Source: an uncultured bacterium (lineage in GTDB: Bacteria > DUMJ01). From it: 64,000 bases of DNA. Numbering within the stretch: position 1 is the stretch's first letter; each line of letters begins with the position of its first letter. Positions 1 to 64,000 of the stretch are shown here, in pieces. The notes beneath the pieces are model-generated. The model was given only the letters and a program-made list of their open reading frames with translations, was not told where the DNA came from and did not search any database. The stretch covers positions 1 to 64,000 of the forward strand of contig CALGNK010000017.1 of NCBI GenBank assembly GCA_937958695.1, read 5' to 3'. The translations under genes and the position numbers were made by a program.

Positions 1-413
1 TCTCTAGATTTACTTCTGTCTTTTGTATTTCTTCTTTTTACCCTTATAGCAAAGGAGTCAAAATCCTCACAACCAAAATACCTCTTAGCAACTCCTCCTA
101 TGTTTGGAGCTACAATATCTTCTACTATAGTTCCCATCTTGCTGGCTAGTTCTCCCCAACGCTTATTCATTTCGTCCTTGAATGATCTCATCTCATCCTT
201 AAATGCTCTCATCTCATCTTTGAATGCCATCATTTCGTCCTTGAACGCTCTCATCTCATCTTTGAATGCCATCATTTCGTCCTTGAATGCTCTCATCTCA
301 TCCTTGAATGCTTCTAAGGATGTCTCTAGTCTTCTTAAGCTTACATCGGTATTTATAATAAACTGACCCAATAAACTTTCTAATCTCTCTACCCTGTATT
401 CAATTCTTGCCAT
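1..413 (-). CDS. DUF3782-like coiled-coil protein, C-terminus cut by window edge
   Basis: The first 137 residues are readable before the left edge cuts the gene. The start ATG (413-411) follows an AGGAGG ribosome site at 418-423. Residues 34-82 are seven heptads of the form AFKDEMR/AFKDEMM, a highly charged coiled coil. A Trp-containing segment follows (WGELASKMGTIVEDIVAPN, about 88-104) and then a basic stretch. That arrangement is what I recall of DUF3782-type proteins, which usually end in a PD-(D/E)XK nuclease-like domain; that part would lie outside the window. Function is unknown. A candidate promoter lies just upstream. The plus-strand reading frame over the repeats (100-366) is an antisense shadow. 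Confidence 0.75.
   Translation of the reverse strand, partial: MARIEYRVERLESLLGQFIINTDVSLRRLETSLEAFKDEMRAFKDEMMAFKDEMRAFKDEMMAFKDEMRAFKDEMRSFKDEMNKRWGELASKMGTIVEDIVAPNIGGVAKRYFGCEDFDSFAIRVKRRNTKDRSKSR
168..314 (-). repeat. 21-bp heptad-coding repeats, including two nearly identical 42-bp units
   Basis: Seven 21-bp units encode the heptads of the DUF3782-like protein. At the DNA level, 205-246 and 247-288 are identical at 41 of 42 bases, which indicates recent in-frame duplication of a two-heptad block. Confidence 0.85.
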
Positions 414-447
414 TAAATCCTCCTAGTAAAAATCTTGCCTTGTTTAG

Positions 448-477
448 ATTATAGCACGGTATGATTTTATTTGTTAG
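448..477 (-). promoter_or_regulatory. Extended -10 promoter for the DUF3782-like gene
   Basis: On the minus strand TGCTATAAT (456-448) is a perfect extended -10. A weak -35 (CTAACA, 477-472) lies 18 bp upstream. It sits 35 bp before the start codon of the gene ending at the left edge. Confidence 0.55.
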
Positions 478-545
478 AGGAATATATTGTGATAAAGAGA
501 TAGATTTTAGAGAGATCTATTGCTTTTAAGATGAGTAAAAATATC

Positions 546-621
546 TGGTGCCCCCAAGGGAATTCGAATCCCTGTCTCGGCCTTGAAAGGGCCGTGTCCT
601 AGGCCTCTAGACGATGGGGGC
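546..621 (-). tRNA. tRNA-Glu (TTC)
   Basis: The minus strand folds as a tRNA. The acceptor GCCCCCA pairs with TGGGGGC, the anticodon loop CTTTCAA gives anticodon TTC, the T loop is TTCGAAT, and the 3' CCA is encoded (548-546). It lies 5 bp downstream of tRNA-Lys and is probably cotranscribed with it. Confidence 0.96.
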
Positions 622-626
622 ACTTA

Positions 627-701
627 TGGTGAGCCGCACAGGGATCGAACCTGTGACACCCTGATTAAAAGTCAGGTGCTCTACCACTGAGCTAGCGGCC
701 C
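627..701 (-). tRNA. tRNA-Lys (TTT)
   Basis: The minus strand folds as a tRNA with acceptor GGGCCGC/GCGGCTC (one G-U pair), D-arm AGCTCAGTGGTAGAGC, anticodon TTT inside CTTTTAA, T loop TTCGATC and an encoded CCA (629-627). It is the first gene of a two-tRNA unit. Confidence 0.96.
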
Positions 702-711
702 AGCCTAATTT

Positions 712-740
712 ATTTTACCAGATAAATTCTATTTTGTAAA
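712..740 (-). promoter_or_regulatory. Promoter of the tRNA-Lys/tRNA-Glu unit
   Basis: On the minus strand the -35 TTTACA (740-735), a 17-bp spacer and the -10 TAAAAT (717-712) lie 10 bp before the tRNA-Lys 5' end. TG one base before the -10 makes it an extended -10. Confidence 0.75.
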
Positions 741-754
741 TAGCCACCGAATTT

Positions 755-1768
755 TTATTTGAAGATCTTGATTATCTCGTCATCCTCCTTTGCTATTAGG
801 TCTTTTAGACAATCTTTTGATATTATCTTTATGCCAAATTCTTTTGGTTTTATCTCTCCTATAATACTTGCCCTTATGTTATTAGCACTATAGAGTTTTA
901 TAAGTTTATTTGCATCATCTTTTGGCAATACTATGAGTAAAGTTCCAGATGTTATAAGCCCTAATGGGTCTATCCCATATTCTTTGCTTAGAATAATGGT
1001 TTCTTCAAATAGTGGGATCTCAGACTCATAGATCAATGCTCCGGTATTAGAAGCTCTACATATCTCATATATCCCCATACTCAAACCACCCTCAGTAGGG
1101 TCATGCATAGCATGTATATCTAGCGACTTGCCTATACTTACCTCTCTATATACACTTATCCCAGGCTCATAGAGAAATTTCTTACATCTCTCTAAGAAAG
1201 AGATATCATATCCCTTTTCTAAAAGTTCTTTCTGTTTTTCTTTGGCTATGATTGCTGTTCCTTCTACCGCTATCCCTTTAGTTATAACTATATAGTCTCC
1301 AATCTTTGCATTAGACGTTGCTATAAGTCTGTTCTCTTCTATCTCTCCTAACATACACCCAACTACTATAGGCCTATCTAATCCAACTGTAACCTCAGTA
1401 TGACCCCCTACAACCGCTATACCCAGACTCTCACAGGCAGATGAGATTTGTAAGAAGATTCTCTCTACCATATCTTCTGTTGTTTTCCCCTCTGGAAGTA
1501 GTATTGTTGCCATAAACCATCTAGGATCAGCCCCTCTAGTCAATATGTCATTTGCATTGACGTTTACAACATACCAACCGATATCCTCTGTAACAAATGT
1601 AATGGGGTCTGTCTTTGCCACTAAAAGTTTTTTTGATAGAGATATAACTGCTGAGTCTTCTCCTATAGAAGGTCCAAGGATTACACTAGGATCGGTCTTC
1701 CCCCTGTATAATGATAATAATTTTGATAAAAGTTCTGTCTTTATCTTCCCTGTCTTTAAGTATTCCAT
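755..1768 (-). CDS. AIR synthase-related (PurM-like) protein
   Basis: 337 aa of the PurM/HypE/ThiL/SelD superfamily. The N-terminal half has the acidic ATP/metal motif GEDSAVI and the GADPRW segment. The C-terminal half has HDPTEGGLSMG. The HypE C-terminal PRxC tail is missing (the protein ends IIKIFK), so it is unlikely to be genuine HypE, and the substrate is unknown. I chose the ATG at 1768. A longer in-frame start at 1843 would overlap the divergent gene and add 25 hydrophobic residues not seen in the family. With this start the -10 (1781-1776) lies only 7 bp upstream and there is no ribosome site, so the mRNA may be leaderless. Confidence 0.8.
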   Translation of the reverse strand: MEYLKTGKIKTELLSKLLSLYRGKTDPSVILGPSIGEDSAVISLSKKLLVAKTDPITFVTEDIGWYVVNVNANDILTRGADPRWFMATILLPEGKTTEDMVERIFLQISSACESLGIAVVGGHTEVTVGLDRPIVVGCMLGEIEENRLIATSNAKIGDYIVITKGIAVEGTAIIAKEKQKELLEKGYDISFLERCKKFLYEPGISVYREVSIGKSLDIHAMHDPTEGGLSMGIYEICRASNTGALIYESEIPLFEETIILSKEYGIDPLGLITSGTLLIVLPKDDANKLIKLYSANNIRASIIGEIKPKEFGIKIISKDCLKDLIAKEDDEIIKIFK

Positions 1769-1772
1769 AAGG

Positions 1773-1786
1773 TATATTATAATATA
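1773..1786. promoter_or_regulatory. Palindromic -10 shared by divergent promoters
   Basis: TATATTATAATATA is a perfect 14-bp palindrome holding TATAAT on both strands (plus 1778-1783, minus 1781-1776). It lies between the AIR-synthase-like gene and the ECF S-component gene, so one -10 may serve both directions. No good -35 is visible on either side. Confidence 0.5.
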
Positions 1787-1820
1787 TTGGTAGAAAAAAG
1801 AATCATATGGAGGTAGATAG

Positions 1821-2327
1821 ATGAAGGGTATAGTTAAAGCCATTGCTTATGTAGGAATAGGTTCTGCTTTAGTCTGTGCTGGGACTATGGTTATACAGAT
1901 ACCTGTTCCTCAGACTAAAGGCTATATAAATCTGGGCGATGCGCTGGTCCTTACTATTGCTATGCTATTTGGTGCCAAGATAGGAGGATTGGCAGGAGGA
2001 ATTGGTTCTGCCCTAGCGGATATTATACTTGGATATGCCCATTGGGCTCCATTTACACTTGTAATAAAGGGTTTAGAAGGTATTATAGCGGGAACTCTGG
2101 CATACAGAGCACAAAAGACATCTCTAAAGGTTCTTTTCCTTATCCTAGCCAGCTTAGAGATGGTTTTAGGTTATTTTATAACGGAGGTATTTCTCTACGG
2201 TATAGGTCCAGCCTTAGCAGAGCTTCCAGGAAATCTTTTCCAGGCTGGCGGGGGGATAATAATATCTATGGTGCTTATCTTTGCTATAAGAAGAGCAATA
2301 AAGGATAATAAGGCCTGGAATATCTGA
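1821..2327 (+). CDS. ECF transporter S component (substrate-binding membrane subunit)
   Basis: 168 aa, almost entirely hydrophobic, with about five membrane helices. The N-terminal MKGIVKAIAYVGIGSALVCAG, the segment INLGDALVLTIAMLFGAKIGGLAGGIGSALAD and the segment VIKGLEGIIAG resemble the ECF S-component family (ECF-ribofla_trS/DUF1393-like). It would give vitamin specificity to an ECF module whose EcfA/A'/T parts are not in this window. No riboswitch precedes it, so the substrate cannot be told. GGAGGT lies 8 bp before the ATG. It is the first gene of a plus-strand run. Confidence 0.8.
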   Translation: MKGIVKAIAYVGIGSALVCAGTMVIQIPVPQTKGYINLGDALVLTIAMLFGAKIGGLAGGIGSALADIILGYAHWAPFTLVIKGLEGIIAGTLAYRAQKTSLKVLFLILASLEMVLGYFITEVFLYGIGPALAELPGNLFQAGGGIIISMVLIFAIRRAIKDNKAWNI

Positions 2328-2332
2328 GACTA

Positions 2333-3419
2333 ATGGATAGAAAAGCCAAAAATCTTGTCTATGCTCTAATCTTATCTCTTGTTTTTTCTTTTCTCTTTGT
2401 TCTTCCTTCTTTAGCTCTTGATATACCTGTAAGGGTTCTTGTATATAGAGGAAAAGAGTTTACCATATCTGGAAGAATACTGTCACTCTATATCAGAGGT
2501 GACAAGATTCAGGAGGTAAAAAATCTATGTAGAGTTGCTGTAAAGTTAGATACAGTAAGTATTGTGCTAGATATAGTAGATGATTTACAGAATACAGAGA
2601 AATTACAGATTGATTATAGGTCTATTTTAGAGATTACAGGTAGTGATATATCTATAAATGGTATTGTTTATAGGGGAGGATTTAGAATAATAAATAGAAA
2701 TAACAGTATGCTTGTAATAAATATAGTTCCCTTAGAAGAGTATCTGTACGGCGTAGTTCCATCTGAAATGCCATATTACTGGCATCAAGAAGCACTAAAG
2801 ACTCAAGCTGTATTGGCTAGGACTTATACTTTAAATAGAATAAAAAGTGGTGTAGGAAAAGATTATGACCTAGAAAATACAGAGAACTCTCAGGTGTATA
2901 AAGGCAAAAGTGCAGAGTATAGTTCAACGACAGATGCGGTTAACTCTACAAAGGGGGAAGTTATATATTATGAGAATGTTATTGCTAACGTATACTTTCA
3001 TTCTACCTGTGGTGGACATACAGAATCACCAAAGAATGTGTGGAGTGTTAAATCACCTCCTTACCTTAATGGTGTAGAATGTCAGTACTGTAAAGATTCT
3101 CCCTGGTCAGAGTGGGAAAGAAGGATAAAAAGAGAGCAGTGGGATGAGTTTATAAAAGATAGTAATATAGAATTGGAGATAAACTCTTCGGGTAGATTAT
3201 CAAGGCTCAATGGAATAGAGGGAACTAAGATTAGAAGTATATTCAAACTTCCAAGTACATTTATAGTTGGGATTGAGGTAAGAGAGAATGAAGTAATAGT
3301 TAAAGGTAAGGGATATGGACATGGAGTTGGTGTATGTCAGTGGGGAACAAAGAAGATGGCTGAGGTTGGATTCTCATATAGGGATATAATTTCATACTAT
3401 CTACCAGGAGTGACTGTTG

Positions 3420-3439
<20 letters not shown>
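2333..3439 (+). CDS. SpoIID/LytB-domain lytic transglycosylase-like protein
   Basis: 368 aa with an N-terminal signal anchor (about residues 7-28), so it is probably exported. The SpoIID domain has EEYLYGVVPSEMPYYWHQEALKTQA, in which the Glu of PSEMP corresponds to the catalytic Glu of B. subtilis SpoIID. Further conserved blocks are HSTCGGHTE, PYLNGVECQYC and the GYGHGVGVCQWG terminal motif. SpoIID enzymes cleave glycan strands of peptidoglycan. The domain is widespread in non-sporulating bacteria, so sporulation should not be inferred. The 3' end overlaps queA by 20 bp. Confidence 0.88.
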
Positions 3440-5551
<2,112 letters not shown>

Positions 5552-5553
5552 TT

Positions 5554-5829
5554 ATGCAAGATGGACAGTCTCTATACTATCCATTAATATTTTGGGTTAT
5601 ATTTTTTGCAATATTCTACTTTATGCTGATAAGACCACAGAGAGAGAGGGAGAAAAAGCATAGAGAATTTGTAAACAGTCTAAAGAAGGGAATGAAGATT
5701 ATTACAGAGGGAGGGTTTCTAGGAACTATAATTGAGGTCAAGGAGAATACCGCTATTGTAAAGCTAGCAGAAAATGTAACAGTAGAGGTGTTAAAGAATT
5801 CGATAGTAGCAAAGCAACCAAAATCATAG
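5554..5829 (+). CDS. yajC: YajC-type preprotein translocase subunit
   Basis: 91 aa with one N-terminal membrane helix (about 9-27), then the family motif RPQREREKKHREF and a soluble beta-rich tail (GGFLGTIIEVKENTAIVKLAENVTVEVLK). YajC associates with SecDF in the Sec translocon. Here secD and secF, which usually follow, are absent and replaced by an O-antigen-ligase-like gene starting at the next base. Confidence 0.93.
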   Translation: MQDGQSLYYPLIFWVIFFAIFYFMLIRPQREREKKHREFVNSLKKGMKIITEGGFLGTIIEVKENTAIVKLAENVTVEVLKNSIVAKQPKS

Positions 5830-8007
5830 ATGGATCAATTCTACAGTTGGTTATCCTATGTTGTAGTCTTTCTCCTTATGGGAATTACCCCGGGGATATT
5901 CTATTCCCGGGTAATTGACCCATTTGAGCTTCCAAAGTTTCTCTTTGTAAGAATTATCTTAAGTATTTTCTTGATTTTTATTCTATTCTACAGAAAAGGC
6001 TTAAAGATAAAATATTCGAAGATATTTGTATACGTATGGCTTCTAGGGGTATCTATATCTATCTCTACATTGCTATCCGATTATAGAGATGTTAGTTTTT
6101 ATGGTGAGTGGGAGAGGTACTTGGGGCTATCATCTATGTTACCAATAATTCTATCAACTGTATCTCTGCTATTCTTGGATAAAAAGAGATTACCAGTTAT
6201 TAAATATGCATTTGTATTGGGAACGATTCTAATAATTGTTAAAGGTTTTAGACAGATCTTAGGATACGATATGTTTTCTCTAGAGGATCTGGGAGGAAGA
6301 ATTATATCCTCACTTGGCAATGCGGACTTTTTAGGTGAATATGTAGTTATAGTTTTACCTATTATTATGTTAGAGGCGATATACTCAAAGATTAGACTTG
6401 AGAGGATATTATTTTTTATACTCTTTGGTTTTACATTCTATATGCTTCTAGCATCTGGGACAAGGAGCTCTTGGCTTGCATTTCTTCTATTGCTTGTTCT
6501 AATGCCAGTAGTATTCCTAAAACCCAAATCTCCCTATTTTGTATATAAGAAGGTGGTCTTTTATCTTATCTTTACAGGTGGTCTTATCCTGATGTTGCTA
6601 TATCTACCAACAACAAATATTGTAAAGCTGGTATTATTTTTACTCCTTCTATTCTGGCTCTATCTCTATCTAAAATATCTGTCACCATACATAAAAGGAA
6701 TGATTGCTCCATATAAGGGACGTATTATAGCACTTACACTGATTATAGTAATAGTTTATATATCATTTCCGTACGTAGAAATGATAATTCCTCATCAAGG
6801 TGCTATTCTTTCTGATGCTATAAAGACAAGGCTTAGGGCTATGGTAGAACCAGAGGTGGGAAGATTCTATATACTAAAGACATCTTTTAGGTACGTAAGA
6901 GATGAAATGATGAGAAACCCAATTAGATTTCTCTTCGGATGTGGGCTGGATACTACAGGTAAATATCTATCTAGATATAAAGTTATAGAATCTAATAAAA
7001 TGGATCCAATAGACAATGTTATATATGCAGATAGAGCTCACAACGAATATGTAGATATCTTTTTGCAGACAGGATTAGTTGGTTTTCTTATATTCATCCT
7101 GCTATTATTCCATACAATAAAAACAGGGATAGAGATACACAGGAGTAGACATCCTTTTAGGATATTCACAACCGGAATAACACTTGGACTTGTTGGATTT
7201 GCTATAAATGGGTTATTTATATTTGGCGTAGGTGTCATATATCTCTATCTGTTTTTTATGTGTGGAATAATAGGATTGATCGATAGGAAGAGATTAAGGC
7301 TAGAAAAGAAGAACATATACGTTATCCTAGTAATAATAGCACTTTTCTTTTCTATCTACTCGTTATACTCTGGCATAAGGCAGGTAAAGGCTCATTACTT
7401 TCTCCTAGAAGGGATAAATGCCATAAATAGAAACGATTTATTGAATGCTGAAAGATTTATAGATAAATCTATAGAGATCTATCCCATTGGATATGCCCTA
7501 CAGAGGAAGTTAGGGATATACTCTATAAGACTTAGAGATGAGAAAAAGAATGAGATATTTGAAGCCGGTAAGAAGATATTTCCTGATATAATAAGATACG
7601 TAAAATATCCTACAAGTGCATATTACTCTATATCAATGTTTTGTATGGATGGCTATGAACTAGGGCTAGATAAATCACTCCTTGATGAGGCGATAAAGAA
7701 TCTTAAAGTGTGTCTAGACTATGACAGATATTACAAGTTAGCACTAAAGGCATTAGCAAAGATATATCTGGACTATAAAAAGGACCCCAAATTAGCCTAT
7801 GTCTATGCAAAGAGGTTTGTTGATGTAGAGCAGAGAGATATAGAGATGTGGAAGATACTTATGAGGACAGCCAAGATTGTAAAAGACTGGGATGTAGTTT
7901 GGTTCTCTGCAAAGGCTATACACCTGGCAACAGAAGGGAAAGATGAAGAGGCGGAAAGATATTTAAATGAGGCTGAGAGATTTGTTAATCCCTCCAAAAA
8001 CCCTTAG
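5830..8007 (+). CDS. O-antigen ligase/Wzy-like polytopic membrane protein with C-terminal TPR region
   Basis: 725 aa. About the first 520 residues hold a dozen or so hydrophobic helices. A large loop before RAHNEYVDIFLQTGLVGFLIF matches the O-antigen ligase/polymerase (Wzy_C) signature, and SGTRSSWLAF is another family block. The last 200 residues (from VKAHYFLLEGINAINRNDLLNAERFIDKS) are TPR-like helical repeats. Such proteins polymerise or ligate surface glycans or exported polymers; the substrate is unknown. The start abuts the yajC stop with no clear ribosome site, suggesting translational coupling. The 3' end overlaps convergent murT by 23 bp. Confidence 0.82.
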   Translation: MDQFYSWLSYVVVFLLMGITPGIFYSRVIDPFELPKFLFVRIILSIFLIFILFYRKGLKIKYSKIFVYVWLLGVSISISTLLSDYRDVSFYGEWERYLGLSSMLPIILSTVSLLFLDKKRLPVIKYAFVLGTILIIVKGFRQILGYDMFSLEDLGGRIISSLGNADFLGEYVVIVLPIIMLEAIYSKIRLERILFFILFGFTFYMLLASGTRSSWLAFLLLLVLMPVVFLKPKSPYFVYKKVVFYLIFTGGLILMLLYLPTTNIVKLVLFLLLLFWLYLYLKYLSPYIKGMIAPYKGRIIALTLIIVIVYISFPYVEMIIPHQGAILSDAIKTRLRAMVEPEVGRFYILKTSFRYVRDEMMRNPIRFLFGCGLDTTGKYLSRYKVIESNKMDPIDNVIYADRAHNEYVDIFLQTGLVGFLIFILLLFHTIKTGIEIHRSRHPFRIFTTGITLGLVGFAINGLFIFGVGVIYLYLFFMCGIIGLIDRKRLRLEKKNIYVILVIIALFFSIYSLYSGIRQVKAHYFLLEGINAINRNDLLNAERFIDKSIEIYPIGYALQRKLGIYSIRLRDEKKNEIFEAGKKIFPDIIRYVKYPTSAYYSISMFCMDGYELGLDKSLLDEAIKNLKVCLDYDRYYKLALKALAKIYLDYKKDPKLAYVYAKRFVDVEQRDIEMWKILMRTAKIVKDWDVVWFSAKAIHLATEGKDEEAERYLNEAERFVNPSKNP

Positions 8008-9352
8008 TTACTCCAAAAGATTCTAGTTTTTTTCTAAGTTCGAGCATAGCGGTGTAGGTAGGTATCACAAAGATCTCGTCTTTATCTGACCTTGCTATTG
8101 TTAATTCTAGGGCTTTAAGAGAATCCTCTTCTACTAAGAGTTTTTCTGTATCAAAACCACCGTATTTTAATCTAAGAGCCATATCGTAAGCCCTTCTTCC
8201 AGAGACGGTTATAAATCTAGAGCGTTCCATCAACATCTCAAAGTTTACATCCCAAAGCCAAGAGACATCAGTTCCATCCTGTATATTATCGTTTATAATA
8301 AGTAAGACCGAGATGTCTCTTTTATTAGATAGAAGACGTATTATCTCGTTGAAACCAGCTGGATTCTTGGCTAAGAGGATATATACAGTCTTTCCTTTGA
8401 AGTTGAACCTTTCCCCCCTACCGAATACAGTCCTAACATTACTAATATTCTCTAAGCTTTTCTCTATAGATATCCCTATAGAGTAGCAGGATAAGAGGGC
8501 AGAGATGGTATTGTATATATTATAAATACCTGGTAATTTTGTATCTATGTGAAAACTTCTCTCTTTAAAAGATATATCGAAGGAAGAATTATCTAAGTCA
8601 GAGTTGATGTTATATGCAACTATATCAGGCTTTCTCCTCTTAAACCCGCAAGCTGGACATTCAAATATGCCCTGATGCCCCATATATCTTTTATAATAGA
8701 GTAATGTCTCATCACAGAATGGACAGGACTTTATATCAGCAATACCTGAGTATAAATCTTCACTCTCATACTCTAAGCCAAAGTATAATGTATTAACAGG
8801 TATATTGTATGTAACACTAGAAACCAAAGGATCATCAGCATTTATAACAAATGTGATATCAGGATTAGCTTCTGCTATGCTTCTAAATGTCTTTGCTAAC
8901 TTATCGACCTCACCATACCTATCTAATTGATCACGAAAGAGATTAGTAATGACAATTGTATCTGGCTTTACCTCTTTAACCAATAGATTTAGATTTGCCT
9001 CGTCAATCTCAAAGACACCAACAGCATCTGAAAATTTATTGTTAAAAGAGTATCTCTCTATGAGACTAGTACAGACTCCTCTAACAAGGTTTGCCCCTGC
9101 CCTATTATGAACACAATCAATCCCTAATCCATCCAATATGGTAGCTATAACCCTAGCAGTTGTAGTCTTACCATTTGTCCCTGTTACAAATATCTTGAAT
9201 CTTAACTTTTCCCCTAGCTCTTTCAGTATAGGAGGATATATAGATAACGCTAATTTACCAGGATAGCTTGTCCCACCAAATCTGAATATACGAGATGAAA
9301 CTATGGCTAATTTTCCAATTAGAACACTAGTATAAAACCTCGTTGATTTCAT
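7985..9352 (-). CDS. murT: MurT-type Mur ligase (lipid II isoglutaminyl synthase subunit)
   Basis: 455 aa. The ATP loop GTNGKTTT is at 58-65. A four-Cys zinc ribbon (Cys210, 213, 232, 235) is inserted in the central domain, and the C-terminal DUF1727 region has NDNIQDGTDVSWLWD, carrying the Asp that completes the amidotransferase triad in the S. aureus enzyme. MurT with the glutaminase GatD amidates D-Glu of the peptidoglycan stem peptide. No gatD is present next to it or elsewhere in the window, which is unusual. The start overlaps the upstream reductoisomerase-like gene by 4 bp (ATGA). Confidence 0.88.
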   Translation of the reverse strand: MKSTRFYTSVLIGKLAIVSSRIFRFGGTSYPGKLALSIYPPILKELGEKLRFKIFVTGTNGKTTTARVIATILDGLGIDCVHNRAGANLVRGVCTSLIERYSFNNKFSDAVGVFEIDEANLNLLVKEVKPDTIVITNLFRDQLDRYGEVDKLAKTFRSIAEANPDITFVINADDPLVSSVTYNIPVNTLYFGLEYESEDLYSGIADIKSCPFCDETLLYYKRYMGHQGIFECPACGFKRRKPDIVAYNINSDLDNSSFDISFKERSFHIDTKLPGIYNIYNTISALLSCYSIGISIEKSLENISNVRTVFGRGERFNFKGKTVYILLAKNPAGFNEIIRLLSNKRDISVLLIINDNIQDGTDVSWLWDVNFEMLMERSRFITVSGRRAYDMALRLKYGGFDTEKLLVEEDSLKALELTIARSDKDEIFVIPTYTAMLELRKKLESFGVTKGFWRD

Positions 9353-10350
9353 CTCCTTCCTAAGACTTTATAGAGTTTATCCTCCTCCTTGCAGATAGGA
9401 TGAGATAGAGCTATCTTCCAAAGTCTACTGAAAGAGGGGAGCCCTAATAACTGTTCTAAACCCCACTCTCTAGCAAAACGTCCATCCTTAATCTCCTCAA
9501 TTGCAGATTTCATAAGTTCTTTCATGTCTTCTGTGATATAACGCTTACCCCAAGTCATATGTCCATACTGACTTGTGTGCGAGTGTAGACTCAATTGGTT
9601 CCAAAGTCCAAACTGAGCTATTGCATGACCTATCTCTCCTAGCTCTCCAGAAGCATATAATTCTAAGATGGCAACTTCTGGGCTGACCCCTTCTTCTACA
9701 AGAACCTCATAGCAAGCCTGAAGAAGGTATAGCATCGCCCCTGCCCAAGAGTGTTCGCTAAAGAGGTCAACAAGAGTCTCTTCATAGAAGCTCGATTCGA
9801 CTGCACAGCCACCTGGTAAAAATGCACCTATACCCTTTGATATAGCTAGTGCATAATCCCAAGCCTTACCTGAGGCATCTTGTTCTACTCCAACTAGAAC
9901 AGGAAAACCTTTACCTTGCAAGAAGAGATCTCTAACTCCCTTTCCTATCATCCTAGGAGCTACTAAGACTACATCTACATCTTTTGGTAGCGTTATAAAA
10001 CCATAGGTGATATTATAGCCACTGGCAAAATCTAGCACCTTACCCTTGGATAAATGTGGGAGGACGTCATTTTCCATTACCCTTGGAGCAACCTCATCTG
10101 GAATGAGAAGTAGAATAATCTCTGATTCTTCTGCAGTCTCACTAATACTCTTTACAGTAAAACCATCAGAAATAGCCAAGTCCCAGGCTTTGTCTTTTAT
10201 ATTTCCGATAATAACATTTAAACCATTGTCTCTTAAGTTTAGAGCCTGAGACCTTCCCTGGTTTCCATAACCTATAATACCTATAGTCTTATCCTTCAGT
10301 ATATCTAGACTTGCATCCTTATCCATAAATATCCTTGCCATAGTCTTCAC
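9349..10350 (-). CDS. Divergent ketol-acid reductoisomerase homologue
   Basis: 333 aa that align end to end with class I IlvC. The Rossmann GYGNQG is at 27-32, APRMIGKGVR at 131-140, the acidic pair Asp195/Glu199 in DLFSE, a Glu at 230 with Glu236 near it, and SHTSQYG at 257-263. Compared with IlvC, the active-site His of GHGxN is Ser110, the Lys of APKxPG is Arg133, and the Glu of TAEYG is Gln261. These are residues needed for isomerisation, so I infer a different reaction, possibly an NAD(P)-dependent oxidoreductase acting on a ketol- or sugar-acid-like compound. No ilvB, ilvN, ilvD or leu genes are nearby. It is coupled by 4-bp overlaps to murT and to the ADP-ribosylglycohydrolase. Confidence 0.75.
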   Translation of the reverse strand: MKTMARIFMDKDASLDILKDKTIGIIGYGNQGRSQALNLRDNGLNVIIGNIKDKAWDLAISDGFTVKSISETAEESEIILLLIPDEVAPRVMENDVLPHLSKGKVLDFASGYNITYGFITLPKDVDVVLVAPRMIGKGVRDLFLQGKGFPVLVGVEQDASGKAWDYALAISKGIGAFLPGGCAVESSFYEETLVDLFSEHSWAGAMLYLLQACYEVLVEEGVSPEVAILELYASGELGEIGHAIAQFGLWNQLSLHSHTSQYGHMTWGKRYITEDMKELMKSAIEEIKDGRFAREWGLEQLLGLPSFSRLWKIALSHPICKEEDKLYKVLGRR

Positions 10351-11636
10351 CTCTTAAATATTTTATAAACTCTTTCGGCTAATTCGGATATCTTAAATCT
10401 TTCGAACCCTATTACAATACTCTCTACAGTATCATTCAAAGGTCTTATCCATTTCTCGGGAAGGTTCTTACCACCAAGTAAGACTCCCATTATAGAACCA
10501 GCAGTAGCGCCATTACAATCAGTATCGAATCCACACATAACACTTGTAGTTATTGCCTTCTCAAAGTCCCCCTCTGATAGCATAAGTCCAAGAACAACAA
10601 AACAGGCATTATTTATAGTATGAACGGGATGATAATCTCCATACTGATCCATAATTTTAGACCAAACATTCTTCCAATCCTTTTCCTTTCTGCACCAATC
10701 CATAACATTATTGATTGCTTCATAAAGTCTAGAGGTCTTTGGTATCTCTGTAAGTCCTATCTCTATTGCAGACTCAACATTATCTACAACAAATGCAGAA
10801 GAGATTGTAGAAGAAATAAACATCTCGCCATAGATGCCATTTTTAGTGTGGGATAGAACGGCATCCCTATATGCAAATTCCCCTGCCCTCTCAGGATGAC
10901 CAGGATTTACATAGCCGAAGATGTCAGCCCTTATCTGCGCTCCTATCCACTCTCTATAAGGATTCATAAACATAGCGGTCTCAGGGGGCTTTATTCCATT
11001 AACCAGATTCCTATAGGCAATCCTCTCCGCAGTATAGACAAGTAGGTATGGAAGATGTGTAAGCCACTCATTTGCTATATCATTGGTAGTAAATGAATCA
11101 CCATAAGTCTCTAAGATATGTAGACCAAGGATCGTATAATCTATATCATCATCTCTAACCATCCTATCTATGTTTCCGGCTGTCCAACTCTTTACCTGTT
11201 TTATCCTTTTAAATGGTTCTTCATTAGATTCTAGATATGGGAAATAGTAATCTAGCTTCTCTATACCAGCGATATCTAAATACTCTTCTATATCTTTTCT
11301 CTTCCAGCCTTCGACTGGTTTTCCTAAGAGACAACCAGCACATCTACCAAGAATACCACCTAGAATCTTATCTTTTATAGTATCTTCAGATATATGGATA
11401 TCTAATCTTCTTGGTCCATCTGGTCTATATCTTTTTATCCCCTCTAGATCTGAAGGTTCTGTATAGAGAAAATTCTCAGATGGCTTTAGGCTTAAAAGTT
11501 CCTTGTAGAGGTTCAAAATAATGTCTTCTGTAAGGAGATTGGGGTCAAAATTCTTGAAAAAAGAAACATCACAGCCTTCTTCTTCTTTTTCTTTCATTTC
11601 ATCTACAAAAAGCCTTCTCATTTCATTTATATCCAT
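10347..11636 (-). CDS. ADP-ribosylglycohydrolase-family protein
   Basis: 429 aa, longer than DraG/ARH3-type proteins because of an N-terminal extension of about 85 residues. The family core starts at ILGGILGRCAGCLLGKPVEGW. Metal-binding motifs are visible in RDDDIDYTILG and GFDTDCNGATAGSIMGVLLG. Family members remove ADP-ribose from proteins or hydrolyse related N-glycosidic bonds. No ADP-ribosyltransferase is adjacent. Its place between a sugar-isomerase-like protein and the reductoisomerase homologue suggests a metabolic (ribosyl compound) role rather than protein de-modification; this is inference. Confidence 0.82.
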   Translation of the reverse strand: MDINEMRRLFVDEMKEKEEEGCDVSFFKNFDPNLLTEDIILNLYKELLSLKPSENFLYTEPSDLEGIKRYRPDGPRRLDIHISEDTIKDKILGGILGRCAGCLLGKPVEGWKRKDIEEYLDIAGIEKLDYYFPYLESNEEPFKRIKQVKSWTAGNIDRMVRDDDIDYTILGLHILETYGDSFTTNDIANEWLTHLPYLLVYTAERIAYRNLVNGIKPPETAMFMNPYREWIGAQIRADIFGYVNPGHPERAGEFAYRDAVLSHTKNGIYGEMFISSTISSAFVVDNVESAIEIGLTEIPKTSRLYEAINNVMDWCRKEKDWKNVWSKIMDQYGDYHPVHTINNACFVVLGLMLSEGDFEKAITTSVMCGFDTDCNGATAGSIMGVLLGGKNLPEKWIRPLNDTVESIVIGFERFKISELAERVYKIFKR

Positions 11637-11646
11637 AATTAACCCC

Positions 11647-12432
11647 TTACATCAAGGATTTTAAAAACTTAGCTGTCTTTGGAAGCAGTTCATCTGGGTC
11701 ACCCGGAATCCCACATTCTAATGTCATATAACCAGAGTATCCTTTCTCTTTTAAAACCTTAAAGGAGCTTGCAAAATCTGTATGTCCCATACCTGGAAGG
11801 AGCCTATTACTATCAGCTAGATGAATATGGGCTATAAGATCAATATTATTAGAGAGAGATTGAGGGATATTAGCCTCTTCTATATTCATGTGGAAAAAGT
11901 CCGCCATTATCTTTAATCCTTTTCTATGAGTAGCATTTAATATCTCCTTAGCATCGTTTAGAGTTTTTACAAAATGGGTTTCATATCTATTTAAAGGCTC
12001 TAATAAAATATATGTACCTTGAGAATATGCATATTCACCTAGTTCATTTAAGAGCTCAACGAGTAGTTTCTTTTCTAGCTCTAATACGTTCATAATAGGG
12101 GTAAGATCAGGCAGTTTAGGTGGACCAAAGATGGGAACTACAACTAGTCCTACAGCTTGTAAGTCAGCACATAAGGAGAGTAACTCTTTTATATCTCTAA
12201 TAGCCTTACCTCTTTCATCTTTATCGGGGTCAAGTAAACATCCACCATAACCAGAACAGATTGTGCTTACCTTTAAATCTCTACCCTTAAGTGCTATTTT
12301 CACCTCATCAATTCGCTCTTTCAAATTATTTCCCCAAAGCTCTATACCTTCAAATCCGAAGGATTCTAACTTTTCTACCTTTTCTTTAAGGTTAGAACCT
12401 TTAACCAGGTTCTCTTGACAGGAAAGCTTCAT
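11647..12432 (-). CDS. Sugar phosphate isomerase/epimerase-like TIM-barrel protein
   Basis: 261 aa of the AP endonuclease 2/xylose isomerase-like TIM-barrel family. It has the expected metal ligands in order: Glu in LLEPLNRYE, Asp in IMADFFHMN, His in HIHLADSNR and Glu in MTLECGI, with the GMGHTDF loop. It probably isomerises or epimerises a ketose, hydroxypyruvate-like compound or inositol derivative. The ADP-ribosylglycohydrolase gene starts 10 bp downstream. It may be part of a small pathway with that protein and the IlvC homologue. Confidence 0.82.
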   Translation of the reverse strand: MKLSCQENLVKGSNLKEKVEKLESFGFEGIELWGNNLKERIDEVKIALKGRDLKVSTICSGYGGCLLDPDKDERGKAIRDIKELLSLCADLQAVGLVVVPIFGPPKLPDLTPIMNVLELEKKLLVELLNELGEYAYSQGTYILLEPLNRYETHFVKTLNDAKEILNATHRKGLKIMADFFHMNIEEANIPQSLSNNIDLIAHIHLADSNRLLPGMGHTDFASSFKVLKEKGYSGYMTLECGIPGDPDELLPKTAKFLKSLM

Positions 12433-12457
12433 TTATACACCTCCCCAATATAGTTTT

Positions 12458-13816
12458 TTAGTTTCTATAACTAGTAAGAGGAGGAGGTATCCTTCCTCCA
12501 CGTTTAAAGATATCTATACATGGTGTACTATTAACACTTATAATAGGTGCCCTACCTAAAAGACCTCCAAGTTCTACCCATTCCCCAGGTTTTCCTCCAG
12601 GGACAGGGAGTATTCTTACCGCTGTGGTCTTATTATGCATAACACCTATAGCCATCTCGTCAAGTATAATTCCCATAAGTGTATATGGAGAGATATCTCC
12701 AGGTATTGGAATCATATCAAGCCCAACAGAACACACATTTGTAAGTGACTCTAATTTCTCTAAAGTAAGGACACCCTTGCCAACCGCTTCAGCTATCCCC
12801 TTATCTTCGCTTACAGGAACAAATGTTCCACTCAAGCCTCCAACAGATGAAGAAGCCATTAAGCATCCCTTCTTTAGCGCATCGTTTAGAAGAAATAAAA
12901 GCCCGGTAGTACCTGGAGCCCCAAAGGTTTCGACGCCTATCCTTTCTATAATCCTGGCTACACTGTCTCCTTCTTCAGGAGTCGGAGCAAGCGAGATATC
13001 TACACTTACAGAATTTATTCCTAGTCTACTTGCAATCTCCTTACCTATAAATTCACCAGATCTTGTTATCTTAAACGAAACCCTCTTTATCTCTTCTACA
13101 ATAGATAGGATATCAGCGTCTTTTGGAAGTCTCTCTATAGCAGACCTTATAGTTCCAGGACCACTTATGCCAACATTTATAACCCTTTCTCCTCTCTTTA
13201 TACCATGGAAGGCTCCTGCCATAAAAGGATTATCACCTGGAGGATTACAAAGGACGATCAATTTGGCACATACGATAGGTCTAGCCTTTATTCTAGCAGT
13301 TTCTAGTATTACATAACTAGACTCTCTTATGGCATCTAGATTTATACCCGCCTTCGTTGTAGCAGTAACGATAGATGCGCAGAGCCTTTCTGTCTCATTT
13401 AGGATTATAGGAATCGATTTTAAAAAGACTTTATCCGTAGAGGAAACTTCATATTCCAAAAAGCAGGTGTACCCCCCAATAAAATCTAACCCCACATCTA
13501 AGGCAAGTTTATCTAGCTCTTTAGCAAGGTGTATATAATCTTCTACATCTAGACTAGATATGAGTAGAGAAGCAGGTGTTATAGCAATTCTCTTATTCAC
13601 TATAGGTATTCCATACTCTAGTTCTACTCTTTTTATAGTATCCAAAAAGCCTTCTGTAGCATTTAGTAGCTTCTCTCGTAGGCGCTTAATAGTTTCATCT
13701 ACGCTGTCTCTTCTACAGTCTAACAGGTCAACGCCAAGTGTAACAGTTCTTATATCTAGATGCTCTATCTGTATCATCCTAATTGTTTCTAGTATCTCTT
13801 CGGTAGTAAATATCAT
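12458..13816 (-). CDS. UPF0210/DUF711 (PFL-like) family protein
   Basis: 452 aa, the usual length of this family. It begins with TTEEILETIRMIQIEHLDIRTVTLGVDLLDC and has the conserved blocks NPFMAGAFHGI and VSVDISLAPTPEEGDSVARI. The biochemical role is not established; the fold is related to pyruvate formate-lyase-type barrels. It lies 3 bp downstream of the small ACT-domain gene, a pairing seen widely in Clostridia and other bacteria, so the ACT protein is probably its regulatory partner. Long plus-strand frames inside it are shadows. Confidence 0.9.
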   Translation of the reverse strand: MIFTTEEILETIRMIQIEHLDIRTVTLGVDLLDCRRDSVDETIKRLREKLLNATEGFLDTIKRVELEYGIPIVNKRIAITPASLLISSLDVEDYIHLAKELDKLALDVGLDFIGGYTCFLEYEVSSTDKVFLKSIPIILNETERLCASIVTATTKAGINLDAIRESSYVILETARIKARPIVCAKLIVLCNPPGDNPFMAGAFHGIKRGERVINVGISGPGTIRSAIERLPKDADILSIVEEIKRVSFKITRSGEFIGKEIASRLGINSVSVDISLAPTPEEGDSVARIIERIGVETFGAPGTTGLLFLLNDALKKGCLMASSSVGGLSGTFVPVSEDKGIAEAVGKGVLTLEKLESLTNVCSVGLDMIPIPGDISPYTLMGIILDEMAIGVMHNKTTAVRILPVPGGKPGEWVELGGLLGRAPIISVNSTPCIDIFKRGGRIPPPLTSYRN

Positions 13817-13819
13817 ACC

Positions 13820-14089
13820 CTATATCCTATGCATGACCCTAAAGATCTCTTCTCTTTCAAAAGAGACCTTTACTTTGAGTCTTTCTCCTTCCTCTAAGAG
13901 CTTCTCTACCAGGGGAGTAATATCTTCTAGTTTAGTTATATCTACTAATAGAGCCATTACAAAAATGTCACCCATAATAGTTTGTGTTATGTCTAATATG
14001 TTAACTCCAAAATTAGCCAATACAGAGCTTATACCTGCCACTATACCTGTATGGTCTATCCCTGTTACCGTAATTATTGCCCTCTTCAA
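13820..14089 (-). CDS. Single ACT-domain protein (UPF0237)
   Basis: 89 aa that make a single ACT domain: KRAIITVTGIDHTGIVAGISSVLANFGVNILDITQTIMGDIFVMALLVDI. ACT domains bind amino acids and modulate enzymes. It follows lysC directly (the start is adjacent to the lysC stop) and precedes UPF0210. The GIDHTGIVAG loop is the usual ligand-binding turn. The effector is unknown; a product of the aspartate pathway is a reasonable guess. Confidence 0.92.
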   Translation of the reverse strand: MKRAIITVTGIDHTGIVAGISSVLANFGVNILDITQTIMGDIFVMALLVDITKLEDITPLVEKLLEEGERLKVKVSFEREEIFRVMHRI

Positions 14090-15304
14090 TTATTCCTCTC
14101 CAAGACCAAATCCGTCGTGTAGAACAATTACAGCCCTTTCTACGTCATCCTCGTTTATTATACATCCAATCTTTATCTCTGATGTGGATATCATATCTAT
14201 ATTTATACCTGCTTCACCTAAAAGCCCAAACATCTTTGCTGCTATCCCAGGGGTGCTTTGTATCCCAACACCAACAATGGATACCTTACCAACTTTCTTA
14301 TTGCAAGATACTTCTCTTATGCCTAGCTCTCTCTTTACATTTTCTAATATCTCTAATGCCCTATCCACATCGTCTATGGGGATTGTAAATGATATATCTG
14401 TATAACCAGACTCACTGGCATTTTGAATAATGTCATCCACATTTATACCAACGTCTCCTAACGGCTTAAATATCTTGTGGGCTATCCCTGGTTTATCTAG
14501 GACATGTTTCAATGTTATCTTTGCTATATCTTTCCTATGAGCAATACCTCTAACTCTGCTTACTGGTTCCATCTCATTTACCTCCTGTATAATAGTTCCT
14601 GGCTCATCCTCAAAGGAAGATTTTACCTCTATCTTCATATTGTAGATCCACCCTAATTCTACTGCTCTATTATGCATAACTCTAGCTCCTTGGCTGGCAA
14701 GTTCTAACATTTCTTCATAAGAAATTACATCGAGTTTTTTTGCATTTTTCACTATCCTAGGGTCTGCGGTATATATGCCTTTTACATCGGTAAATATCTC
14801 TGTTTTTTCTACCTCTAAAGCTATTCCAAGGGCAACAGCGGTTGTATCAGAACCTCCTCTTCCTAAGGTTGTTATATCGTTCTGATCACATATCCCTTGA
14901 AAACCAGCCACAACTACAATTTTACCTTTCTTCAATTCTTCTTTTATCCTTGTTGGGTCAACGGACTTTATCCTAGCCCTACCAGCGTTTTCATCTGTAT
15001 ATATACCTGCCTGCCATCCAGTTAGAGAAATAGCAGGTATACCTATGTCCTCCAAAGCCATAGCCATAAGTGCTCCTGAAATCTGTTCTCCGGTTGACAT
15101 AAGGGCATCCAATTCTCTAGGAGAAGGTCTTTTAGAAATCTTTTTAGCTAGATCTATCAATTCATCTGTTGTATCACCCATAGCGGAGACTACTACAACA
15201 AGATCATTCCCCGCTTCTTTTAATCTTGCCAACTTCTTAGCGATATTCTTTATCCTGTCTATCGTTCCTACAGAGCTTCCTCCATACTTATGAACTAGAA
15301 GCAT
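14090..15304 (-). CDS. lysC: Aspartate kinase
   Basis: 404 aa monofunctional aspartokinase, the first step of Lys/Thr/Met synthesis. The N-terminal kinase domain has HKYGGSSVG, STGEQISGALMAMALE, GRGGSDTTAVALG and FTDVKGIYTADPR. Two C-terminal ACT domains (KPGIAHKIFKPLGDVGINVDDI and STPGIAAKMFGLLGEAGINIDMIST) predict feedback inhibition by Lys and/or Thr. It lies 10 bp after asd in the aspartate-family operon. Confidence 0.95.
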   Translation of the reverse strand: MLLVHKYGGSSVGTIDRIKNIAKKLARLKEAGNDLVVVVSAMGDTTDELIDLAKKISKRPSPRELDALMSTGEQISGALMAMALEDIGIPAISLTGWQAGIYTDENAGRARIKSVDPTRIKEELKKGKIVVVAGFQGICDQNDITTLGRGGSDTTAVALGIALEVEKTEIFTDVKGIYTADPRIVKNAKKLDVISYEEMLELASQGARVMHNRAVELGWIYNMKIEVKSSFEDEPGTIIQEVNEMEPVSRVRGIAHRKDIAKITLKHVLDKPGIAHKIFKPLGDVGINVDDIIQNASESGYTDISFTIPIDDVDRALEILENVKRELGIREVSCNKKVGKVSIVGVGIQSTPGIAAKMFGLLGEAGINIDMISTSEIKIGCIINEDDVERAVIVLHDGFGLGEE

Positions 15305-15313
15305 ATCTTCCTC

Positions 15314-16321
15314 CTAAATTAGGCCTAATTTAATAAGAGATTCTGCTATCTGGACAGCATTTAACGCTGCTCCTTTTCTAATATTATCAGCAACTATCCA
15401 CATAGCTATACCATTCTCTACCGACTCATCTTTTCTTATCCTCCCTACAAATACTTCATCCTTACCCTCTGCCATTATAGGCATAGGATAAACAGCATCC
15501 TCCGGCTTATCTACAACGACTACACCTGGAGCATTACTTAAGATCTCTCTTACCTCTTCTGGAGTTATAGGTAACTCTGTCTCTATATTTACACTCTCAG
15601 AGTGAGCCTTAAATACTGGAACCCTGACTGTGGTAGCACAGACCTTTATAGAGTGGTCATCTAGGATCTTTCTTGTCTCATTTACCATCTTCATCTCTTC
15701 TTTGGAGAAGCCATTAGGGTAGAAGATATCTATGTGTGGCAGTAGATTAAACGCTATCTGATGAGGATAGATTTTTGGAGATATAGGCTTTCCCTCAAGG
15801 ATATTCTTTGTCTCTTCCCAAAGTTCTTCTACAGCTTCTCTTCCTGTGCCGGAGACAGACTGATATGTGGATACAACAATTCTCTTTATCTTAAATCTCT
15901 TATGCAGTGGAGCTAATGCTACTACCATCTGAATAGTGGAACAGTTAGGATTAGCTATAATGCCTTTATGCTCTCTTAACTTCTCTTCGTTTACCTCTGG
16001 GACAACAAGAGGCACATCTGGTTCCATCCTAAAGGCATTACTGTTATCTATAACTACCGCTCCAGCTTTCACCGCTGATGGAGCAAGTTCTTTACTCCCC
16101 TTTTCTCCGGCAGAGAAAAGAGCAATCTGAACCCCCTCAAAGCTGTTAGGTGTGGCTTCTTCTACTACTATATCTTGCCCCTTAAATCTAACTACAGTCC
16201 CTTGAGACCTGCTTGTAGCTAAAAGCCTTAGAGACTTAACTGGGAAATTTCTGGTTTCAAGTATAGAGACCATCTCTCTACCTACTAAACCGGTAGCTCC
16301 TACTACCGCTACATTATACAT
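15314..16321 (-). CDS. asd: Aspartate-semialdehyde dehydrogenase
   Basis: 335 aa. It reduces aspartyl phosphate to the semialdehyde. The Rossmann motif GATGLVG is at 8-14, the catalytic Cys127 is in ANPNCSTIQM, the SVSGTGREAVEEL loop is present, and substrate-binding residues are in STYQSVSGTG and the His of FKAHSESV. Length fits the Gram-positive/archaeal-type short Asd. The start overlaps the thrB end by 13 bp. Confidence 0.95.
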   Translation of the reverse strand: MYNVAVVGATGLVGREMVSILETRNFPVKSLRLLATSRSQGTVVRFKGQDIVVEEATPNSFEGVQIALFSAGEKGSKELAPSAVKAGAVVIDNSNAFRMEPDVPLVVPEVNEEKLREHKGIIANPNCSTIQMVVALAPLHKRFKIKRIVVSTYQSVSGTGREAVEELWEETKNILEGKPISPKIYPHQIAFNLLPHIDIFYPNGFSKEEMKMVNETRKILDDHSIKVCATTVRVPVFKAHSESVNIETELPITPEEVREILSNAPGVVVVDKPEDAVYPMPIMAEGKDEVFVGRIRKDESVENGIAMWIVADNIRKGAALNAVQIAESLIKLGLI

Positions 16322-17232
16322 TCTTTCACCTCCAATAAAGCACCTTCGTTATCTATCTCTAGGTCAAAGATCTTAGATTCAATATTGTTTTTAAGGAGAA
16401 TTAACTCTATATCTTCCTTTAACTGCTTTACTTTATCTATCTTACTAAGAACGGCCATAGATGGTCCAGATCCACTTATCACAACACCTAAGGCACCTCT
16501 AGATATAACCTCTTCCTTTATCTTCTTATAGTTTGGTATATACTTTGCCCTATATGGTTCATGAAGTTCATCTTCTAGTATTAATGGTAAGTCATTTAAG
16601 TCTTTAGTCAATAGAGAATTTATAAATATTCCCATCTTAGCTAGTCCTCTAATTGTTACATCAAGAGGGACACAATCTGGTATTAATTTTCTTGATGGCT
16701 CTGTCTTAACATTAAACTGAGGCACTGCTACTATAACAGCTATCTCCTCTGGGAAAGGTATTTTCTTAACAAGAATCTCCCCATTATTTACAAGAGAGAT
16801 TGTGCAACCTCCAAACATTGCAGGGGTTACATTATCAGGATGTCCTTCAAGTTCTACAGCATATCTTAGTAGAGTTTCTTTAGAGAGATTCTTGCCAGTA
16901 AGTGTATTTCCTACCATCAACCCTGCTACTATCGCAGAGGCACTGCTACCTAATCCTCTACATAATGGGATATTGCTAAAAATCTTTATGGCTAGATGAG
17001 GGATGGGTAGATTATACAATCTATAAAAGTATTCTATAGCCTTTATAAAACTATTATTCTCTCTCTTAATAAGCTCTTCTCTACCTTCTCCTACTATTTC
17101 TATAGTATCTGGAGTATCTGGTTCTGTTACTCTTACTTCAAATATATTGTATAGCTTTAAAGCTAATCCCAAAGTATCAAATCCAACCCCTAGATTTGCA
17201 GTAGTAGCAGGAACTTTAGAAACTAACATCAT
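16309..17232 (-). CDS. thrB: Homoserine kinase
   Basis: 307 aa GHMP kinase. It phosphorylates homoserine for threonine synthesis. [15 protein letters not shown] is the N-terminal substrate block, [16 protein letters not shown] is the ATP-binding GHMP loop, and [14 protein letters not shown] is the C-terminal motif. Two adjacent ATGs are possible starts (17232 and 17229); the first makes an ATGA overlap with thrC. Confidence 0.94.
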
Positions 17233-18272
17233 AGATAATCTGCCAACTCCTCTAAGTTAGGAGATATTACTATGGGTGGAGATGCAGTCTTTACTGCAGT
17301 ATCCGGATCCTTTAATCCATGCCCAGTAAGTACACAGGTAACTATGCTTCCCTTCTCTATCTTTTCTTCTCTCACATACTTAATCAATCCAGCTATTGAA
17401 GCAGAAGATGCCGGCTCAACAAAGATTCCTTCCATGCTGGCAACAAATTTATAGGCGTTTAGAATCTCTTCGTCAGAAACCATGTCTATAATACCACCTG
17501 AATCTCTAGCTGCGGATACTGCAGAATTCCAACTGGCAGGATTCCCTATCCTTATGGCAGTGGCTATTGTCTTTGGGTTCTCTATAGGATGACCTCTTAC
17601 TATTGGAGCGGAGCCTTCAGCCTGAAATCCCATCATCTTTGGCAGTTTCTGAACCTTACCATTCTCTTTATACTCTTTAAATCCCTTCCAGTATGCTGTA
17701 ATATTCCCAGCATTCCCTACTGGTATGAAAAGATAATCTGGAGCTTCATTCAACACATCGCATATCTCAAATGCAGCGGTCTTCTGTCCTTCTATCCGGT
17801 ATGGATTTATTGAGTTAACAATTGTAACTGGAAATCTTTTCCCTGCCTCTCTAACTAGATTTAAGGCAGAGTCGAAATTCCCCCTAACTGCTATCACCTG
17901 TGCACCATACATTAATGCTTGGGCAAGTTTACCAAGGGCTATAGCTCCTTCGGGGATAAGGACTATCGATTTTAATCCAGCTACGGCAGAATAGGCAGAA
18001 GCAGAAGCACTGGTATTTCCAGTAGAGGCACATATGACAGCTCTAGCTCCTTCTTCAACAGCCTTAGCAATAGCTACAACCATCCCTCTATCTTTAAAGG
18101 AACCTGTAGGATTCATTCCTTCATACTTTAGATATACCTTAACTCCTAATTCGTTAGATATATGACTTGCATAGATAAGTGGAGTGTTCCCTTCATAGAG
18201 TGTGATCTGAGGAGTTTTTTCATTTATGGGGAGAAATTCCCTATATTCTTTTAATACTCCACCCCATCTCAC
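17229..18272 (-). CDS. thrC: Threonine synthase
   Basis: 347 aa PLP enzyme converting O-phosphohomoserine to threonine. Lys60 in [11 protein letters not shown] is the PLP Schiff-base residue, [15 protein letters not shown] binds the phosphate, and [14 protein letters not shown] is another family block. This is the short class typical of Gram-positive bacteria and thermophiles. It has 4-bp overlaps with hom and thrB on either side. Confidence 0.95.
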
Positions 18273-19570
18273 TCTTCAACAACTCCTTCTATCCTTAGCG
18301 TAGATTCAACCTTGTTTACCACATCTAATCTCTCCATCTGAGACATAGCCTGTCTGAAAGGACCCTCTTGAGCAGTATGTGTGATAATAACTAATTCTGC
18401 CTGTCCTCTTGTATCAGGAACTTCCTTCTGGACAACACTAGCTATACTTATTCCTAGATCGCCAAAGACCTTAGCTATACCAGCTAATACACCTGCCCTA
18501 TCAGGGACATTGAGTCTTATATAGTACCTTGTTTCAAGTTTTTCTATAGGTCTTATGGGTAGTTCTACTAGATTCGGTATATCAAACTGTCCACTAGATC
18601 CATCCCTTAGGGACCTTACAAGGTCACAAAGGTCAGATACTACAGCACTTGCGGTAGGTAAACTGCCAGCTCCCCTGCCATAGAGCATCATAGGTCCAAC
18701 AGCATCACCAACTAGATAGATGCCGTTATATACACCTCTTACCGCAGCTAGCATAGAAGTTCTTGGAATCATTGTAGGATGAACTCTTAATTCTAATCCA
18801 TCAGGGTGTTTTCTAGCTATAGCCAGGGATTTTATCTCATAACCAAGTTCGTGAGCATATTGAATATCTCTAATACTAATAATATCTATCCCTTCTGTAT
18901 ATATGTCTTCCGGTTTAACAAAAGCGTTAAATGCTATAGAGGAGAGTATGGTTATCTTGTAAGCGGAGTCTATCCCTTTAACATCATTAGCAGGATTTGG
19001 TTCGGCATAGCCTAGCCTCTGAGCCATAGCTAGAGCAGTTTCAAAGTCTTCTCCAACCTCTGACATTCTAGTTAAGATATAATTACTTGTTCCATTAAGA
19101 ATTGCCCTAATCTCTTGGATACTATTGGCAACTAAGTCTTCTCTTAGAACCCTTATAATAGGTATCCCAGCTCCGACACTTGCTTCAAAGTATATCTTTA
19201 CACCCTTAGACCTTGCCATCTGAAAGAGTTTAAGACCATAAGAGGCGATAACATCCTTGTTAGCTGTTACAACATGTTTTCCTGCTTCTATAGCCTTACT
19301 GATAATTTTAAAGCCCTCTTCTTTACCACCAGCAACTTCTATAATTACATCGATATCTGGAGAGTTGATAATATCTTCGACATCCTGAGTAAGTAATTCA
19401 GGCGGAACCTTAACCTGTCTCTCCTTTTTTATATCTCTTACACCTATCCTCTTTATATCTAGGATATTCCATGGGAAAGCCCTAACTTCTGCTTTCTTCT
19501 TTTCTAATACTCTCCAGACACCACTACCTACATTACCAAGACCAATCATCCCTATATTTATATTTTTCAT
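18269..19570 (-). CDS. hom: Homoserine dehydrogenase with C-terminal ACT domain
   Basis: 433 aa. The Rossmann fingerprint [10 protein letters not shown] is near residue 11. [11 protein letters not shown] and [19 protein letters not shown] are the catalytic/substrate blocks. The ACT domain at the C-terminus ([14 protein letters not shown]-type, from about residue 350) predicts threonine feedback. It reduces aspartate semialdehyde to homoserine. It is coupled to lysA upstream and thrC downstream by 4-bp overlaps. Confidence 0.95.
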
Positions 19571-20874
19571 CTTTGCAACCTCACTAAATCTATATATTTT
19601 TCTCTTTCTACCCAGACCTCTTCTTTCCCATTATTTACACCTATCACAATAGGCCTGGGACACATATTATAATTGCTAGACATAGAATAGTTATAAGCTC
19701 CTGTAGCGGAGATAACAAGAATATCTCCATTTTCTACCTTGGGAAGAGAAGCCTTATCTATTAGTATATCTCCAGATTCACAGAACCTTCCAGCTATAGT
19801 GACTGTTTCTGCCTTAGGCTTATTCATCTTGTTAGCCAAAAATGCAGTGTATTCTGCCTGATATAGCATTGGTCTAGGATTATCTGCCATTCCACCATCA
19901 ACACTTACATATTTTCTAATCCCAGGTATCTCTTTTATCGTTCCAACTGTATATAGAGTAATTCCAGCATTACCAACTATATACCTTCCAGGCTCAAGAA
20001 TAATGGTGGGATGCTTAATACCTTCTCTACTGCAGACTTCTCCTATAGGGTCTGCAACAGAGACCGCCATTTCCTTTGGGGTAGGAGGATCATCGTCTGG
20101 TTTATAGGCTATACCTAAACCACCACCTAGGTCTAGTTCTTCTACAGAAAGATCCCACTCCTTAGTAAAGATAACAATCTGTTCAGCCATTATTTCAGCA
20201 GCCATTCTAAAGAACTTTGTATCGAATATCTGAGAGCCTATGTGACAGTGTAGCCCTTTAAAGTTTAAAAAGGCATCTGTCTTAATAAGTTCAATTGCAG
20301 TTTTTAGATCTTTACTGTTAAGTTGAAAACCAAACTTAGAGTCCACCTTACCTGTACTTATGTAGCTATGTGTATGAGGATCAACTCCAGGGGTAAGCCT
20401 AAGTAGGATATTTACAGGCCTTCTCTTAACTAGAGATGTTAAAAGTCTTAACTCATCAAGGTTATCAACTACTATATTCCCTACTCCAACTTCTAAGGCG
20501 AACTTTAGTTCTTCTATAGTCTTATTATTTCCGTGAAAATATACATTCTCCATGGGGAAATTAGACTCTTTGGCTATAAATATCTCTCCACCCGAAACAA
20601 CATCTAATCCTAAACCCTCTTCGGCAAGAATTCTTGTTATCTTTTTTATCAAGAATGCCTTTCCTGCATATAAGACTTTAGACTTAGGATATGCTTCCTT
20701 AAGACTAGAGAGAAACTCCCTCATCCTATTTCTAAGCGTCATCTCATCGTAGAGATATATGGGGGTTCCATATTTTTTCACTAATTCTACAGTATCTACC
20801 CCACCTATCTCTAGATGGCCTAGACTATTTATCTCTGCTGTATCTGGTAATAATCTATTCTTAGGAATCTCCAT
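19567..20874 (-). CDS. lysA: Diaminopimelate decarboxylase
   Basis: 435 aa fold-III PLP decarboxylase making lysine from meso-diaminopimelate. Lys72 in YAGKAF binds PLP. HCHIGSQI, the glycine-rich DLGGGLGI, EPGRYIVGNAG and FCESGDIL are family signatures. No other dap genes are in the window, so diaminopimelate must be made from genes elsewhere. It lies one base after ilvE. Confidence 0.95.
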   Translation of the reverse strand: MEIPKNRLLPDTAEINSLGHLEIGGVDTVELVKKYGTPIYLYDEMTLRNRMREFLSSLKEAYPKSKVLYAGKAFLIKKITRILAEEGLGLDVVSGGEIFIAKESNFPMENVYFHGNNKTIEELKFALEVGVGNIVVDNLDELRLLTSLVKRRPVNILLRLTPGVDPHTHSYISTGKVDSKFGFQLNSKDLKTAIELIKTDAFLNFKGLHCHIGSQIFDTKFFRMAAEIMAEQIVIFTKEWDLSVEELDLGGGLGIAYKPDDDPPTPKEMAVSVADPIGEVCSREGIKHPTIILEPGRYIVGNAGITLYTVGTIKEIPGIRKYVSVDGGMADNPRPMLYQAEYTAFLANKMNKPKAETVTIAGRFCESGDILIDKASLPKVENGDILVISATGAYNYSMSSNYNMCPRPIVIGVNNGKEEVWVEREKYIDLVRLQR

Positions 20875-20875
20875 A

Positions 20876-21751
20876 TCAGTATACCGGATATCCAGAATTT
20901 TGAGTGAGTTCTCTATAGGCTGTCATAATCTCTTTGGTAACCTTTCCAGGACTTCCACTACCTATAATTCTTCCGTCAACTCTTACTAATGGAATAACCT
21001 CTGCTGCTGTTCCTGTAAGAAATGATTCAACTGCATTATACAGATCATGCCTAGTAAAGGGTTCTTCTTTTACTGGAATTCCTTTTGCCTTAGCTATTTC
21101 TATGACTGTATCTCTAGTTATACCCCTTAGCGCTCCTAGATACGTTGGAGGTGTTATTAGTTCACCATACTTTGTGTATATGAAGATATTATCTACAGCA
21201 GCTTCTACTACATACCCTTGAGGATTTAAGAATATTGCTTCATCTGCACCTGCTAGATAAGCCTCATACTTTGCCATTGCACTGTTGAGATAGTTCAGAG
21301 ACTTTATCTGAGGATTACATGCATTAGGGTTATTTCTTATGGTTGATGCACAGACTGCAGAGATGCCTTCTTCATACATCTTTGAAGAGTACAGTGTAAT
21401 CTTATCTGCTATAATAATCACAGTAGGAGACATTGCATCCCAGGGGTTTATACCTAGCCCTTTAACTCCTCTAGTAACAATTGGGCGAACATACGCATCT
21501 CTTAAATTATTTCTTCTTATCGTCTCTGCCAAAGTCTCTTTAAACTCTTCTTTAGACATAGGGATATTAATCAGAATACTATGGGCAGACTCATACAGTC
21601 TATCAATGTGTTCGTCAAGCTTAAAAACTCTTCCATTATAAGCCCTTATCCCCTCAAATACTCCATCGCCATATAGGAGTCCTCTATCATAAACAGATAC
21701 TTTGGCTGACTCTGTAGGAACAAATTCTCCATTTATATATACTATACCCAT
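20876..21751 (-). CDS. ilvE: Branched-chain amino acid aminotransferase
   Basis: 291 aa class IV PLP aminotransferase, the first gene of the amino-acid run. YINGEFVP and YDRGLLYGDGVFEGIRAYNG open the protein, the catalytic Lys is in PQIKSLNYLN, and EAAVDNIFI and GALRGITRDTVIEIA are further signatures. I place the start at the ATG at 21751, with AGGAGGG 9 bp upstream; a longer frame to 21814 would run across the promoter. D-amino-acid transaminase is the main alternative. Confidence 0.92.
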   Translation of the reverse strand: MGIVYINGEFVPTESAKVSVYDRGLLYGDGVFEGIRAYNGRVFKLDEHIDRLYESAHSILINIPMSKEEFKETLAETIRRNNLRDAYVRPIVTRGVKGLGINPWDAMSPTVIIIADKITLYSSKMYEEGISAVCASTIRNNPNACNPQIKSLNYLNSAMAKYEAYLAGADEAIFLNPQGYVVEAAVDNIFIYTKYGELITPPTYLGALRGITRDTVIEIAKAKGIPVKEEPFTRHDLYNAVESFLTGTAAEVIPLVRVDGRIIGSGSPGKVTKEIMTAYRELTQNSGYPVY

Positions 21752-21785
21752 TACTATAGCCCTCCTAATAGTTAAATTTCCACTA

Positions 21786-21814
21786 ATTATACATAATAGG
21801 TAGTTTCCAAGCAA
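21786..21814 (-). promoter_or_regulatory. Promoter of the ilvE-to-murT run
   Basis: On the minus strand the -35 TTGCTT (21814-21809), a 17-bp spacer and the -10 TATAAT (21791-21786) give a leader of about 30 nt before ilvE. No T-box, lysine riboswitch or attenuator is visible in so short a leader. Confidence 0.6.
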
Positions 21815-21825
21815 GAGAATTTTAG

Positions 21826-23421
21826 TTAATATAATATTATATCAGAATCTAATCTCACTTTTTTATTCCACCTAGATAAAAACCAGTCAGGAGATTCTGT
21901 ATGGATAGGAATAATGATGCTTGGATTGATTGTATCTATGAGCTCCTCTAACCCTTTTGGAGATATATGACCTGAAGCATGATATATTCTGTCAAATACT
22001 AGTTTGCCAAATTCCTCTCTTATCCCTTTAGACTCTATATTGAAGTACTTTAACCAGTTTAGCAGTCTAGTAAAATCTATATTTTGCTCCTCAGTATAAG
22101 CCTCACTGTTGGAATGGATATAGATTGCGCCATTAAGTGTATCATAAGAAAAATCTAAAAGGTTCGGCAGTTCATAATAACCTATATTTAGTATGTAAGA
22201 ACCTGGAAATTTCTCTATCTCAAAAGGTCTTATAAGAATATCCTCAACAGGAGGATCGTTAAATATCTCACCCTTTAAAAATTTACCCTCCCAACCCCTC
22301 CACTCTCCCTTTCCCTGATGATAGACTCTGATATGGTCTATATATCTGTTAAAGTTCCAGTCAGAATTTATCATTGCTAAGGCATTCAAAAGTAGATAGT
22401 CTTTTGGAAGGACAACAAATTGTCTATCTGTTTCTTTTGCCACTTTAAGAAATGTATGAAATCTCTCTAGATGTCTAAGAGGGAAATCTGCAATTACAAG
22501 TTTATCCTTGTTTTTCTTTACTTCTTCATATACATTAGTATAAAGGGTAGCTTCAGTTATTACACTATGAGACTCTTTTGTTCTAGTGCCCTCTACTATA
22601 AGAACATCTACCTTACCTTTTAGATATTCAATCATCCTTCTAGTAGAATTTGCTAACTTTAACCTATTCTCTCCAATATCTGATAGAAGCCTTTCTTCTT
22701 CAGGAAGAGGAGAATCTCTTAGGTCTCCAGTATAGAGAAATCTCATTCCATCAAGTCTAAAATATATACCTGCAGAACCAATAACAGAGTGATAAACAGG
22801 TAGAACCTTTGCATCTACAAATCTTACAGGGAAGGAGTCCTCTATACTTAATTCTTCGAAATATCCTTCTATATTACTCATCGATAGCGGAAGAGATGAA
22901 ATACCATTGTCTCCAGAGTATATAAGTGTTCTCTTAATTGGCTCCTTATTATTTTTAAGCTTTATCAAAACATCTTCTCTTATAGGATAACTACCAGGTG
23001 TTCTCTTCTCTACTATTAATCTGCTCTTCTCTTCAGCATGTACTTCATTGATGGCTATAATTAGTGCCAACGTCTCTCCAGTAGAGAGTATTGGAATGTC
23101 TTCGTTTAAAAGACCTATAAAACCCATATGATCCATATGTGCATGGGATAGAAATACAAAGATTATCTCTTTTGATGGTTTCGGCAGTTTTAAATTAGCA
23201 GTAAGGTCTGATCTATAAAGATCTATCTTAGGGAGAAGCCCTAGTTTTAATAAATCCTTGATGATTAGTCCTGTCCTAGGATTAACAAACTCTTCAAAGT
23301 ATTTTCCCCAGGAGGAAAAGTTCATACCGAAGTCTAATAAGACACTCCCCTCTTCACTTTCTACTAAAATTTTATTCCCTCCTATTACTCTATAGCCATC
23401 GAGAATTTTTACCCTTATCAT
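21826..23421 (-). CDS. MBL-fold metallo-hydrolase, RNase J/beta-CASP-like
   Basis: 531 aa. The metallo-beta-lactamase motif HAHMDH is at about residue 91, the second metal Asp is in LYTGDLRDS, and VEGTRTKESHS resembles the beta-CASP motif A. The C-terminal SGHISPKGLEELIDTINPSIIIPIHTE matches the RNase J end block. It is therefore probably a nuclease or related hydrolase, but the N-terminus is longer than in RNase J and the true substrate is not clear. It overlaps the FGGY kinase by 4 bp. Confidence 0.78.
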   Translation of the reverse strand: MIRVKILDGYRVIGGNKILVESEEGSVLLDFGMNFSSWGKYFEEFVNPRTGLIIKDLLKLGLLPKIDLYRSDLTANLKLPKPSKEIIFVFLSHAHMDHMGFIGLLNEDIPILSTGETLALIIAINEVHAEEKSRLIVEKRTPGSYPIREDVLIKLKNNKEPIKRTLIYSGDNGISSLPLSMSNIEGYFEELSIEDSFPVRFVDAKVLPVYHSVIGSAGIYFRLDGMRFLYTGDLRDSPLPEEERLLSDIGENRLKLANSTRRMIEYLKGKVDVLIVEGTRTKESHSVITEATLYTNVYEEVKKNKDKLVIADFPLRHLERFHTFLKVAKETDRQFVVLPKDYLLLNALAMINSDWNFNRYIDHIRVYHQGKGEWRGWEGKFLKGEIFNDPPVEDILIRPFEIEKFPGSYILNIGYYELPNLLDFSYDTLNGAIYIHSNSEAYTEEQNIDFTRLLNWLKYFNIESKGIREEFGKLVFDRIYHASGHISPKGLEELIDTINPSIIIPIHTESPDWFLSRWNKKVRLDSDIILY

Positions 23422-24836
23422 ATATAGCCCTTTTCAGAGAGAATTCCTATGAATTTCCTGTATCTATCTTCATATATAGAAACAAGCCCTTTATCAGGTT
23501 CAACCTCGGTATCTATCTTGACCATATAAGAAACTGCAGAATCTAAAGAACTATAAAGGGTCTTACTGGCACCTAAAATCGCTACACCCATACCTGAAGT
23601 TGCATTCCTAGGCCTCTTTAAAATCTTATTCATAATATTAGCCCTAATCTTTAACCAGATGGGACTCCTAGATCCTCCTCCAACTGTATATATAGTATCG
23701 CTAGACTCTACGCCAATCTTAGAAAGCATCTCATAACAAAGTCTTTCTACATAGGCTACTCCCTCTAGATAACCAAGGTATAATTCTTCTTTGGAGGATG
23801 GATATCCTATGACAAAACCAACCGCTTTAGGATTTACAAATGGAAATCTTTCCCCTTCTCTAACTAATGGGTAAACAATGAGAGGGCTTGGAATTAGATT
23901 TTCTATCCTTTTATCAAACTCTTTATAGCTTTCTCCAGGAAAGACCTTTTCTAAAGCTTCTCCACCCACATTACTAGAACCGCCAGGAAACCAGCTTTTC
24001 TTTTCCGGATGAAGATGACTGTAAAATCTTCCCAAAGGATCCTTTATAAGGGAAGATGAAACACATTTTATTACTAGTGTAGTTCCAAGGGTAGTAGAAG
24101 ATTCTCCTATCTTTACTGCCCCTGATGCTATCTGTCCACTAGTCCCATCGGTGAGACCAGTAAATACAGGTATATCATAGTTTATTCCAAATTCCTCTAG
24201 AAGTTCTCTTTTGACATTTCCAATAAATTCTCCTGGAGTTGTAACCTTTGGGAGCTTATTGATTTCGATTCCTAACTCTTCTATCTTAGACGGCCATCTA
24301 TAATCTATTAGGTCAAACCCAAACTTTAGTGCGTTTGTATGGTCTGTTATCCCTAAGATTCCAGTAAGCTTGAGATTTATAAAGTCTGTTGGGGATAAGA
24401 AGTATCTCGTCTTTTCATAAATTTCTGGAAGATTATTCTTTAGCCATAAGATTTTGGATAAGGCATAAGAGGCATTAAACTTATAGCCAAGCTTTTCTGT
24501 TAAATCTTTAAGGCATTCATTTAGAATTTTAGATTCTTCGAAACCTCTAGGGTCGTTGTACATCAATGCGGGTATCAAAGGCTCTCCATCATCGTCTATA
24601 CAGACCACTGTCCCAGAGGTAGAAGTAACAATAAGAGATAAAATTTTGTCTTTTCTTTTCAACCTAGATATAGCAGAACCTAGGGAATCTTTAGCTATTT
24701 CCCACCAGTGAGAAGGATCGGTAGGGCTCTCCTTAAATATATCTTCAGCAGAGGATGCAATATTTCCTCCTCCATCTACTATAACTATCCTAACCCCTTG
24801 AGTTCCCAGATCTAATCCAAGAAATAATTCACTCAT
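23418..24836 (-). CDS. FGGY-family carbohydrate kinase
   Basis: 472 aa. The phosphate-1 loop FLGLDLGTQGVRI opens the protein. TSTSGTVVCIDDDGEPLIPALMYNDPRG, TDGTSGQIASGAVKIGESSTTLGTT and VGGGSRSPIWLKI are FGGY family blocks. It resembles the YgcE-like/xylulokinase-like subgroup, so it phosphorylates a sugar or polyol that cannot be named. The ATG at 24836 makes an ATGA overlap with the gene upstream; a start at 24887 would add a basic tail inside that gene. Confidence 0.85.
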   Translation of the reverse strand: MSELFLGLDLGTQGVRIVIVDGGGNIASSAEDIFKESPTDPSHWWEIAKDSLGSAISRLKRKDKILSLIVTSTSGTVVCIDDDGEPLIPALMYNDPRGFEESKILNECLKDLTEKLGYKFNASYALSKILWLKNNLPEIYEKTRYFLSPTDFINLKLTGILGITDHTNALKFGFDLIDYRWPSKIEELGIEINKLPKVTTPGEFIGNVKRELLEEFGINYDIPVFTGLTDGTSGQIASGAVKIGESSTTLGTTLVIKCVSSSLIKDPLGRFYSHLHPEKKSWFPGGSSNVGGEALEKVFPGESYKEFDKRIENLIPSPLIVYPLVREGERFPFVNPKAVGFVIGYPSSKEELYLGYLEGVAYVERLCYEMLSKIGVESSDTIYTVGGGSRSPIWLKIRANIMNKILKRPRNATSGMGVAILGASKTLYSSLDSAVSYMVKIDTEVEPDKGLVSIYEDRYRKFIGILSEKGYI

Positions 24837-26260
24837 TTTAGCTTTTCTCTCACCTCTTTTATACGTCCTTTCATAATAGATATCCATTCTTTTTGCGGTG
24901 TAATTCTCTTATATCTCGATGTTACAAATATCTCAGTAATCTTCCAATACGGAGCACTAATCTCGGGCATTAAGGATTCAATCCTTTTAGCATACTCATA
25001 AGGGGTCTCCCACTTCTCCTTTCCAAGGTTCTTATTTGCCATAATTTTAAGAGAAAGTCTGTAATAGTATACTATCCAGCCCAAAATAGTGGATGGCCTT
25101 TCTATAGAGATGAACTTAGGTAAACGAATACTAGACGTATTAATATTTTTCAGAAAGCCAAATTCTTTAGATAGCTCTATTATAGAATAGAACAATCTAG
25201 TAAAACCTTCTTTTAATATAGATAAAACTTTAGAGAAGAAACCCACCTTTATGAGTAGAATTAGAAGATAACTCATACCTATACCTAGGACTGTCCAGAA
25301 GATATAGTTTGGTATATAGAGTCTCTCTGGGTTATTAGGAGTAGAGATCCTAGGTCTTAGATATAAGATCCTGAGTCTCCAAAATAGGGGGTTAATAAGC
25401 GGAGTCCCATAATCTACAGGCTTAGGTTGAAAGAGTCTAGCCAAAAAATCTCCAAGTTTAGAGAGTGACAGGGGAGAATATCCCCATGGTAATATTAGAC
25501 TAAAGATAAATACAGAAGACAAGATTAATACAGGTAGAAATAGATCTCCACTAAAGTTTTTATTAGATATAATATGACCATCTAATACCTTTTCTGTAAT
25601 TCTTATTCTTAGAGTTCCATACCAAATAAATATAAGATATAGAAGGAAGTATAGAGTAGCTATATACCATAGATATTGTGGAATTTCCCTCTTCCACTCC
25701 CATACAACAGCTAATACGATTATCACTAGAAAAAGAATCGATATCCAATGGACCCCTATTCTTCTAAGATAAGGGACTCTATCTATCCTATGTGTAGGAC
25801 TAGTTACCCACTCATAGTATCTTTTAGAATCTAATGGTGGTGGATACTCTTCCTTTTGAGGGAAAAGGAGAGCCCAGGATTCTGCGGTAGAGCCGGAGAG
25901 AGAATAAAAGATCAGAGAGATTAATAGATTGATTGGAAAGTAAAAATCTCCTATCTGAAAGAAGCCTAAATCTAGACCAAGGTCCTTTCTTATTCCAAGG
26001 ATAAAGATGAATCTAGCTAGAGGCAAGTAGGGTATAAGGCCTACCAAGCTAGAACCGGATAATTGAAAGAAATATGCAAATATAACCGCTAGAAGGATAT
26101 TAAGGGTAGCAAAAGAGGATACATATAAGGATGGGAAAAGGATATTAATAATGCCATCTATCAATCTAAATCCTAAAAGAGAAAGGATAATAACAAAAGA
26201 TAGACCACCGCATTCCTTCAAGCTATAATGCTTTGATCTTATCCTCATTAGGGACCTCAT
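24833..26260 (-). CDS. Polytopic membrane protein of a MoxR-DUF58 operon
   Basis: 475 aa. About eight hydrophobic helices lie between residues 15 and 340, and a cytosolic C-terminal domain follows (YAKRIESLMPEISAPYWKITEIFVTSRYKR), which resembles DUF4129. In many bacteria MoxR-DUF58 operons carry a transglutaminase-like membrane protein ending in DUF4129; here the transglutaminase core is missing. Function is unknown. The N-terminus overlaps the DUF58 gene by 38 bp. Confidence 0.65.
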   Translation of the reverse strand: MRSLMRIRSKHYSLKECGGLSFVIILSLLGFRLIDGIINILFPSLYVSSFATLNILLAVIFAYFFQLSGSSLVGLIPYLPLARFIFILGIRKDLGLDLGFFQIGDFYFPINLLISLIFYSLSGSTAESWALLFPQKEEYPPPLDSKRYYEWVTSPTHRIDRVPYLRRIGVHWISILFLVIIVLAVVWEWKREIPQYLWYIATLYFLLYLIFIWYGTLRIRITEKVLDGHIISNKNFSGDLFLPVLILSSVFIFSLILPWGYSPLSLSKLGDFLARLFQPKPVDYGTPLINPLFWRLRILYLRPRISTPNNPERLYIPNYIFWTVLGIGMSYLLILLIKVGFFSKVLSILKEGFTRLFYSIIELSKEFGFLKNINTSSIRLPKFISIERPSTILGWIVYYYRLSLKIMANKNLGKEKWETPYEYAKRIESLMPEISAPYWKITEIFVTSRYKRITPQKEWISIMKGRIKEVREKLK

Positions 26261-27392
26261 ATACGAAGATCCCCTCCTCTCGCCTGTCCCCCCTATAATC
26301 CGTTAGAGTAAAGAGAGAAACATTTGTTCCTCTTCTATTTATACCTATTAGTGTCTTCATAAGATGATCGTTTTCTTTTGGGGTAATCACAAGCAGATTT
26401 ACCCATCTAGGAAAAGATAGACTTTCAGAGTAAATTATAGGTGCAAATTCTTCTGTCCTTCTAGAGACTACTCTGGCAAGCAACTCTAAGATTCTTATCA
26501 GATGCTCCTCTCCTCTTCTGGGAGGAATTTTCTGGACCTTAAGTTCTGTGTCTCCTATCAACATATCCCCACCGTTTGTTACTAAGCCAACCTCCTGTTT
26601 CTTTCTAACAAGAAATGTCGCTAAGGAGGCGGTTAGGGTTATTGCCAGCTCTACCTTATAATCCCTGTCAAAAGGCATATAGTCTTGATACCTAAGATTC
26701 AGGAATATAACGCTTTGAGCTCCAATCGTGGGTTCATACGTCTTTACCTGGAGAGTTCCAGTTCTAGCCGATAACTTCCAGTGGATCCTTTTTATAGGGT
26801 CATTATAACTATACTCTCTCGTGCCCCTAAAGAGTGAAGGATCCTCAAAGGCAACTTCATCTGAACGCAATTCTCCTATAGGTTGATATGAATGTATTCT
26901 TCCAAAGAGTATCGGAACAATCTTAGGATAAACGGTTAATCTTTCATTAAGACTAGAGATATTTTTAAACTCTTCTCCAGAGATAATATCTGATGTCTGC
27001 AAGATCACTGGTCCTAGCTCGTATATCCCCCTTTTTAGTCCTTTTATCTCATAATTCAAAGAGACTTTACTCTTAGGAGGAACTCTAACAAGTTCACCAA
27101 TCTTATTTGGAAAGACAAGCCTTTCCGGAAGATAAGAAATCACCTCTAACCAGTATAGAGGAAGAGAAGCTCTGTTTTTTATATTTATATTGAATCTCGA
27201 TACCTCTCTATGAAATATGTTCTTTGGTTCTAGAGAGGTATCTAACTCTATACGATTAAAGACAAACTTCAAGAGATATTTGCTTAATAAGGGGAGAATA
27301 ATAGATAGGTAAAAGAGAGTATAAAGGAAGTGGACCTTAAAAAATATAGATAAAACTCCAAAAAACACAATGAGGGAAAACCATCTTATCAT
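26223..27392 (-). CDS. DUF58 domain protein
   Basis: 389 aa. Two N-terminal hydrophobic helices are followed by a beta-rich region and the DUF58 core: GELRSDEVAFEDPSLFRGTREYSYNDPIKRIHWKLSARTGTLQVKTYEP, with the conserved Arg-Ile-His-Trp. The C-terminal part is von Willebrand A-like. DUF58 proteins act with MoxR ATPases. It has a 4-bp overlap with the MoxR gene. Confidence 0.9.
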   Translation of the reverse strand: MIRWFSLIVFFGVLSIFFKVHFLYTLFYLSIILPLLSKYLLKFVFNRIELDTSLEPKNIFHREVSRFNINIKNRASLPLYWLEVISYLPERLVFPNKIGELVRVPPKSKVSLNYEIKGLKRGIYELGPVILQTSDIISGEEFKNISSLNERLTVYPKIVPILFGRIHSYQPIGELRSDEVAFEDPSLFRGTREYSYNDPIKRIHWKLSARTGTLQVKTYEPTIGAQSVIFLNLRYQDYMPFDRDYKVELAITLTASLATFLVRKKQEVGLVTNGGDMLIGDTELKVQKIPPRRGEEHLIRILELLARVVSRRTEEFAPIIYSESLSFPRWVNLLVITPKENDHLMKTLIGINRRGTNVSLFTLTDYRGDRREEGIFVYEVPNEDKIKAL

Positions 27393-28318
27393 TCTGCCCT
27401 TCCTACAGGTACCTCAGCAGAAGTTAATATGCTAGAAATTATACCTCTTGGTGTATAGCCTCTAAGGTGACTCTCAGACTTTAGAATTATACGGTGGCTC
27501 AAGACTAATGGAGCCAGCTCTTTTATATCATCGGGAAGAACATAATCCCTACCTCTTATATAGGCTAAAGCCTGAGACGTTCTATAAAGGGCAAGACTCC
27601 CTCTAGGACTTGAGCCTACAGCTATATCACTATGTTTTCGGGTTAGATTAACAATATCCAATATATATTGGATTATTGTTTCATCAACATACACTTCTTT
27701 TATCTTCTCTTGCAAGAATAATACATCTTCAAGGGTAGCTACAGGTTTTAACTCTTCTATTGGATGCCTAAACTTCTGCATCTTTATAATCTCTTTCTCA
27801 TCCTCATACGATGGATACCCGATAGAAAGTTTCATTAAGAAACGGTCAAGTTGAGCTTCAGGAAGAGGGAATACACCTTCATATTCGATTGGATTCTGAG
27901 TAGCCATAACAATGAAGGGTCTAGGTAACTTTATCGATATCCCTTCAACTGTAACCTGCCTTTCTTCCATACACTCTAGTAGACTTGATTGTGTCCTTGG
28001 TGTGGCTCTATTTATTTCATCAGCCAAAACAAGATTTGCAAAGACTGGTCCTGGCTTAAACTCAAATTCTTGCGTCTTCTGGTTAAAGACAGATACGCCA
28101 GTAATATCTGAAGGAAGTAAATCTGGAGTACACTGAATTCTCTTAAAACTCATACCTAAAGAGATAGCTATAGCCCTTGATAACATAGTCTTACCTACAC
28201 CTGGAATATCTTCAAGAAGAATATGCCCATTGGATAGTATTGCTGTAAGAAAATATTCTATTACCTGTCTCTTACCAATTATTACCTTCTCTATATTTTC
28301 TATAATCTGCTGAATCAT
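27389..28318 (-). CDS. MoxR-family AAA+ ATPase
   Basis: 309 aa. Walker A is GVGKT (in EDIPGVGKTMLSRAIA), Walker B is LADEINR, and sensor 1 is MATQNP. LPEAQLDRF and the lid GSSPRGSLALYRTSQA complete the family pattern. MoxR ATPases act as chaperones in assembly of complexes, often for cell-envelope or metalloenzyme systems. It is the first gene of the MoxR-DUF58-membrane protein unit. Confidence 0.93.
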   Translation of the reverse strand: MIQQIIENIEKVIIGKRQVIEYFLTAILSNGHILLEDIPGVGKTMLSRAIAISLGMSFKRIQCTPDLLPSDITGVSVFNQKTQEFEFKPGPVFANLVLADEINRATPRTQSSLLECMEERQVTVEGISIKLPRPFIVMATQNPIEYEGVFPLPEAQLDRFLMKLSIGYPSYEDEKEIIKMQKFRHPIEELKPVATLEDVLFLQEKIKEVYVDETIIQYILDIVNLTRKHSDIAVGSSPRGSLALYRTSQALAYIRGRDYVLPDDIKELAPLVLSHRIILKSESHLRGYTPRGIISSILTSAEVPVGRAE

Positions 28319-28354
28319 AATAAATTATCCACTCTTAATATCAAATACAACTAG

Positions 28355-28363
28355 ATTATAACA
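28355..28363 (-). promoter_or_regulatory. Extended -10 upstream of the MoxR gene
   Basis: On the minus strand TGTTATAAT (28363-28355) is a perfect extended -10 about 36 bp before the MoxR start. No good -35 is visible. Confidence 0.5.
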
Positions 28364-28433
28364 CGAAAAGTCTAAGACAACATTAAGATATCCTTTCAAT
28401 AAATATACTATTACCTGCCATTTATATAAAATC

Positions 28434-28459
28434 TAGGGGATAGATTTTTCTATCCCCTA
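28434..28459 (-). terminator. Hairpin terminator of guaB3
   Basis: A perfect 10-bp stem (TAGGGGATAG/CTATCCCCTA) with a 6-nt loop starts 4 bp after the guaB3 stop. On the minus strand it is followed by GATTTTAT, a short T-tract. Confidence 0.75.
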
Positions 28460-28463
28460 ATAT

Positions 28464-29624
28464 TTATTTACCCATTCCTACCCTTTGAGCCTGTTGTAAG
28501 ACTTTACCTTCAGTCTTTATTGATGGAGCAATAACAAGCTCCACCTGATGGAATTCTCTTATATTCATAGAACCACAGACACCAAGAGAGTTTTTCAATG
28601 CACCAACTAGATTTTGAGTCCCATCGTCCGTTTTGGCAGGACCGAAAAGTATCTCCTTCAGGGTCCCAGTAGTTCCTGTATAAACCCTTGTTCCTCTTGG
28701 TAAAGCAGAATGGCTCATTGCCATACCCCAGTGATATCCCCTACCAAATGCCTCTTGGGCACGAGCCAAAGCTTGACCAAGCATTACTCCATCTGCTCCG
28801 CAGGCAATAGCCTTTGCTATATCTCCACCAGTATTCATACCTCCGTCTCCTATTACAGGTATATATCTTCCAGTTTTATGATAGAAAACATCTCTCGCAT
28901 AAGCAACGTCTGCTATTGCGGTTACCTGAGGAACACCTATACCTAAGACCTGTCTAGTGGTACAAGCACCACCTGGTCCAACCCCAACTAAAATACCACT
29001 TATTCCCGTTTCAAATAACTCCATAGCGGTACTAAAACTTACTACATTTCCTACCACTACTGGTACAGGGACCTTTTTAGTAAACTTCTCTAGACTTAAT
29101 GGGGTATAGTTTTTAGCCTTGTGTCTTTCAGTAATTACTGTAGACTGAACAACAAAGATGTCAACCCCTGCTTCTATTGCTATTTGAGCCATTCTTTCAG
29201 CCTCTTGAGGAATTGAAGAACAAGCGGTAATAACTCCAGCTTCCTTAATCTCTTTTATTCTCTTATATACAAGATCATCCTTTACAGGTTCTCTATAGAT
29301 TCTCTGCATTACCTCAGTAGCCTTATCTGGAGTAGCAGAGATTATCTCTTCTAATACTTCCTGTGGATTTTCATACCTTGTCTGTATTCCTTGAAGGTTT
29401 AATACTGCCAAACCTCCAAGTTTTCCCATCACTTTAGCAAACTCTGGGCCAACAACACCATCCATGGCAGCAGCAAGTATAGGTATCTCTAACTTAAATC
29501 CTCCTATCTCTAAAGAGACATCAACCAGTTCTGGATCAACAGTAACATCCCCTGGCACTATAGATATCTCTTCAAATCCATATGCCCTTCTTGCCCATCT
29601 TCCTTTACCAATAGGCACTTCCAT
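28464..29624 (-). CDS. GuaB3-family IMP dehydrogenase-related protein
   Basis: 386 aa, with no CBS domains. The N-terminus MEVPIGKGRWARRAYGFEEISIVP is typical of the GuaB3 family. The active-site loop is GPGGACTTRQVLGIGVPQVTA, with the catalytic Cys, and GDGGMNTGGDIAKAIACGADGVMLG is the phosphate-binding region. GuaB3 is known mainly from actinobacteria, cyanobacteria and thermophiles; its reaction (IMP dehydrogenase or GMP reductase-like) must be tested. GGAGGTG lies 12 bp before the ATG. Confidence 0.9.
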   Translation of the reverse strand: MEVPIGKGRWARRAYGFEEISIVPGDVTVDPELVDVSLEIGGFKLEIPILAAAMDGVVGPEFAKVMGKLGGLAVLNLQGIQTRYENPQEVLEEIISATPDKATEVMQRIYREPVKDDLVYKRIKEIKEAGVITACSSIPQEAERMAQIAIEAGVDIFVVQSTVITERHKAKNYTPLSLEKFTKKVPVPVVVGNVVSFSTAMELFETGISGILVGVGPGGACTTRQVLGIGVPQVTAIADVAYARDVFYHKTGRYIPVIGDGGMNTGGDIAKAIACGADGVMLGQALARAQEAFGRGYHWGMAMSHSALPRGTRVYTGTTGTLKEILFGPAKTDDGTQNLVGALKNSLGVCGSMNIREFHQVELVIAPSIKTEGKVLQQAQRVGMGK

Positions 29625-29757
29625 TTAAAATCTACACCTCCAGATTTGTTATAATTTTTAGCATTCTAAATATTTTACAAGTAAAAAAAGATATATCAAG
29701 CTAAATCTGAGCTAATAAAAATACCTGATAATGATTACTATATTGGAAATTTATGGT

Positions 29758-30762
29758 TTATTCCTCTTCTACTAATGCCTTTAAAAGTCTTACTGCGTTT
29801 TCTGCATCATCTAGGTCTATCATCTCATGGGGAGAATGGACATACCTACAAGGTATAGAGAGTGTTCCGCTTGGAATACCTGCAGAAGTCCTCTGAATGG
29901 CAGCTGCATCTGTTCCACCAAAGATTAGTATCTCTATCTGGTAAGGTATATTATTCTTTTCTGCGATATTTCTTAACTTCTCGACCACATTTCTGTCACT
30001 TATAGAGGCGTTGTCTTTAATCTTTATGGCAGGCCCCTTACCCAGTTCTATGGACATCCTCTTATATCCCTTGGGGGTATCTGACCAAGCAGTAACATCT
30101 AAAGCTATTGCAAAGTCGGGATTTATATTAAAAGCTACTACACTAGCACCAACTAGTCCCATCTCCTCTTGAACTGAGAAAGCTCCATAAAGTCTACATT
30201 TCGGTTTAGCCCTCTTTATAGTCTCTATTAAAACTGCACATCCGATTCTATCATCCATAGCCTTAGAGACAACTCTCTTGCCCATATCTATAAATTCAGT
30301 AGAATAGACTCCGAACATTCCTATAGGAACTAGCTCTTCAGCTTCTTCTCGACTTTTGGCTCCTATATCAACAAAGATCTTATCAAAATTGAGCTCTTTT
30401 AAATTCTTTTGAACATCCTGGGTAGTTTCTCCTTCTATCCCTACAACTCCTTCTACCCCAGAATCTGGGAAAATGATTCTACTCCCTATAAGGTTATAGG
30501 CAGAGATTCCACCAATAGCTTCTATTCTGATAAAGCCCTTTTCATCTATAAAAGAGGAAACAACTCCTATTTCATCCATATGTGCATCTAGAAGGAGCTT
30601 CTTCTCTGTTTGCCCATTCTTCCAAACTATAAGATTTCCTAATTTATCAACCTCATAGCCATCTATAGAGTCTTTCAACTCATTCAAGATAAATTCTCTA
30701 ATTCTAGATTCTCTCCCGCTAGGAGAATTTATCTCTGTAAGTTTTCTTATAAGATCTTTCAT
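29758..30762 (-). CDS. M42 family aminopeptidase (third of three)
   Basis: 334 aa. Dinuclear metallopeptidase with the metal ligands His in DAHMDEIGV, Asp in AMDDRIG, the Glu pair in SVQEEMG, Asp in ALDVT and His in RYVHSP. The PDZ-like dimerisation/apical domain lies between about residues 70 and 170. M42 enzymes form dodecameric TET particles that trim oligopeptides. It overlaps the preceding M42 gene by 4 bp. Confidence 0.92.
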   Translation of the reverse strand: MKDLIRKLTEINSPSGRESRIREFILNELKDSIDGYEVDKLGNLIVWKNGQTEKKLLLDAHMDEIGVVSSFIDEKGFIRIEAIGGISAYNLIGSRIIFPDSGVEGVVGIEGETTQDVQKNLKELNFDKIFVDIGAKSREEAEELVPIGMFGVYSTEFIDMGKRVVSKAMDDRIGCAVLIETIKRAKPKCRLYGAFSVQEEMGLVGASVVAFNINPDFAIALDVTAWSDTPKGYKRMSIELGKGPAIKIKDNASISDRNVVEKLRNIAEKNNIPYQIEILIFGGTDAAAIQRTSAGIPSGTLSIPCRYVHSPHEMIDLDDAENAVRLLKALVEEE

Positions 30763-31769
30763 AGTTTTGCCTCCTTAGTTAGTAGTATAGAGACAAGTCT
30801 TAAAGTATTAGCATAATCATCAAGACTTATAATAGACATCGGAGAATGTATATACCTTGCAGGAATAGAAATAACTGCTGATGGTATACCTGCTAAGGTA
30901 GTAGCTATTCTCCTGGCATCTGTTCCTCCCACAGTCCTTCTTTTAATCTGATAAGGTATATTATTCTCTCTTGCGGTATCTATTATCCACCTAAAGAGTC
31001 TTTCATCTACCACATATCCGCTATGGGCAAAGGTTATTGCAGGACCTTTTCCTAATTCAGTTGACCTTCTATCGGCTGGAAATTCAGGATTATCACCAGA
31101 TGTAGTAGTTTCAATTACTATTGCTAGCTCAGGATTTACCCTTTCAGCAGATACTCCTGCCCCTCTTAATCCAAGTTCTTCTTGGACAGAAAATACAAAA
31201 TATGTCTCGTAATATAGGTCTATATCGCTGTCAATTATATCCATTAGAATAGAACATCCACCTCTATCGTCTAAAGCCTTGCCAGAAAAATATCCTTTGT
31301 GTTCCATAGAGGCTACGGAAAAGGCAATAAAATCTCCTATCTTTATCTTACTTTCTGCCTCTGATTTTTTCGTTGCACCTATATCTACTTTTATGTTCTC
31401 AATCTTAGGAGGACTGTATACTTCGTCTCTCTGTAGATGTATCGCCTTAAAACCAATAACTCCTGGTATCTCTTTCTCCCCAACTACGACCTTTTTCCCT
31501 ATGATAGACCTTGTATCTATACCTCCAAGTGGCATAATACTTAACTTTCCATCATCCTCTATATTTGAAACTATAAAACCAACCTCATCCATATGCGCAC
31601 AGAGAAGTAGTTTCTTATCTGTTTTACCTTTTTTCTTAGCTATAAGATTTCCTAAAGGGTCTTCTTCAATAATGTCTACCTTATTAGCTATTTTGTCTTT
31701 TATAAATTCTCTCACTCTTTTTTCATAGCCTGAGACGCCTAAGAGCTCTGTCAATTCTTTTAAATACAA
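30759..31769 (-). CDS. M42 family aminopeptidase (second of three)
   Basis: 336 aa, with the same architecture. The ligands are in CAHMDEVGF, ALDDRGG, SVQEELGL and RYIHSP. The position that is Asp in the two neighbouring copies is Glu here (VIETTTSGD), which is tolerated in the family but may alter the metal or residue preference. It is tightly packed between its two paralogues. Confidence 0.92.
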   Translation of the reverse strand: MYLKELTELLGVSGYEKRVREFIKDKIANKVDIIEEDPLGNLIAKKKGKTDKKLLLCAHMDEVGFIVSNIEDDGKLSIMPLGGIDTRSIIGKKVVVGEKEIPGVIGFKAIHLQRDEVYSPPKIENIKVDIGATKKSEAESKIKIGDFIAFSVASMEHKGYFSGKALDDRGGCSILMDIIDSDIDLYYETYFVFSVQEELGLRGAGVSAERVNPELAIVIETTTSGDNPEFPADRRSTELGKGPAITFAHSGYVVDERLFRWIIDTARENNIPYQIKRRTVGGTDARRIATTLAGIPSAVISIPARYIHSPMSIISLDDYANTLRLVSILLTKEAKL

Positions 31770-31771
31770 TG

Positions 31772-32782
31772 TTATTCGCCTCCTCTAGCTATAAAATAAC
31801 TGAGAAGTCTAGCAGATTCTTCTATGTCTCTTGTATTAACTACCTCATATGGAGTATGCATATAACGTAGTGGGATAGAAACTAAAAGTGTAGGGATACC
31901 TCCTCTAGTGATCTGTATTAGGTCAGTATCTGTTCCACTCCTTCCACCTAGAGGCTCTATCTGATAGCTGACAGAGATGTTCTCCGCTAGACTCTTTATC
32001 TTTTCAAAATAGTTATAGTCAATCACAGGACCTATTCCTAAAGCAGGACCCTTACCTAATTCTATCTTGGGCATAGAAGGGATAGATATATCTCCATGTG
32101 TCACATCTAAAACTATAGCTAGGTCAGGTTTCAGCCTATGGGCTACGGTCTTTGCACCTGGGCTTCCATCCTCCTCCCTTATATTAAAGACAAAGTAGGA
32201 TTCTGCCTTTGGGGAAAAGTTATTTAAAAGTTCCATTATATATAAAAGTGTGACACAGCTTACTCTATTATCTAAAGCCTTACCTGTAAAATATTTATCT
32301 GATAATAAGAATGGTTCCACTGAAAATACCCCGATATCTCCAACACTAACTTTGTCCTGTCCTTCAACTATATCTAGGAAAAGATCATCTAATGAGGGGA
32401 CTTTCTTTCTGGTCTCTTCTGTCTGTAAATGCGGTTCAAGCATCCCAACAATTCCCCAAGCTATATTTCCATCCCTAGTATAAATCTTTATTCTTTGGGC
32501 GATTACCGACTTAGGATCTACTCCGCCAATAGTTGTGAACCTCCAGTAGTTATCAGATTCTCTCTTAGTTAGAAGGAAACCAATTTCATCTGTATGAGCA
32601 AAAAGAGCTATTCTTTTCCCCTTTCCTTCCCTTTTTGCAATAAGATTTCCTAGATGATCAACTTCGAAAGATGTATTGGGAATCTTTTTGACCTCTTCTT
32701 CTATAAGCTTTATAGCCCTATACTCATAACCAGAGGGACCATCGGCAGAAGAGAGATTTTTTAAAACATCAGTTATTATCAC
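31772..32782 (-). CDS. M42 family aminopeptidase (first of three)
   Basis: 336 aa. The ligands are in FAHTDEIGF, ALDNRVS, NIREEDGSPGA, VLDVTHGD and RYMHTP; the EEDGSPGA active-site loop differs from the EExGLxGA of the other two copies. I place the start at GTG 32782, 6 bp after AGGAGG. The longer frame to 32812 would put that ribosome site inside the coding region. It is the first gene of the M42 operon. Confidence 0.9.
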   Translation of the reverse strand: MIITDVLKNLSSADGPSGYEYRAIKLIEEEVKKIPNTSFEVDHLGNLIAKREGKGKRIALFAHTDEIGFLLTKRESDNYWRFTTIGGVDPKSVIAQRIKIYTRDGNIAWGIVGMLEPHLQTEETRKKVPSLDDLFLDIVEGQDKVSVGDIGVFSVEPFLLSDKYFTGKALDNRVSCVTLLYIMELLNNFSPKAESYFVFNIREEDGSPGAKTVAHRLKPDLAIVLDVTHGDISIPSMPKIELGKGPALGIGPVIDYNYFEKIKSLAENISVSYQIEPLGGRSGTDTDLIQITRGGIPTLLVSIPLRYMHTPYEVVNTRDIEESARLLSYFIARGGE

Positions 32783-32815
32783 CACTAACCTCCTAAACTT
32801 AAATATTTCCATCTA

Positions 32816-32845
32816 ATTATAGCAGAGTAGTTTTTATAAGTTCAA
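32816..32845 (-). promoter_or_regulatory. Promoter of the M42 peptidase operon
   Basis: On the minus strand the -35 TTGAAC (32845-32840), an 18-bp spacer and the extended -10 TGCTATAAT (32824-32816) lie about 33 bp before the GTG start. Confidence 0.75.
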
Positions 32846-32865
32846 TAGTCGAATTATACATGTTG

Positions 32866-32874
32866 TGATAAAAT
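32866..32874 (+). promoter_or_regulatory. Extended -10, probably giving a leaderless ogg-like mRNA
   Basis: TGATAAAAT lies 6 bp before the ATG at 32881. No ribosome-binding site is present, so transcription would start at or next to the A of the ATG. Confidence 0.5.
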
Positions 32875-32880
32875 TTACTT

Positions 32881-33516
32881 ATGAAAAGATTAGACGAATT
32901 TATTCTAAAATTAAAGTCTATAGAAGACAAGGCAAAACCTTTTGTAGAAGAAAGGATATATCAATTTAAAGCTTTAGGTCTATATGGTTCTGAAGATGAA
33001 TTGTTCTCGGAATTAAGTTTCTGTGTCATTACTGCTAACTGGAGCGCAAATGGTGGAATAAAAGCCCAAGATAGGATAGGGATCCTAGGTTTTGTTAACT
33101 ACTCGCAAGAAGAGTTAGCAGAGGCCCTTTCTAATCTAGGCCATAGATTTCCTTATAAAAGGGCAGAATTTATAGTAGAGAATAGACGTCTTATAGGAAG
33201 GCTTAGAAGAATAACATCATTGCCATTAATAGAGGCAAGAAAGGAATTAGTAAAAGAGGCTAAAGGAATTGGGTGGAAAGAGGCAAGTCATTTTTTAAGA
33301 AACGTAGGCATATTAGAGACAGCTATTTTAGATAGACATATCCTTAGAGTACTTAAGGATGTAGATTTGATAGATAAAATACCAGACAGCTGGACAGAAA
33401 AGAGATACCTTTATATAGAGGAAAGATTTAAGGAGCTCTCTTTTGCCTTTAATAAGTTGCCTGGCGAAACTGACTTGTATATATGGTATCTTATAAAGGG
33501 TAAAGTGGAAAAGTAA
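32881..33516 (+). CDS. Ogg2-type N-glycosylase/DNA lyase
   Basis: 211 aa, the size of the Ogg2 (archaeal-type) 8-oxoguanine glycosylases. The helix-hairpin-helix with the catalytic Lys is GIGWKEASHFLRNVG (about 137-151), and the general-base Asp is in AILDRHILR. It removes 8-oxoguanine and nicks the abasic site. It precedes rubrerythrin, which fits an oxidative-damage theme. The start has no ribosome site and an extended -10 directly upstream. Confidence 0.88.
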   Translation: MKRLDEFILKLKSIEDKAKPFVEERIYQFKALGLYGSEDELFSELSFCVITANWSANGGIKAQDRIGILGFVNYSQEELAEALSNLGHRFPYKRAEFIVENRRLIGRLRRITSLPLIEARKELVKEAKGIGWKEASHFLRNVGILETAILDRHILRVLKDVDLIDKIPDSWTEKRYLYIEERFKELSFAFNKLPGETDLYIWYLIKGKVEK

Positions 33517-33518
33517 TA

Positions 33519-33547
33519 TTGACATAGAGTTAACTCCTAAGAGTAAT
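33519..33547 (+). promoter_or_regulatory. Candidate upstream promoter of rubrerythrin
   Basis: TTGACA (33519-33524), a 17-bp spacer and AGTAAT (33542-33547) begin 3 bp after the ogg stop. The -35 is perfect; the -10 is weak. Confidence 0.35.
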
Positions 33548-33551
33548 TCAC

Positions 33552-33588
33552 TTGACTTATTAATATTTTTTGATAATATTAAGTAAGT
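33552..33588 (+). promoter_or_regulatory. Promoter of rubrerythrin overlapped by an inverted repeat
   Basis: TTGACT (33552-33557), 16 bp, TAATAT (33574-33579). The arms ACTTATTAATATT (33555-33567) and AATATTAAGTAAGT (33575-33588) are near-perfect inverted repeats that cover both promoter elements, which suggests a repressor site such as one of the PerR/Fur kind; that identity is a guess. Confidence 0.45.
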
Positions 33589-33620
33589 GATAAAAATTCT
33601 AAAAAAGGAGGTTGATTGAT

Positions 33621-34127
33621 ATGAGAAAAATGACGGAAGAAAGCTTAAAATCTGCCTTTGCTGGTGAAAGCCAAGCCCATATGAGGTATACTATCTTTGC
33701 AGAGATCGCTGAACAGGAGGGTAGACCAAATCTGGCAAGACTTTTCAGGGCTATAGCAGATGCAGAAAAGGTCCATGCTACAAATCATCTTAAGGCTCTA
33801 TCTGGAGTTAAAGAATCTTCTGGTAATATACAGGTCTGTATAGATGGCGAAAACTTTGAGATTCAAGAGATGTATCCAGCTTATAATGCCATAGCAGAAT
33901 TACAGAATGAGCCAGAGGCTAAAAGGAGTATAAACTTTGCCCTTGAGGCAGAGAAGATACACTCTGCTATGTATCAAAAGGCAAAGCAAGCTGTAGATAG
34001 CGGAAAAGGGGATATAGAGATAGGAGATATATTTATATGTCAGGTATGTGGTCATACGGTAGAAGGAAATGTTCCTGACAGATGTCCTATATGTGGAGCA
34101 CCAAAAGAAAAATTCAAAAAATTCTAA
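33621..34127 (+). CDS. Rubrerythrin
   Basis: 168 aa. The N-terminal ferritin-like four-helix domain carries the di-iron ligands (Glu in FAGESQAHMRY, ExxH in DAEKVHATNH, Glu and ExxH in ALEAEKIHSAMY). The C-terminal rubredoxin domain has CQVC and CPIC. Rubrerythrin is an NADH-dependent peroxide reductase in anaerobes. The ATG at 33621 is 9 bp after AGGAGG (33606-33611); an in-frame TTG at 33612 lies immediately after that site and is too close. It is followed by a second rubredoxin-like gene. Confidence 0.95.
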   Translation: MRKMTEESLKSAFAGESQAHMRYTIFAEIAEQEGRPNLARLFRAIADAEKVHATNHLKALSGVKESSGNIQVCIDGENFEIQEMYPAYNAIAELQNEPEAKRSINFALEAEKIHSAMYQKAKQAVDSGKGDIEIGDIFICQVCGHTVEGNVPDRCPICGAPKEKFKKF

Positions 34128-34142
34128 GTGAGGTGATTTAAT

Positions 34143-34478
34143 ATGAAAAAGTGGAGATGTGGTGTTTGTGGTATAGTTTTGGATGTAGAAAATCCACCTG
34201 AGGTATGCCCAAAGTGTGGAGCTCCTAGAGAAAAATTCTCTCAAATTCCAGAAGATCAAGCCAATCTTATAGATAGGGCTAGGTTCACTAATAGCCTACA
34301 TATAGAATTATACACCCTTATGGTAAAGGTTGCTGAATTGGCTCAGAAAGGGATAGAGGATAATCTGGACCCACCATGTTTTAAAATCTTTACTGAAGCA
34401 AAGGAACAAGCTACTCTATTCCAGCAGAAGGTGAAGGCAGAGATTCAGGGCCATATAAGCAAAGGCAAGTGGGGCTAA
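34143..34478 (+). CDS. Rubredoxin-like protein with helical C-terminus
   Basis: 111 aa. The first 40 residues are a rubredoxin/zinc-ribbon knuckle pair (CGVC at 6-9, CPKCGAP at about 22-28). The remainder is helical (LIDRARFTNSLHIELYTLMVKVAELAQ). It is likely a partner electron carrier of the rubrerythrin 15 bp upstream. GAGGTG is 8 bp before the ATG, and a strong terminator follows. Confidence 0.85.
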   Translation: MKKWRCGVCGIVLDVENPPEVCPKCGAPREKFSQIPEDQANLIDRARFTNSLHIELYTLMVKVAELAQKGIEDNLDPPCFKIFTEAKEQATLFQQKVKAEIQGHISKGKWG

Positions 34479-34513
34479 ATAATACTTAGATATTGTGATA
34501 TTATCTAAAATTT

Positions 34514-34550
34514 ATTAGGGGGCTCAGATTTCTGAGCCCCCTAATTTTTA
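34514..34550 (+). terminator. Rho-independent terminator after the rubrerythrin unit
   Basis: A stem of up to 14 bp (TTAGGGGGCTCAGA/TCTGAGCCCCCTAA) with a tight loop is followed by TTTTT at 34545-34549. Confidence 0.92.
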
Positions 34551-34603
34551 AGAAGGACATTACTTCTATTTTTTGATATACTATTTAGTGGAGGTGATAT
34601 CCT

Positions 34604-35785
34604 TTGTATAGGATAGGGGAAGAAGAATTAGAGGAGATAAGAAGGGTTTTTGAAAGTAAACAGCTATCTAGGTACGGCGATCCTAAAGAAGGTCATCTAC
34701 AAGAGGTTGTCCAATTTGAAAGAGAGTGGGCGGAGAAGATTGGAACTAAGTACGCTTTACTTATGTCTGGAGGGGGGACATCCGCTCTAGCAAGTGGCTT
34801 AATAGGTCTTGGTATAGGTCCAGGAGACGAAGTTATTGTCCCAGGTTATACCTTTATTGCTACAGCATCTGCAGTATTAAATGCTGGAGCTATTCCTGTT
34901 ATTGCAGAGGTTGATGAAACACTAACACTAGACCCTTTAGATTTTGAAAGAAAGATTACCCCGAATACTAAAGCGGTTATACCTGTTCATATGCAAGGGC
35001 TACCAGCCAATATGGATAGAATAATAGAGATAGCTCAAAAACATAATATAAAGGTTGTTGAAGATGCCTGTCAGGCTGTAGGAGGAAGCTACAAAGGAAA
35101 AAGATTAGGTAGTTTGGGAAACGTTGGTGTATTTAGCTTTAACTATTACAAAATAATAAGCTGTGGTGAGGGAGGCTGTATAGTTACAAACGATAGGTTA
35201 GTTTATGAAAGGGTTTTGGTTTATCACGATAGTGGATTTGTCTTTCTTAGCCCTTCTCCTAAAGAGGTTAATATCCCAATATTTATAGGGTTACAGCTAA
35301 GAGCCAATGAGATTATGGGAGCAATATTAAGGGTACAACTTAGAAGGCTTGATGTTATACTTTCAGACTTACGACGTATCAAAAAGCTTTTTATAGAAGA
35401 GCTAAAATCTACAGGAGTAAAGTTTGTTCCAATTAATGACCCCGAAGGAGACTGTGGAGTAGTGGTAGGGTTTCAGTTTGAATCGGAGAAGGAAGCTAGG
35501 GAGTTTGCACAGAAAGAAGGAGTCAAAGGATGGCTACCTATAGATACAGGAAAACATGTATATTCTAATTGGGAACCTATCTTAGAACATAGGGTTGGGC
35601 ATCATCCTAAGATGAATCCATTTGAATTCCCTGAGAATAAGTTTCTCAGGATAAACTATTCGAAAGATATGTGCCCTAAGACTTTAGAAATACTAAGTAA
35701 GACCGTCTTTATAACTATAAATCCTGATTGGAAAGATGAGGAGATAGAGATAAGGATAAAAGCTTGTAGAGAAGCGATGAGATAG
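34604..35785 (+). CDS. DegT/DnrJ/EryC1-family aminotransferase
   Basis: 393 aa PLP enzyme. The Schiff-base Lys183 is in SFNYYKIISCGEGG, Asp154 in VVEDACQAVGG binds the pyridine nitrogen, and MSGGGTSALASGLIGLG binds phosphate. It belongs to the sugar aminotransferase group that aminates nucleotide-linked keto-sugars; no nucleotide-sugar gene is directly adjacent, although ugd is 18 kb away. The start is a TTG at 34604, with GGAGGTGAT upstream, and no nearby ATG fits. Confidence 0.9.
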   Translation: MYRIGEEELEEIRRVFESKQLSRYGDPKEGHLQEVVQFEREWAEKIGTKYALLMSGGGTSALASGLIGLGIGPGDEVIVPGYTFIATASAVLNAGAIPVIAEVDETLTLDPLDFERKITPNTKAVIPVHMQGLPANMDRIIEIAQKHNIKVVEDACQAVGGSYKGKRLGSLGNVGVFSFNYYKIISCGEGGCIVTNDRLVYERVLVYHDSGFVFLSPSPKEVNIPIFIGLQLRANEIMGAILRVQLRRLDVILSDLRRIKKLFIEELKSTGVKFVPINDPEGDCGVVVGFQFESEKEAREFAQKEGVKGWLPIDTGKHVYSNWEPILEHRVGHHPKMNPFEFPENKFLRINYSKDMCPKTLEILSKTVFITINPDWKDEEIEIRIKACREAMR

Positions 35786-35796
35786 GAGGAGGAATT

Positions 35797-36240
35797 GTGA
35801 GAAATTACAGAGGTTTTTTTAATGTGCTAAAGGTAATATTAGTTCTTTTTATGTTTATTGTTACAGGTATTGAAGGTTGTAGCTGTAGTAAACCGTTTAT
35901 AGAGAAGATAGAGATATGGATAGATAGGGATACTTCAGATAATGAACCTTTTGAAGAGCAAGTTATCCCTATAGGATTGACTTATAAGATTCCTAAAAAC
36001 ACAAGCTTCAGGATAAAGGTAAAGACTCAAGAGCCTTTATCTGATAACGATTTAGCTAACAGTATAGTTCAGATTAATTCAAATATAACCATTAACCTAC
36101 AACGTCTAGAAGATAATGTGTATAAGGCAGACTATGATAATCTTACTGGGACTTTAGATACTAGAATATATAATGTTAATATACTTATAACTCATAGTGG
36201 AAAGATAATATCTCAAAGTATTGTAATAGAGATTTCTTAG
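35797..36240 (+). CDS. Putative lipoprotein, function unknown
   Basis: 147 aa from a GTG start, with GGAGGAGG 5 bp upstream. The first 24 residues are a hydrophobic signal ending in IEGC, a plausible lipobox, so the mature protein would start at Cys28. The rest is beta-rich (alternating hydrophobic residues, FRIKVKTQEPLSD, YNVNILITHSG), which suggests an Ig-like surface domain. No family recognised. It lies 11 bp after the aminotransferase. Confidence 0.7.
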   Translation: MRNYRGFFNVLKVILVLFMFIVTGIEGCSCSKPFIEKIEIWIDRDTSDNEPFEEQVIPIGLTYKIPKNTSFRIKVKTQEPLSDNDLANSIVQINSNITINLQRLEDNVYKADYDNLTGTLDTRIYNVNILITHSGKIISQSIVIEIS

Positions 36241-36254
36241 AGAGTAACGCTTGG

Positions 36255-36283
36255 TTGACAGAATTTGCCTAAGATGATATATT
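36255..36283 (+). promoter_or_regulatory. Strong promoter of the small Ig-like gene
   Basis: Perfect -35 TTGACA (36255-36260), a 17-bp spacer and -10 TATATT (36278-36283) lie 37 bp before the ATG. Confidence 0.8.
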
Positions 36284-36320
36284 TAGCTTAGAAAATATTT
36301 AAGTAGGAGGAGGTATTATT

Positions 36321-36599
36321 ATGGCAGAGATATTAAATTTAGATGTAAATCCTACTTCTGGAAAGCAAGGGGATATGGTGACAGTTGTTGTCAAAGCTTC
36401 TCCGGACACCAAAGCTGTTTATGGTAGGATTCCCGAGTATGGATATATAGTTCAGTTCCAGAAAGAAGGAGATCTATTTAAACTCTCTATGCAGGTTCCT
36501 TACGGAGCACCTCCTGGAGTTTATATGGTTTCAGTATACCCAGTAGACAACGAAGGGAATAGAGGCGAAGAAAAGAGGTTTAATTTCCAAGTTCTGTAA
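36321..36599 (+). CDS. Small Ig-like/beta-sandwich protein
   Basis: 92 aa. The whole chain reads as one beta-sandwich: NLDVNPTSGKQGDMVTVVVKASPDTKAVYGRIPEYG then GVYMVSVYPVDNEGNRGEEKRFNFQVL. It has no signal peptide or membrane segment, although similar Ig-like domains are usually parts of exported proteins. It has its own strong promoter and an excellent ribosome site (AGGAGGAGG), so it is probably well expressed. Its function is unknown. The 3' end overlaps the convergent nucleotidyltransferase by 20 bp. Confidence 0.75.
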   Translation: MAEILNLDVNPTSGKQGDMVTVVVKASPDTKAVYGRIPEYGYIVQFQKEGDLFKLSMQVPYGAPPGVYMVSVYPVDNEGNRGEEKRFNFQVL

Positions 36600-37323
36600 A
36601 ATCTTCTAACAGAATACCAAGAGCCTTAAGGGCTTGAAAGATTTCTCGATGTTTTTCTTCTTTTTTACATAAATCGATCTCTTTCTTGATTCTAGCTATT
36701 CCAACGGTCCTTAAGGCTCCATTCTTTATTGCTGATTCAATAAGACCATATGTATGAGGCTCTATAGTAAAGCCAAGTCTTATACTAAATCTTATTGCTC
36801 TAAAGATGCGAGTAGGATCATCTATGAAACTTTTATCGTGAAGAACTCTTATCTTCTTTTCATTTAAATCTTTTATCCCGTCTAAAGGATCTATTATATC
36901 TCCTATTTTCTTATCCGAATATATTGGTATAGCCAAGGCATTTATAGTAAAGTCTCTTCTATATAGGTCCTCCACAATCGTCCCTGGTTCTACCAGTGGC
37001 AATGCCCCAGGTTTAGGATAAACCTCTTTTCTTGCAATAGCTATATCCACGTGCTCTATTTCACTATAATCTATAGTAAACTTAAACGTATAGAATCTTT
37101 TTAGTAATCTTCCTCTTTTGCTAAGACTCTCGATATATTTTAGAAAATTCTCTACAGAAGTCTCTACCACTAAGTCTAAATCCTTTACTCTAAAGCCAAG
37201 CAGGATATCTCTGAGAGTTCCACCTACAACATAGATCGGGATTTCTCTTTTATAAGCATGCTCCAAACACAAATCTATATCAGGAATAGACAGAATAGAT
37301 AAGAGGACGTCTTTTAACTTCAT
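36580..37323 (-). CDS. Short poly(A) polymerase/CCA-type tRNA nucleotidyltransferase
   Basis: 247 aa. The class II nucleotidyltransferase head has VVGGTLRDILLGFRVKDLDLVVE (catalytic Asp48 and Asp50), RRDFTINALAIP and the RIFRAIRFSIRLGF block. It is much shorter than ordinary CCA-adding enzymes (about 400 or more), because the C-terminal body/tail is missing. It may add only part of CCA, act on other RNAs, or be a reduced CCA enzyme. It overlaps the phosphorylase upstream by 44 bp. Confidence 0.82.
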   Translation of the reverse strand: MKLKDVLLSILSIPDIDLCLEHAYKREIPIYVVGGTLRDILLGFRVKDLDLVVETSVENFLKYIESLSKRGRLLKRFYTFKFTIDYSEIEHVDIAIARKEVYPKPGALPLVEPGTIVEDLYRRDFTINALAIPIYSDKKIGDIIDPLDGIKDLNEKKIRVLHDKSFIDDPTRIFRAIRFSIRLGFTIEPHTYGLIESAIKNGALRTVGIARIKKEIDLCKKEEKHREIFQALKALGILLEDFTELGN

Positions 37324-38524
37324 TTTTATTTAGGGATATTGCCTTTTTTATAAGCTCTATACTATCTTTTAGCTTATTTTCACTATTATAGTATATCTCT
37401 AAGATAATTTCTCCCGTCTCTACAAAGTCTCCAATCTTTTTCTTAAGCACTATACCGACATTTGGGTCTATAGTATCTTCTTTTTTATATCTTCCAGCTC
37501 CTAAGACTCTAACTGCTTCTCCTATAAGATAAGCATCAAGACGTTCTATGTATCCCGATTCTTGTATAGAAAATTTATATACACTAGCTAGGGGGGTTAA
37601 TTCAGTAATATTACCACCCTGTGCGTCTACCATCTCTGTGAATTTTTTAAAGGCATCGCCATTTTTTAAAGATTCTCCTGCTAAATCCTTTGAGGTTAGA
37701 GTTCCTACTACCTCTATAGCTAATTCCTCAAGGTCTCTAGGACCTTTTCCTTTCAGAGTCTCTATAGCCTCAATAACCTCTAAGAGATTACCAACTGCAA
37801 AACCAAGGGGTTGCTCCATATCTGATATAACAGCTTTTACCTCTTTTCCAAAGGAGTTTCCTATTTCTATTAGCCAAGAAGTAAGCTCTTTAGCGTCTTT
37901 AATATCCTTCATAAAGGCACCAGAACCAACCTTAACATCAAAAATTATTGTTTTTGCCCCGCCTGCTATCTTCTTACTGAGAATACTGCTAGCTATAAGA
38001 GGTATACTATCCACCGTTCCTGTAACATCTCTTAAAGAATATATATCCTTCTCAACTGGAACAAGCTCTTCTGTCTGACTTATTATACTGCAACCTATCC
38101 TTTCTACTATTTTTTTAAATTTTTTTAGGCTAATGTTAGTCTTAAATCCAGGGATAGCCTCTAATTTGTCTATTGTTCCGCCTGTATGCCCAAGGCCTCT
38201 ACCGGAAAGTTTAGCCACTTTAAAACCAAGAGAAGCTAAAAGAGGAACTACTATTAGACTAAGCTTATCTCCTACCCCACCTGTTGAATGCTTATCTATA
38301 ACTTGAAAATCCCATTCTAATATCTTTCCTGTTCTTAATATAGCAGAAATGAAGTGCTTTACTTCTTCTTTTGATAGACCTCTTATAAATGATGCCATAA
38401 GCCATGCGCTCATCTGATAATCTCTTATTTCCTTTTTATAGAATCTGTCTATAAAGAACTCTATTTCCTCTTTTGATAGGACATTTCCATCCCTTTTTTT
38501 GATAATAATATCTATTGGATTCAT
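37280..38524 (-). CDS. pdp: Pyrimidine-nucleoside phosphorylase
   Basis: 414 aa. It splits uridine/thymidine to base and (deoxy)ribose 1-phosphate. DKHSTGGVGDKLSLIVVPLLASLGF and KLSGRGLGHTGGTIDKLEAI are the phosphate/substrate blocks. DVKVGSGAFMK is the TP-family signature. I start at ATG 38524, which lies 2 bp after the punA stop with AGAGGT upstream and matches the MxxVDIIIKK N-terminus of the family; a start at 38548 lies inside punA. It is part of a nucleoside salvage unit. Confidence 0.93.
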   Translation of the reverse strand: MNPIDIIIKKRDGNVLSKEEIEFFIDRFYKKEIRDYQMSAWLMASFIRGLSKEEVKHFISAILRTGKILEWDFQVIDKHSTGGVGDKLSLIVVPLLASLGFKVAKLSGRGLGHTGGTIDKLEAIPGFKTNISLKKFKKIVERIGCSIISQTEELVPVEKDIYSLRDVTGTVDSIPLIASSILSKKIAGGAKTIIFDVKVGSGAFMKDIKDAKELTSWLIEIGNSFGKEVKAVISDMEQPLGFAVGNLLEVIEAIETLKGKGPRDLEELAIEVVGTLTSKDLAGESLKNGDAFKKFTEMVDAQGGNITELTPLASVYKFSIQESGYIERLDAYLIGEAVRVLGAGRYKKEDTIDPNVGIVLKKKIGDFVETGEIILEIYYNSENKLKDSIELIKKAISLNKNEVKRRPLIYSVYS

Positions 38525-38526
38525 CT

Positions 38527-39312
38527 CTATATACCTCTTTTTATCCATTCTCTTAATAAAATCTCTAAGTTTCTACTTATTCTCTTTCCCATCTCTAAGA
38601 CTTCTTCGTGTGTTACAGAAGAGAATTCATCTTTATGAACATTAGTTATACTAGATATTCCAACAACTTCTATCCCTAAGCTTCTAGCTTTTATAACCTC
38701 TAATACTGTAGACATTCCAACCGCATCCCCACCGATAGTTCTAAAGAATCTTATCTCTGCTGGTGTCTCATAGGTTGGTCCCTTTACTCCGACATAAATT
38801 CCTTCTTTTAGCTCTATACCAATATTCTTTCCAATCTCCTTAAATTGTTGCCTTAATCTATAGGAATAGGCGTTCTTCATATCTACAAAGTTTGGTCCTC
38901 CAATAAGAGGATTCTCCCCTGTAAGATTTATGTGGTCCTTTATAAGCATTATATCTCCTGGAACATAAGTTTCATTTATTCCTCCGCTGGCATTTGTTAT
39001 AACTAATATATCTACCCCTAGCCCTTTAAGAACCTCTATGGGAAAGACAACATCCTTTGATGAGTATCCTTCATAGAGATGGTATCTTCCCCGCATAATG
39101 ATAACACTATTACTTTCAACTTTAACTACATCAAGCCTCCCTTTATGCCCAGGAACTGTCGATAGAGGCATATTAGGTATTTCTTTATAGTCTATGGAAA
39201 ACAGGATAAAATCATTAAAAATATCAAGTCCAGAACCCAGTATCATACCTATCTTTTGCTCAAAATTATATTTATTGATGAGAAACCCAATAGTTTCATC
39301 TATCTTATTCAT
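38527..39312 (-). CDS. punA: Purine-nucleoside phosphorylase (class I)
   Basis: 261 aa trimeric-type PNP. Phosphate-binding GSGLD, VPGHKG and RGRYHLYEGYS are present. ITNASGGIN is the purine-binding block and YVGVKGPTYETPAEIRFFRTIGGDAVGMST is the family signature. It phosphorolyses purine nucleosides. AGGAGGACGAT precedes the ATG. It is the first gene of the salvage unit and lies beside the candidate origin region. Confidence 0.94.
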   Translation of the reverse strand: MNKIDETIGFLINKYNFEQKIGMILGSGLDIFNDFILFSIDYKEIPNMPLSTVPGHKGRLDVVKVESNSVIIMRGRYHLYEGYSSKDVVFPIEVLKGLGVDILVITNASGGINETYVPGDIMLIKDHINLTGENPLIGGPNFVDMKNAYSYRLRQQFKEIGKNIGIELKEGIYVGVKGPTYETPAEIRFFRTIGGDAVGMSTVLEVIKARSLGIEVVGISSITNVHKDEFSSVTHEEVLEMGKRISRNLEILLREWIKRGI

Positions 39313-39329
39313 ATCGTCCTCCTTCTCTA

Positions 39330-39338
39330 ATTATAACA
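39330..39338 (-). promoter_or_regulatory. Extended -10 of the nucleoside salvage operon
   Basis: TGTTATAAT on the minus strand (39338-39330) is a perfect extended -10, 17 bp before the punA start, leaving a very short leader with a ribosome site. Confidence 0.6.
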
Positions 39339-39420
39339 AGTAAACAAAGTGTTTATATTTAATTACACCTTTGGGAATTGATTAGCCTTGTATAATCCTA
39401 TATTGGAATGCCCTAAAATT

Positions 39421-39496
39421 TTTTAAGTGGAAGAATTTTTTAAAGTTTTCCACAAGCTTTTTAAGTGGAAGAAAATAGTAAAGTTATCCACAGGAT
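39421..39496. repeat. Two tandem 38-bp repeats with DnaA boxes; candidate origin
   Basis: Units 39421-39458 and 39459-39496 are identical at 31 of 38 positions. Each starts TTTTAAGTGGAAGAA and carries a DnaA-box match on the plus strand: TTTTCCACA (39446-39454) and TTATCCACA (39484-39492), the second a perfect E. coli-type box. The next 85 bp (to 39582) are very AT-rich. The 270-bp gap lies between leftward genes (punA and others) and rightward genes (tdk and others), as at an origin. dnaA is not in the window, so a DnaA-controlled promoter remains possible. Confidence 0.5.
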
Positions 39497-39567
39497 AAGC
39501 ATTAATTCATTTTTAATACTTACTTTATAATAAACCACTTATATTATGAGATAAAATTAAGAAGGTA

Positions 39568-39576
39568 TGGTATAAT
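39568..39576 (+). promoter_or_regulatory. Extended -10 of tdk, giving a leaderless mRNA
   Basis: TGGTATAAT (39568-39576) ends 6 bp before the ATG at 39583. There is no room for a ribosome site, so the tdk message is probably leaderless. Confidence 0.65.
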
Positions 39577-39582
39577 AAATCT

Positions 39583-40152
39583 ATGAGTACAGGATGGATA
39601 GAAGTAATATGCGGAAGTATGTTTAGCGGAAAGAGTGAGGAGTTAATAAGAAGGGTCAGGAGGGCTGAGATAGCTCGCCAAAAAGTGCAAGTATTTAAGC
39701 CGGCCTTAGATACAAGATATACAGACAAGGCTGTAGTTTCCCATGATGGCAATAGAGTTTCTGCCTATAGTGTAAAAGAATCACGTGAAATACTTGAACT
39801 CTTGCTACCAGATGTCCAGGTAGTAGCTATAGATGAAGCTCAATTTTTCGATGATAAGATAGTTGATATATGTCAGATGTTAGCGGATAACGGTAAGAGA
39901 GTGATTGTAGCTGGTCTAGACCAAGACTTTAGAGGAGAGCCTTTTGGTCCTATGCCTAAACTATTGGCTGTTGCAGAAAAGGTAGACAAACTCCAAGCTA
40001 TATGTATGGTTTGTGGCAAGCCTGCCAGTAGAACCCAAAGATTGATAAATGGAGAGCCAGCATATTATGATGATCCGACTATACTTATAGGGGCAGAAGA
40101 CGTATATGAGGCTAGATGTAGAGAGCATCATATAGTAAGAAGGAGGGAGTAA
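39583..40152 (+). CDS. tdk: Thymidine kinase (type II)
   Basis: 189 aa. Walker A GSMFSGKS is at 11-18, the catalytic Glu is in [10 protein letters not shown], and a zinc site is formed by CMVCGK and CREHH. It phosphorylates thymidine for salvage. It is the first gene of the tdk-DUF1385-prfA-prmC run; in Firmicutes a similar order (tdk, DUF1385, prfA, prmC, sua5, ...) is common. The mRNA is probably leaderless. Confidence 0.95.
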
Positions 40153-40153
40153 G

Positions 40154-41020
40154 ATGCAGATAGGTGGGCAAGCAGTAATAGAAGGTGTCATGATGAGAGG
40201 CCCTAATAGTTTTAGTGTAGCTTTAAGAACCCAATCTAATGGGTTAAAGGTTCATAAATTTACCAGTAGAAGTATAACAAATAGTAAGATTGGTAAGATT
40301 CCAATCTTAAGAGGATTTATGGCTTTAATAGATAGCCTTGTATTAGGTATAAAAGCTCTTAATATCTCGGCTGAGGAGTACGGTGGTGAAGAGGTGAAAC
40401 TTTCTAATAGGGATATCTTCTTTGCTATGGCTATGGGAATAGGATTGGGCATCTTACTATTTATTGTTTTCCCAGCTTCTATAGCCAGGATACTGCAGAA
40501 TAGTATACAATCTGCATTTCTAGTTAATATATTAGAGGGCTTAGTAAGGATTGGAGTATTTCTTATATATCTATACTCCTTTTCTTTTATAAAGGATATT
40601 AGAAGAGTCTTTGAGTATCATGGTGCTGAGCACAAGGTAATATTTACATACGAGAAGGGAGAACCTCTCACTATAGATAATGCCATAAAAAATAGCAGAC
40701 TACATCCCAGATGCGGAACTAATTTCTTATTAATAGTTATGGTTGTCAGTATCTTAGTTTTTTCTATATTGGGGAAACAGACATTATTATTAAGAATAGT
40801 ATCTAGGATAGCGCTAGTCCCTTTAGTGGCTGGGATATCATATGAGCTTATAAGACTAACATCAAAGTATAGAGACTCAAAACTGGCGAAATTTATAACC
40901 TCTCCTGGATTAGCACTACAGTATCTTACTACTAGAGAACCAACCCCTGATCAGATTGAGGTAGCTATAGAAGCAGTGAAATCTGTATTGTCATTAGAGG
41001 GTGTTTCAGATGTGGGATAA
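40154..41020 (+). CDS. DUF1385 membrane protein
   Basis: 288 aa. It begins with [24 protein letters not shown], the DUF1385 signature, then three or four membrane helices and the conserved [20 protein letters not shown] and [12 protein letters not shown]. Its molecular function is unknown. It lies between tdk and prfA, its usual place in Firmicutes, and overlaps prfA by 11 bp. Confidence 0.9.
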
Positions 41021-42077
41021 ATTAGAAGAGATAGAAAAAAGATATATAGAGTTAGAGGTATCTTTAGCTAAGCCAGAGATTATATCAAATCAAGAGTTAT
41101 TTCAAGAACTAGCTAAGACATATAGCGAACTTGGAGAGATTGTCAGCGTCTATAGAGAATACAAACAGATAGAAAAAGAGATAAGTGACCTAAAGTCCCT
41201 CTTAGACGATCCTGAACTTGGATCTATGGCAGAAGAGGAGTTAGAGAAGTTGGAGGAAAAGAGAGAAAAATTAGAAGAGGAGCTTAAGATTAAGCTTTTA
41301 CCGAAAGATTATAGAGATGAGAGAAACGTCATTATGGAGATAAGGGCAGGAACAGGTGGAGAGGAAGCAGCACTTTTTGCTGGAGACCTTCTAAGAATGT
41401 ACTTAAGATATGTAGAACGTAAGGGCTGGAAGGCAGAGATAATGAGCAGTAATCCTACTGACTTAGGTGGGTATAAAGAGGTTATAGTTTCTATCCAGGG
41501 GAAAGGTGCTTATAGTAGGTTAAAGTTTGAAAGTGGGGTCCATAGAGTTCAAAGAGTCCCTATAACAGAATCTGGAGGAAGAATACATACATCTACCGCT
41601 ACTGTAGCTATACTACCTGAGGCAACTGAGATAGAAATAGAAATAAATCCTGATGATTTAAAGATAGATACATTCAGAGCTGGTGGACATGGGGGACAAA
41701 ACGTCAATAAAGTAGAAACTGCTGTGAGAATTACCCATATTCCAACAGGTATAGTAGTTACCTGTCAGGATGAAAGGTCTCAGTATCAAAACAGAGAGAA
41801 GGCGCTGAAGATATTAAGAGCTCATCTTCTAGAGATTAAGGAAAGAGAAAGAGAGAAAGAAGAGATTGAGCTTAGAAGGAGTCAGGTTGGTTCTGGAGAA
41901 AGAAGTGAAAAGATAAGGACTTATAATTTCCCTCAGAATAGAGTTACAGACCATAGGATAGGACTAACACTTTATAACCTACAAGATGTATTAGATGGAG
42001 ACTTAGATGAGATTATAGATGCTCTTATAAGGGAGTATCAGGTAGAACAGTTAAAGAATCTTTCACTTACTAGATGA
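41010..42077 (+). CDS. prfA: Peptide chain release factor 1
   Basis: 355 aa. Codon-recognition loop [23 protein letters not shown] (PIT in the place of the RF1 PxT tripeptide, recognising UAA/UAG) and the catalytic GGQ in [23 protein letters not shown] use ATG 41010; a GTG at 41001 would add three residues. It is followed by prmC, which methylates the Gln of its GGQ motif. Confidence 0.95.
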
Positions 42078-42904
42078 CATTAGGTGATGTTTATAAAGAG
42101 GTTCTTAGACTATTCAAAGATAAGCTTCCCAATAGTCATCTTGAAGCTATTCTTATTATCTCCTTAGGTTTAGAGAGACCTAAAGAGTATATCTTAGCAC
42201 ACCAGGAGATAGAACTATCTAAAGATGAATTAGAAAGGATAAGAGAGCTAGCCAATAAAAGACTTGCCGGTATTCCATATGCATACCTTAAGAAAGAAAA
42301 AGAATTCTTTGGTATTAATTTTTTCATAGAGGAAGGAGTCTTAATTCCCAGACCAGAAACAGAAACTATAGTAGAAATAGTCCTGAGTGAAGGTATCTTT
42401 GTGAGTGGGCTGGATCTATTCTGCGGTAGCGGTATTATAGGATTAACTATCTTATACAAAGGATTTTGCCAGAGATTTCTAGGGATAGATATATCAAATA
42501 AAAGTATAGAAGTATCAACTATAAATGCAGAAAGATTAGGGGTCTCAGAAAAATGTAGTTTTTTAAAAGTAGATATTAGAGGTCTTTCACTTGAAGAGAA
42601 CTTCGACCTTATAGTTGCAAACCCTCCTTACCTACCTACATCTATGTGGAATTCTCTAGCACAAGAGGTAAGACAAGAGCCAAAGGAAGCACTACTCGGT
42701 GGAGATGATGGATTAGAATTTTATCCAGATATAGCTAGAATCATTTCTAAAAATCTTCTAAAAGGTGGACTATTTGCTGTGGAAATAGGGGGAGAGGAAC
42801 ATATAGATAAAGTAAAGGAAATCTTTTTAAGCTATAATATAAAAGATATAAGGGTAAAGGAAGACCTAGCGGGTTTACCTAGAGTAATATGGGGGAGAAA
42901 GTAA
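42074..42904 (+). CDS. prmC: Release-factor glutamine methyltransferase PrmC
   Basis: 276 aa. The class I methyltransferase fold has [18 protein letters not shown] for AdoMet, and the NPPY motif ([12 protein letters not shown]) contacts the Gln substrate. The N-terminal helical domain recognises the release factor. It overlaps prfA by 4 bp, coupling the two products. Confidence 0.94.
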
Positions 42905-42908
42905 TATT

Positions 42909-43547
42909 ATGGTAATAATAAAAAATGAAGATAAGATAGGACTCCTTGCCGAATTCCTAAGAGAGGGAAAGCTCGTAGTATTTCCAACTGAAACTGTATA
43001 TGGGCTTGGAACTAATGCATTTATGAAAGAGAGCGTATATAGAATTTATGAGGTAAAGGGGAGAAAAGAGGAAAAACCGTTAAGCCTACATATAGGAACC
43101 CTTGAAAGTCTAGAAGACATAGTTGAGATCGATCCTCTTACTAAAAGGCTGATACTTCAATTTTTCCCAGGACCAATAAATATAATAGCTAAAAAGAAAA
43201 CTAATATCCCAGAATGGATAGGAAAGGATGATACATTAGGTATAAGATTCCCTTCCCTACCTATATGTCAAAAACTTCTAAGACTAGCTAAGGTTCCGAT
43301 AGTTGCTACTAGTGCAAACTTGTCAGGAAGTAAAGAGCCTAAAACAGCAGAAGATGTAATAGAGATGTTGGGAGATAAGGTTGATGCAATACTAGATTGG
43401 GGTACAGTTACTCTTGGTAGGCCTTCTACAGTAGTGAATATTTCAGGTGGTAATATAGAGATTATAAGAGAAGGACCTGTAGATAGAAAACTTTTAGAGG
43501 GTATAATAAACGAGTTAAATCTTAAAAGAAATATGGAGGGATTATGA
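42909..43547 (+). CDS. Sua5/YrdC/TsaC-type threonylcarbamoyl-AMP synthase
   Basis: 212 aa. YrdC-family motifs are GKLVVFPTETVYGLGTNAF, KGRKEEKPLSLHI and TSANLSGSKEPKTAEDV. It makes threonylcarbamoyl-AMP for the t6A base of ANN-decoding tRNAs. It lacks the C-terminal Sua5 domain. Neighbouring prfA/prmC and rpiB are its common partners. It overlaps rpiB by 4 bp. Confidence 0.93.
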   Translation: MVIIKNEDKIGLLAEFLREGKLVVFPTETVYGLGTNAFMKESVYRIYEVKGRKEEKPLSLHIGTLESLEDIVEIDPLTKRLILQFFPGPINIIAKKKTNIPEWIGKDDTLGIRFPSLPICQKLLRLAKVPIVATSANLSGSKEPKTAEDVIEMLGDKVDAILDWGTVTLGRPSTVVNISGGNIEIIREGPVDRKLLEGIINELNLKRNMEGL

Positions 43548-43993
43548 AGGTAGCTATAGGTAGTGACCATGCAGGCTTTAGATTAAAGGAAGAACTGAAA
43601 AGTTACCTAATTTCTTTAAACATAGAGGTAGAAGATTTTGGATGTTATTCAGAAGAATCTGTAGATTATCCGGATATAGCAAAAGAGGTTGCTCTAAGTG
43701 TGGTAAAGGGAGAAACAGATAGAGGTATTCTTATATGTGGTACTGGCATAGGTATGAGTATATCCGCTAATAAGATTAAAGGGATAAGGGCAGCTGTTGG
43801 TAACGAGCTACTTTCTGTAAGGCTCTCTAGAGAGCATAATAATGCCAATATTCTTACTCTAGGGGCAAGGATTATTGGTATTGAGGTCGCTAAGGAGGCA
43901 GTAAAAATCTTCTTAGAAACTCCATTTTTAGGAGGAAGGCATCAAAGAAGAGTGGAAAAAATAAGAGAGATGGAGGGATTAAAATGTATCTAG
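43544..43993 (+). CDS. rpiB: Ribose-5-phosphate isomerase B
   Basis: 149 aa. It opens with [19 protein letters not shown]; the catalytic Cys is in [22 protein letters not shown], and [15 protein letters not shown] is another block. It interconverts ribose 5-phosphate and ribulose 5-phosphate in the pentose phosphate pathway. It overlaps glyA by 10 bp. Confidence 0.95.
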
Positions 43994-45225
43994 AAGTAGT
44001 AGACCCTGAGATATTCAACGCTATAAAGGGAGAGAGGATAAGAGAGGAGACAACTTTAGAGTTAATCGCCAGCGAAAACTTTACTAGTCTTGCTGTATTA
44101 GAGGCGCAAGGTTCTCTACTTACAAATAAGTATGCTGAAGGTTATCCTAAAAGGAGATACTATGGAGGGTGTCAATGGGTTGATATAGTAGAGCAACTGG
44201 CAATAGACAGGGCTAAGGCTCTTTTCAAGGCTGATCATGCTAACGTTCAGCCACACTCAGGTTCACAAGCGAATATGGCTGTATACTTTGCAACTTTAAA
44301 TCCTGGCGATACAGTCTTAGGTATGAATTTATCCCATGGTGGACATCTAACCCATGGCAGTCCGGTTAATATATCTGGGAAGTATTTTAAATTTGTTTCT
44401 TATGGGGTAAATCCTGAAACAGAAACGATAGACTATGAGCAAGTTAGAGATATCGCAAAAGAAACCAAACCAAGGCTTATAGTAGCAGGAGCAAGTGCTT
44501 ATCCTAGGATCATAGATTTTGAAAAGTTTTCACAGATAGCCAAAGAAGTAGGTGCTTTATTAATGGTTGATATGGCGCACATAGCTGGTTTAGTAGCTGC
44601 CGAGATACATCCAAGTCCTGTTCCTTGGGCAGAATTTGTAACTACCACTACCCATAAAACCTTAAGAGGTCCAAGAAGTGGTCTTATACTTTGCAAGGCT
44701 GACTATGCCAAGGACATAGATAGAGCGATATTCCCTGGAACACAGGGAGGTCCACTTATGCATATTATAGCTGCAAAAGCAGTAGCACTGAAAGAGACGA
44801 TGACTCCTGAATTCAAGGAGTACCAAAATCAGATAGTAAAAAACGCTAAAACCCTAGCAGAAACTCTATTAGAAAATGGATTTAGATTGGTCTCCGGAGG
44901 AACAGACAATCACCTTATGCTGGTAGATGTAAGACCATTTGGCTTGACTGGAAAAGAAGCTGAGAAACTTTTAGAAGAGATAGGAATTACTGTAAATAAA
45001 AATGCCATACCTTTTGACCCTCAACCACCTACAATTACTAGTGGTATTAGGATTGGAACACCTGCAGTGACAACTAGAGGGATGAAAGAGGTAGAGATGA
45101 AAGAAATTGGGAATATAATAGCTAAGTGTCTAAAGAAAGAAGAAGATAAAGAGGTCTTAAAGAATAGAGTCAAAGCTTTATGTGAGGCTTATCCTTTATT
45201 CTATAAAGATATAGGAATAGTCTAA
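43984..45225 (+). CDS. glyA: Serine hydroxymethyltransferase
   Basis: 413 aa, full length. It converts serine and tetrahydrofolate to glycine and methylene-tetrahydrofolate. The PLP Lys is in [39 protein letters not shown] and [15 protein letters not shown] are family signatures. GGAGGG is 8 bp before the ATG. It ends a seven-gene plus-strand block of core genes. Confidence 0.97.
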
Positions 45226-45232
45226 TAGGGTA

Positions 45233-47128
45233 ATGAGAATTCCCAAGGTAGGAATATTAACAGTTCTTTTAATATTATTTTTATCATCTAGTCTTTACGC
45301 TCAGATCATTTTTGACCAAGTTCTTATAGCTCCAGGGATAAATTACTCATTAACTATGATAGATATCCCTCCTTTAACTATTCATACCGTAGAATTAGAC
45401 TTATCAAGCCCGTTTATACAGGTAGAAACTATCCTAGCTAGTGACTCTCTTATGCGGAGGGAGACATTAACCTCTATGGCTAGAAGAAGTGGAGCTACTG
45501 TAGCAATAAATGGAGATTTCTTCGACCCAACCACAGGGATGATAGTAAATCTTATGGTAAGCAATGGAGAACTCGTCAAACTACCAATATCAAGAGGCAT
45601 ATTCGCTATAACAAAGGATAGAAAGCCTATTATATCTATGCTTAGTGTTAACATTAATATAGAAACACAGTATGGAATAATACCCATAAACAATCTCAAT
45701 ACACCAAGAGGGGCAAACGAACCAGTATTATTTACATCCAGATTCGGTAGTAATACCTTAATATCTGCCAATGCCTTGGCAGGGGTAGATATAGAACTAT
45801 TAGACTTTTCTCAAGCCCTACCTTGCCCAGGGATAATCACCGCTAAGATAGGAAACATATATTATGGGGTTAGCAGTTCTCCGATTCCTAAATCTGGTGG
45901 AATTTTGTCTCTAGGAGGAAGAGCACTCTCTTATCTACCCTATTTAAAACCGGGAGAAGAATTAAGGATAATAACAAGAGTAATCCCACCTATTGATATA
46001 TCCCAAGCCATAGGTGGGGGAGCTATATTATTAAAAGATGGAAGTATAGTCTTTAATACTACAGGAGAATTACCTCTACCCAAAGAGGTAACAGACAAAA
46101 AGAATCCACTTACAGCAATAGGCATAGATAGTAGCGGTAAAGTCTATCTTATATTAGTCGACGGTAGAAATCCAAAAAGCGAAGGTATGAATTATTTGGA
46201 GCTAGCTAACTATCTAAAGAGTATTGGTATTAAAGATGCGTTGACATTAGATGGAGGGGGCTCTAGCCAATTAGTAATAGGGGAGAAGGTAATAAATAAT
46301 CCGTCAGATGGACGTGAAAGACCACTACCTAATGCTATCATTGTAAAAACCGTAAGACCCCAAGGAGAGCCTAAAATACTTTCTCTACATCCAAGAAGAT
46401 TAACTGTAAAAGAAGGAGAAACTTACAACTTTTCTTTACTCTTACAAGACATTTATGGAAACATATTCCCCATCAGCCAAGAAAAAATTGTATGGAAATT
46501 AGAAGGGTTAGCCGGTTATATCTCAAAAGATGGAATCTTCTATGCCCAAACTAGTGGCAGCGGAAAGATAATAGCTGTTTTTAATGGACTAACAGCAGAG
46601 TCTGAAATTACTGTTGTCCCATTACAAAAGATCTCTAAAGTGTTAGAAGATTTTGAAAATAATATTTTACTTTCCATCTCTGGAAGCGGGTTTGATTTAA
46701 ACCTAACAAAAGTTTCTATCTCAGACTCTAAATTTATAAGTGGGAAAAAATCGCTAAAATTGGATTATTCTCTAATCAGGAATGGTCCTAGTTTTATATA
46801 CATAAATCTTAATATCCCAATACCTAAGGATAGCAGGAAAATTGGACTTTATGTATATGGTGATAATAGTGGACATTGGTTGAGAGGTCTTTTCAGAGAT
46901 AATAATGGAAGATTATGGGTTGGAAACTTTACCTCTGCCTCTAGAGGAATAGATTGGGAAGGATGGAGATATTTAGAATTAGAACTTTCTAATTTAGAAG
47001 TATTTGTTGGAGATAGAAGTGTCAAGCCAGAATACCCTTTGGAATTGCTTCAGGTATATCTAGTACAATTAAAAGACGAAAAAAAGAATCAGGGAGTGAT
47101 ATATATAGACTTGATACAGAGTTTGTGA
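45233..47128 (+). CDS. Exported phosphodiester glycosidase (NAGPA-like) with Ig-like and carbohydrate-binding domains
   Basis: 631 aa with a signal peptide (residues 1-24). Residues about 60-370 are the NAGPA/phosphodiester glycosidase domain (RSGATVAINGDFFDPTTG near the start and LTLDGGGSSQLVI near the end). About 375-465 is an Ig-like/invasin-type domain (LTVKEGETYNFSLLLQDIYGN), and the last 160 residues form a beta-sandwich that resembles carbohydrate-binding modules (KIGLYVYGDNSGHWLRGLFRD). NAGPA-type enzymes remove sugar-phosphate caps or act on exopolysaccharide. It acts outside the cell; the substrate is unknown. Confidence 0.85.
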   Translation: MRIPKVGILTVLLILFLSSSLYAQIIFDQVLIAPGINYSLTMIDIPPLTIHTVELDLSSPFIQVETILASDSLMRRETLTSMARRSGATVAINGDFFDPTTGMIVNLMVSNGELVKLPISRGIFAITKDRKPIISMLSVNINIETQYGIIPINNLNTPRGANEPVLFTSRFGSNTLISANALAGVDIELLDFSQALPCPGIITAKIGNIYYGVSSSPIPKSGGILSLGGRALSYLPYLKPGEELRIITRVIPPIDISQAIGGGAILLKDGSIVFNTTGELPLPKEVTDKKNPLTAIGIDSSGKVYLILVDGRNPKSEGMNYLELANYLKSIGIKDALTLDGGGSSQLVIGEKVINNPSDGRERPLPNAIIVKTVRPQGEPKILSLHPRRLTVKEGETYNFSLLLQDIYGNIFPISQEKIVWKLEGLAGYISKDGIFYAQTSGSGKIIAVFNGLTAESEITVVPLQKISKVLEDFENNILLSISGSGFDLNLTKVSISDSKFISGKKSLKLDYSLIRNGPSFIYINLNIPIPKDSRKIGLYVYGDNSGHWLRGLFRDNNGRLWVGNFTSASRGIDWEGWRYLELELSNLEVFVGDRSVKPEYPLELLQVYLVQLKDEKKNQGVIYIDLIQSL

Positions 47129-47166
47129 TATATTATTTAGAAACTCTTTAGAGAGGGGGTGAGGAG

Positions 47167-47751
47167 ATGAGAAAAAGTAAGGTACAATATTATAATACAC
47201 TATACCAAGTAACTAGAACTATTACCTCTACACTAGATCTTAATGAGGTCCTAAGATTAATAGCAGAAAATACCGCTAAGACTATGGATATGAAGGCTTG
47301 TTCTATAAGACTTATAGATGAGGATAAGAAGACGTTAAGGATAGTATCAGCTTATGGATTAAGTGAAGATTATATAAAGAAAGGCCCAGTAGAGATAGAC
47401 AAGAGTCCTCTCGATGCAGAAGTTATTAAGGGGAATATTGTTAAGATTAAAGATGCTACAAGTGATCCAAGATTCCAATATCCAGAAGAGGCAAAAAAAG
47501 AAGGTATAAAATCTGTTCTCTGTGTTCCACTACAACTTAAGGATAGGATAATAGGAGTTATGAGGGTATACACGGAAAAACCTCATAATTTTACTAAGGG
47601 CGAGATAGAATTTCTTAACGCTCTAGCGAGTTCTGCTGCTATAGCTATAGAAAATGCAAGACTTTATGATCTCCTACGTAGAGATTATAGCAAGCTCTAT
47701 AATGACTTTATGCAGTGGTATGATTCTTGGAGTATAACAGTAAAGAGATAG
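47167..47751 (+). CDS. GAF-domain protein
   Basis: 194 aa. The core (about residues 15-165) is a GAF domain: TLDLNEVLRLIAENTAKTMDMKACSIRLIDEDKKTLRIVSAYGLSEDYI and GIKSVLCVPLQLKDRIIGVMRVYTEKPHNFTKGEIEFLNALASSAAIAIENARLYDLL. There is no kinase, cyclase or helix-turn-helix output domain, so it must act by binding a partner. The ligand is not known. GGGGGTGAGGAG lies before the ATG. Confidence 0.88.
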   Translation: MRKSKVQYYNTLYQVTRTITSTLDLNEVLRLIAENTAKTMDMKACSIRLIDEDKKTLRIVSAYGLSEDYIKKGPVEIDKSPLDAEVIKGNIVKIKDATSDPRFQYPEEAKKEGIKSVLCVPLQLKDRIIGVMRVYTEKPHNFTKGEIEFLNALASSAAIAIENARLYDLLRRDYSKLYNDFMQWYDSWSITVKR

Positions 47752-47776
47752 TAAATTAAAAACTATGGAGGCTTTT

Positions 47777-49093
47777 ATGAAACGTCTATTAATTTTCACA
47801 CTAGTAGTTTTACTTTTTATGCCAGTTACTTTTAGTTATACAGAAGAGGTCAGTATAGAGGATATTGCTAAAGACTTTATAGACTTATTAGCTCATGAGA
47901 AATTTGCTGAGGCCGTTAAGTTATTTACGGGAAAGTTAACTAAAGATCTTCCTGAAAACGCATTAGCATCTATATGGAAAAGCCTAACAGCTACTCTAGG
48001 CAAATTTAATAATATCATAGATATTAAAACTCCTGAAATACAGTTCTATAAGATAGTTATATTAACATGTGACTTCGAACTAGGAACTTTGAAATTACAA
48101 ATATCATTTGATGGATCAAAGATGGCAGGATTATATTTCTCAAAACCGCAGTTAAAAGCTGTTTATATGTTACCTTCATATATAGTCCCTGATAGTTATA
48201 CAGAAGTAGAACTTACTATCCAGTCTAATGGGTGGAGCTTGCCAGCAACCTTAACCCTACCTAGAGCAGATAGACCCTGTCCTGTGGTGGTTCTGGTTCA
48301 TGGCTCTGGTCCTCAAGATAGAGACGAAACAATAGGCCCTAATAAGCCATTCAAAGACATAGCTTTAGGTTTAGCCTCTAGAGGAATAGCTGTCTTAAGA
48401 TATGAAAAGAGGACTAGAAAGTATGGAGATAAGGCTCTTGTAAAAGGCTTTACCGTAAACGAGGAAACAATAGAAGATACTCTTAGCGCAATAAATTTAC
48501 TCTACCAAAGAGATGATATAGATAAAGATAAGATATTTCTTCTAGGACACAGTTTAGGAGGTATGTTAGCTCCTAGAATAGCAGAGAAAACAGATAAATT
48601 AAGAGGTATAGTTATAATGGCAGGAACATTTAATGACCTTTTGGAACTTATATTAAAACAGATAATTTACTCTGCATCTTTGGATAATGATATTACCGAA
48701 GAGGAAAAGGGTCAGATAGAAGACATAAAAAGGCAGATAGACTTAATAAGATCTAGAAAAGTAGGAGAAGATGAATGTATCTTAGGAGCTCCAGGTTCTT
48801 ACTGGATGGATTTAATAGAATATAAGCCTTTGGTAATTCTTAAGAAGATAGATGTACCGGTTCTAATTCTTTATGGAGATAGAGATTTTCAGGTCCCAAT
48901 CGATGATTTTTCTCTATGGAAAGAAGAACTGAAGGATAAAGATCAGATATCATTTAAGCTTTACAAAGGGTTAAATCATCTCTTTATATTTGGTGAAGGT
49001 AAATCAACTATAGCAGAATATAACAAATCTGGAAATGTATCTAAAGAGGTAATTGAAGATATAGCTAACTGGATTTTGTCTATTCAGTCTTAA
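47777..49093 (+). CDS. Exported alpha/beta hydrolase with DUF3887 domain
   Basis: 438 aa. The signal peptide covers about residues 1-22. A DUF3887-like domain follows (DIAKDFIDLLAHEKFAEAVKLF), then a serine hydrolase core with oxyanion HGSGPQDRDE and nucleophile GHSLGGM, the acidic GDRDF and the final HLF. It is likely a secreted esterase or peptidase-type hydrolase. I start at 47777, where GGAGG is 5 bp upstream; the ATG at 47765 lies before that site. The 3' end overlaps the convergent ABC permease by 14 bp. Confidence 0.88.
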   Translation: MKRLLIFTLVVLLFMPVTFSYTEEVSIEDIAKDFIDLLAHEKFAEAVKLFTGKLTKDLPENALASIWKSLTATLGKFNNIIDIKTPEIQFYKIVILTCDFELGTLKLQISFDGSKMAGLYFSKPQLKAVYMLPSYIVPDSYTEVELTIQSNGWSLPATLTLPRADRPCPVVVLVHGSGPQDRDETIGPNKPFKDIALGLASRGIAVLRYEKRTRKYGDKALVKGFTVNEETIEDTLSAINLLYQRDDIDKDKIFLLGHSLGGMLAPRIAEKTDKLRGIVIMAGTFNDLLELILKQIIYSASLDNDITEEEKGQIEDIKRQIDLIRSRKVGEDECILGAPGSYWMDLIEYKPLVILKKIDVPVLILYGDRDFQVPIDDFSLWKEELKDKDQISFKLYKGLNHLFIFGEGKSTIAEYNKSGNVSKEVIEDIANWILSIQS

Positions 49094-50141
49094 ATATTCT
49101 ACTTCCAAATATAAAAACAAGCGTAAGGAAGGCAAAAACCATTGCTAGGGATACATTTAAGACAGAAGATATAGCCCCACTTTCCACACTAGTTGATATT
49201 CTTATACTTTTAGCAACATAACCAAGGGGAAGGAAACCACCAATCGTTCTTAGATATTTGGGCAGAAAATCCAGGGGGAAATAAACCCCAGAAAAGAAAA
49301 TCATAATTGTCATAAGTAAAGACCCTATATTTGATGCTACTTCTGGTTCAGTAAATAAAATGCTTATTAAGATTCCAAAAGCCATCATCCCTAAGATGCT
49401 ACTACTAGCGGTGATAAGGTACAGAGACCAGTTTATATCAAATCGAATATTAAATATCATTTGGGAAAATATTAGAACCGCGGTAGCAGAAAAGAGTGTA
49501 ACAATAAATCTCCCTGATATCATCCCAATGATAAATTGGTATTCTCTTATAGGTGTAACATTAAATCTTTTTATCATGCCTCTTTTTTTATAGTATGAGA
49601 AGATTGAGAGCATAGAAAATAGAGCCCCATTAAAAATGGAAATAGCAACTACTCCAGGTATCATATAACCTAATCCGGTAGTAGATACCTCTCCAGGGTC
49701 GATAGTATTTAGATTCAGATCTATCACTTTATCAATCTTTACACTACTCTTTGCAAGACGATCTGCTATGGTTTCTCCCAATGTTCTGCTAAAAGGATTC
49801 CTTTGCATAACAGCAAGGTTTAAAATAAGCTTTACTTTATTATCCTCGTAGAGTAAGCCCGCATCTAACTTACCACTAAGTATATTCTGCCTGATATCAA
49901 CAGCATTATCAAATTTCCTAGCTTCTAGATTTTCTATACTACTTATAATTTTATGAGGTTCTTCATCAGAGGACAAAACTCCTATTAGTAGTTTATTATC
50001 TCCTCCTGATGACCCAGTGCCAAAGACAAAACCGAATATTATAACAAATATAAAAGGAAACATAAGAGTAAAGAAGAAGGTCATCTTATCTCTATAGAAG
50101 ATCTTGATTGTGGCAAGAAAGAGCTTCCATATTATCTTCAT
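49080..50141 (-). CDS. ABC-2 type transporter permease
   Basis: 353 aa. An N-terminal membrane helix (about 23-41) is followed by a large extracytoplasmic loop and five more helices near the C-terminus, the ABC-2 permease pattern. Residues LLGYVAKSIR and VYFPLDFLPKYLRTIGGFLPLGY are typical. It forms an export pump with the permease and ATPase encoded upstream. The substrate (drug, lipid or polymer) is unknown. GGAGG is upstream of the ATG. Confidence 0.9.
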   Translation of the reverse strand: MKIIWKLFLATIKIFYRDKMTFFFTLMFPFIFVIIFGFVFGTGSSGGDNKLLIGVLSSDEEPHKIISSIENLEARKFDNAVDIRQNILSGKLDAGLLYEDNKVKLILNLAVMQRNPFSRTLGETIADRLAKSSVKIDKVIDLNLNTIDPGEVSTTGLGYMIPGVVAISIFNGALFSMLSIFSYYKKRGMIKRFNVTPIREYQFIIGMISGRFIVTLFSATAVLIFSQMIFNIRFDINWSLYLITASSSILGMMAFGILISILFTEPEVASNIGSLLMTIMIFFSGVYFPLDFLPKYLRTIGGFLPLGYVAKSIRISTSVESGAISSVLNVSLAMVFAFLTLVFIFGSRIFKTE

Positions 50142-51308
50142 TTAGACTTCCTCCAATTTAAATCTTTTAATGGTGAACAACAAACAGAATATAATCCAGG
50201 CCACAGGGACAATAATGGTAATATATAACGGATATGGAGATTTCATAATACCTAAGGCATCTCTTATACCAGAAGCCAAGTATGTAATAGGGTTGATAAG
50301 AACAAGCCATCTTATAGCCCAAGGAACCCCTGAGACAGGAAAGTAAATTCCTCCTAAGAATTGCAGGGGAAAATTCAATATCTGGCTTATAGCGTTGGCG
50401 CCAGAAGTAGTTTTAGACACAGCAGCTAAAAAGAAACCTAGAGAAGAGAGACAAATTATTGTGAGCAATGTATATACTATAAAAGGAAGAGACAATGGAT
50501 TGACGGTAGTCTTGAATAAAAACTTTGCTACCAGAGAGATAAGAACTATCTGTAATACAATAAGATAAATTCTAGAGATTACATAGGAGATAATGAGTCT
50601 TGACTTAGGAAGAGAGGTTACCATTATCCTCTTTAAGATTCCACTCTCTTTCAACCAGGTTAGATGCATTCCTATACCAAATAGTCCTGTCATAAATACA
50701 ACAAAGATAACTATCCCTGGATAAATAAAGTCTATATAGGAAAATGTACTTCTAGTACCAATGACCTCTGTTTCACTTTTAACCTCTTTTAGCTTATATC
50801 CAATTCTCTTAATAAATTCAAGCTCTAATTTCTGCAACACATTCTTTACAGTAAGATACGCAGACTCTGACGAAATGTTATGTTTTAGAGAGTATATATT
50901 AATACTAGGAGGAGATGCAGTCATCCCTAAGTTCTTTAGCATAAACCAGTTTAACATCTGGGCATCAAATCCCTCTGGAATCTCTACAATAAGATCAGTC
51001 TTCTTTTCCTTAAGTCTTTCCATCTCTCTATCTAGATTTTCTTTAGTGTTCTTTACTATTGAAAGACGAAATATCCTATATCTACCCCCACTAAGATCTT
51101 TAAATACTTTCTCTATAATCTCAGAAAACATCCCCTCTTGGGAGAGAAAAACTAAGTTAAAAGTTACCTCCTTAGGCTCATAAAGTGAGGGAAAGATTAG
51201 CATTAATATTACTAGAAGAATAATAGGAAATACTAGAAGCCAAAAGAAATCAGATCTATCCCTCGTGGTAGATTTAAAAAAGTAGTTAGCCAACTTTATT
51301 GTTCTCAT
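50142..51308 (-). CDS. ABC-2 type transporter permease
   Basis: 388 aa, paralogous in layout to the next gene: one N-terminal helix, a long external loop, and five or six helices from about residue 200. GGIYFPVSGVPWAIRWLVLINPITYLASGIRDAL is the ABC-2 C-terminal motif. The two permeases probably form a heterodimer. It abuts its neighbours with no gap (TAATG with the ATPase). Confidence 0.9.
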   Translation of the reverse strand: MRTIKLANYFFKSTTRDRSDFFWLLVFPIILLVILMLIFPSLYEPKEVTFNLVFLSQEGMFSEIIEKVFKDLSGGRYRIFRLSIVKNTKENLDREMERLKEKKTDLIVEIPEGFDAQMLNWFMLKNLGMTASPPSINIYSLKHNISSESAYLTVKNVLQKLELEFIKRIGYKLKEVKSETEVIGTRSTFSYIDFIYPGIVIFVVFMTGLFGIGMHLTWLKESGILKRIMVTSLPKSRLIISYVISRIYLIVLQIVLISLVAKFLFKTTVNPLSLPFIVYTLLTIICLSSLGFFLAAVSKTTSGANAISQILNFPLQFLGGIYFPVSGVPWAIRWLVLINPITYLASGIRDALGIMKSPYPLYITIIVPVAWIIFCLLFTIKRFKLEEV

Positions 51309-52234
51309 TACTCTTCCCTTAAAGTTCTACCTGTAAGTGAAAGAAAAACATCTTCTAGGTTTGGCTGTCTTATTACTAAATCTTTTATCTGGAGGGAATT
51401 TTCTTTAGACAGTCTTAATAAGAGATCTATGGTAGAGAGTATATCATCAGTCTTTAATATTAGCCTTTTATGTTTGGTATCGTAAACAAAATCTAAATTA
51501 GTAGATTTTAGTCTTTCTAATATAGATGAATTAGCATCAACTTCTGCCTCTATAAGGCTTTCCTTCGCTAGACTTTTGATTAGGCTTTTAGGATCTCCTT
51601 CTTTTATTATTTTCCCGTAGTCCATTATACAAACCCAGTCTGAGAGGAATTCTGCCTCCTCCATATAGTGAGTTGTGAGGACTATAGTCTTACCCCTCTT
51701 CTTTAGCTCAAGAAGTATATCCCAAGTATTTCTACGAGCTTGTGGGTCAAGCCCTGTTGTTGGTTCATCTAGAAAGAGTATCAGAGGATCATTAATCATC
51801 GCTAATCCTATTACAAGTCTTTGTCTTTGACCACCAGAGAGATTTTTTATATAAGTATTAGCTTTATCATCTAGAGATATCATCTTTAAGACTTCATCAA
51901 TATCGAGAGATTTTGAGAAGATGCTTTTAAACATATCTAACGTCTCTCTGACGGTAAGATAAGGGATAAGATTAGTCTCTTGAAGGGAAACCCCTATGTG
52001 CTCCTTCTCTTTATTACCTACCCTAGATATCTCTCTTCCCATAAAGATAACTTTTCCTTCATCAGGAACCCTTAACCCTTCTATAATTTCTATGGTAGTT
52101 GTCTTCCCTGCCCCATTAGGACCTAAAAGGGTAAATATAGATCCTTGTTTTATTTTAAAACTTACCCCATCGACCGCTTTAACAGGCCCATAGTATTTCT
52201 TTAGATTCTCTACTTCAAGAATAAAATCAGCCAC
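51308..52234 (-). CDS. ABC transporter ATPase (ABC-2 export type)
   Basis: 308 aa. Walker A GPNGAGKTT, signature LSGGQRQRL, Walker B LILFLDEPTTGLDPQ and switch His in TTHYMEEAE. The C-terminal 80 residues are a drug/lipid-exporter-type extension. It energises the two ABC-2 permeases downstream. It overlaps yqeY by 8 bp. Confidence 0.94.
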   Translation of the reverse strand: MADFILEVENLKKYYGPVKAVDGVSFKIKQGSIFTLLGPNGAGKTTTIEIIEGLRVPDEGKVIFMGREISRVGNKEKEHIGVSLQETNLIPYLTVRETLDMFKSIFSKSLDIDEVLKMISLDDKANTYIKNLSGGQRQRLVIGLAMINDPLILFLDEPTTGLDPQARRNTWDILLELKKRGKTIVLTTHYMEEAEFLSDWVCIMDYGKIIKEGDPKSLIKSLAKESLIEAEVDANSSILERLKSTNLDFVYDTKHKRLILKTDDILSTIDLLLRLSKENSLQIKDLVIRQPNLEDVFLSLTGRTLREE

Positions 52235-52697
52235 TTATTTCCTCTTTGCCCTTTAGGAGATTCTCAACTACTCTCCTTATGACTTCACCATCAGCCTTTC
52301 CCTTTAAATCCTTCATTACTTCTTTCATCACTTTACCAAAATCCTTCATACTGACCGCCCCAATATTTTCGATAATCTTCTCTATGATAGATTTAATTTC
52401 ATCTTCAGAGAGTTGTTCTGGAAGATATTCTTGAAGAATTTTTAACTCCAAAGATTCTTTCTCTACAAGTTCTTGTCTTTGTCCCTGCTTATATAGTTCT
52501 ATAGACTCTTTTCTCTTCTTTATCTCTTGCTTTATCAAATCTATAATATCACTATCCTCTAAGGTTTTACCTTTACTTTTGGCTTCTATCTCTTTATATT
52601 TTATGTTTGACTTGAGTAGATTTAAGACACTCTCCCTTAAGATATAATGATTCTTTTTTGCTTCGATGTAATCTTTATTTATCTTTTCTAAAAGCAT
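52227..52697 (-). CDS. yqeY: GatB/YqeY domain protein
   Basis: 156 aa, the normal YqeY length. It has ILRESVLNLLKSNIKYKEIEAKSKGK, RKESIELYKQGQRQELVEKESLELKILQEYLPEQLSEDEIKSIIEK and GAVSMKDFGKVMKEVMKDLKGKADG. Related to the tRNA-binding tail of GatB; its role is not defined. It heads the ABC exporter unit, with AGGAGG before the ATG. Confidence 0.94.
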   Translation of the reverse strand: MLLEKINKDYIEAKKNHYILRESVLNLLKSNIKYKEIEAKSKGKTLEDSDIIDLIKQEIKKRKESIELYKQGQRQELVEKESLELKILQEYLPEQLSEDEIKSIIEKIIENIGAVSMKDFGKVMKEVMKDLKGKADGEVIRRVVENLLKGKEEISG

Positions 52698-52734
52698 AAG
52701 AATCCTCCTATTATCTTTAAGTTCTACCTACATT

Positions 52735-52763
52735 ATTATAAAGAGTTTCAGTAAAAAATGCAA
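52735..52763 (-). promoter_or_regulatory. Promoter of the yqeY-ABC exporter operon
   Basis: On the minus strand the -35 TTGCAT (52763-52758), a 17-bp spacer and -10 TATAAT (52740-52735) lie about 37 bp before the yqeY start. Confidence 0.7.
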
Positions 52764-52772
52764 CTTAATGTT

Positions 52773-54086
52773 CTACCTTACTCCTATACCCTCATATATA
52801 AAACCGTAACTTTTGAACCGTTTAGAGTCTAGGACATTTACTCCATCTAAGATTATGGGATTTTTCATTAAAGACCTTAATCTCTCTAAGTCGATCTCTT
52901 TAAATTCTTCCCAAGCGGTTAAAATAATTAATGCATCAACGTTTTCTGTAGTCTCATATATATCATTATAGAGATTAATACCATCCAAATATTTTTTAGC
53001 CTCTTCAATTCCCTTAGGGTCATAAGCCTTTATATTCGCCCCGTTTTCTCTGAGTTTTCTAATGATTTCTATAGCCAAAGAATTTCTGACATCATTTGTA
53101 TTTGGCTTAAACGTTAAACCTAATACCCCAATATCTCTATCTTTTATCGAGTCCCCTAGTAATCTTCTTAATTTATTTAAAACATATTCTGTCTGCTGTT
53201 TATTCTTTTCCAAAATAGATCTAAGATAGTTAGCCTTATATCCATATTTTTCTGCCATTTTTATAAAACCAATTAAGTCTTTAATAAGACAGGGCCCTCC
53301 AAATCCTATACCTGGAGAAAAATAATCACCACCTATTCTCTTATCATACTTCATTCCTTCTATAACTTCTTTTACATTAGCACCTACATGGTCACATATA
53401 TTAGCTATCTCATTTATAAAAGAAATCCTAGCAGCCAAAAAGGCATTGGAGGCATATTTAATGAGTTGGGCGGTCACTGGACTAGTATGAACAATAGGAG
53501 CATTAAGAGGTAAAAAGATCTCTGCCAAAATTTTATCTACTTTCTCTTTATCAGCACCAATAACGATACGTGTGGGATTAAAGAAATCATACACCGCTCT
53601 ACCCTCTCTTAAAAATTCTGGAACCACAGCCAAGTCGTAATCTTCTCCCCTTATTCTCCCTTCCCTTTTTAAGATATCTTCCATAAGTTCCAAGGTCCCT
53701 ATAGGGATAGTGCTCTTGATAGCTATTATTTTATATCTATCCAGTGACTTTCCTATATCTTCCGTTGCTGACTCTACCTGTGAAAGGTCGACCTCTCCGT
53801 TTTCCTCTGATGGAGTACCAACACATAAAAAGATAATATCACTGGACTTTACCGCTAAAGCTATATCTATAGTAAAGTAAATCCTGCTAAGTCTCCTATT
53901 CTTATTTATAAGTTCGGATAGCCCATCTTCGTATATTGGTACATACCCATTGTTTAAGCTATCTATCTTATCTCTGTCCACATCAGCACATATTACTTCA
54001 TTACCCAATTCAGCTAGCCCAGCTCCGGTAGCCAAACCTACAAATCCTGTCCCTATAATAGATATTTTATATCTTTTCCCTGTCAT
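52773..54086 (-). CDS. ugd: UDP-glucose/GDP-mannose dehydrogenase family protein (UDP-glucose 6-dehydrogenase)
   Basis: 437 aa. The Rossmann GTGFVGLATGAGLAELG opens the protein. The catalytic Cys is in GIGFGGPCLIKDLIGF, and PEFLREG and VLGLTFKPNTNDVRNS are family blocks. It oxidises UDP-glucose to UDP-glucuronate; a UDP-GlcNAc or GDP-mannose version is possible. I use the ATG at 54086, 8 bp after GGAG; a GTG at 54089 is one codon further upstream. Confidence 0.92.
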   Translation of the reverse strand: MTGKRYKISIIGTGFVGLATGAGLAELGNEVICADVDRDKIDSLNNGYVPIYEDGLSELINKNRRLSRIYFTIDIALAVKSSDIIFLCVGTPSEENGEVDLSQVESATEDIGKSLDRYKIIAIKSTIPIGTLELMEDILKREGRIRGEDYDLAVVPEFLREGRAVYDFFNPTRIVIGADKEKVDKILAEIFLPLNAPIVHTSPVTAQLIKYASNAFLAARISFINEIANICDHVGANVKEVIEGMKYDKRIGGDYFSPGIGFGGPCLIKDLIGFIKMAEKYGYKANYLRSILEKNKQQTEYVLNKLRRLLGDSIKDRDIGVLGLTFKPNTNDVRNSLAIEIIRKLRENGANIKAYDPKGIEEAKKYLDGINLYNDIYETTENVDALIILTAWEEFKEIDLERLRSLMKNPIILDGVNVLDSKRFKSYGFIYEGIGVR

Positions 54087-54146
54087 CACTCAGTCTCCTT
54101 CTAAATTTATCATATAGCTCTCTATAGTAGATCTATAGTTAATGAC

Positions 54147-54160
54147 TGTATAATTATACA
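54147..54160. promoter_or_regulatory. Palindrome overlapping a possible ugd promoter
   Basis: TGTATAATTATACA is a perfect 14-bp palindrome that holds a TATAAT on each strand, about 60 bp upstream of ugd. It may be an operator on the -10. No good -35 accompanies it. Confidence 0.3.
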
Positions 54161-54216
54161 AAAAGTTCGACATTAGGGACAGTCCATAAAATGGAAAGTA
54201 ACTAAAGCTTATATCT

Positions 54217-54840
54217 CTACCCCAAGAATTCTCTAACCATTCTTTTTAACTCTTCAGTGGCAGATTTTACATCCTCTTTAGAAACAACAGCTGATATAAC
54301 TGCTATACCTTTTATTCCTGTTTTCATAACATCTCCAACATTATCTCTATTAATACCACCTATAGCAATTACAGGAAGAGAAGAGACTTTAACTATATCT
54401 TTTAACCCTTCTAAGCCTATAATTTTCACATCCTCTTTACTTGATGTCTCAAATATACTTTGAGCACTTATGTAATCTGCCCCTTCTTTCTCTGCCAACA
54501 CAGCCTCTTCTGGAGAGGTAACAGAAGCTCCAATAATAAAATTATTGCCTGCTATCCTACGAGCTACAGATATAGGAAGGTCGTTCATCCCTAAATGTAC
54601 CCCATCTGCTCCTACTGCTAGAGCTATGTCTAGTCTGTCATTTACTATAAAGAGAGCCTCATACTTCTTGGTAATCTCTCTCAGTTTTACTCCTATCCTA
54701 TAGATCTCTCTTCCGCTTTTCTCTTTGTCTCTAAGCTGAATAACAGTAGCTCCACCTTTTAATGCCTCTTCTGCTAGAAAGAGATGACTTCTTCCCAGAC
54801 CTATCTTTTCATCTGTAATAACATAAAGACTTAAGTCCAT
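54217..54840 (-). CDS. thiE: Thiamine-phosphate synthase
   Basis: 207 aa TIM barrel. It joins hydroxymethylpyrimidine diphosphate and thiazole phosphate to give thiamin phosphate. Motifs: VIQLRDKEKSGREI, VNDRLDIALAVGADGVHLGMNDLP, ASVTSPEEAVLAEKEGADYISAQSIFETSSK, VIAIGGINRDNV. It is the last gene of the TPP-riboswitch operon and overlaps thiM by 10 bp. Confidence 0.95.
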   Translation of the reverse strand: MDLSLYVITDEKIGLGRSHLFLAEEALKGGATVIQLRDKEKSGREIYRIGVKLREITKKYEALFIVNDRLDIALAVGADGVHLGMNDLPISVARRIAGNNFIIGASVTSPEEAVLAEKEGADYISAQSIFETSSKEDVKIIGLEGLKDIVKVSSLPVIAIGGINRDNVGDVMKTGIKGIAVISAVVSKEDVKSATEELKRMVREFLG

Positions 54841-55655
54841 AATTTCACATTCCCTTCTTTCATTATATCTTCACCGCTTATTAAAGACAATTCATCAAAT
54901 AAATGTAATCTAAAACTTCCTGGACCTCTGGCATTTTCTTCTGCTCTTTTAGCAGAGAGTTTAAAAGCTATTAGACCAGATATAGATGCTATCAACGGAT
55001 CTTCTTTTATACCTAATACAGCAGATATTACAGAGCCAGCTATACAGCCGGAACCGGTGATATTTCTTAACATATTGCTACCTCCTCTTACTGAAAATAC
55101 CTCTTCCCCGTTCGAAATAAAATCCTCCTCTCCTGTAGCTATAACTATAGTATTAAACCTATTTGCTAATGTCTTTACTATCTCTTTAAGATCCAAGCTA
55201 GTATTACCTACAGCATCTACCCCTCTAATCATTCCTGAATTTCCTGCTAAAGCCATTATTTCTCCACTATTACCCTTAATAACAGATACTTTATATTCTC
55301 TTAATAAGGTATCTACTACATAATTCCTATAAGGAGTAGCCCCATATCCAACCGGGTCTAATAAAATTGGTATATTCTTCTTATTTGCCATTTCCATTGC
55401 TTTCTCCATAGCAGAGAAGATTTCAGACGATGGGATCCCTATATTTATAAGAAGGGCGTCTGCTATAGAACACATATCCCCAGATTCCTCAGGGTATAAA
55501 GCCATAACAGGACTTGCACCAATAGCTAAAGTAGCATGCGCCTGTTCAGGCATGGCAACAAAATTAGTAATATGATGGACTAAGGGCCTAGTCTCTTTCA
55601 TCTTATCCCAAAATCTCTGTCCTTCCTTAAGTATAAATCTTATTCTCTCTTCCAT
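54831..55655 (-). CDS. thiM: Hydroxyethylthiazole kinase
   Basis: 274 aa. It phosphorylates the thiazole half of thiamin. The family N-terminal PLVHHITNFVAMPEQAHATLAIGASPVMA, DPVGYGATPYRN and the ATP-site NITGSGCIAGSVISAVLG (with the catalytic Cys) are present. GGAGGTGAT precedes its ATG. It provides salvage of hydroxyethylthiazole. Confidence 0.95.
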   Translation of the reverse strand: MEERIRFILKEGQRFWDKMKETRPLVHHITNFVAMPEQAHATLAIGASPVMALYPEESGDMCSIADALLINIGIPSSEIFSAMEKAMEMANKKNIPILLDPVGYGATPYRNYVVDTLLREYKVSVIKGNSGEIMALAGNSGMIRGVDAVGNTSLDLKEIVKTLANRFNTIVIATGEEDFISNGEEVFSVRGGSNMLRNITGSGCIAGSVISAVLGIKEDPLIASISGLIAFKLSAKRAEENARGPGSFRLHLFDELSLISGEDIMKEGNVKLWT

Positions 55656-56395
55656 CTTTTCATCACCTCCAAAAATGAATAATCTGTTTCATCAACATTT
55701 AAAGGTGTTATAGCTATATAATTTTCTCTTAATACCGAATCTTCCGTTTCTTTTTCTTCTTCTCTTAATGGTACTCCGCCTATCCAGAAATATTTTTTAC
55801 CGTAAGGGTCAAGGACAGTATGAACCCTATCTTTATATCTTCTCCTGCCCAGTTTTACAAATTTTATTCCTTTTATCTCTTCTATAGGGACATTTGGGAC
55901 ATTAATATTTAAAAAGACCCCTGTAGGAAGAGGATTATTCCTAATATAATCTACAATTTTTCTTGTTACCTTGACCGCTCCTTCGTAGAAGTAACCTCTA
56001 TCTCCATACTCTAAAGAGATTCCTATAGAAGGAATTCCTGAAAATGTTGCCTCTCTACAAGCTCCAATTGTCCCAGAAAATCTTATATCATCTCCTACGT
56101 TAGGTTCATCGTTTATTCCAGAAATAACTATGTCTAGATCCTTAACTAACATGTCTATTGCAAGGATAACACAGTCTGCTGGAGTTCCAAATACTGAAAA
56201 AGCCTTTTTTTCACCCAAAGAAAGGCTAACCTCTTCAACCCTTAAAGGCTTATCAAATGTTACCCCTCCACCTACCCCAACTAGTCTATAGTGTGGTGCT
56301 ACAACATAAACCTCATCCGTCTTTGAGAATTCTACAATAAGCTCTCTAATTCCCCTTGCAGATATACCATCATCGTTTGTAATAAGGATTCTCAT
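55640..56395 (-). CDS. surE: 5'/3'-nucleotidase SurE
   Basis: 251 aa. The metal site MRILITNDDGISARG (Asp8, Asp9), SVFGTPADCV, ISGINDEPNVGDDIRFSGTIGACREAT and LNINVPN are SurE signatures. SurE dephosphorylates nucleoside monophosphates and short polyphosphates. Its position inside the riboswitch-controlled thiamin operon, coupled by overlaps to thiD and thiM, is unusual and suggests a link to thiamin or pyrimidine phosphates. Confidence 0.95.
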   Translation of the reverse strand: MRILITNDDGISARGIRELIVEFSKTDEVYVVAPHYRLVGVGGGVTFDKPLRVEEVSLSLGEKKAFSVFGTPADCVILAIDMLVKDLDIVISGINDEPNVGDDIRFSGTIGACREATFSGIPSIGISLEYGDRGYFYEGAVKVTRKIVDYIRNNPLPTGVFLNINVPNVPIEEIKGIKFVKLGRRRYKDRVHTVLDPYGKKYFWIGGVPLREEEKETEDSVLRENYIAITPLNVDETDYSFLEVMKRWKRE

Positions 56396-57192
56396 ACAAT
56401 ACCTCTTATATTATGATATAAGGGGCCAAAGCCCCTTCCTATGTTATTAGGAGCTTCCCTTATAGCTATAGTTATATACTGCTTAGCCTTTTTAACTGCG
56501 TTGTAAAGATCTTCTCCTATAGCTAAACATGCTGTTATAGAAGAGGAAAAGGTGCATCCTGTTCCATGAGTATTCTTTGAGGGTATTCTTTCCTCTTTAA
56601 AAAGATAGAACTCTACTCCATCGTACAGGACATCGGTACTTACACCTTCTTCTAAATGTCCTCCTTTTATAAGCACATTTCTTGCCCCCATCTCCTTTAT
56701 CTCTCTTGCAGAAATCTTCATATCCTCGACACTTTCTATCTTTACACCACTAATTACCTCTGCTTCCGGTATATTAGGAGTTATAAGAAAGGCAAGCGGG
56801 ATAATTAACTCTATAAATCTTTTCTCTGCAGACTCCTTTAAAAGTCTAGCTTTACTCTTAGAAACCATAACTGGATCTACAACAATCTTTTCTACCTTAT
56901 AAAAACTTAATCTATCTACAACTGTTTCTATTATTTCTTCATTGGATAGCATACCAGTCTTAACAGCATCTACTCCGATATCTTCAAAGATAGAGTCTAT
57001 CTGTAGGGCTATTATCTCCTTTGGAAGGTCATAAATAGCTTTGACTTCTAGAGTATTCTGGGCTGTGATAGAAGTAATAACTGACATACCATAGACATCA
57101 AAAGCCTGAAATGTTTTTAAATCCGCCTGAATACCAGCTCCTCCGCTTGAGTCTGAACCGGCAATAGTTAAAGCCTTACCTTTATAATTCAT
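56392..57192 (-). CDS. thiD: Hydroxymethylpyrimidine/phosphomethylpyrimidine kinase
   Basis: 266 aa ribokinase-fold enzyme that makes HMP phosphate and diphosphate. AGSDSSGGAGIQADLKTFQAFDVYGMSVIT is the N-terminal signature. DPVMVSKSKARLL and KNTHGTGCTFSSSITACLA (catalytic Cys/anion hole) follow. GGGAGTGAT, the ribosome site, is part of the riboswitch. First gene of the operon. Confidence 0.96.
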   Translation of the reverse strand: MNYKGKALTIAGSDSSGGAGIQADLKTFQAFDVYGMSVITSITAQNTLEVKAIYDLPKEIIALQIDSIFEDIGVDAVKTGMLSNEEIIETVVDRLSFYKVEKIVVDPVMVSKSKARLLKESAEKRFIELIIPLAFLITPNIPEAEVISGVKIESVEDMKISAREIKEMGARNVLIKGGHLEEGVSTDVLYDGVEFYLFKEERIPSKNTHGTGCTFSSSITACLAIGEDLYNAVKKAKQYITIAIREAPNNIGRGFGPLYHNIRGIV

Positions 57193-57200
57193 AACATCAC

Positions 57201-57300
57201 TCCCTTCGCTAGTATTACCTAGATCAGGTTCAACGGGTTGGAATCCTAAGATTCCTCTCAGCCTAATCGCAAAAAACTTGCTTTCAGCACCCCGGTGATC
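57201..57300 (-). ncRNA. TPP riboswitch (THI element)
   Basis: On the minus strand the conserved pieces appear in order: GGGGTGC, GGCTGAGA, ACCCGTTGAACCTGATC, AGGTAATACTAGCGAAGGGAG. ATCAC near the 5' end pairs with GTGAT at the 3' end to form P1, which holds the GGGAGTGAT ribosome site of thiD. The design therefore suggests TPP-dependent blocking of translation. There is no obvious separate terminator hairpin before thiD. Confidence 0.95.
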
Positions 57301-57314
57301 CTTATCTTAAGAAT

Positions 57315-57343
57315 ATTATAAGACTTAGGATATACTAAGTCAA
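57315..57343 (-). promoter_or_regulatory. Promoter of the thiamin salvage operon
   Basis: On the minus strand the -35 TTGACT (57343-57338), a 17-bp spacer and the -10 TATAAT (57320-57315) lie just before the riboswitch. Confidence 0.85.
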
Positions 57344-57433
57344 GCGATTTGCAAGCAAATTGTTTAATATATTGATATCTGTAGTAGAATAAAAGAGGCA
57401 TATTAGACATTAAGAATTAGGAGGATATAGTTT

Positions 57434-57721
57434 ATGAGTATAACGAGAGAAGTACTTGCATATGGTGGAAATCTTATGCTTACCAGAAACACTTTTACTA
57501 CAAAGGGAACAAAGGCAGATACTCATACTCATTATCATGAGCAGATAAGCTATATATTATCTGGTAGTTTTAAGTTTATATTAGATAAAGAGGAAAGAAT
57601 ATTAAACTTTGGTGATAGTCTTTATATACCAGCCAATATGCCTCATAGTGCGGAGGCGCTAGAGGATAATTCTATTGTTTTAGACGTCTTTACACCGCAG
57701 AGAGAAGATTTCTTAAGATAA
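57434..57721 (+). CDS. Small single-domain cupin protein
   Basis: 95 aa. The cupin motif 1 is HTHYHEQISYILSGSFKF (His, His, Glu ligands) and motif 2 is GDSLYIPANMPHSAEALED, with a final His. It may be a small isomerase, dioxygenase or sugar-binding sensor. AGGAGG is 10 bp upstream of the ATG. It is followed 10 bp later by the Cys/Met-type PLP enzyme, so the two may act together. Confidence 0.85.
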   Translation: MSITREVLAYGGNLMLTRNTFTTKGTKADTHTHYHEQISYILSGSFKFILDKEERILNFGDSLYIPANMPHSAEALEDNSIVLDVFTPQREDFLR

Positions 57722-57731
57722 GGAGGGTTTG

Positions 57732-58895
57732 ATGAAGAGAAATATCAAAACCAATATAGAACATTACGGAGAGGATTACCAGAGATTTTTAGGTGCTATT
57801 GCTCCACCAATATTTGAGGCATCAAACTTTGCCTTCTCTTCTTATGAAGAACTAGAAGAGCATCATAAAGGGAAAATAGACAAGTTTGTATATACTAGGG
57901 GTGGAAATCCTACTATTAAGCTCCTAGAAGATAAGATTGCCATGTTGGAAAAAGGGGAAGAATGTAGAGCTTTCTCTTCAGGGATGGGGGCTATAACTTC
58001 TAGTATACTATCTTTAGTAAAATCAGGAGACCATATAATATGTCTAAGAGGAATATATGGCCCTACTTATAACTTTATCTATAATTACCTAAAGAGATTC
58101 GATATCTCTTCAACATTTGTAGATGGAAGAAATCCGATGGATATAAAATCTGCCATAAAACCTAACACTAAACTTATATATCTAGAAAGTCCAAATACCT
58201 TTCTGTTTGAAGTTTTTGATCTAAGGGCTATAGCCAATATAGCAAAAGAAAATGGTATATATACAGTAATAGACAACACATGGGCTACTCCATATTTTCA
58301 AAATCCTATAGATTTTGGGATAGATATAGTAGTTCATTCTGCTAGTAAATATCTTGGTGGACATAGTGATGTTGTTGCAGGGGTGGTTGTAACAAATAAA
58401 AGATTAATAGAAAGTATAAATAAAAATCTTCATCTACTTGGAGGAATAATAGGACCTTTTGAAGCATGGTTGATTCTAAGAGGTTTAAGGTCCTTACCGG
58501 CTAGGATGGAATTGCATCAAAGTAATGCTATAAAGATAGCTGAATTTTTGAGTGAACATCCAAGAGTAATAAAAGTAAACTATCCTGGACTTAAGACAAA
58601 TCCATATTATCAATTGGCCATTTCACAGATGAGAGGTTTTAGCGGTTTGATGAGTTTTGAGATAGAGGGAGGAGAAAGGGAACTGAAAAGGTTTATAAAT
58701 AGTTTAAAGATCTTTACTATAGCAGTAAGCTGGGGAGGGTATGAAAGTTTGGTGATACCTGGGAAACATGTATTTAAAGATAGAGTCGATGTGATAGATC
58801 CGTCTACTAATTTGATAAGAATCTCAGTAGGATTAGAAGATGCAGATGACTTAATAACAGACTTAGATAATGCATTAAAGATTGCGTTTAGCTAA
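57732..58895 (+). CDS. Cys/Met metabolism PLP-dependent enzyme (cystathionine gamma-synthase/lyase type)
   Basis: 387 aa. The PLP Lys is in VHSASKYLGGHSD, FVYTRGGNPTIKLLEDKIAMLEKGEECRAFSSGMGA binds PLP phosphate, and IDNTWATPYFQNP is the conserved Asp block. Members include cystathionine gamma-synthase, beta/gamma lyases and methionine gamma-lyase; the reaction cannot be assigned. The ATG at 57732 follows AGGAGGG by 4 bp; a TTG at 57729 is the alternative. Confidence 0.9.
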   Translation: MKRNIKTNIEHYGEDYQRFLGAIAPPIFEASNFAFSSYEELEEHHKGKIDKFVYTRGGNPTIKLLEDKIAMLEKGEECRAFSSGMGAITSSILSLVKSGDHIICLRGIYGPTYNFIYNYLKRFDISSTFVDGRNPMDIKSAIKPNTKLIYLESPNTFLFEVFDLRAIANIAKENGIYTVIDNTWATPYFQNPIDFGIDIVVHSASKYLGGHSDVVAGVVVTNKRLIESINKNLHLLGGIIGPFEAWLILRGLRSLPARMELHQSNAIKIAEFLSEHPRVIKVNYPGLKTNPYYQLAISQMRGFSGLMSFEIEGGERELKRFINSLKIFTIAVSWGGYESLVIPGKHVFKDRVDVIDPSTNLIRISVGLEDADDLITDLDNALKIAFS

Positions 58896-58935
58896 TTAGA
58901 GTTTTAGTTTCTATAGGAAATAGATTCCAGATCCA

Positions 58936-58974
58936 TTTTTGTAGTAGAGTTATTTTGATATAATGAATATCAAA
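58936..58974 (+). promoter_or_regulatory. Promoter of the solute-binding protein gene with a covering inverted repeat
   Basis: The -35 TTTTTG (58936-58941), a 17-bp spacer and the extended -10 TGATATAAT (58956-58964) fit a promoter. The arms TTTGATAT (58954-58961) and ATATCAAA (58967-58974), 5 bp apart, form an inverted repeat over the -10 and look like a repressor site. Confidence 0.6.
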
Positions 58975-59022
58975 GTAGTTTTTTGATGGATTATAAATTT
59001 TAATTAAGGAGGTTAGAGAAAG

Positions 59023-60939
59023 ATGAAAAGATTGCTAGTATTTTTGCTTGTCTTTAGTTTACTGTCAAGTGTAATGTTTAGTTTCAATTCTATTTCTTTT
59101 GCTCAGAAAAAGTACAGTGAAGCTCCAATGCTGGCAGAATTGGTAAGGCAGGGTAAGCTTCCACCTGTAGAAAAAAGAATTCCTGAGAATCCTTTTATAG
59201 TTGGTCCAGGCGTATTAATAACTAGGACAGATCTTCCCGATTGGAAAGTGGGTAGATATGGAGGAACAATAAGAACTGCTCATTCTGTGGCGGATTGGGC
59301 TCCAGATATATTTGTTATGAACAATGAGCATCTACTTAGTACACCTGGAATTGGTCTTGGAAAGCTTTGGGATCCTCCAACTATTCGTGGCGGTATTAGG
59401 GGAAATATCGTAGAAAGTTTTGATGTTAAAGAGAGTAGAATCTTTACATTCAAGTTAAGAAAGGGGCTAAAATGGTCTGATGGACAACCAGTAACCACTG
59501 AAGACATTAGGTTCACTTATGAAGATGTATTGATGAATGATAAGCTTACCCCTGTTTTCCCCGCCAGGTTTAGAGTTGGTAACAGTTTAAAAGGGGAGCC
59601 AATGAAATTAAACATAGTAGATGAGTATACCTTCCAGCTTATATTTCCTAAACCTTATGGAGCCTTCCTAGAGATTCTTACTGGTATAATAGGTTGGATG
59701 GGATATACTGATCTATTAAAGCCAGCTCATTATCTAAAGCAGTTCCATATAAAGTATACTCCTCTTGAAAAGCTAAAGCCATTATTAGAAAAAGAAGGCT
59801 TCAAAGACGAATGGTGGCAGTTATTTAATCTTAAAGACTTTACCAACTGGGAACAAACTCAGGCAAAAAGCATCGGTTTTCCTGTACTTACCCCTTGGAT
59901 GTTGGTGAAAGCCTCTGGCGGAGTGTATGAGTATGAGAGAAATCCATACTACTTTAAAGTAGATACAGCTGGAAATCAACTACCATATATAGATAGGATT
60001 GTTTCTACCCAAGTCCAAGACGTAGAAATGGTCAATATGAGAGTATTAACTGGAGATATAGATTTCCTAAGGGAAAGTGCTTCTCTAGTAAAGATTCCTC
60101 TCTATAAACAGAATGAAGAAAAGGGCGGATTTAGAACTGTTATATTAGACTTACATAATGATCCAAGTGCTGTATTTATAAATCTTACCTATAAAGATCA
60201 AATATGGCGTAAGATAGTGCAAGATGTAAGATTTAGAAAGGCTATAAGTATGGCTATAAATCGTAAAGAGATTATAGACAGCGTTTACTATGGATTTGCC
60301 TCCTTCTCTGAAACTGTCCCCAGCTCTTATAATGTGAGTGAAGCTAACAAAATCTTAGATCAAGTTGGATTAGATAAAAAGGATTCCGAAGGATTTAGAC
60401 TTAGACCAGATGGAAAAAGATTTGAAATGCTTATTGAATGTGGAGCCCAAGCTCCTGACCTCTTACCTGTAGGGGAACTTATTGTTGAACATCTTAAGGC
60501 TGTTGGTATAAAAGCGACATTGAAGAGAATAGACCCACAGTTATATGGCCAAAGATGGAGTGCTAACGAAATACAGGTTGGTCTTCTCTGGTGTCATGGT
60601 CCTGGAGAGGTCAATAGATACACAACGGGTGCTATACGTGCTCCGGAGTGGACCAGATGGATTAATACTGATGGTAAAGAAGGCGAAGAACCACCCTTAT
60701 GGATAAAAAAGGCGATTGAGATAGATGCAAAGAGATGGCAAAGTATTACCGGTTCTGACGAATATGTAAAACTTTGGAGAGAAGGTATTGCTTGGCATAA
60801 ACAATATTTGCCCCTTATTACCATAGTAGAAAGGGCAAAACAACCCCTTATAGTTTCAGCTAAGATGAGGAATATTCCACGTTCTGGATTTGCTATTGCA
60901 GCTAACTTCTCTGCTGAACAGTTTTTCTATGAAAAGTAA
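59023..60939 (+). CDS. ABC transporter solute-binding protein, family 5
   Basis: 638 aa. The signal peptide covers residues 1-28 (AQKK after cleavage). Conserved parts of SBP family 5 are VESFDVKESRIFTFKLRKGLKWSDGQPVTTEDIRFTYEDVL near the N-terminus and VRFRKAISMAINRKEIIDSVYYG in the middle. These bind peptides, nickel, or oligosaccharides. No permease or ATPase genes are adjacent, which is unusual. A good ribosome site (AAGGAGGT) is upstream. It is followed by a sulfatase-like gene, so a decorated glycan is a possible substrate. Confidence 0.9.
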   Translation: MKRLLVFLLVFSLLSSVMFSFNSISFAQKKYSEAPMLAELVRQGKLPPVEKRIPENPFIVGPGVLITRTDLPDWKVGRYGGTIRTAHSVADWAPDIFVMNNEHLLSTPGIGLGKLWDPPTIRGGIRGNIVESFDVKESRIFTFKLRKGLKWSDGQPVTTEDIRFTYEDVLMNDKLTPVFPARFRVGNSLKGEPMKLNIVDEYTFQLIFPKPYGAFLEILTGIIGWMGYTDLLKPAHYLKQFHIKYTPLEKLKPLLEKEGFKDEWWQLFNLKDFTNWEQTQAKSIGFPVLTPWMLVKASGGVYEYERNPYYFKVDTAGNQLPYIDRIVSTQVQDVEMVNMRVLTGDIDFLRESASLVKIPLYKQNEEKGGFRTVILDLHNDPSAVFINLTYKDQIWRKIVQDVRFRKAISMAINRKEIIDSVYYGFASFSETVPSSYNVSEANKILDQVGLDKKDSEGFRLRPDGKRFEMLIECGAQAPDLLPVGELIVEHLKAVGIKATLKRIDPQLYGQRWSANEIQVGLLWCHGPGEVNRYTTGAIRAPEWTRWINTDGKEGEEPPLWIKKAIEIDAKRWQSITGSDEYVKLWREGIAWHKQYLPLITIVERAKQPLIVSAKMRNIPRSGFAIAANFSAEQFFYEK

Positions 60940-60950
60940 GGAGGACTATA

Positions 60951-62300
60951 TTGAAGGTACTATTTATTGTAATAGATACACTAAGGGCAGACCATCTTAG
61001 TTGTTATGGCTATAAGTTTGAAACTAGCCCTAATATAGATAGATTAGCTAATGGGGGAATTATATTTGATAATGCTATTGCTAATGGGATTCCTACATCA
61101 CCTGGATTTACAACTATATTCACCGGACTGCATAGCATTACTCATAGAATAGTTTCACACGGTAGTCTAGATTTTATAGATGCTTCTACACCTCTTTTAC
61201 CAGAGATCCTTAGAGATAATGGTTTTAGGACTTGTGCGGTAGATAATTTGTTTAATATAAAGCCTTACTTTGCAAGAGGATACGAGTATTATATAAATCC
61301 AAGGAGTAAGAACATACATCACATAAGTGCAGAACAGATAAATGCTGAGGCAATAAGATGGCTTAAAGAGCATTATAGAGAGGATTTCTTTTTATTCATA
61401 CACTATTGGGACTGTCACACCCCTTATCTACCACCAGAAGAGTATAGGACTATGTTTTATAAAGGTAGAGATCCATTTGATCCAGATAATCATAGTATGG
61501 ACCAAGCAAAAGAACAGATTCCATATCCGTTTTTTAAAAAGTGGCACTATGACTTATTAGGTAACCCTACAGATGCTAAATACATAATATCCCATTATGA
61601 TGGAGCTATAAGATATGTAGATCTTGCAGTTGGGGAAATACTAGAGACCTTCAAAAAACTTGATATATATGATGATACACTTATTGTGCTAACTGCAGAC
61701 CATGGAGAAAATATGACTGAACATAACTTCTTCTTTGACCATCAAGGGTTATATGAACCAACCATCCATATACCACTTGTCGTTAAGTTCGCAAAAGAGT
61801 CTTATTCAAATAGAATCAATCCTATAGTTCAACATATGGACATAACACCTACTGTGTTAGATATCCTTGGCATAAGAACTAATAAACAGTTTGATGGAAA
61901 GTCTCTATTGCCTCTTATTAAGGGTGAGGTAGATAAAATCTATGATGAGGTAATATCTACCGAATGTACTTGGAGAGCTGGTGTATCTATAAGGACTGAA
62001 GATTGGAAATTAATAAAGACTATAGACCAAGGACTATACTCTACCCCTCCCATTGAGCTATTTAATCTAAAGGAAGACCCCGAGGAAAAGATAAATCTAT
62101 ATGAAAGAGAGAAAGATATTAGAGATGGGCTTGAATTAAGATTATCTAGATGGCTTGATGACAAGTTAAAGAATAGACCTGATCCAATTAGAGTTCAAGC
62201 AGAAAAAGGTCTTCCGGCTAAGAGATGGGTTGAAAATGTATTAAAAGATATGCATATAGATTGGGAGGATTGGATTTCAAATAGACAGAGATTCATATAG
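60951..62300 (+). CDS. Sulfatase-like (alkaline phosphatase superfamily) hydrolase
   Basis: 449 aa from a TTG start 6 bp after AGGAGG; no nearby ATG fits. Metal-binding Asp8/Asp9-type motif VIDTLRADHLSCYG and ADHGENMTEHNFFFDHQGLYEP identify the family. At the nucleophile site the sulfatase CxPxR reads Thr49-Ser-Pro-Gly-Phe, so Cys is replaced by Thr and Arg by Phe. It cannot carry formylglycine and more likely is a Thr-nucleophile phosphohydrolase or transferase. A second member starts beyond the right edge. Confidence 0.88.
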   Translation: MKVLFIVIDTLRADHLSCYGYKFETSPNIDRLANGGIIFDNAIANGIPTSPGFTTIFTGLHSITHRIVSHGSLDFIDASTPLLPEILRDNGFRTCAVDNLFNIKPYFARGYEYYINPRSKNIHHISAEQINAEAIRWLKEHYREDFFLFIHYWDCHTPYLPPEEYRTMFYKGRDPFDPDNHSMDQAKEQIPYPFFKKWHYDLLGNPTDAKYIISHYDGAIRYVDLAVGEILETFKKLDIYDDTLIVLTADHGENMTEHNFFFDHQGLYEPTIHIPLVVKFAKESYSNRINPIVQHMDITPTVLDILGIRTNKQFDGKSLLPLIKGEVDKIYDEVISTECTWRAGVSIRTEDWKLIKTIDQGLYSTPPIELFNLKEDPEEKINLYEREKDIRDGLELRLSRWLDDKLKNRPDPIRVQAEKGLPAKRWVENVLKDMHIDWEDWISNRQRFI

Positions 62301-62326
62301 AGGGCAGGATCCCCTGCCCTCTATAT
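62295..62326. terminator. Shared hairpin at the end of two convergent genes
   Basis: Perfect 14-bp stem ATATAGAGGGCAGG/CCTGCCCTCTATAT with a 4-nt loop. It contains the stop codon of the sulfatase-like gene (62298-62300) and the stop of the oxidoreductase gene (62321-62323). It lacks a long T-tract on either strand, so it may act in both directions by stem strength. Confidence 0.6.
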
Positions 62327-63328
62327 GTCATCTACACTTACTACTCTACCTGTATCTAAAGATCTAATTGCTGCCTCTATAACTATCTGTGCAGAAAGCC
62401 CTTCTTCCCCAGAACCATCAATTTCTTCCGGCTTAACCCCATCTAGTATCTCTCTGAGGAATGTATTGATCCTATCTCTAAATGTATCATTAAAATCTCG
62501 AAAACCTCCAAAGACAGGATTAGTATAAACTCTTTTTTCTAAGTCTCCTGCCGGATATAAGACCGCTTCTCTCCACATATCTTCTATAACTAATCTTCCC
62601 TTAGTTCCAGCCACCTCACAACGTTCCATAGGATGGCCACGTTCTATATCATAACTACTAGTCAAATGTCCTACTGCTCCATTCTTGAATTTTACATTGA
62701 TAGAAGCTGTGGACCAGATTGTTCTTCCAGGTGCTTTCATAGCAAAACATTGAACCTTTTCGATAGGTCCTCCCCAATACTGCATTATATTTACTGAATG
62801 TGGATTCAGCGCCTTAAGATGATAATAGGGAGATTCAAAATCTTGGAACTTACCAATCCACAAAGACATATTTATAAAGAGAAGGTCTCCTATTCTACCT
62901 TCATCAAACCATCTCTTAGCTATTCTAAATGCGGGTGTAAACCTATGATTAAGATTTATTCCAAAACAGAGACTTTTCTCTTTTGCAAAAGCCACCATCT
63001 CTCTAGCCTTTGCTATATCGTTACATATAGGTTTTTCGCATAAAACATGGCATCCATAAGATAGAGCTAATATTGTAGGTTCATAATGGTCACTGCTATA
63101 CTCATATCCACCAGTAGTAACGCTACATACATCTGGAGATAGCTTCTCTAACATTTCTTTAGCATCTAAGAAATATGGAACTCCTAACCTCTTCCCTGCC
63201 CTTTCAGCCCTTTCTGGAATAATATCACAAACCCCAACAAGTTCTGCATAGTCACTGGATTTATATACATCAGCATGAATATTACCAATAGGACCCATCC
63301 CTATGATGGCAACTCTTAACTTCCCCAT
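62321..63328 (-). CDS. Gfo/Idh/MocA-family oxidoreductase
   Basis: 335 aa. The Rossmann AIIGMGPIGNIHADVYKSS opens the protein, EKPI (CEKPICNDIAKARE) is the catalytic/cofactor block, and RFTPAFRIAKRWFDEGRIGDLLFINM and WGGPIEKVQCFAMKAPGR lie in the C-terminal beta-sheet domain. Members oxidise or isomerise sugars using NAD(P). It sits between two sulfatase-like genes, so a role in handling the released sugar is probable. Confidence 0.88.
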   Translation of the reverse strand: MGKLRVAIIGMGPIGNIHADVYKSSDYAELVGVCDIIPERAERAGKRLGVPYFLDAKEMLEKLSPDVCSVTTGGYEYSSDHYEPTILALSYGCHVLCEKPICNDIAKAREMVAFAKEKSLCFGINLNHRFTPAFRIAKRWFDEGRIGDLLFINMSLWIGKFQDFESPYYHLKALNPHSVNIMQYWGGPIEKVQCFAMKAPGRTIWSTASINVKFKNGAVGHLTSSYDIERGHPMERCEVAGTKGRLVIEDMWREAVLYPAGDLEKRVYTNPVFGGFRDFNDTFRDRINTFLREILDGVKPEEIDGSGEEGLSAQIVIEAAIRSLDTGRVVSVDDI

Positions 63329-63338
63329 ATTTCCACCT

Positions 63339-64000
63339 TTACTGTCCTTTCTTTGCCTTTTCCTCCAATAGTGCCTGTATCCTTTTGGCTGCCTCTGGTG
63401 AACCTATATGTAATGTATCATAAGCTTCTTGAGAAGACTTAAATGGCCCTTTACCTTCGATTCCGTGCCAATCTAAGTTAGTGTATATAGGATTTGGTCT
63501 TCCTGTTTCATCTTCTCTTTTCTTTATATGATCCTGCATCCTAGCTTCTAAAAACTTTACTACCTCAGGTTCTTCCTCTGCAAGGTTATGATTCTCTTCT
63601 GGATCTTTTATAAGATTGTAGAGTTCTATCTCTGGTTTAAAGTGGAAGTCGGGTTCAAGGGCATGAATTAACTTCCATTCTGGGGTCCGCCACCCATGTT
63701 TACGCATCCAGGTACACTCTGTTATATAGAATTCTGGTTCCTGTTTTATCTTTTTCCCTTCCATAAGAGGAACTAGGTCTCTGCCGTCAAATTTTATATC
63801 AGCGTCTATCCCTAAAAGATCTAGAATTGTGGGCATTATATCTTTTAACTGTGTATAATCAGTAAAAATCTTACCTTTAGGGACCTTCTTTGAAAATTTA
63901 AATATGAGAGGAACCCTTAAGGTACATTCATAGAGTCCATGATGGTCAAAGTAGCAATCATGGTCATAGAGTGTTTCTCCATGGTCAGAGGTAACAATAA
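63339..64000 (-). CDS. Sulfatase-like hydrolase, 5' end cut by window edge
   Basis: The C-terminal 219 residues are present; the upstream part, including the nucleophile site, lies outside. Reading on to the edge gives VTSDHGETLYDHDCYFDHHGLYE, the metal-binding block, then MPTILDLLGIDADIKFDGRDLVPLMEG. It is a paralogue of the 60951 gene (ADHGEN...FDHQGLYEP). An internal ATG at 63836 is not the true start. It precedes the oxidoreductase gene by 10 bp on the same strand and is probably cotranscribed. Confidence 0.9.
   Translation of the reverse strand, partial: IVTSDHGETLYDHDCYFDHHGLYECTLRVPLIFKFSKKVPKGKIFTDYTQLKDIMPTILDLLGIDADIKFDGRDLVPLMEGKKIKQEPEFYITECTWMRKHGWRTPEWKLIHALEPDFHFKPEIELYNLIKDPEENHNLAEEEPEVVKFLEARMQDHIKKREDETGRPNPIYTNLDWHGIEGKGPFKSSQEAYDTLHIGSPEAAKRIQALLEEKAKKGQ

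Follow-up and report, generated by a model that had tools for sequence, protein, structure and literature searches.

The window analyzed here, 64,000 nucleotides of a contig from an uncultured bacterium (GTDB lineage DUMJ01), carries on its minus strand a gene for an IlvC-like protein (positions 9349 to 10350; 333 amino acids, GTG start) in which active-site residues of ketol-acid reductoisomerase (KARI) are replaced. What does such a protein do in a genome that also has a genuine ilvB-ilvN-ilvC set? The presence of that set elsewhere in the genome rules out the possibility that the window gene is the sole IlvC of the organism. Below, we refer to the clade of the window protein as KARI2, a name coined in this analysis.

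The KARI2 clade and its active site

The window protein is a member of the KARI superfamily, with both Pfam domains, KARI_N (199.7 bits; cut-off, 20.6) and KARI_C (116.3 bits; cut-off, 29.1), above their gathering cut-offs. The ilvC model TIGR00465 scores it at 274.8, above the cut-off of 226.15, and NF004017 scores it at 291.2, below the cut-off of 336. Its predicted structure has a pLDDT of 96.6, and it is 42% identical to the IlvC of its own genome. The original prediction had described a full-length IlvC-like protein with Ser110, Arg133, and Gln261 in place of catalytic His, Lys, and Glu, and with the metal-binding acids retained. Alignment confirms the full-length match and these residues, adds Met134 and Asp53, and shows that Asp195, Glu199, Glu230, and Glu236 all align with the KARI metal ligands, as these are identified in the accessible text of PMC5940873. 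The window protein departs from the IlvC active site in having Ser110 and Arg133 where 68 of 68 IlvC proteins have His and Lys. Gln261 is a different matter, and its reading as a lost catalytic Glu had to be abandoned, because the Glu column of the TAEYG motif varies among the same 68 ordinary IlvC proteins (E in 41, K in 20, Q in 5, R in 1, and A in 1) and the IlvC of the window genome itself reads TAKYG.

A search for relatives yielded 539, and the loci of 80 of these were taken for study. In the phylogenetic tree a single branch (SH-aLRT, 100) parts 97 KARI2 proteins from the 68 IlvC proteins, and the window protein lies outside ordinary IlvC. Arg133 is present in 96 of the 97, against Lys in every IlvC, and both Met134 and a two-residue insert with Ser234, absent from IlvC, are found in all 97. 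The active-site His position is more variable, with 74 Ser and 23 His, whereas IlvC has His throughout (68/68). Asp53, in the beta2-alphaB loop, is conserved in 96 of 97, and acidic residues in this loop mark NADH-preferring KARIs, according to the portion of PMC5940873 available to us. The window protein carries the marks of the clade, NQG(R), APRM, the insert before the second metal Glu, and TSQ(Y/F)G. Class I IlvC shares with KARI2 the fold, the NAD(P) domain, the four acidic metal ligands, and Ser257; it differs in its invariant His and Lys, in lacking the insert, and in its adjoining acetolactate synthase genes (see below). KARI2 thus forms a clade of its own beside IlvC, widely distributed and changed at its active site. 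KARI2 genes are automatically named ilvC, and no paper on the clade was among those listed by our literature search. A pattern search of viral contigs gave 62 matches, not one of which encodes a relative.

One member of the clade has been crystallized, Sso-KARI, the "putative ketol-acid reductoisomerase 2" of Saccharolobus (Sulfolobus) solfataricus (PDB 6jcv, 6jcz, 6jd1, and 6jd2). It is 55 to 56% identical to the window protein, for which 6jd2 and 6jcv are the nearest structures, and shares its Ser, Arg-Met, and Gln as well as the YASGE insert; by its title, entry 6jd1 contains NADH. Because Sso-KARI belongs to it, the clade is structurally known and filed as KARI. The replacements at positions 110 and 133 are real, as originally claimed, and are normal for a clade with a solved structure. 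Sso-KARI differs from the window protein in label, since its depositors treat it as a KARI. Activity on acetolactate has reportedly been observed for it, and our literature search found no paper on it. The label given to this clade member, and the reported activity, count against a role of KARI2 in sugar-acid metabolism.

The operon around the window gene

The KARI2 gene lies among co-directional neighbors on the minus strand. It overlaps by 4 bp the gene for an ADP-ribosylglycohydrolase-family protein (positions 10347 to 11636; 429 amino acids), and this pair is preceded by a gene for an AP_endonuc_2 (xylose isomerase-like) TIM-barrel protein (11647 to 12432; 261 amino acids; Pfam, 142 bits). 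Both the overlap and the order agree with the original prediction. Overlooked at that time were a second 4-bp overlap, between KARI2 and the gene for a MurT-like Mur ligase (7985 to 9352; 455 amino acids), and, 25 bp upstream of the gene for the TIM barrel, a DUF711 gene (12458 to 13816; 452 amino acids). The apparent unit therefore runs DUF711-TIM barrel-glycohydrolase-KARI2-MurT, with DUF711 as its first gene. MurT is probably a passenger in the KARI2 transcript.

The glycohydrolase-family protein matches ADP_ribosyl_GH (PF03747) at 172.5 bits (cut-off, 26.2), has about 90 additional residues at its N terminus, and retains the Asp-rich motifs DDD (residues 162 to 164) and DTD (371 to 373), which we take to be metal motifs. 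It scores below the equivalog cut-offs of both ADP-ribosyl-[dinitrogen reductase] hydrolase (TIGR02662; 26.4 of 337.05 bits) and Tri1 (NF041672; 18.9 of 490 bits), and its predicted structure, built from a two-sequence alignment, is of low confidence (pLDDT, 45.4). The closest solved relative of the TIM barrel is 6wn6, annotated as 3-keto-D-glucoside 4-epimerase. The top NCBIfam model for the window TIM barrel is IolO, under the cut-off at 161.5 of 300, and the protein likewise falls below the cut-offs of Hyi (74.6 of 353.45) and of OxoTetrIsom, the 2-oxo-tetronate isomerase model (56.5 of 325; 3.4e-15).

Sugar-acid neighborhoods and a predicted function

In distant lineages, KARI2 genes stand in coherent sugar-acid operons. 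In Compostibacillus, the locus comprises a PfkB kinase, KARI2, an FAH protein, alpha-ketoglutaric semialdehyde dehydrogenase, and a YjhG-type xylonate dehydratase. A genome of the same order (G284) has GntP, a GhrB-like reductase, a DHDPS family protein, and a KdgR-like regulator at its KARI2 locus, and an actinobacterial locus (L117) has a LarA-like protein, KARI2, KdgT, a DUF1537 kinase, and PdxA. Haloarchaeal loci are of several kinds, one with enolase-superfamily dehydratases, a GarL-like aldolase, and enolase, and others with GntP and DHDPS or with a DUF1537 kinase and PdxA. At least one of 15 sugar-acid markers lies within 7 kb in 33 of 96 KARI2 loci, compared with 1 of 39 IlvC loci and, among 36 random segments taken from such genomes, 4 (of 40 segments, the 4 shorter than 4 kb were left out), an enrichment that is partly circular because the markers were picked from KARI2 loci themselves. 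When the exemplar loci are set aside, markers are found in 12 of 72 KARI2 loci, which is not clearly above the 4 of 36 random segments, and the 12 include some that nearly duplicate the exemplars. Many KARI2 genes are isolated or lie beside unrelated genes, for example in Sulfolobaceae (L086). A Pfam tally of 128 same-strand neighbors (5 of 133, from L034, L035, and L039, being left out) revealed no dominant family, and at the window locus no sugar-acid gene adjoins KARI2 apart from the glycohydrolase and TIM-barrel genes themselves. Keto-sugar chemistry, as in the original prediction, or sugar-acid chemistry fits the neighbors of part of the family.

We predict, with confidence evenly poised, that KARI2 is an NAD(H)- and Mg2+-dependent acid-sugar reductoisomerase. 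The enzyme retains the fold of KARI together with its dinucleotide-binding domain and two-Mg2+ site, but its active-site Lys is changed to Arg-Met, its His often to Ser, and two residues are inserted beside a metal ligand. Its chemistry is probably of the KARI type, comprising a redox step at C2 and, assisted by the metal, a 1,2-shift between C2 and C3. We infer a sugar-acid substrate and a catabolic reaction that would oxidize it with NAD+; candidate substrates are polyhydroxylated 2,3-dihydroxy acids with four or five carbons or a branch, of the threonate, erythronate, pentonate, or apionate kind. In the window operon, the glycohydrolase would act on a glycoside to liberate a sugar or sugar acid, and isomerization or epimerization of the keto compound would fall to the TIM barrel, although a part for these two proteins in the KARI2 pathway is speculative.

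Known systems offer partial parallels. Carter et al. are said to have described in 2018 a D-apionate oxidoisomerase, ApnO, that formally runs the KARI reaction in reverse with hydroxymethyl groups; no NCBIfam match named for ApnO was found in the window protein, and our literature search returned no relevant paper on apionate oxidoisomerase. In L-threonate catabolism, as set out in the accessible portion of PMC12540250, the steps of LtnD and OtnI sum to the chemistry proposed here, from a 2-hydroxy through a 2-oxo to a 3-oxo acid. LtnD has NAD_binding_2 and NAD_binding_11 rather than a KARI C-domain, and the window protein is not of this type, having a 35-bit NAD_binding_2 match in its N-domain only and no NAD_binding_11. 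BurG, a KARI relative that makes a cyclopropanol, forms a separate KARI-family clade with a new reaction, occurs in genomes that also carry a true ilvC, and holds NAD+, as far as the available sections of PMC9359912 describe it. It differs from KARI2 in its gene setting and in its identity to the window protein (33 to 34%, below that of Sso-KARI). It is a doubtful but conceivable extension of our prediction that KARI2 is a widespread, systematically misannotated family of bacteria and archaea that carries out sugar-acid oxidation and rearrangement in one step, taking a 2-hydroxy acid to a 3-oxo acid or a branched acid to a rearranged one, as a single-enzyme counterpart of LtnD plus OtnI or an independent apionate-type oxidoisomerase.

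Alternative explanations and significance

KARI2 might instead be a second, NADH-tolerant branched-chain KARI for other conditions, its active-site changes being tolerated. The fold and two-metal site are those of IlvC, the TIGR00465 score exceeds its cut-off, and Sso-KARI was deposited as a KARI, in entries whose PDB titles also name Mg2+, NAD(P)H, and another ligand. However, 33 of 39 IlvC genes have acetolactate synthase within 7 kb, and only 2 of 96 KARI2 genes do; 44 of 50 KARI2 genomes already have another KARI; three of the remaining 6 (G074, G077, and G082) lack any acetolactate synthase match at an E value of ≤1e-100; and the change from Lys to Arg is fixed (96/97). We consider this explanation quite unlikely. 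The separate clade, the genuine IlvC, and the scarcity of acetolactate synthase neighbors make it likely, as the original prediction had proposed, that the window protein serves a role other than branched-chain synthesis. Loss of the isomerase half would leave a plain 2-keto-acid reductase replacing a GarR- or GhrB-type enzyme (on hydroxypyruvate, tartronate semialdehyde, or a 2-keto-aldonate), consistent with neighbors connected with glycerate formation at some loci (HpcH/GarL-type aldolases in 4 of 96, glycerate kinase in Sulfitobacter, and enolase in two haloarchaea), the crystallization of BurG with a hydroxypyruvate enol (PDB title), and the promiscuous reductase activity of IlvC proteins noted in the available text of PMC4353338. 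Every metal ligand with a role in the alkyl shift is retained. This argues against a plain reductase, as does the GhrB-like reductase already present in one KARI2 locus (L148), and we regard it as unlikely.

The glycohydrolase, TIM barrel, and KARI2 may, finally, share an operon and no pathway, as an accident of lineage, a prospect that we place only slightly short of even. The triad occurs in two of three genus members, the window genome and G002 (locus L039), and in no other of the 96 loci, so that a conserved three-gene system is ruled out outside the genus and the original suggestion of a shared pathway is not supported as a conserved one. Within 7 kb of KARI2, the glycohydrolase occurs at 2 of 96 loci, those of the triad. 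G001, the remaining member of the genus (97% complete), lacks KARI2 and MurT, and its nearest glycohydrolase and TIM-barrel relatives stand apart. MurT and DUF711, which hold the same places in G002, have no obvious link to the triad, and AP_endonuc_2 proteins near any gene are not rare, because the genome has 24. Against a chance association stand the overlapping or 10-bp junctions, the gene order retained in G002 at 83% DNA identity, and the presence of AP_endonuc_2 genes within 7 kb in 7 of 96 KARI2 loci, compared with 0 of 39 IlvC loci and 1 of 36 random segments, all small numbers. Our literature search found no paper combining ketol-acid reductoisomerase with ADP-ribosylglycohydrolase.

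Automatic naming of KARI2 genes as ilvC puts a doubtful branched-chain step into metabolic reconstructions. Because several structures of one member are solved, KARI2 is readily testable. If the family is indeed misannotated, the Sso-KARI structures would depict a sugar-acid enzyme, not an enzyme of branched-chain amino acid synthesis. Action of KARI2 on sugar acids would constitute a new reaction type in acid-sugar catabolism in archaea and bacteria and, besides BurG, a second natural case of the KARI fold turned to new chemistry.

A divergent paralogue outside ordinary IlvC

The IlvC-like gene of the window (positions 9349 to 10350, minus strand) belongs to a clade of ketol-acid reductoisomerase (KARI) relatives that we call KARI2. 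Its closest solved relative is the "putative ketol-acid reductoisomerase 2" of Sulfolobus solfataricus (Sso-KARI; PDB 6jcv; E = 1.2e-111, versus 1.7e-82 for the runner-up), which shares its Ser, Arg, and Gln in the alignment. Used as queries against a genome collection, seven such proteins matched at least 595 stretches, of which at least 539 encode a relative. The 80 top-ranking relatives, from Bacteria and Archaea, were fetched and combined with four plasmid loci, eleven more genome loci, the window gene, and 6jcv into a set of 97 KARI2 sequences. This set was compared with 68 ordinary branched-chain KARIs (IlvC), of which 39 came from the same genomes, 28 were others, and one was that on contig C6 of the window's own genome. 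In a quick, unrooted IQ-TREE phylogeny (LG+G4, no bootstrap), one branch with SH-aLRT 100 parted the two sets and placed the window gene with KARI2; the KARI2 sequences were collected with a KARI2 query, and intermediate sequences may therefore have been missed.

The original prediction had read Ser110, Arg133, and Gln261 as replacements of catalytic residues beside retained metal-binding acids, and most of this reading extends across the clade. Residue 133 is Arg in 96 of 97 KARI2 proteins and Lys in every IlvC, residue 110 is Ser in 74 and His in 23 (His in 68/68 IlvC), and an inserted Ser234 is universal in KARI2 and absent from all 68 IlvC. Met134 and the metal ligands Asp195, Glu199, and Glu236 occur in 97/97 KARI2, Glu230 in 93, and Asp53 in 96. 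Gln261, present in 95/97, does not mark a lost catalytic Glu, since that column varies in IlvC itself (Glu 41, Lys 20, Gln 5, Arg 1, Ala 1). The window gene is a real, divergent paralogue, and its clade is already known, though probably misfiled.

The window's own genome (2.09 Mb, 98% complete) also has a genuine ilvC. It lies on C6 after acetolactate synthase large and small subunit genes (the latter named from sequence alone), and its product carries ordinary SHGF, APKGPG, and TAKYG motifs. Its KARI_N match (C6:59836-60327) scored 255 bits and the window gene 201.8; a third match, on contig C1, was marginal (27.8 bits). Among 50 KARI2 genomes searched for a second KARI, 39 carry an IlvC with 49 to 94% identity to that of C6, one more has a partial match (56%), and in four (G069, G086, G087, and G103) the second KARI is divergent or longer and retains His and Lys, giving 44 of 50 in total. 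Of the remaining six, G064 has an acetolactate synthase above the model cut-off, G073 and G093 have weaker matches, and G074, G077, and G082 gave no match at E ≤ 1e-100. Since a number of these assemblies are drafts, a gene missing from any single genome is weak evidence. An acetolactate synthase large subunit gene lies within 7 kb of 2/96 KARI2 genes versus 33/39 IlvC genes. Judged by gene context, KARI2 is likely not a branched-chain enzyme.

On one archaeal contig (L051/L178), about 4 kb separates KARI2 from a canonical IlvC accompanied by acetolactate synthase. Loci L201, L203, and L204 encode another divergent type of IlvC, roughly 360 to 371 amino acids long and with APKGSGT and TAQRG motifs; at L201 (genome G069) it adjoins acetolactate synthase.

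Neighbors of the window gene

On the minus strand, genes for a DUF711 protein (12458-13816), a TIM barrel (11647-12432), an ADP-ribosylglycohydrolase-family protein (10347-11636), KARI2, and MurT (7985-9352) follow one another with a 25-bp gap, a 10-bp gap, and two 4-bp overlaps. They are preceded by an aspartate kinase (lysC-type) gene and what we take to be thrC-, thrB-, and asd-type genes. The MurT-like ligase has no GatD-type partner beside it; a 246-amino-acid GATase_3 protein on contig C21 may be its partner.

The original prediction joined the KARI2, ADP-ribosylglycohydrolase, and TIM-barrel genes in an undescribed pathway. This grouping was not borne out: KARI2 has an ADP-ribosylglycohydrolase within 7 kb in 2/96 loci and an AP_endonuc_2 TIM barrel in 7/96. 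The genus comparison covered two further genomes, with no compared genome between genus and domain level. In one of them, G001, no MurT was found, the ADP-ribosylglycohydrolase homologue is set among other genes, and a related TIM barrel adjoins zinc alcohol dehydrogenase-like and LacI-like genes (both named from sequence alone). AP_endonuc_2 proteins number 24 in the window's own genome and 24 and 25 in the two relatives; the lineage is rich in sugar-isomerase-type enzymes. The window ADP-ribosylglycohydrolase retains its Asp motifs, has no close solved relative (best structure match, 1.9e-05), and scored far under the cut-offs of the DraG and Tri1 models. Two more family members occur in the genome; one, of 644 amino acids with a long C-terminal extension (contig C37; L132, 5761-7695), is close to a gene resembling an oligopeptide/sugar-type solute-binding protein. 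Four Acidimicrobiia-type loci (L068, L070, L072, and L081) have a gene of the nucleoside-hydrolase family upstream of KARI2, separated from it in three cases by a zinc alcohol dehydrogenase gene; this hydrolase may parallel the window glycohydrolase.

Suggestive sugar-acid neighborhoods and possible mobility of KARI2

In Compostibacillus humi (L096), KARI2 lies with rpiA and genes for a PfkB kinase, an FAH-family protein, an alpha-ketoglutaric semialdehyde dehydrogenase (911.7 bits; cut-off, 770), and a YjhG/YagF xylonate dehydratase (1194.5 bits; cut-off, 808), and in G284, of the same order, with GntP, Nramp-like, GhrB-like reductase, D-galactonate-type transporter, DHDPS-family, and IclR/KdgR-type regulator genes. 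Haloarchaeal plasmids L036 and L037 carry enolase-superfamily dehydratases, enolase, and a sugar ABC transporter, and L036 has a GarL-like aldolase in addition. DUF1537 kinase and PdxA genes accompany KARI2 in haloarchaea (L155, L157, L158, and L159; L158 and L159 also have GntP and DHDPS-family genes) and in an actinobacterium (L117, also with LarA-like and KdgT genes), and Sulfitobacter L034 has GntR, a TRAP transporter, aldehyde dehydrogenase, and glycerate kinase. A "putative cyclase" (PF04199) lies within 7 kb in 8/96 KARI2 loci, 0/39 IlvC loci, and 1/36 random segments. At least one of 15 sugar-acid markers occurs in 33/96, 1/39, and 4/36, respectively; these markers were picked from KARI2 loci themselves, and with the exemplar loci removed the count is 12/72 (2.77 versus 1.38 marker ORFs per 100 kb), so we rate the sugar-acid context as suggestive.

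At E ≤ 1e-80, KARI2 was found in 2/199 genomes of the Compostibacillus order and 11/242 of the haloarchaeal class, a patchiness that fits a horizontally moving accessory gene. On Sulfitobacter plasmids L034 and L038 it adjoins IS elements; the L038 match is shortened N-terminally (residues 47 to 332) and lies between transposase genes. On Haladaptatus plasmids L035 and L199, KARI2 stands alone near DNA polymerase-type genes (L199 also has ParA), and is thus on large archaeal plasmids without a neighboring pathway.

Proposed chemistry

The predicted structure of the window protein (pLDDT 96.6) matches Sso-KARI best (6jd2; TM 0.91, 55% identity). The retained metal ligands should permit two-metal chemistry on a 2,3-oxygenated acid. 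A different substrate of higher polarity would fit both the fixed Lys-to-Arg-Met replacement and the additional residues at the second metal ligand. KARI chemistry could run in reverse on an acid sugar, through 2-oxo and then 3-oxo acids; were the substrate a branched acid, this would be the apionate rearrangement, which corresponds to reverse KARI chemistry. The proposed conversion of an acid sugar by way of the 2-oxo to the 3-oxo acid would equal the overall change achieved by LtnD plus OtnI in threonate catabolism (PMC12540250). Asp53 matches the acidic-residue cofactor rule given in PMC5940873, which suggests NAD(H) use. The KARI fold has been recruited to new chemistry before, in BurG (PMC9359912), and the window KARI2 likely has a new function of its own.
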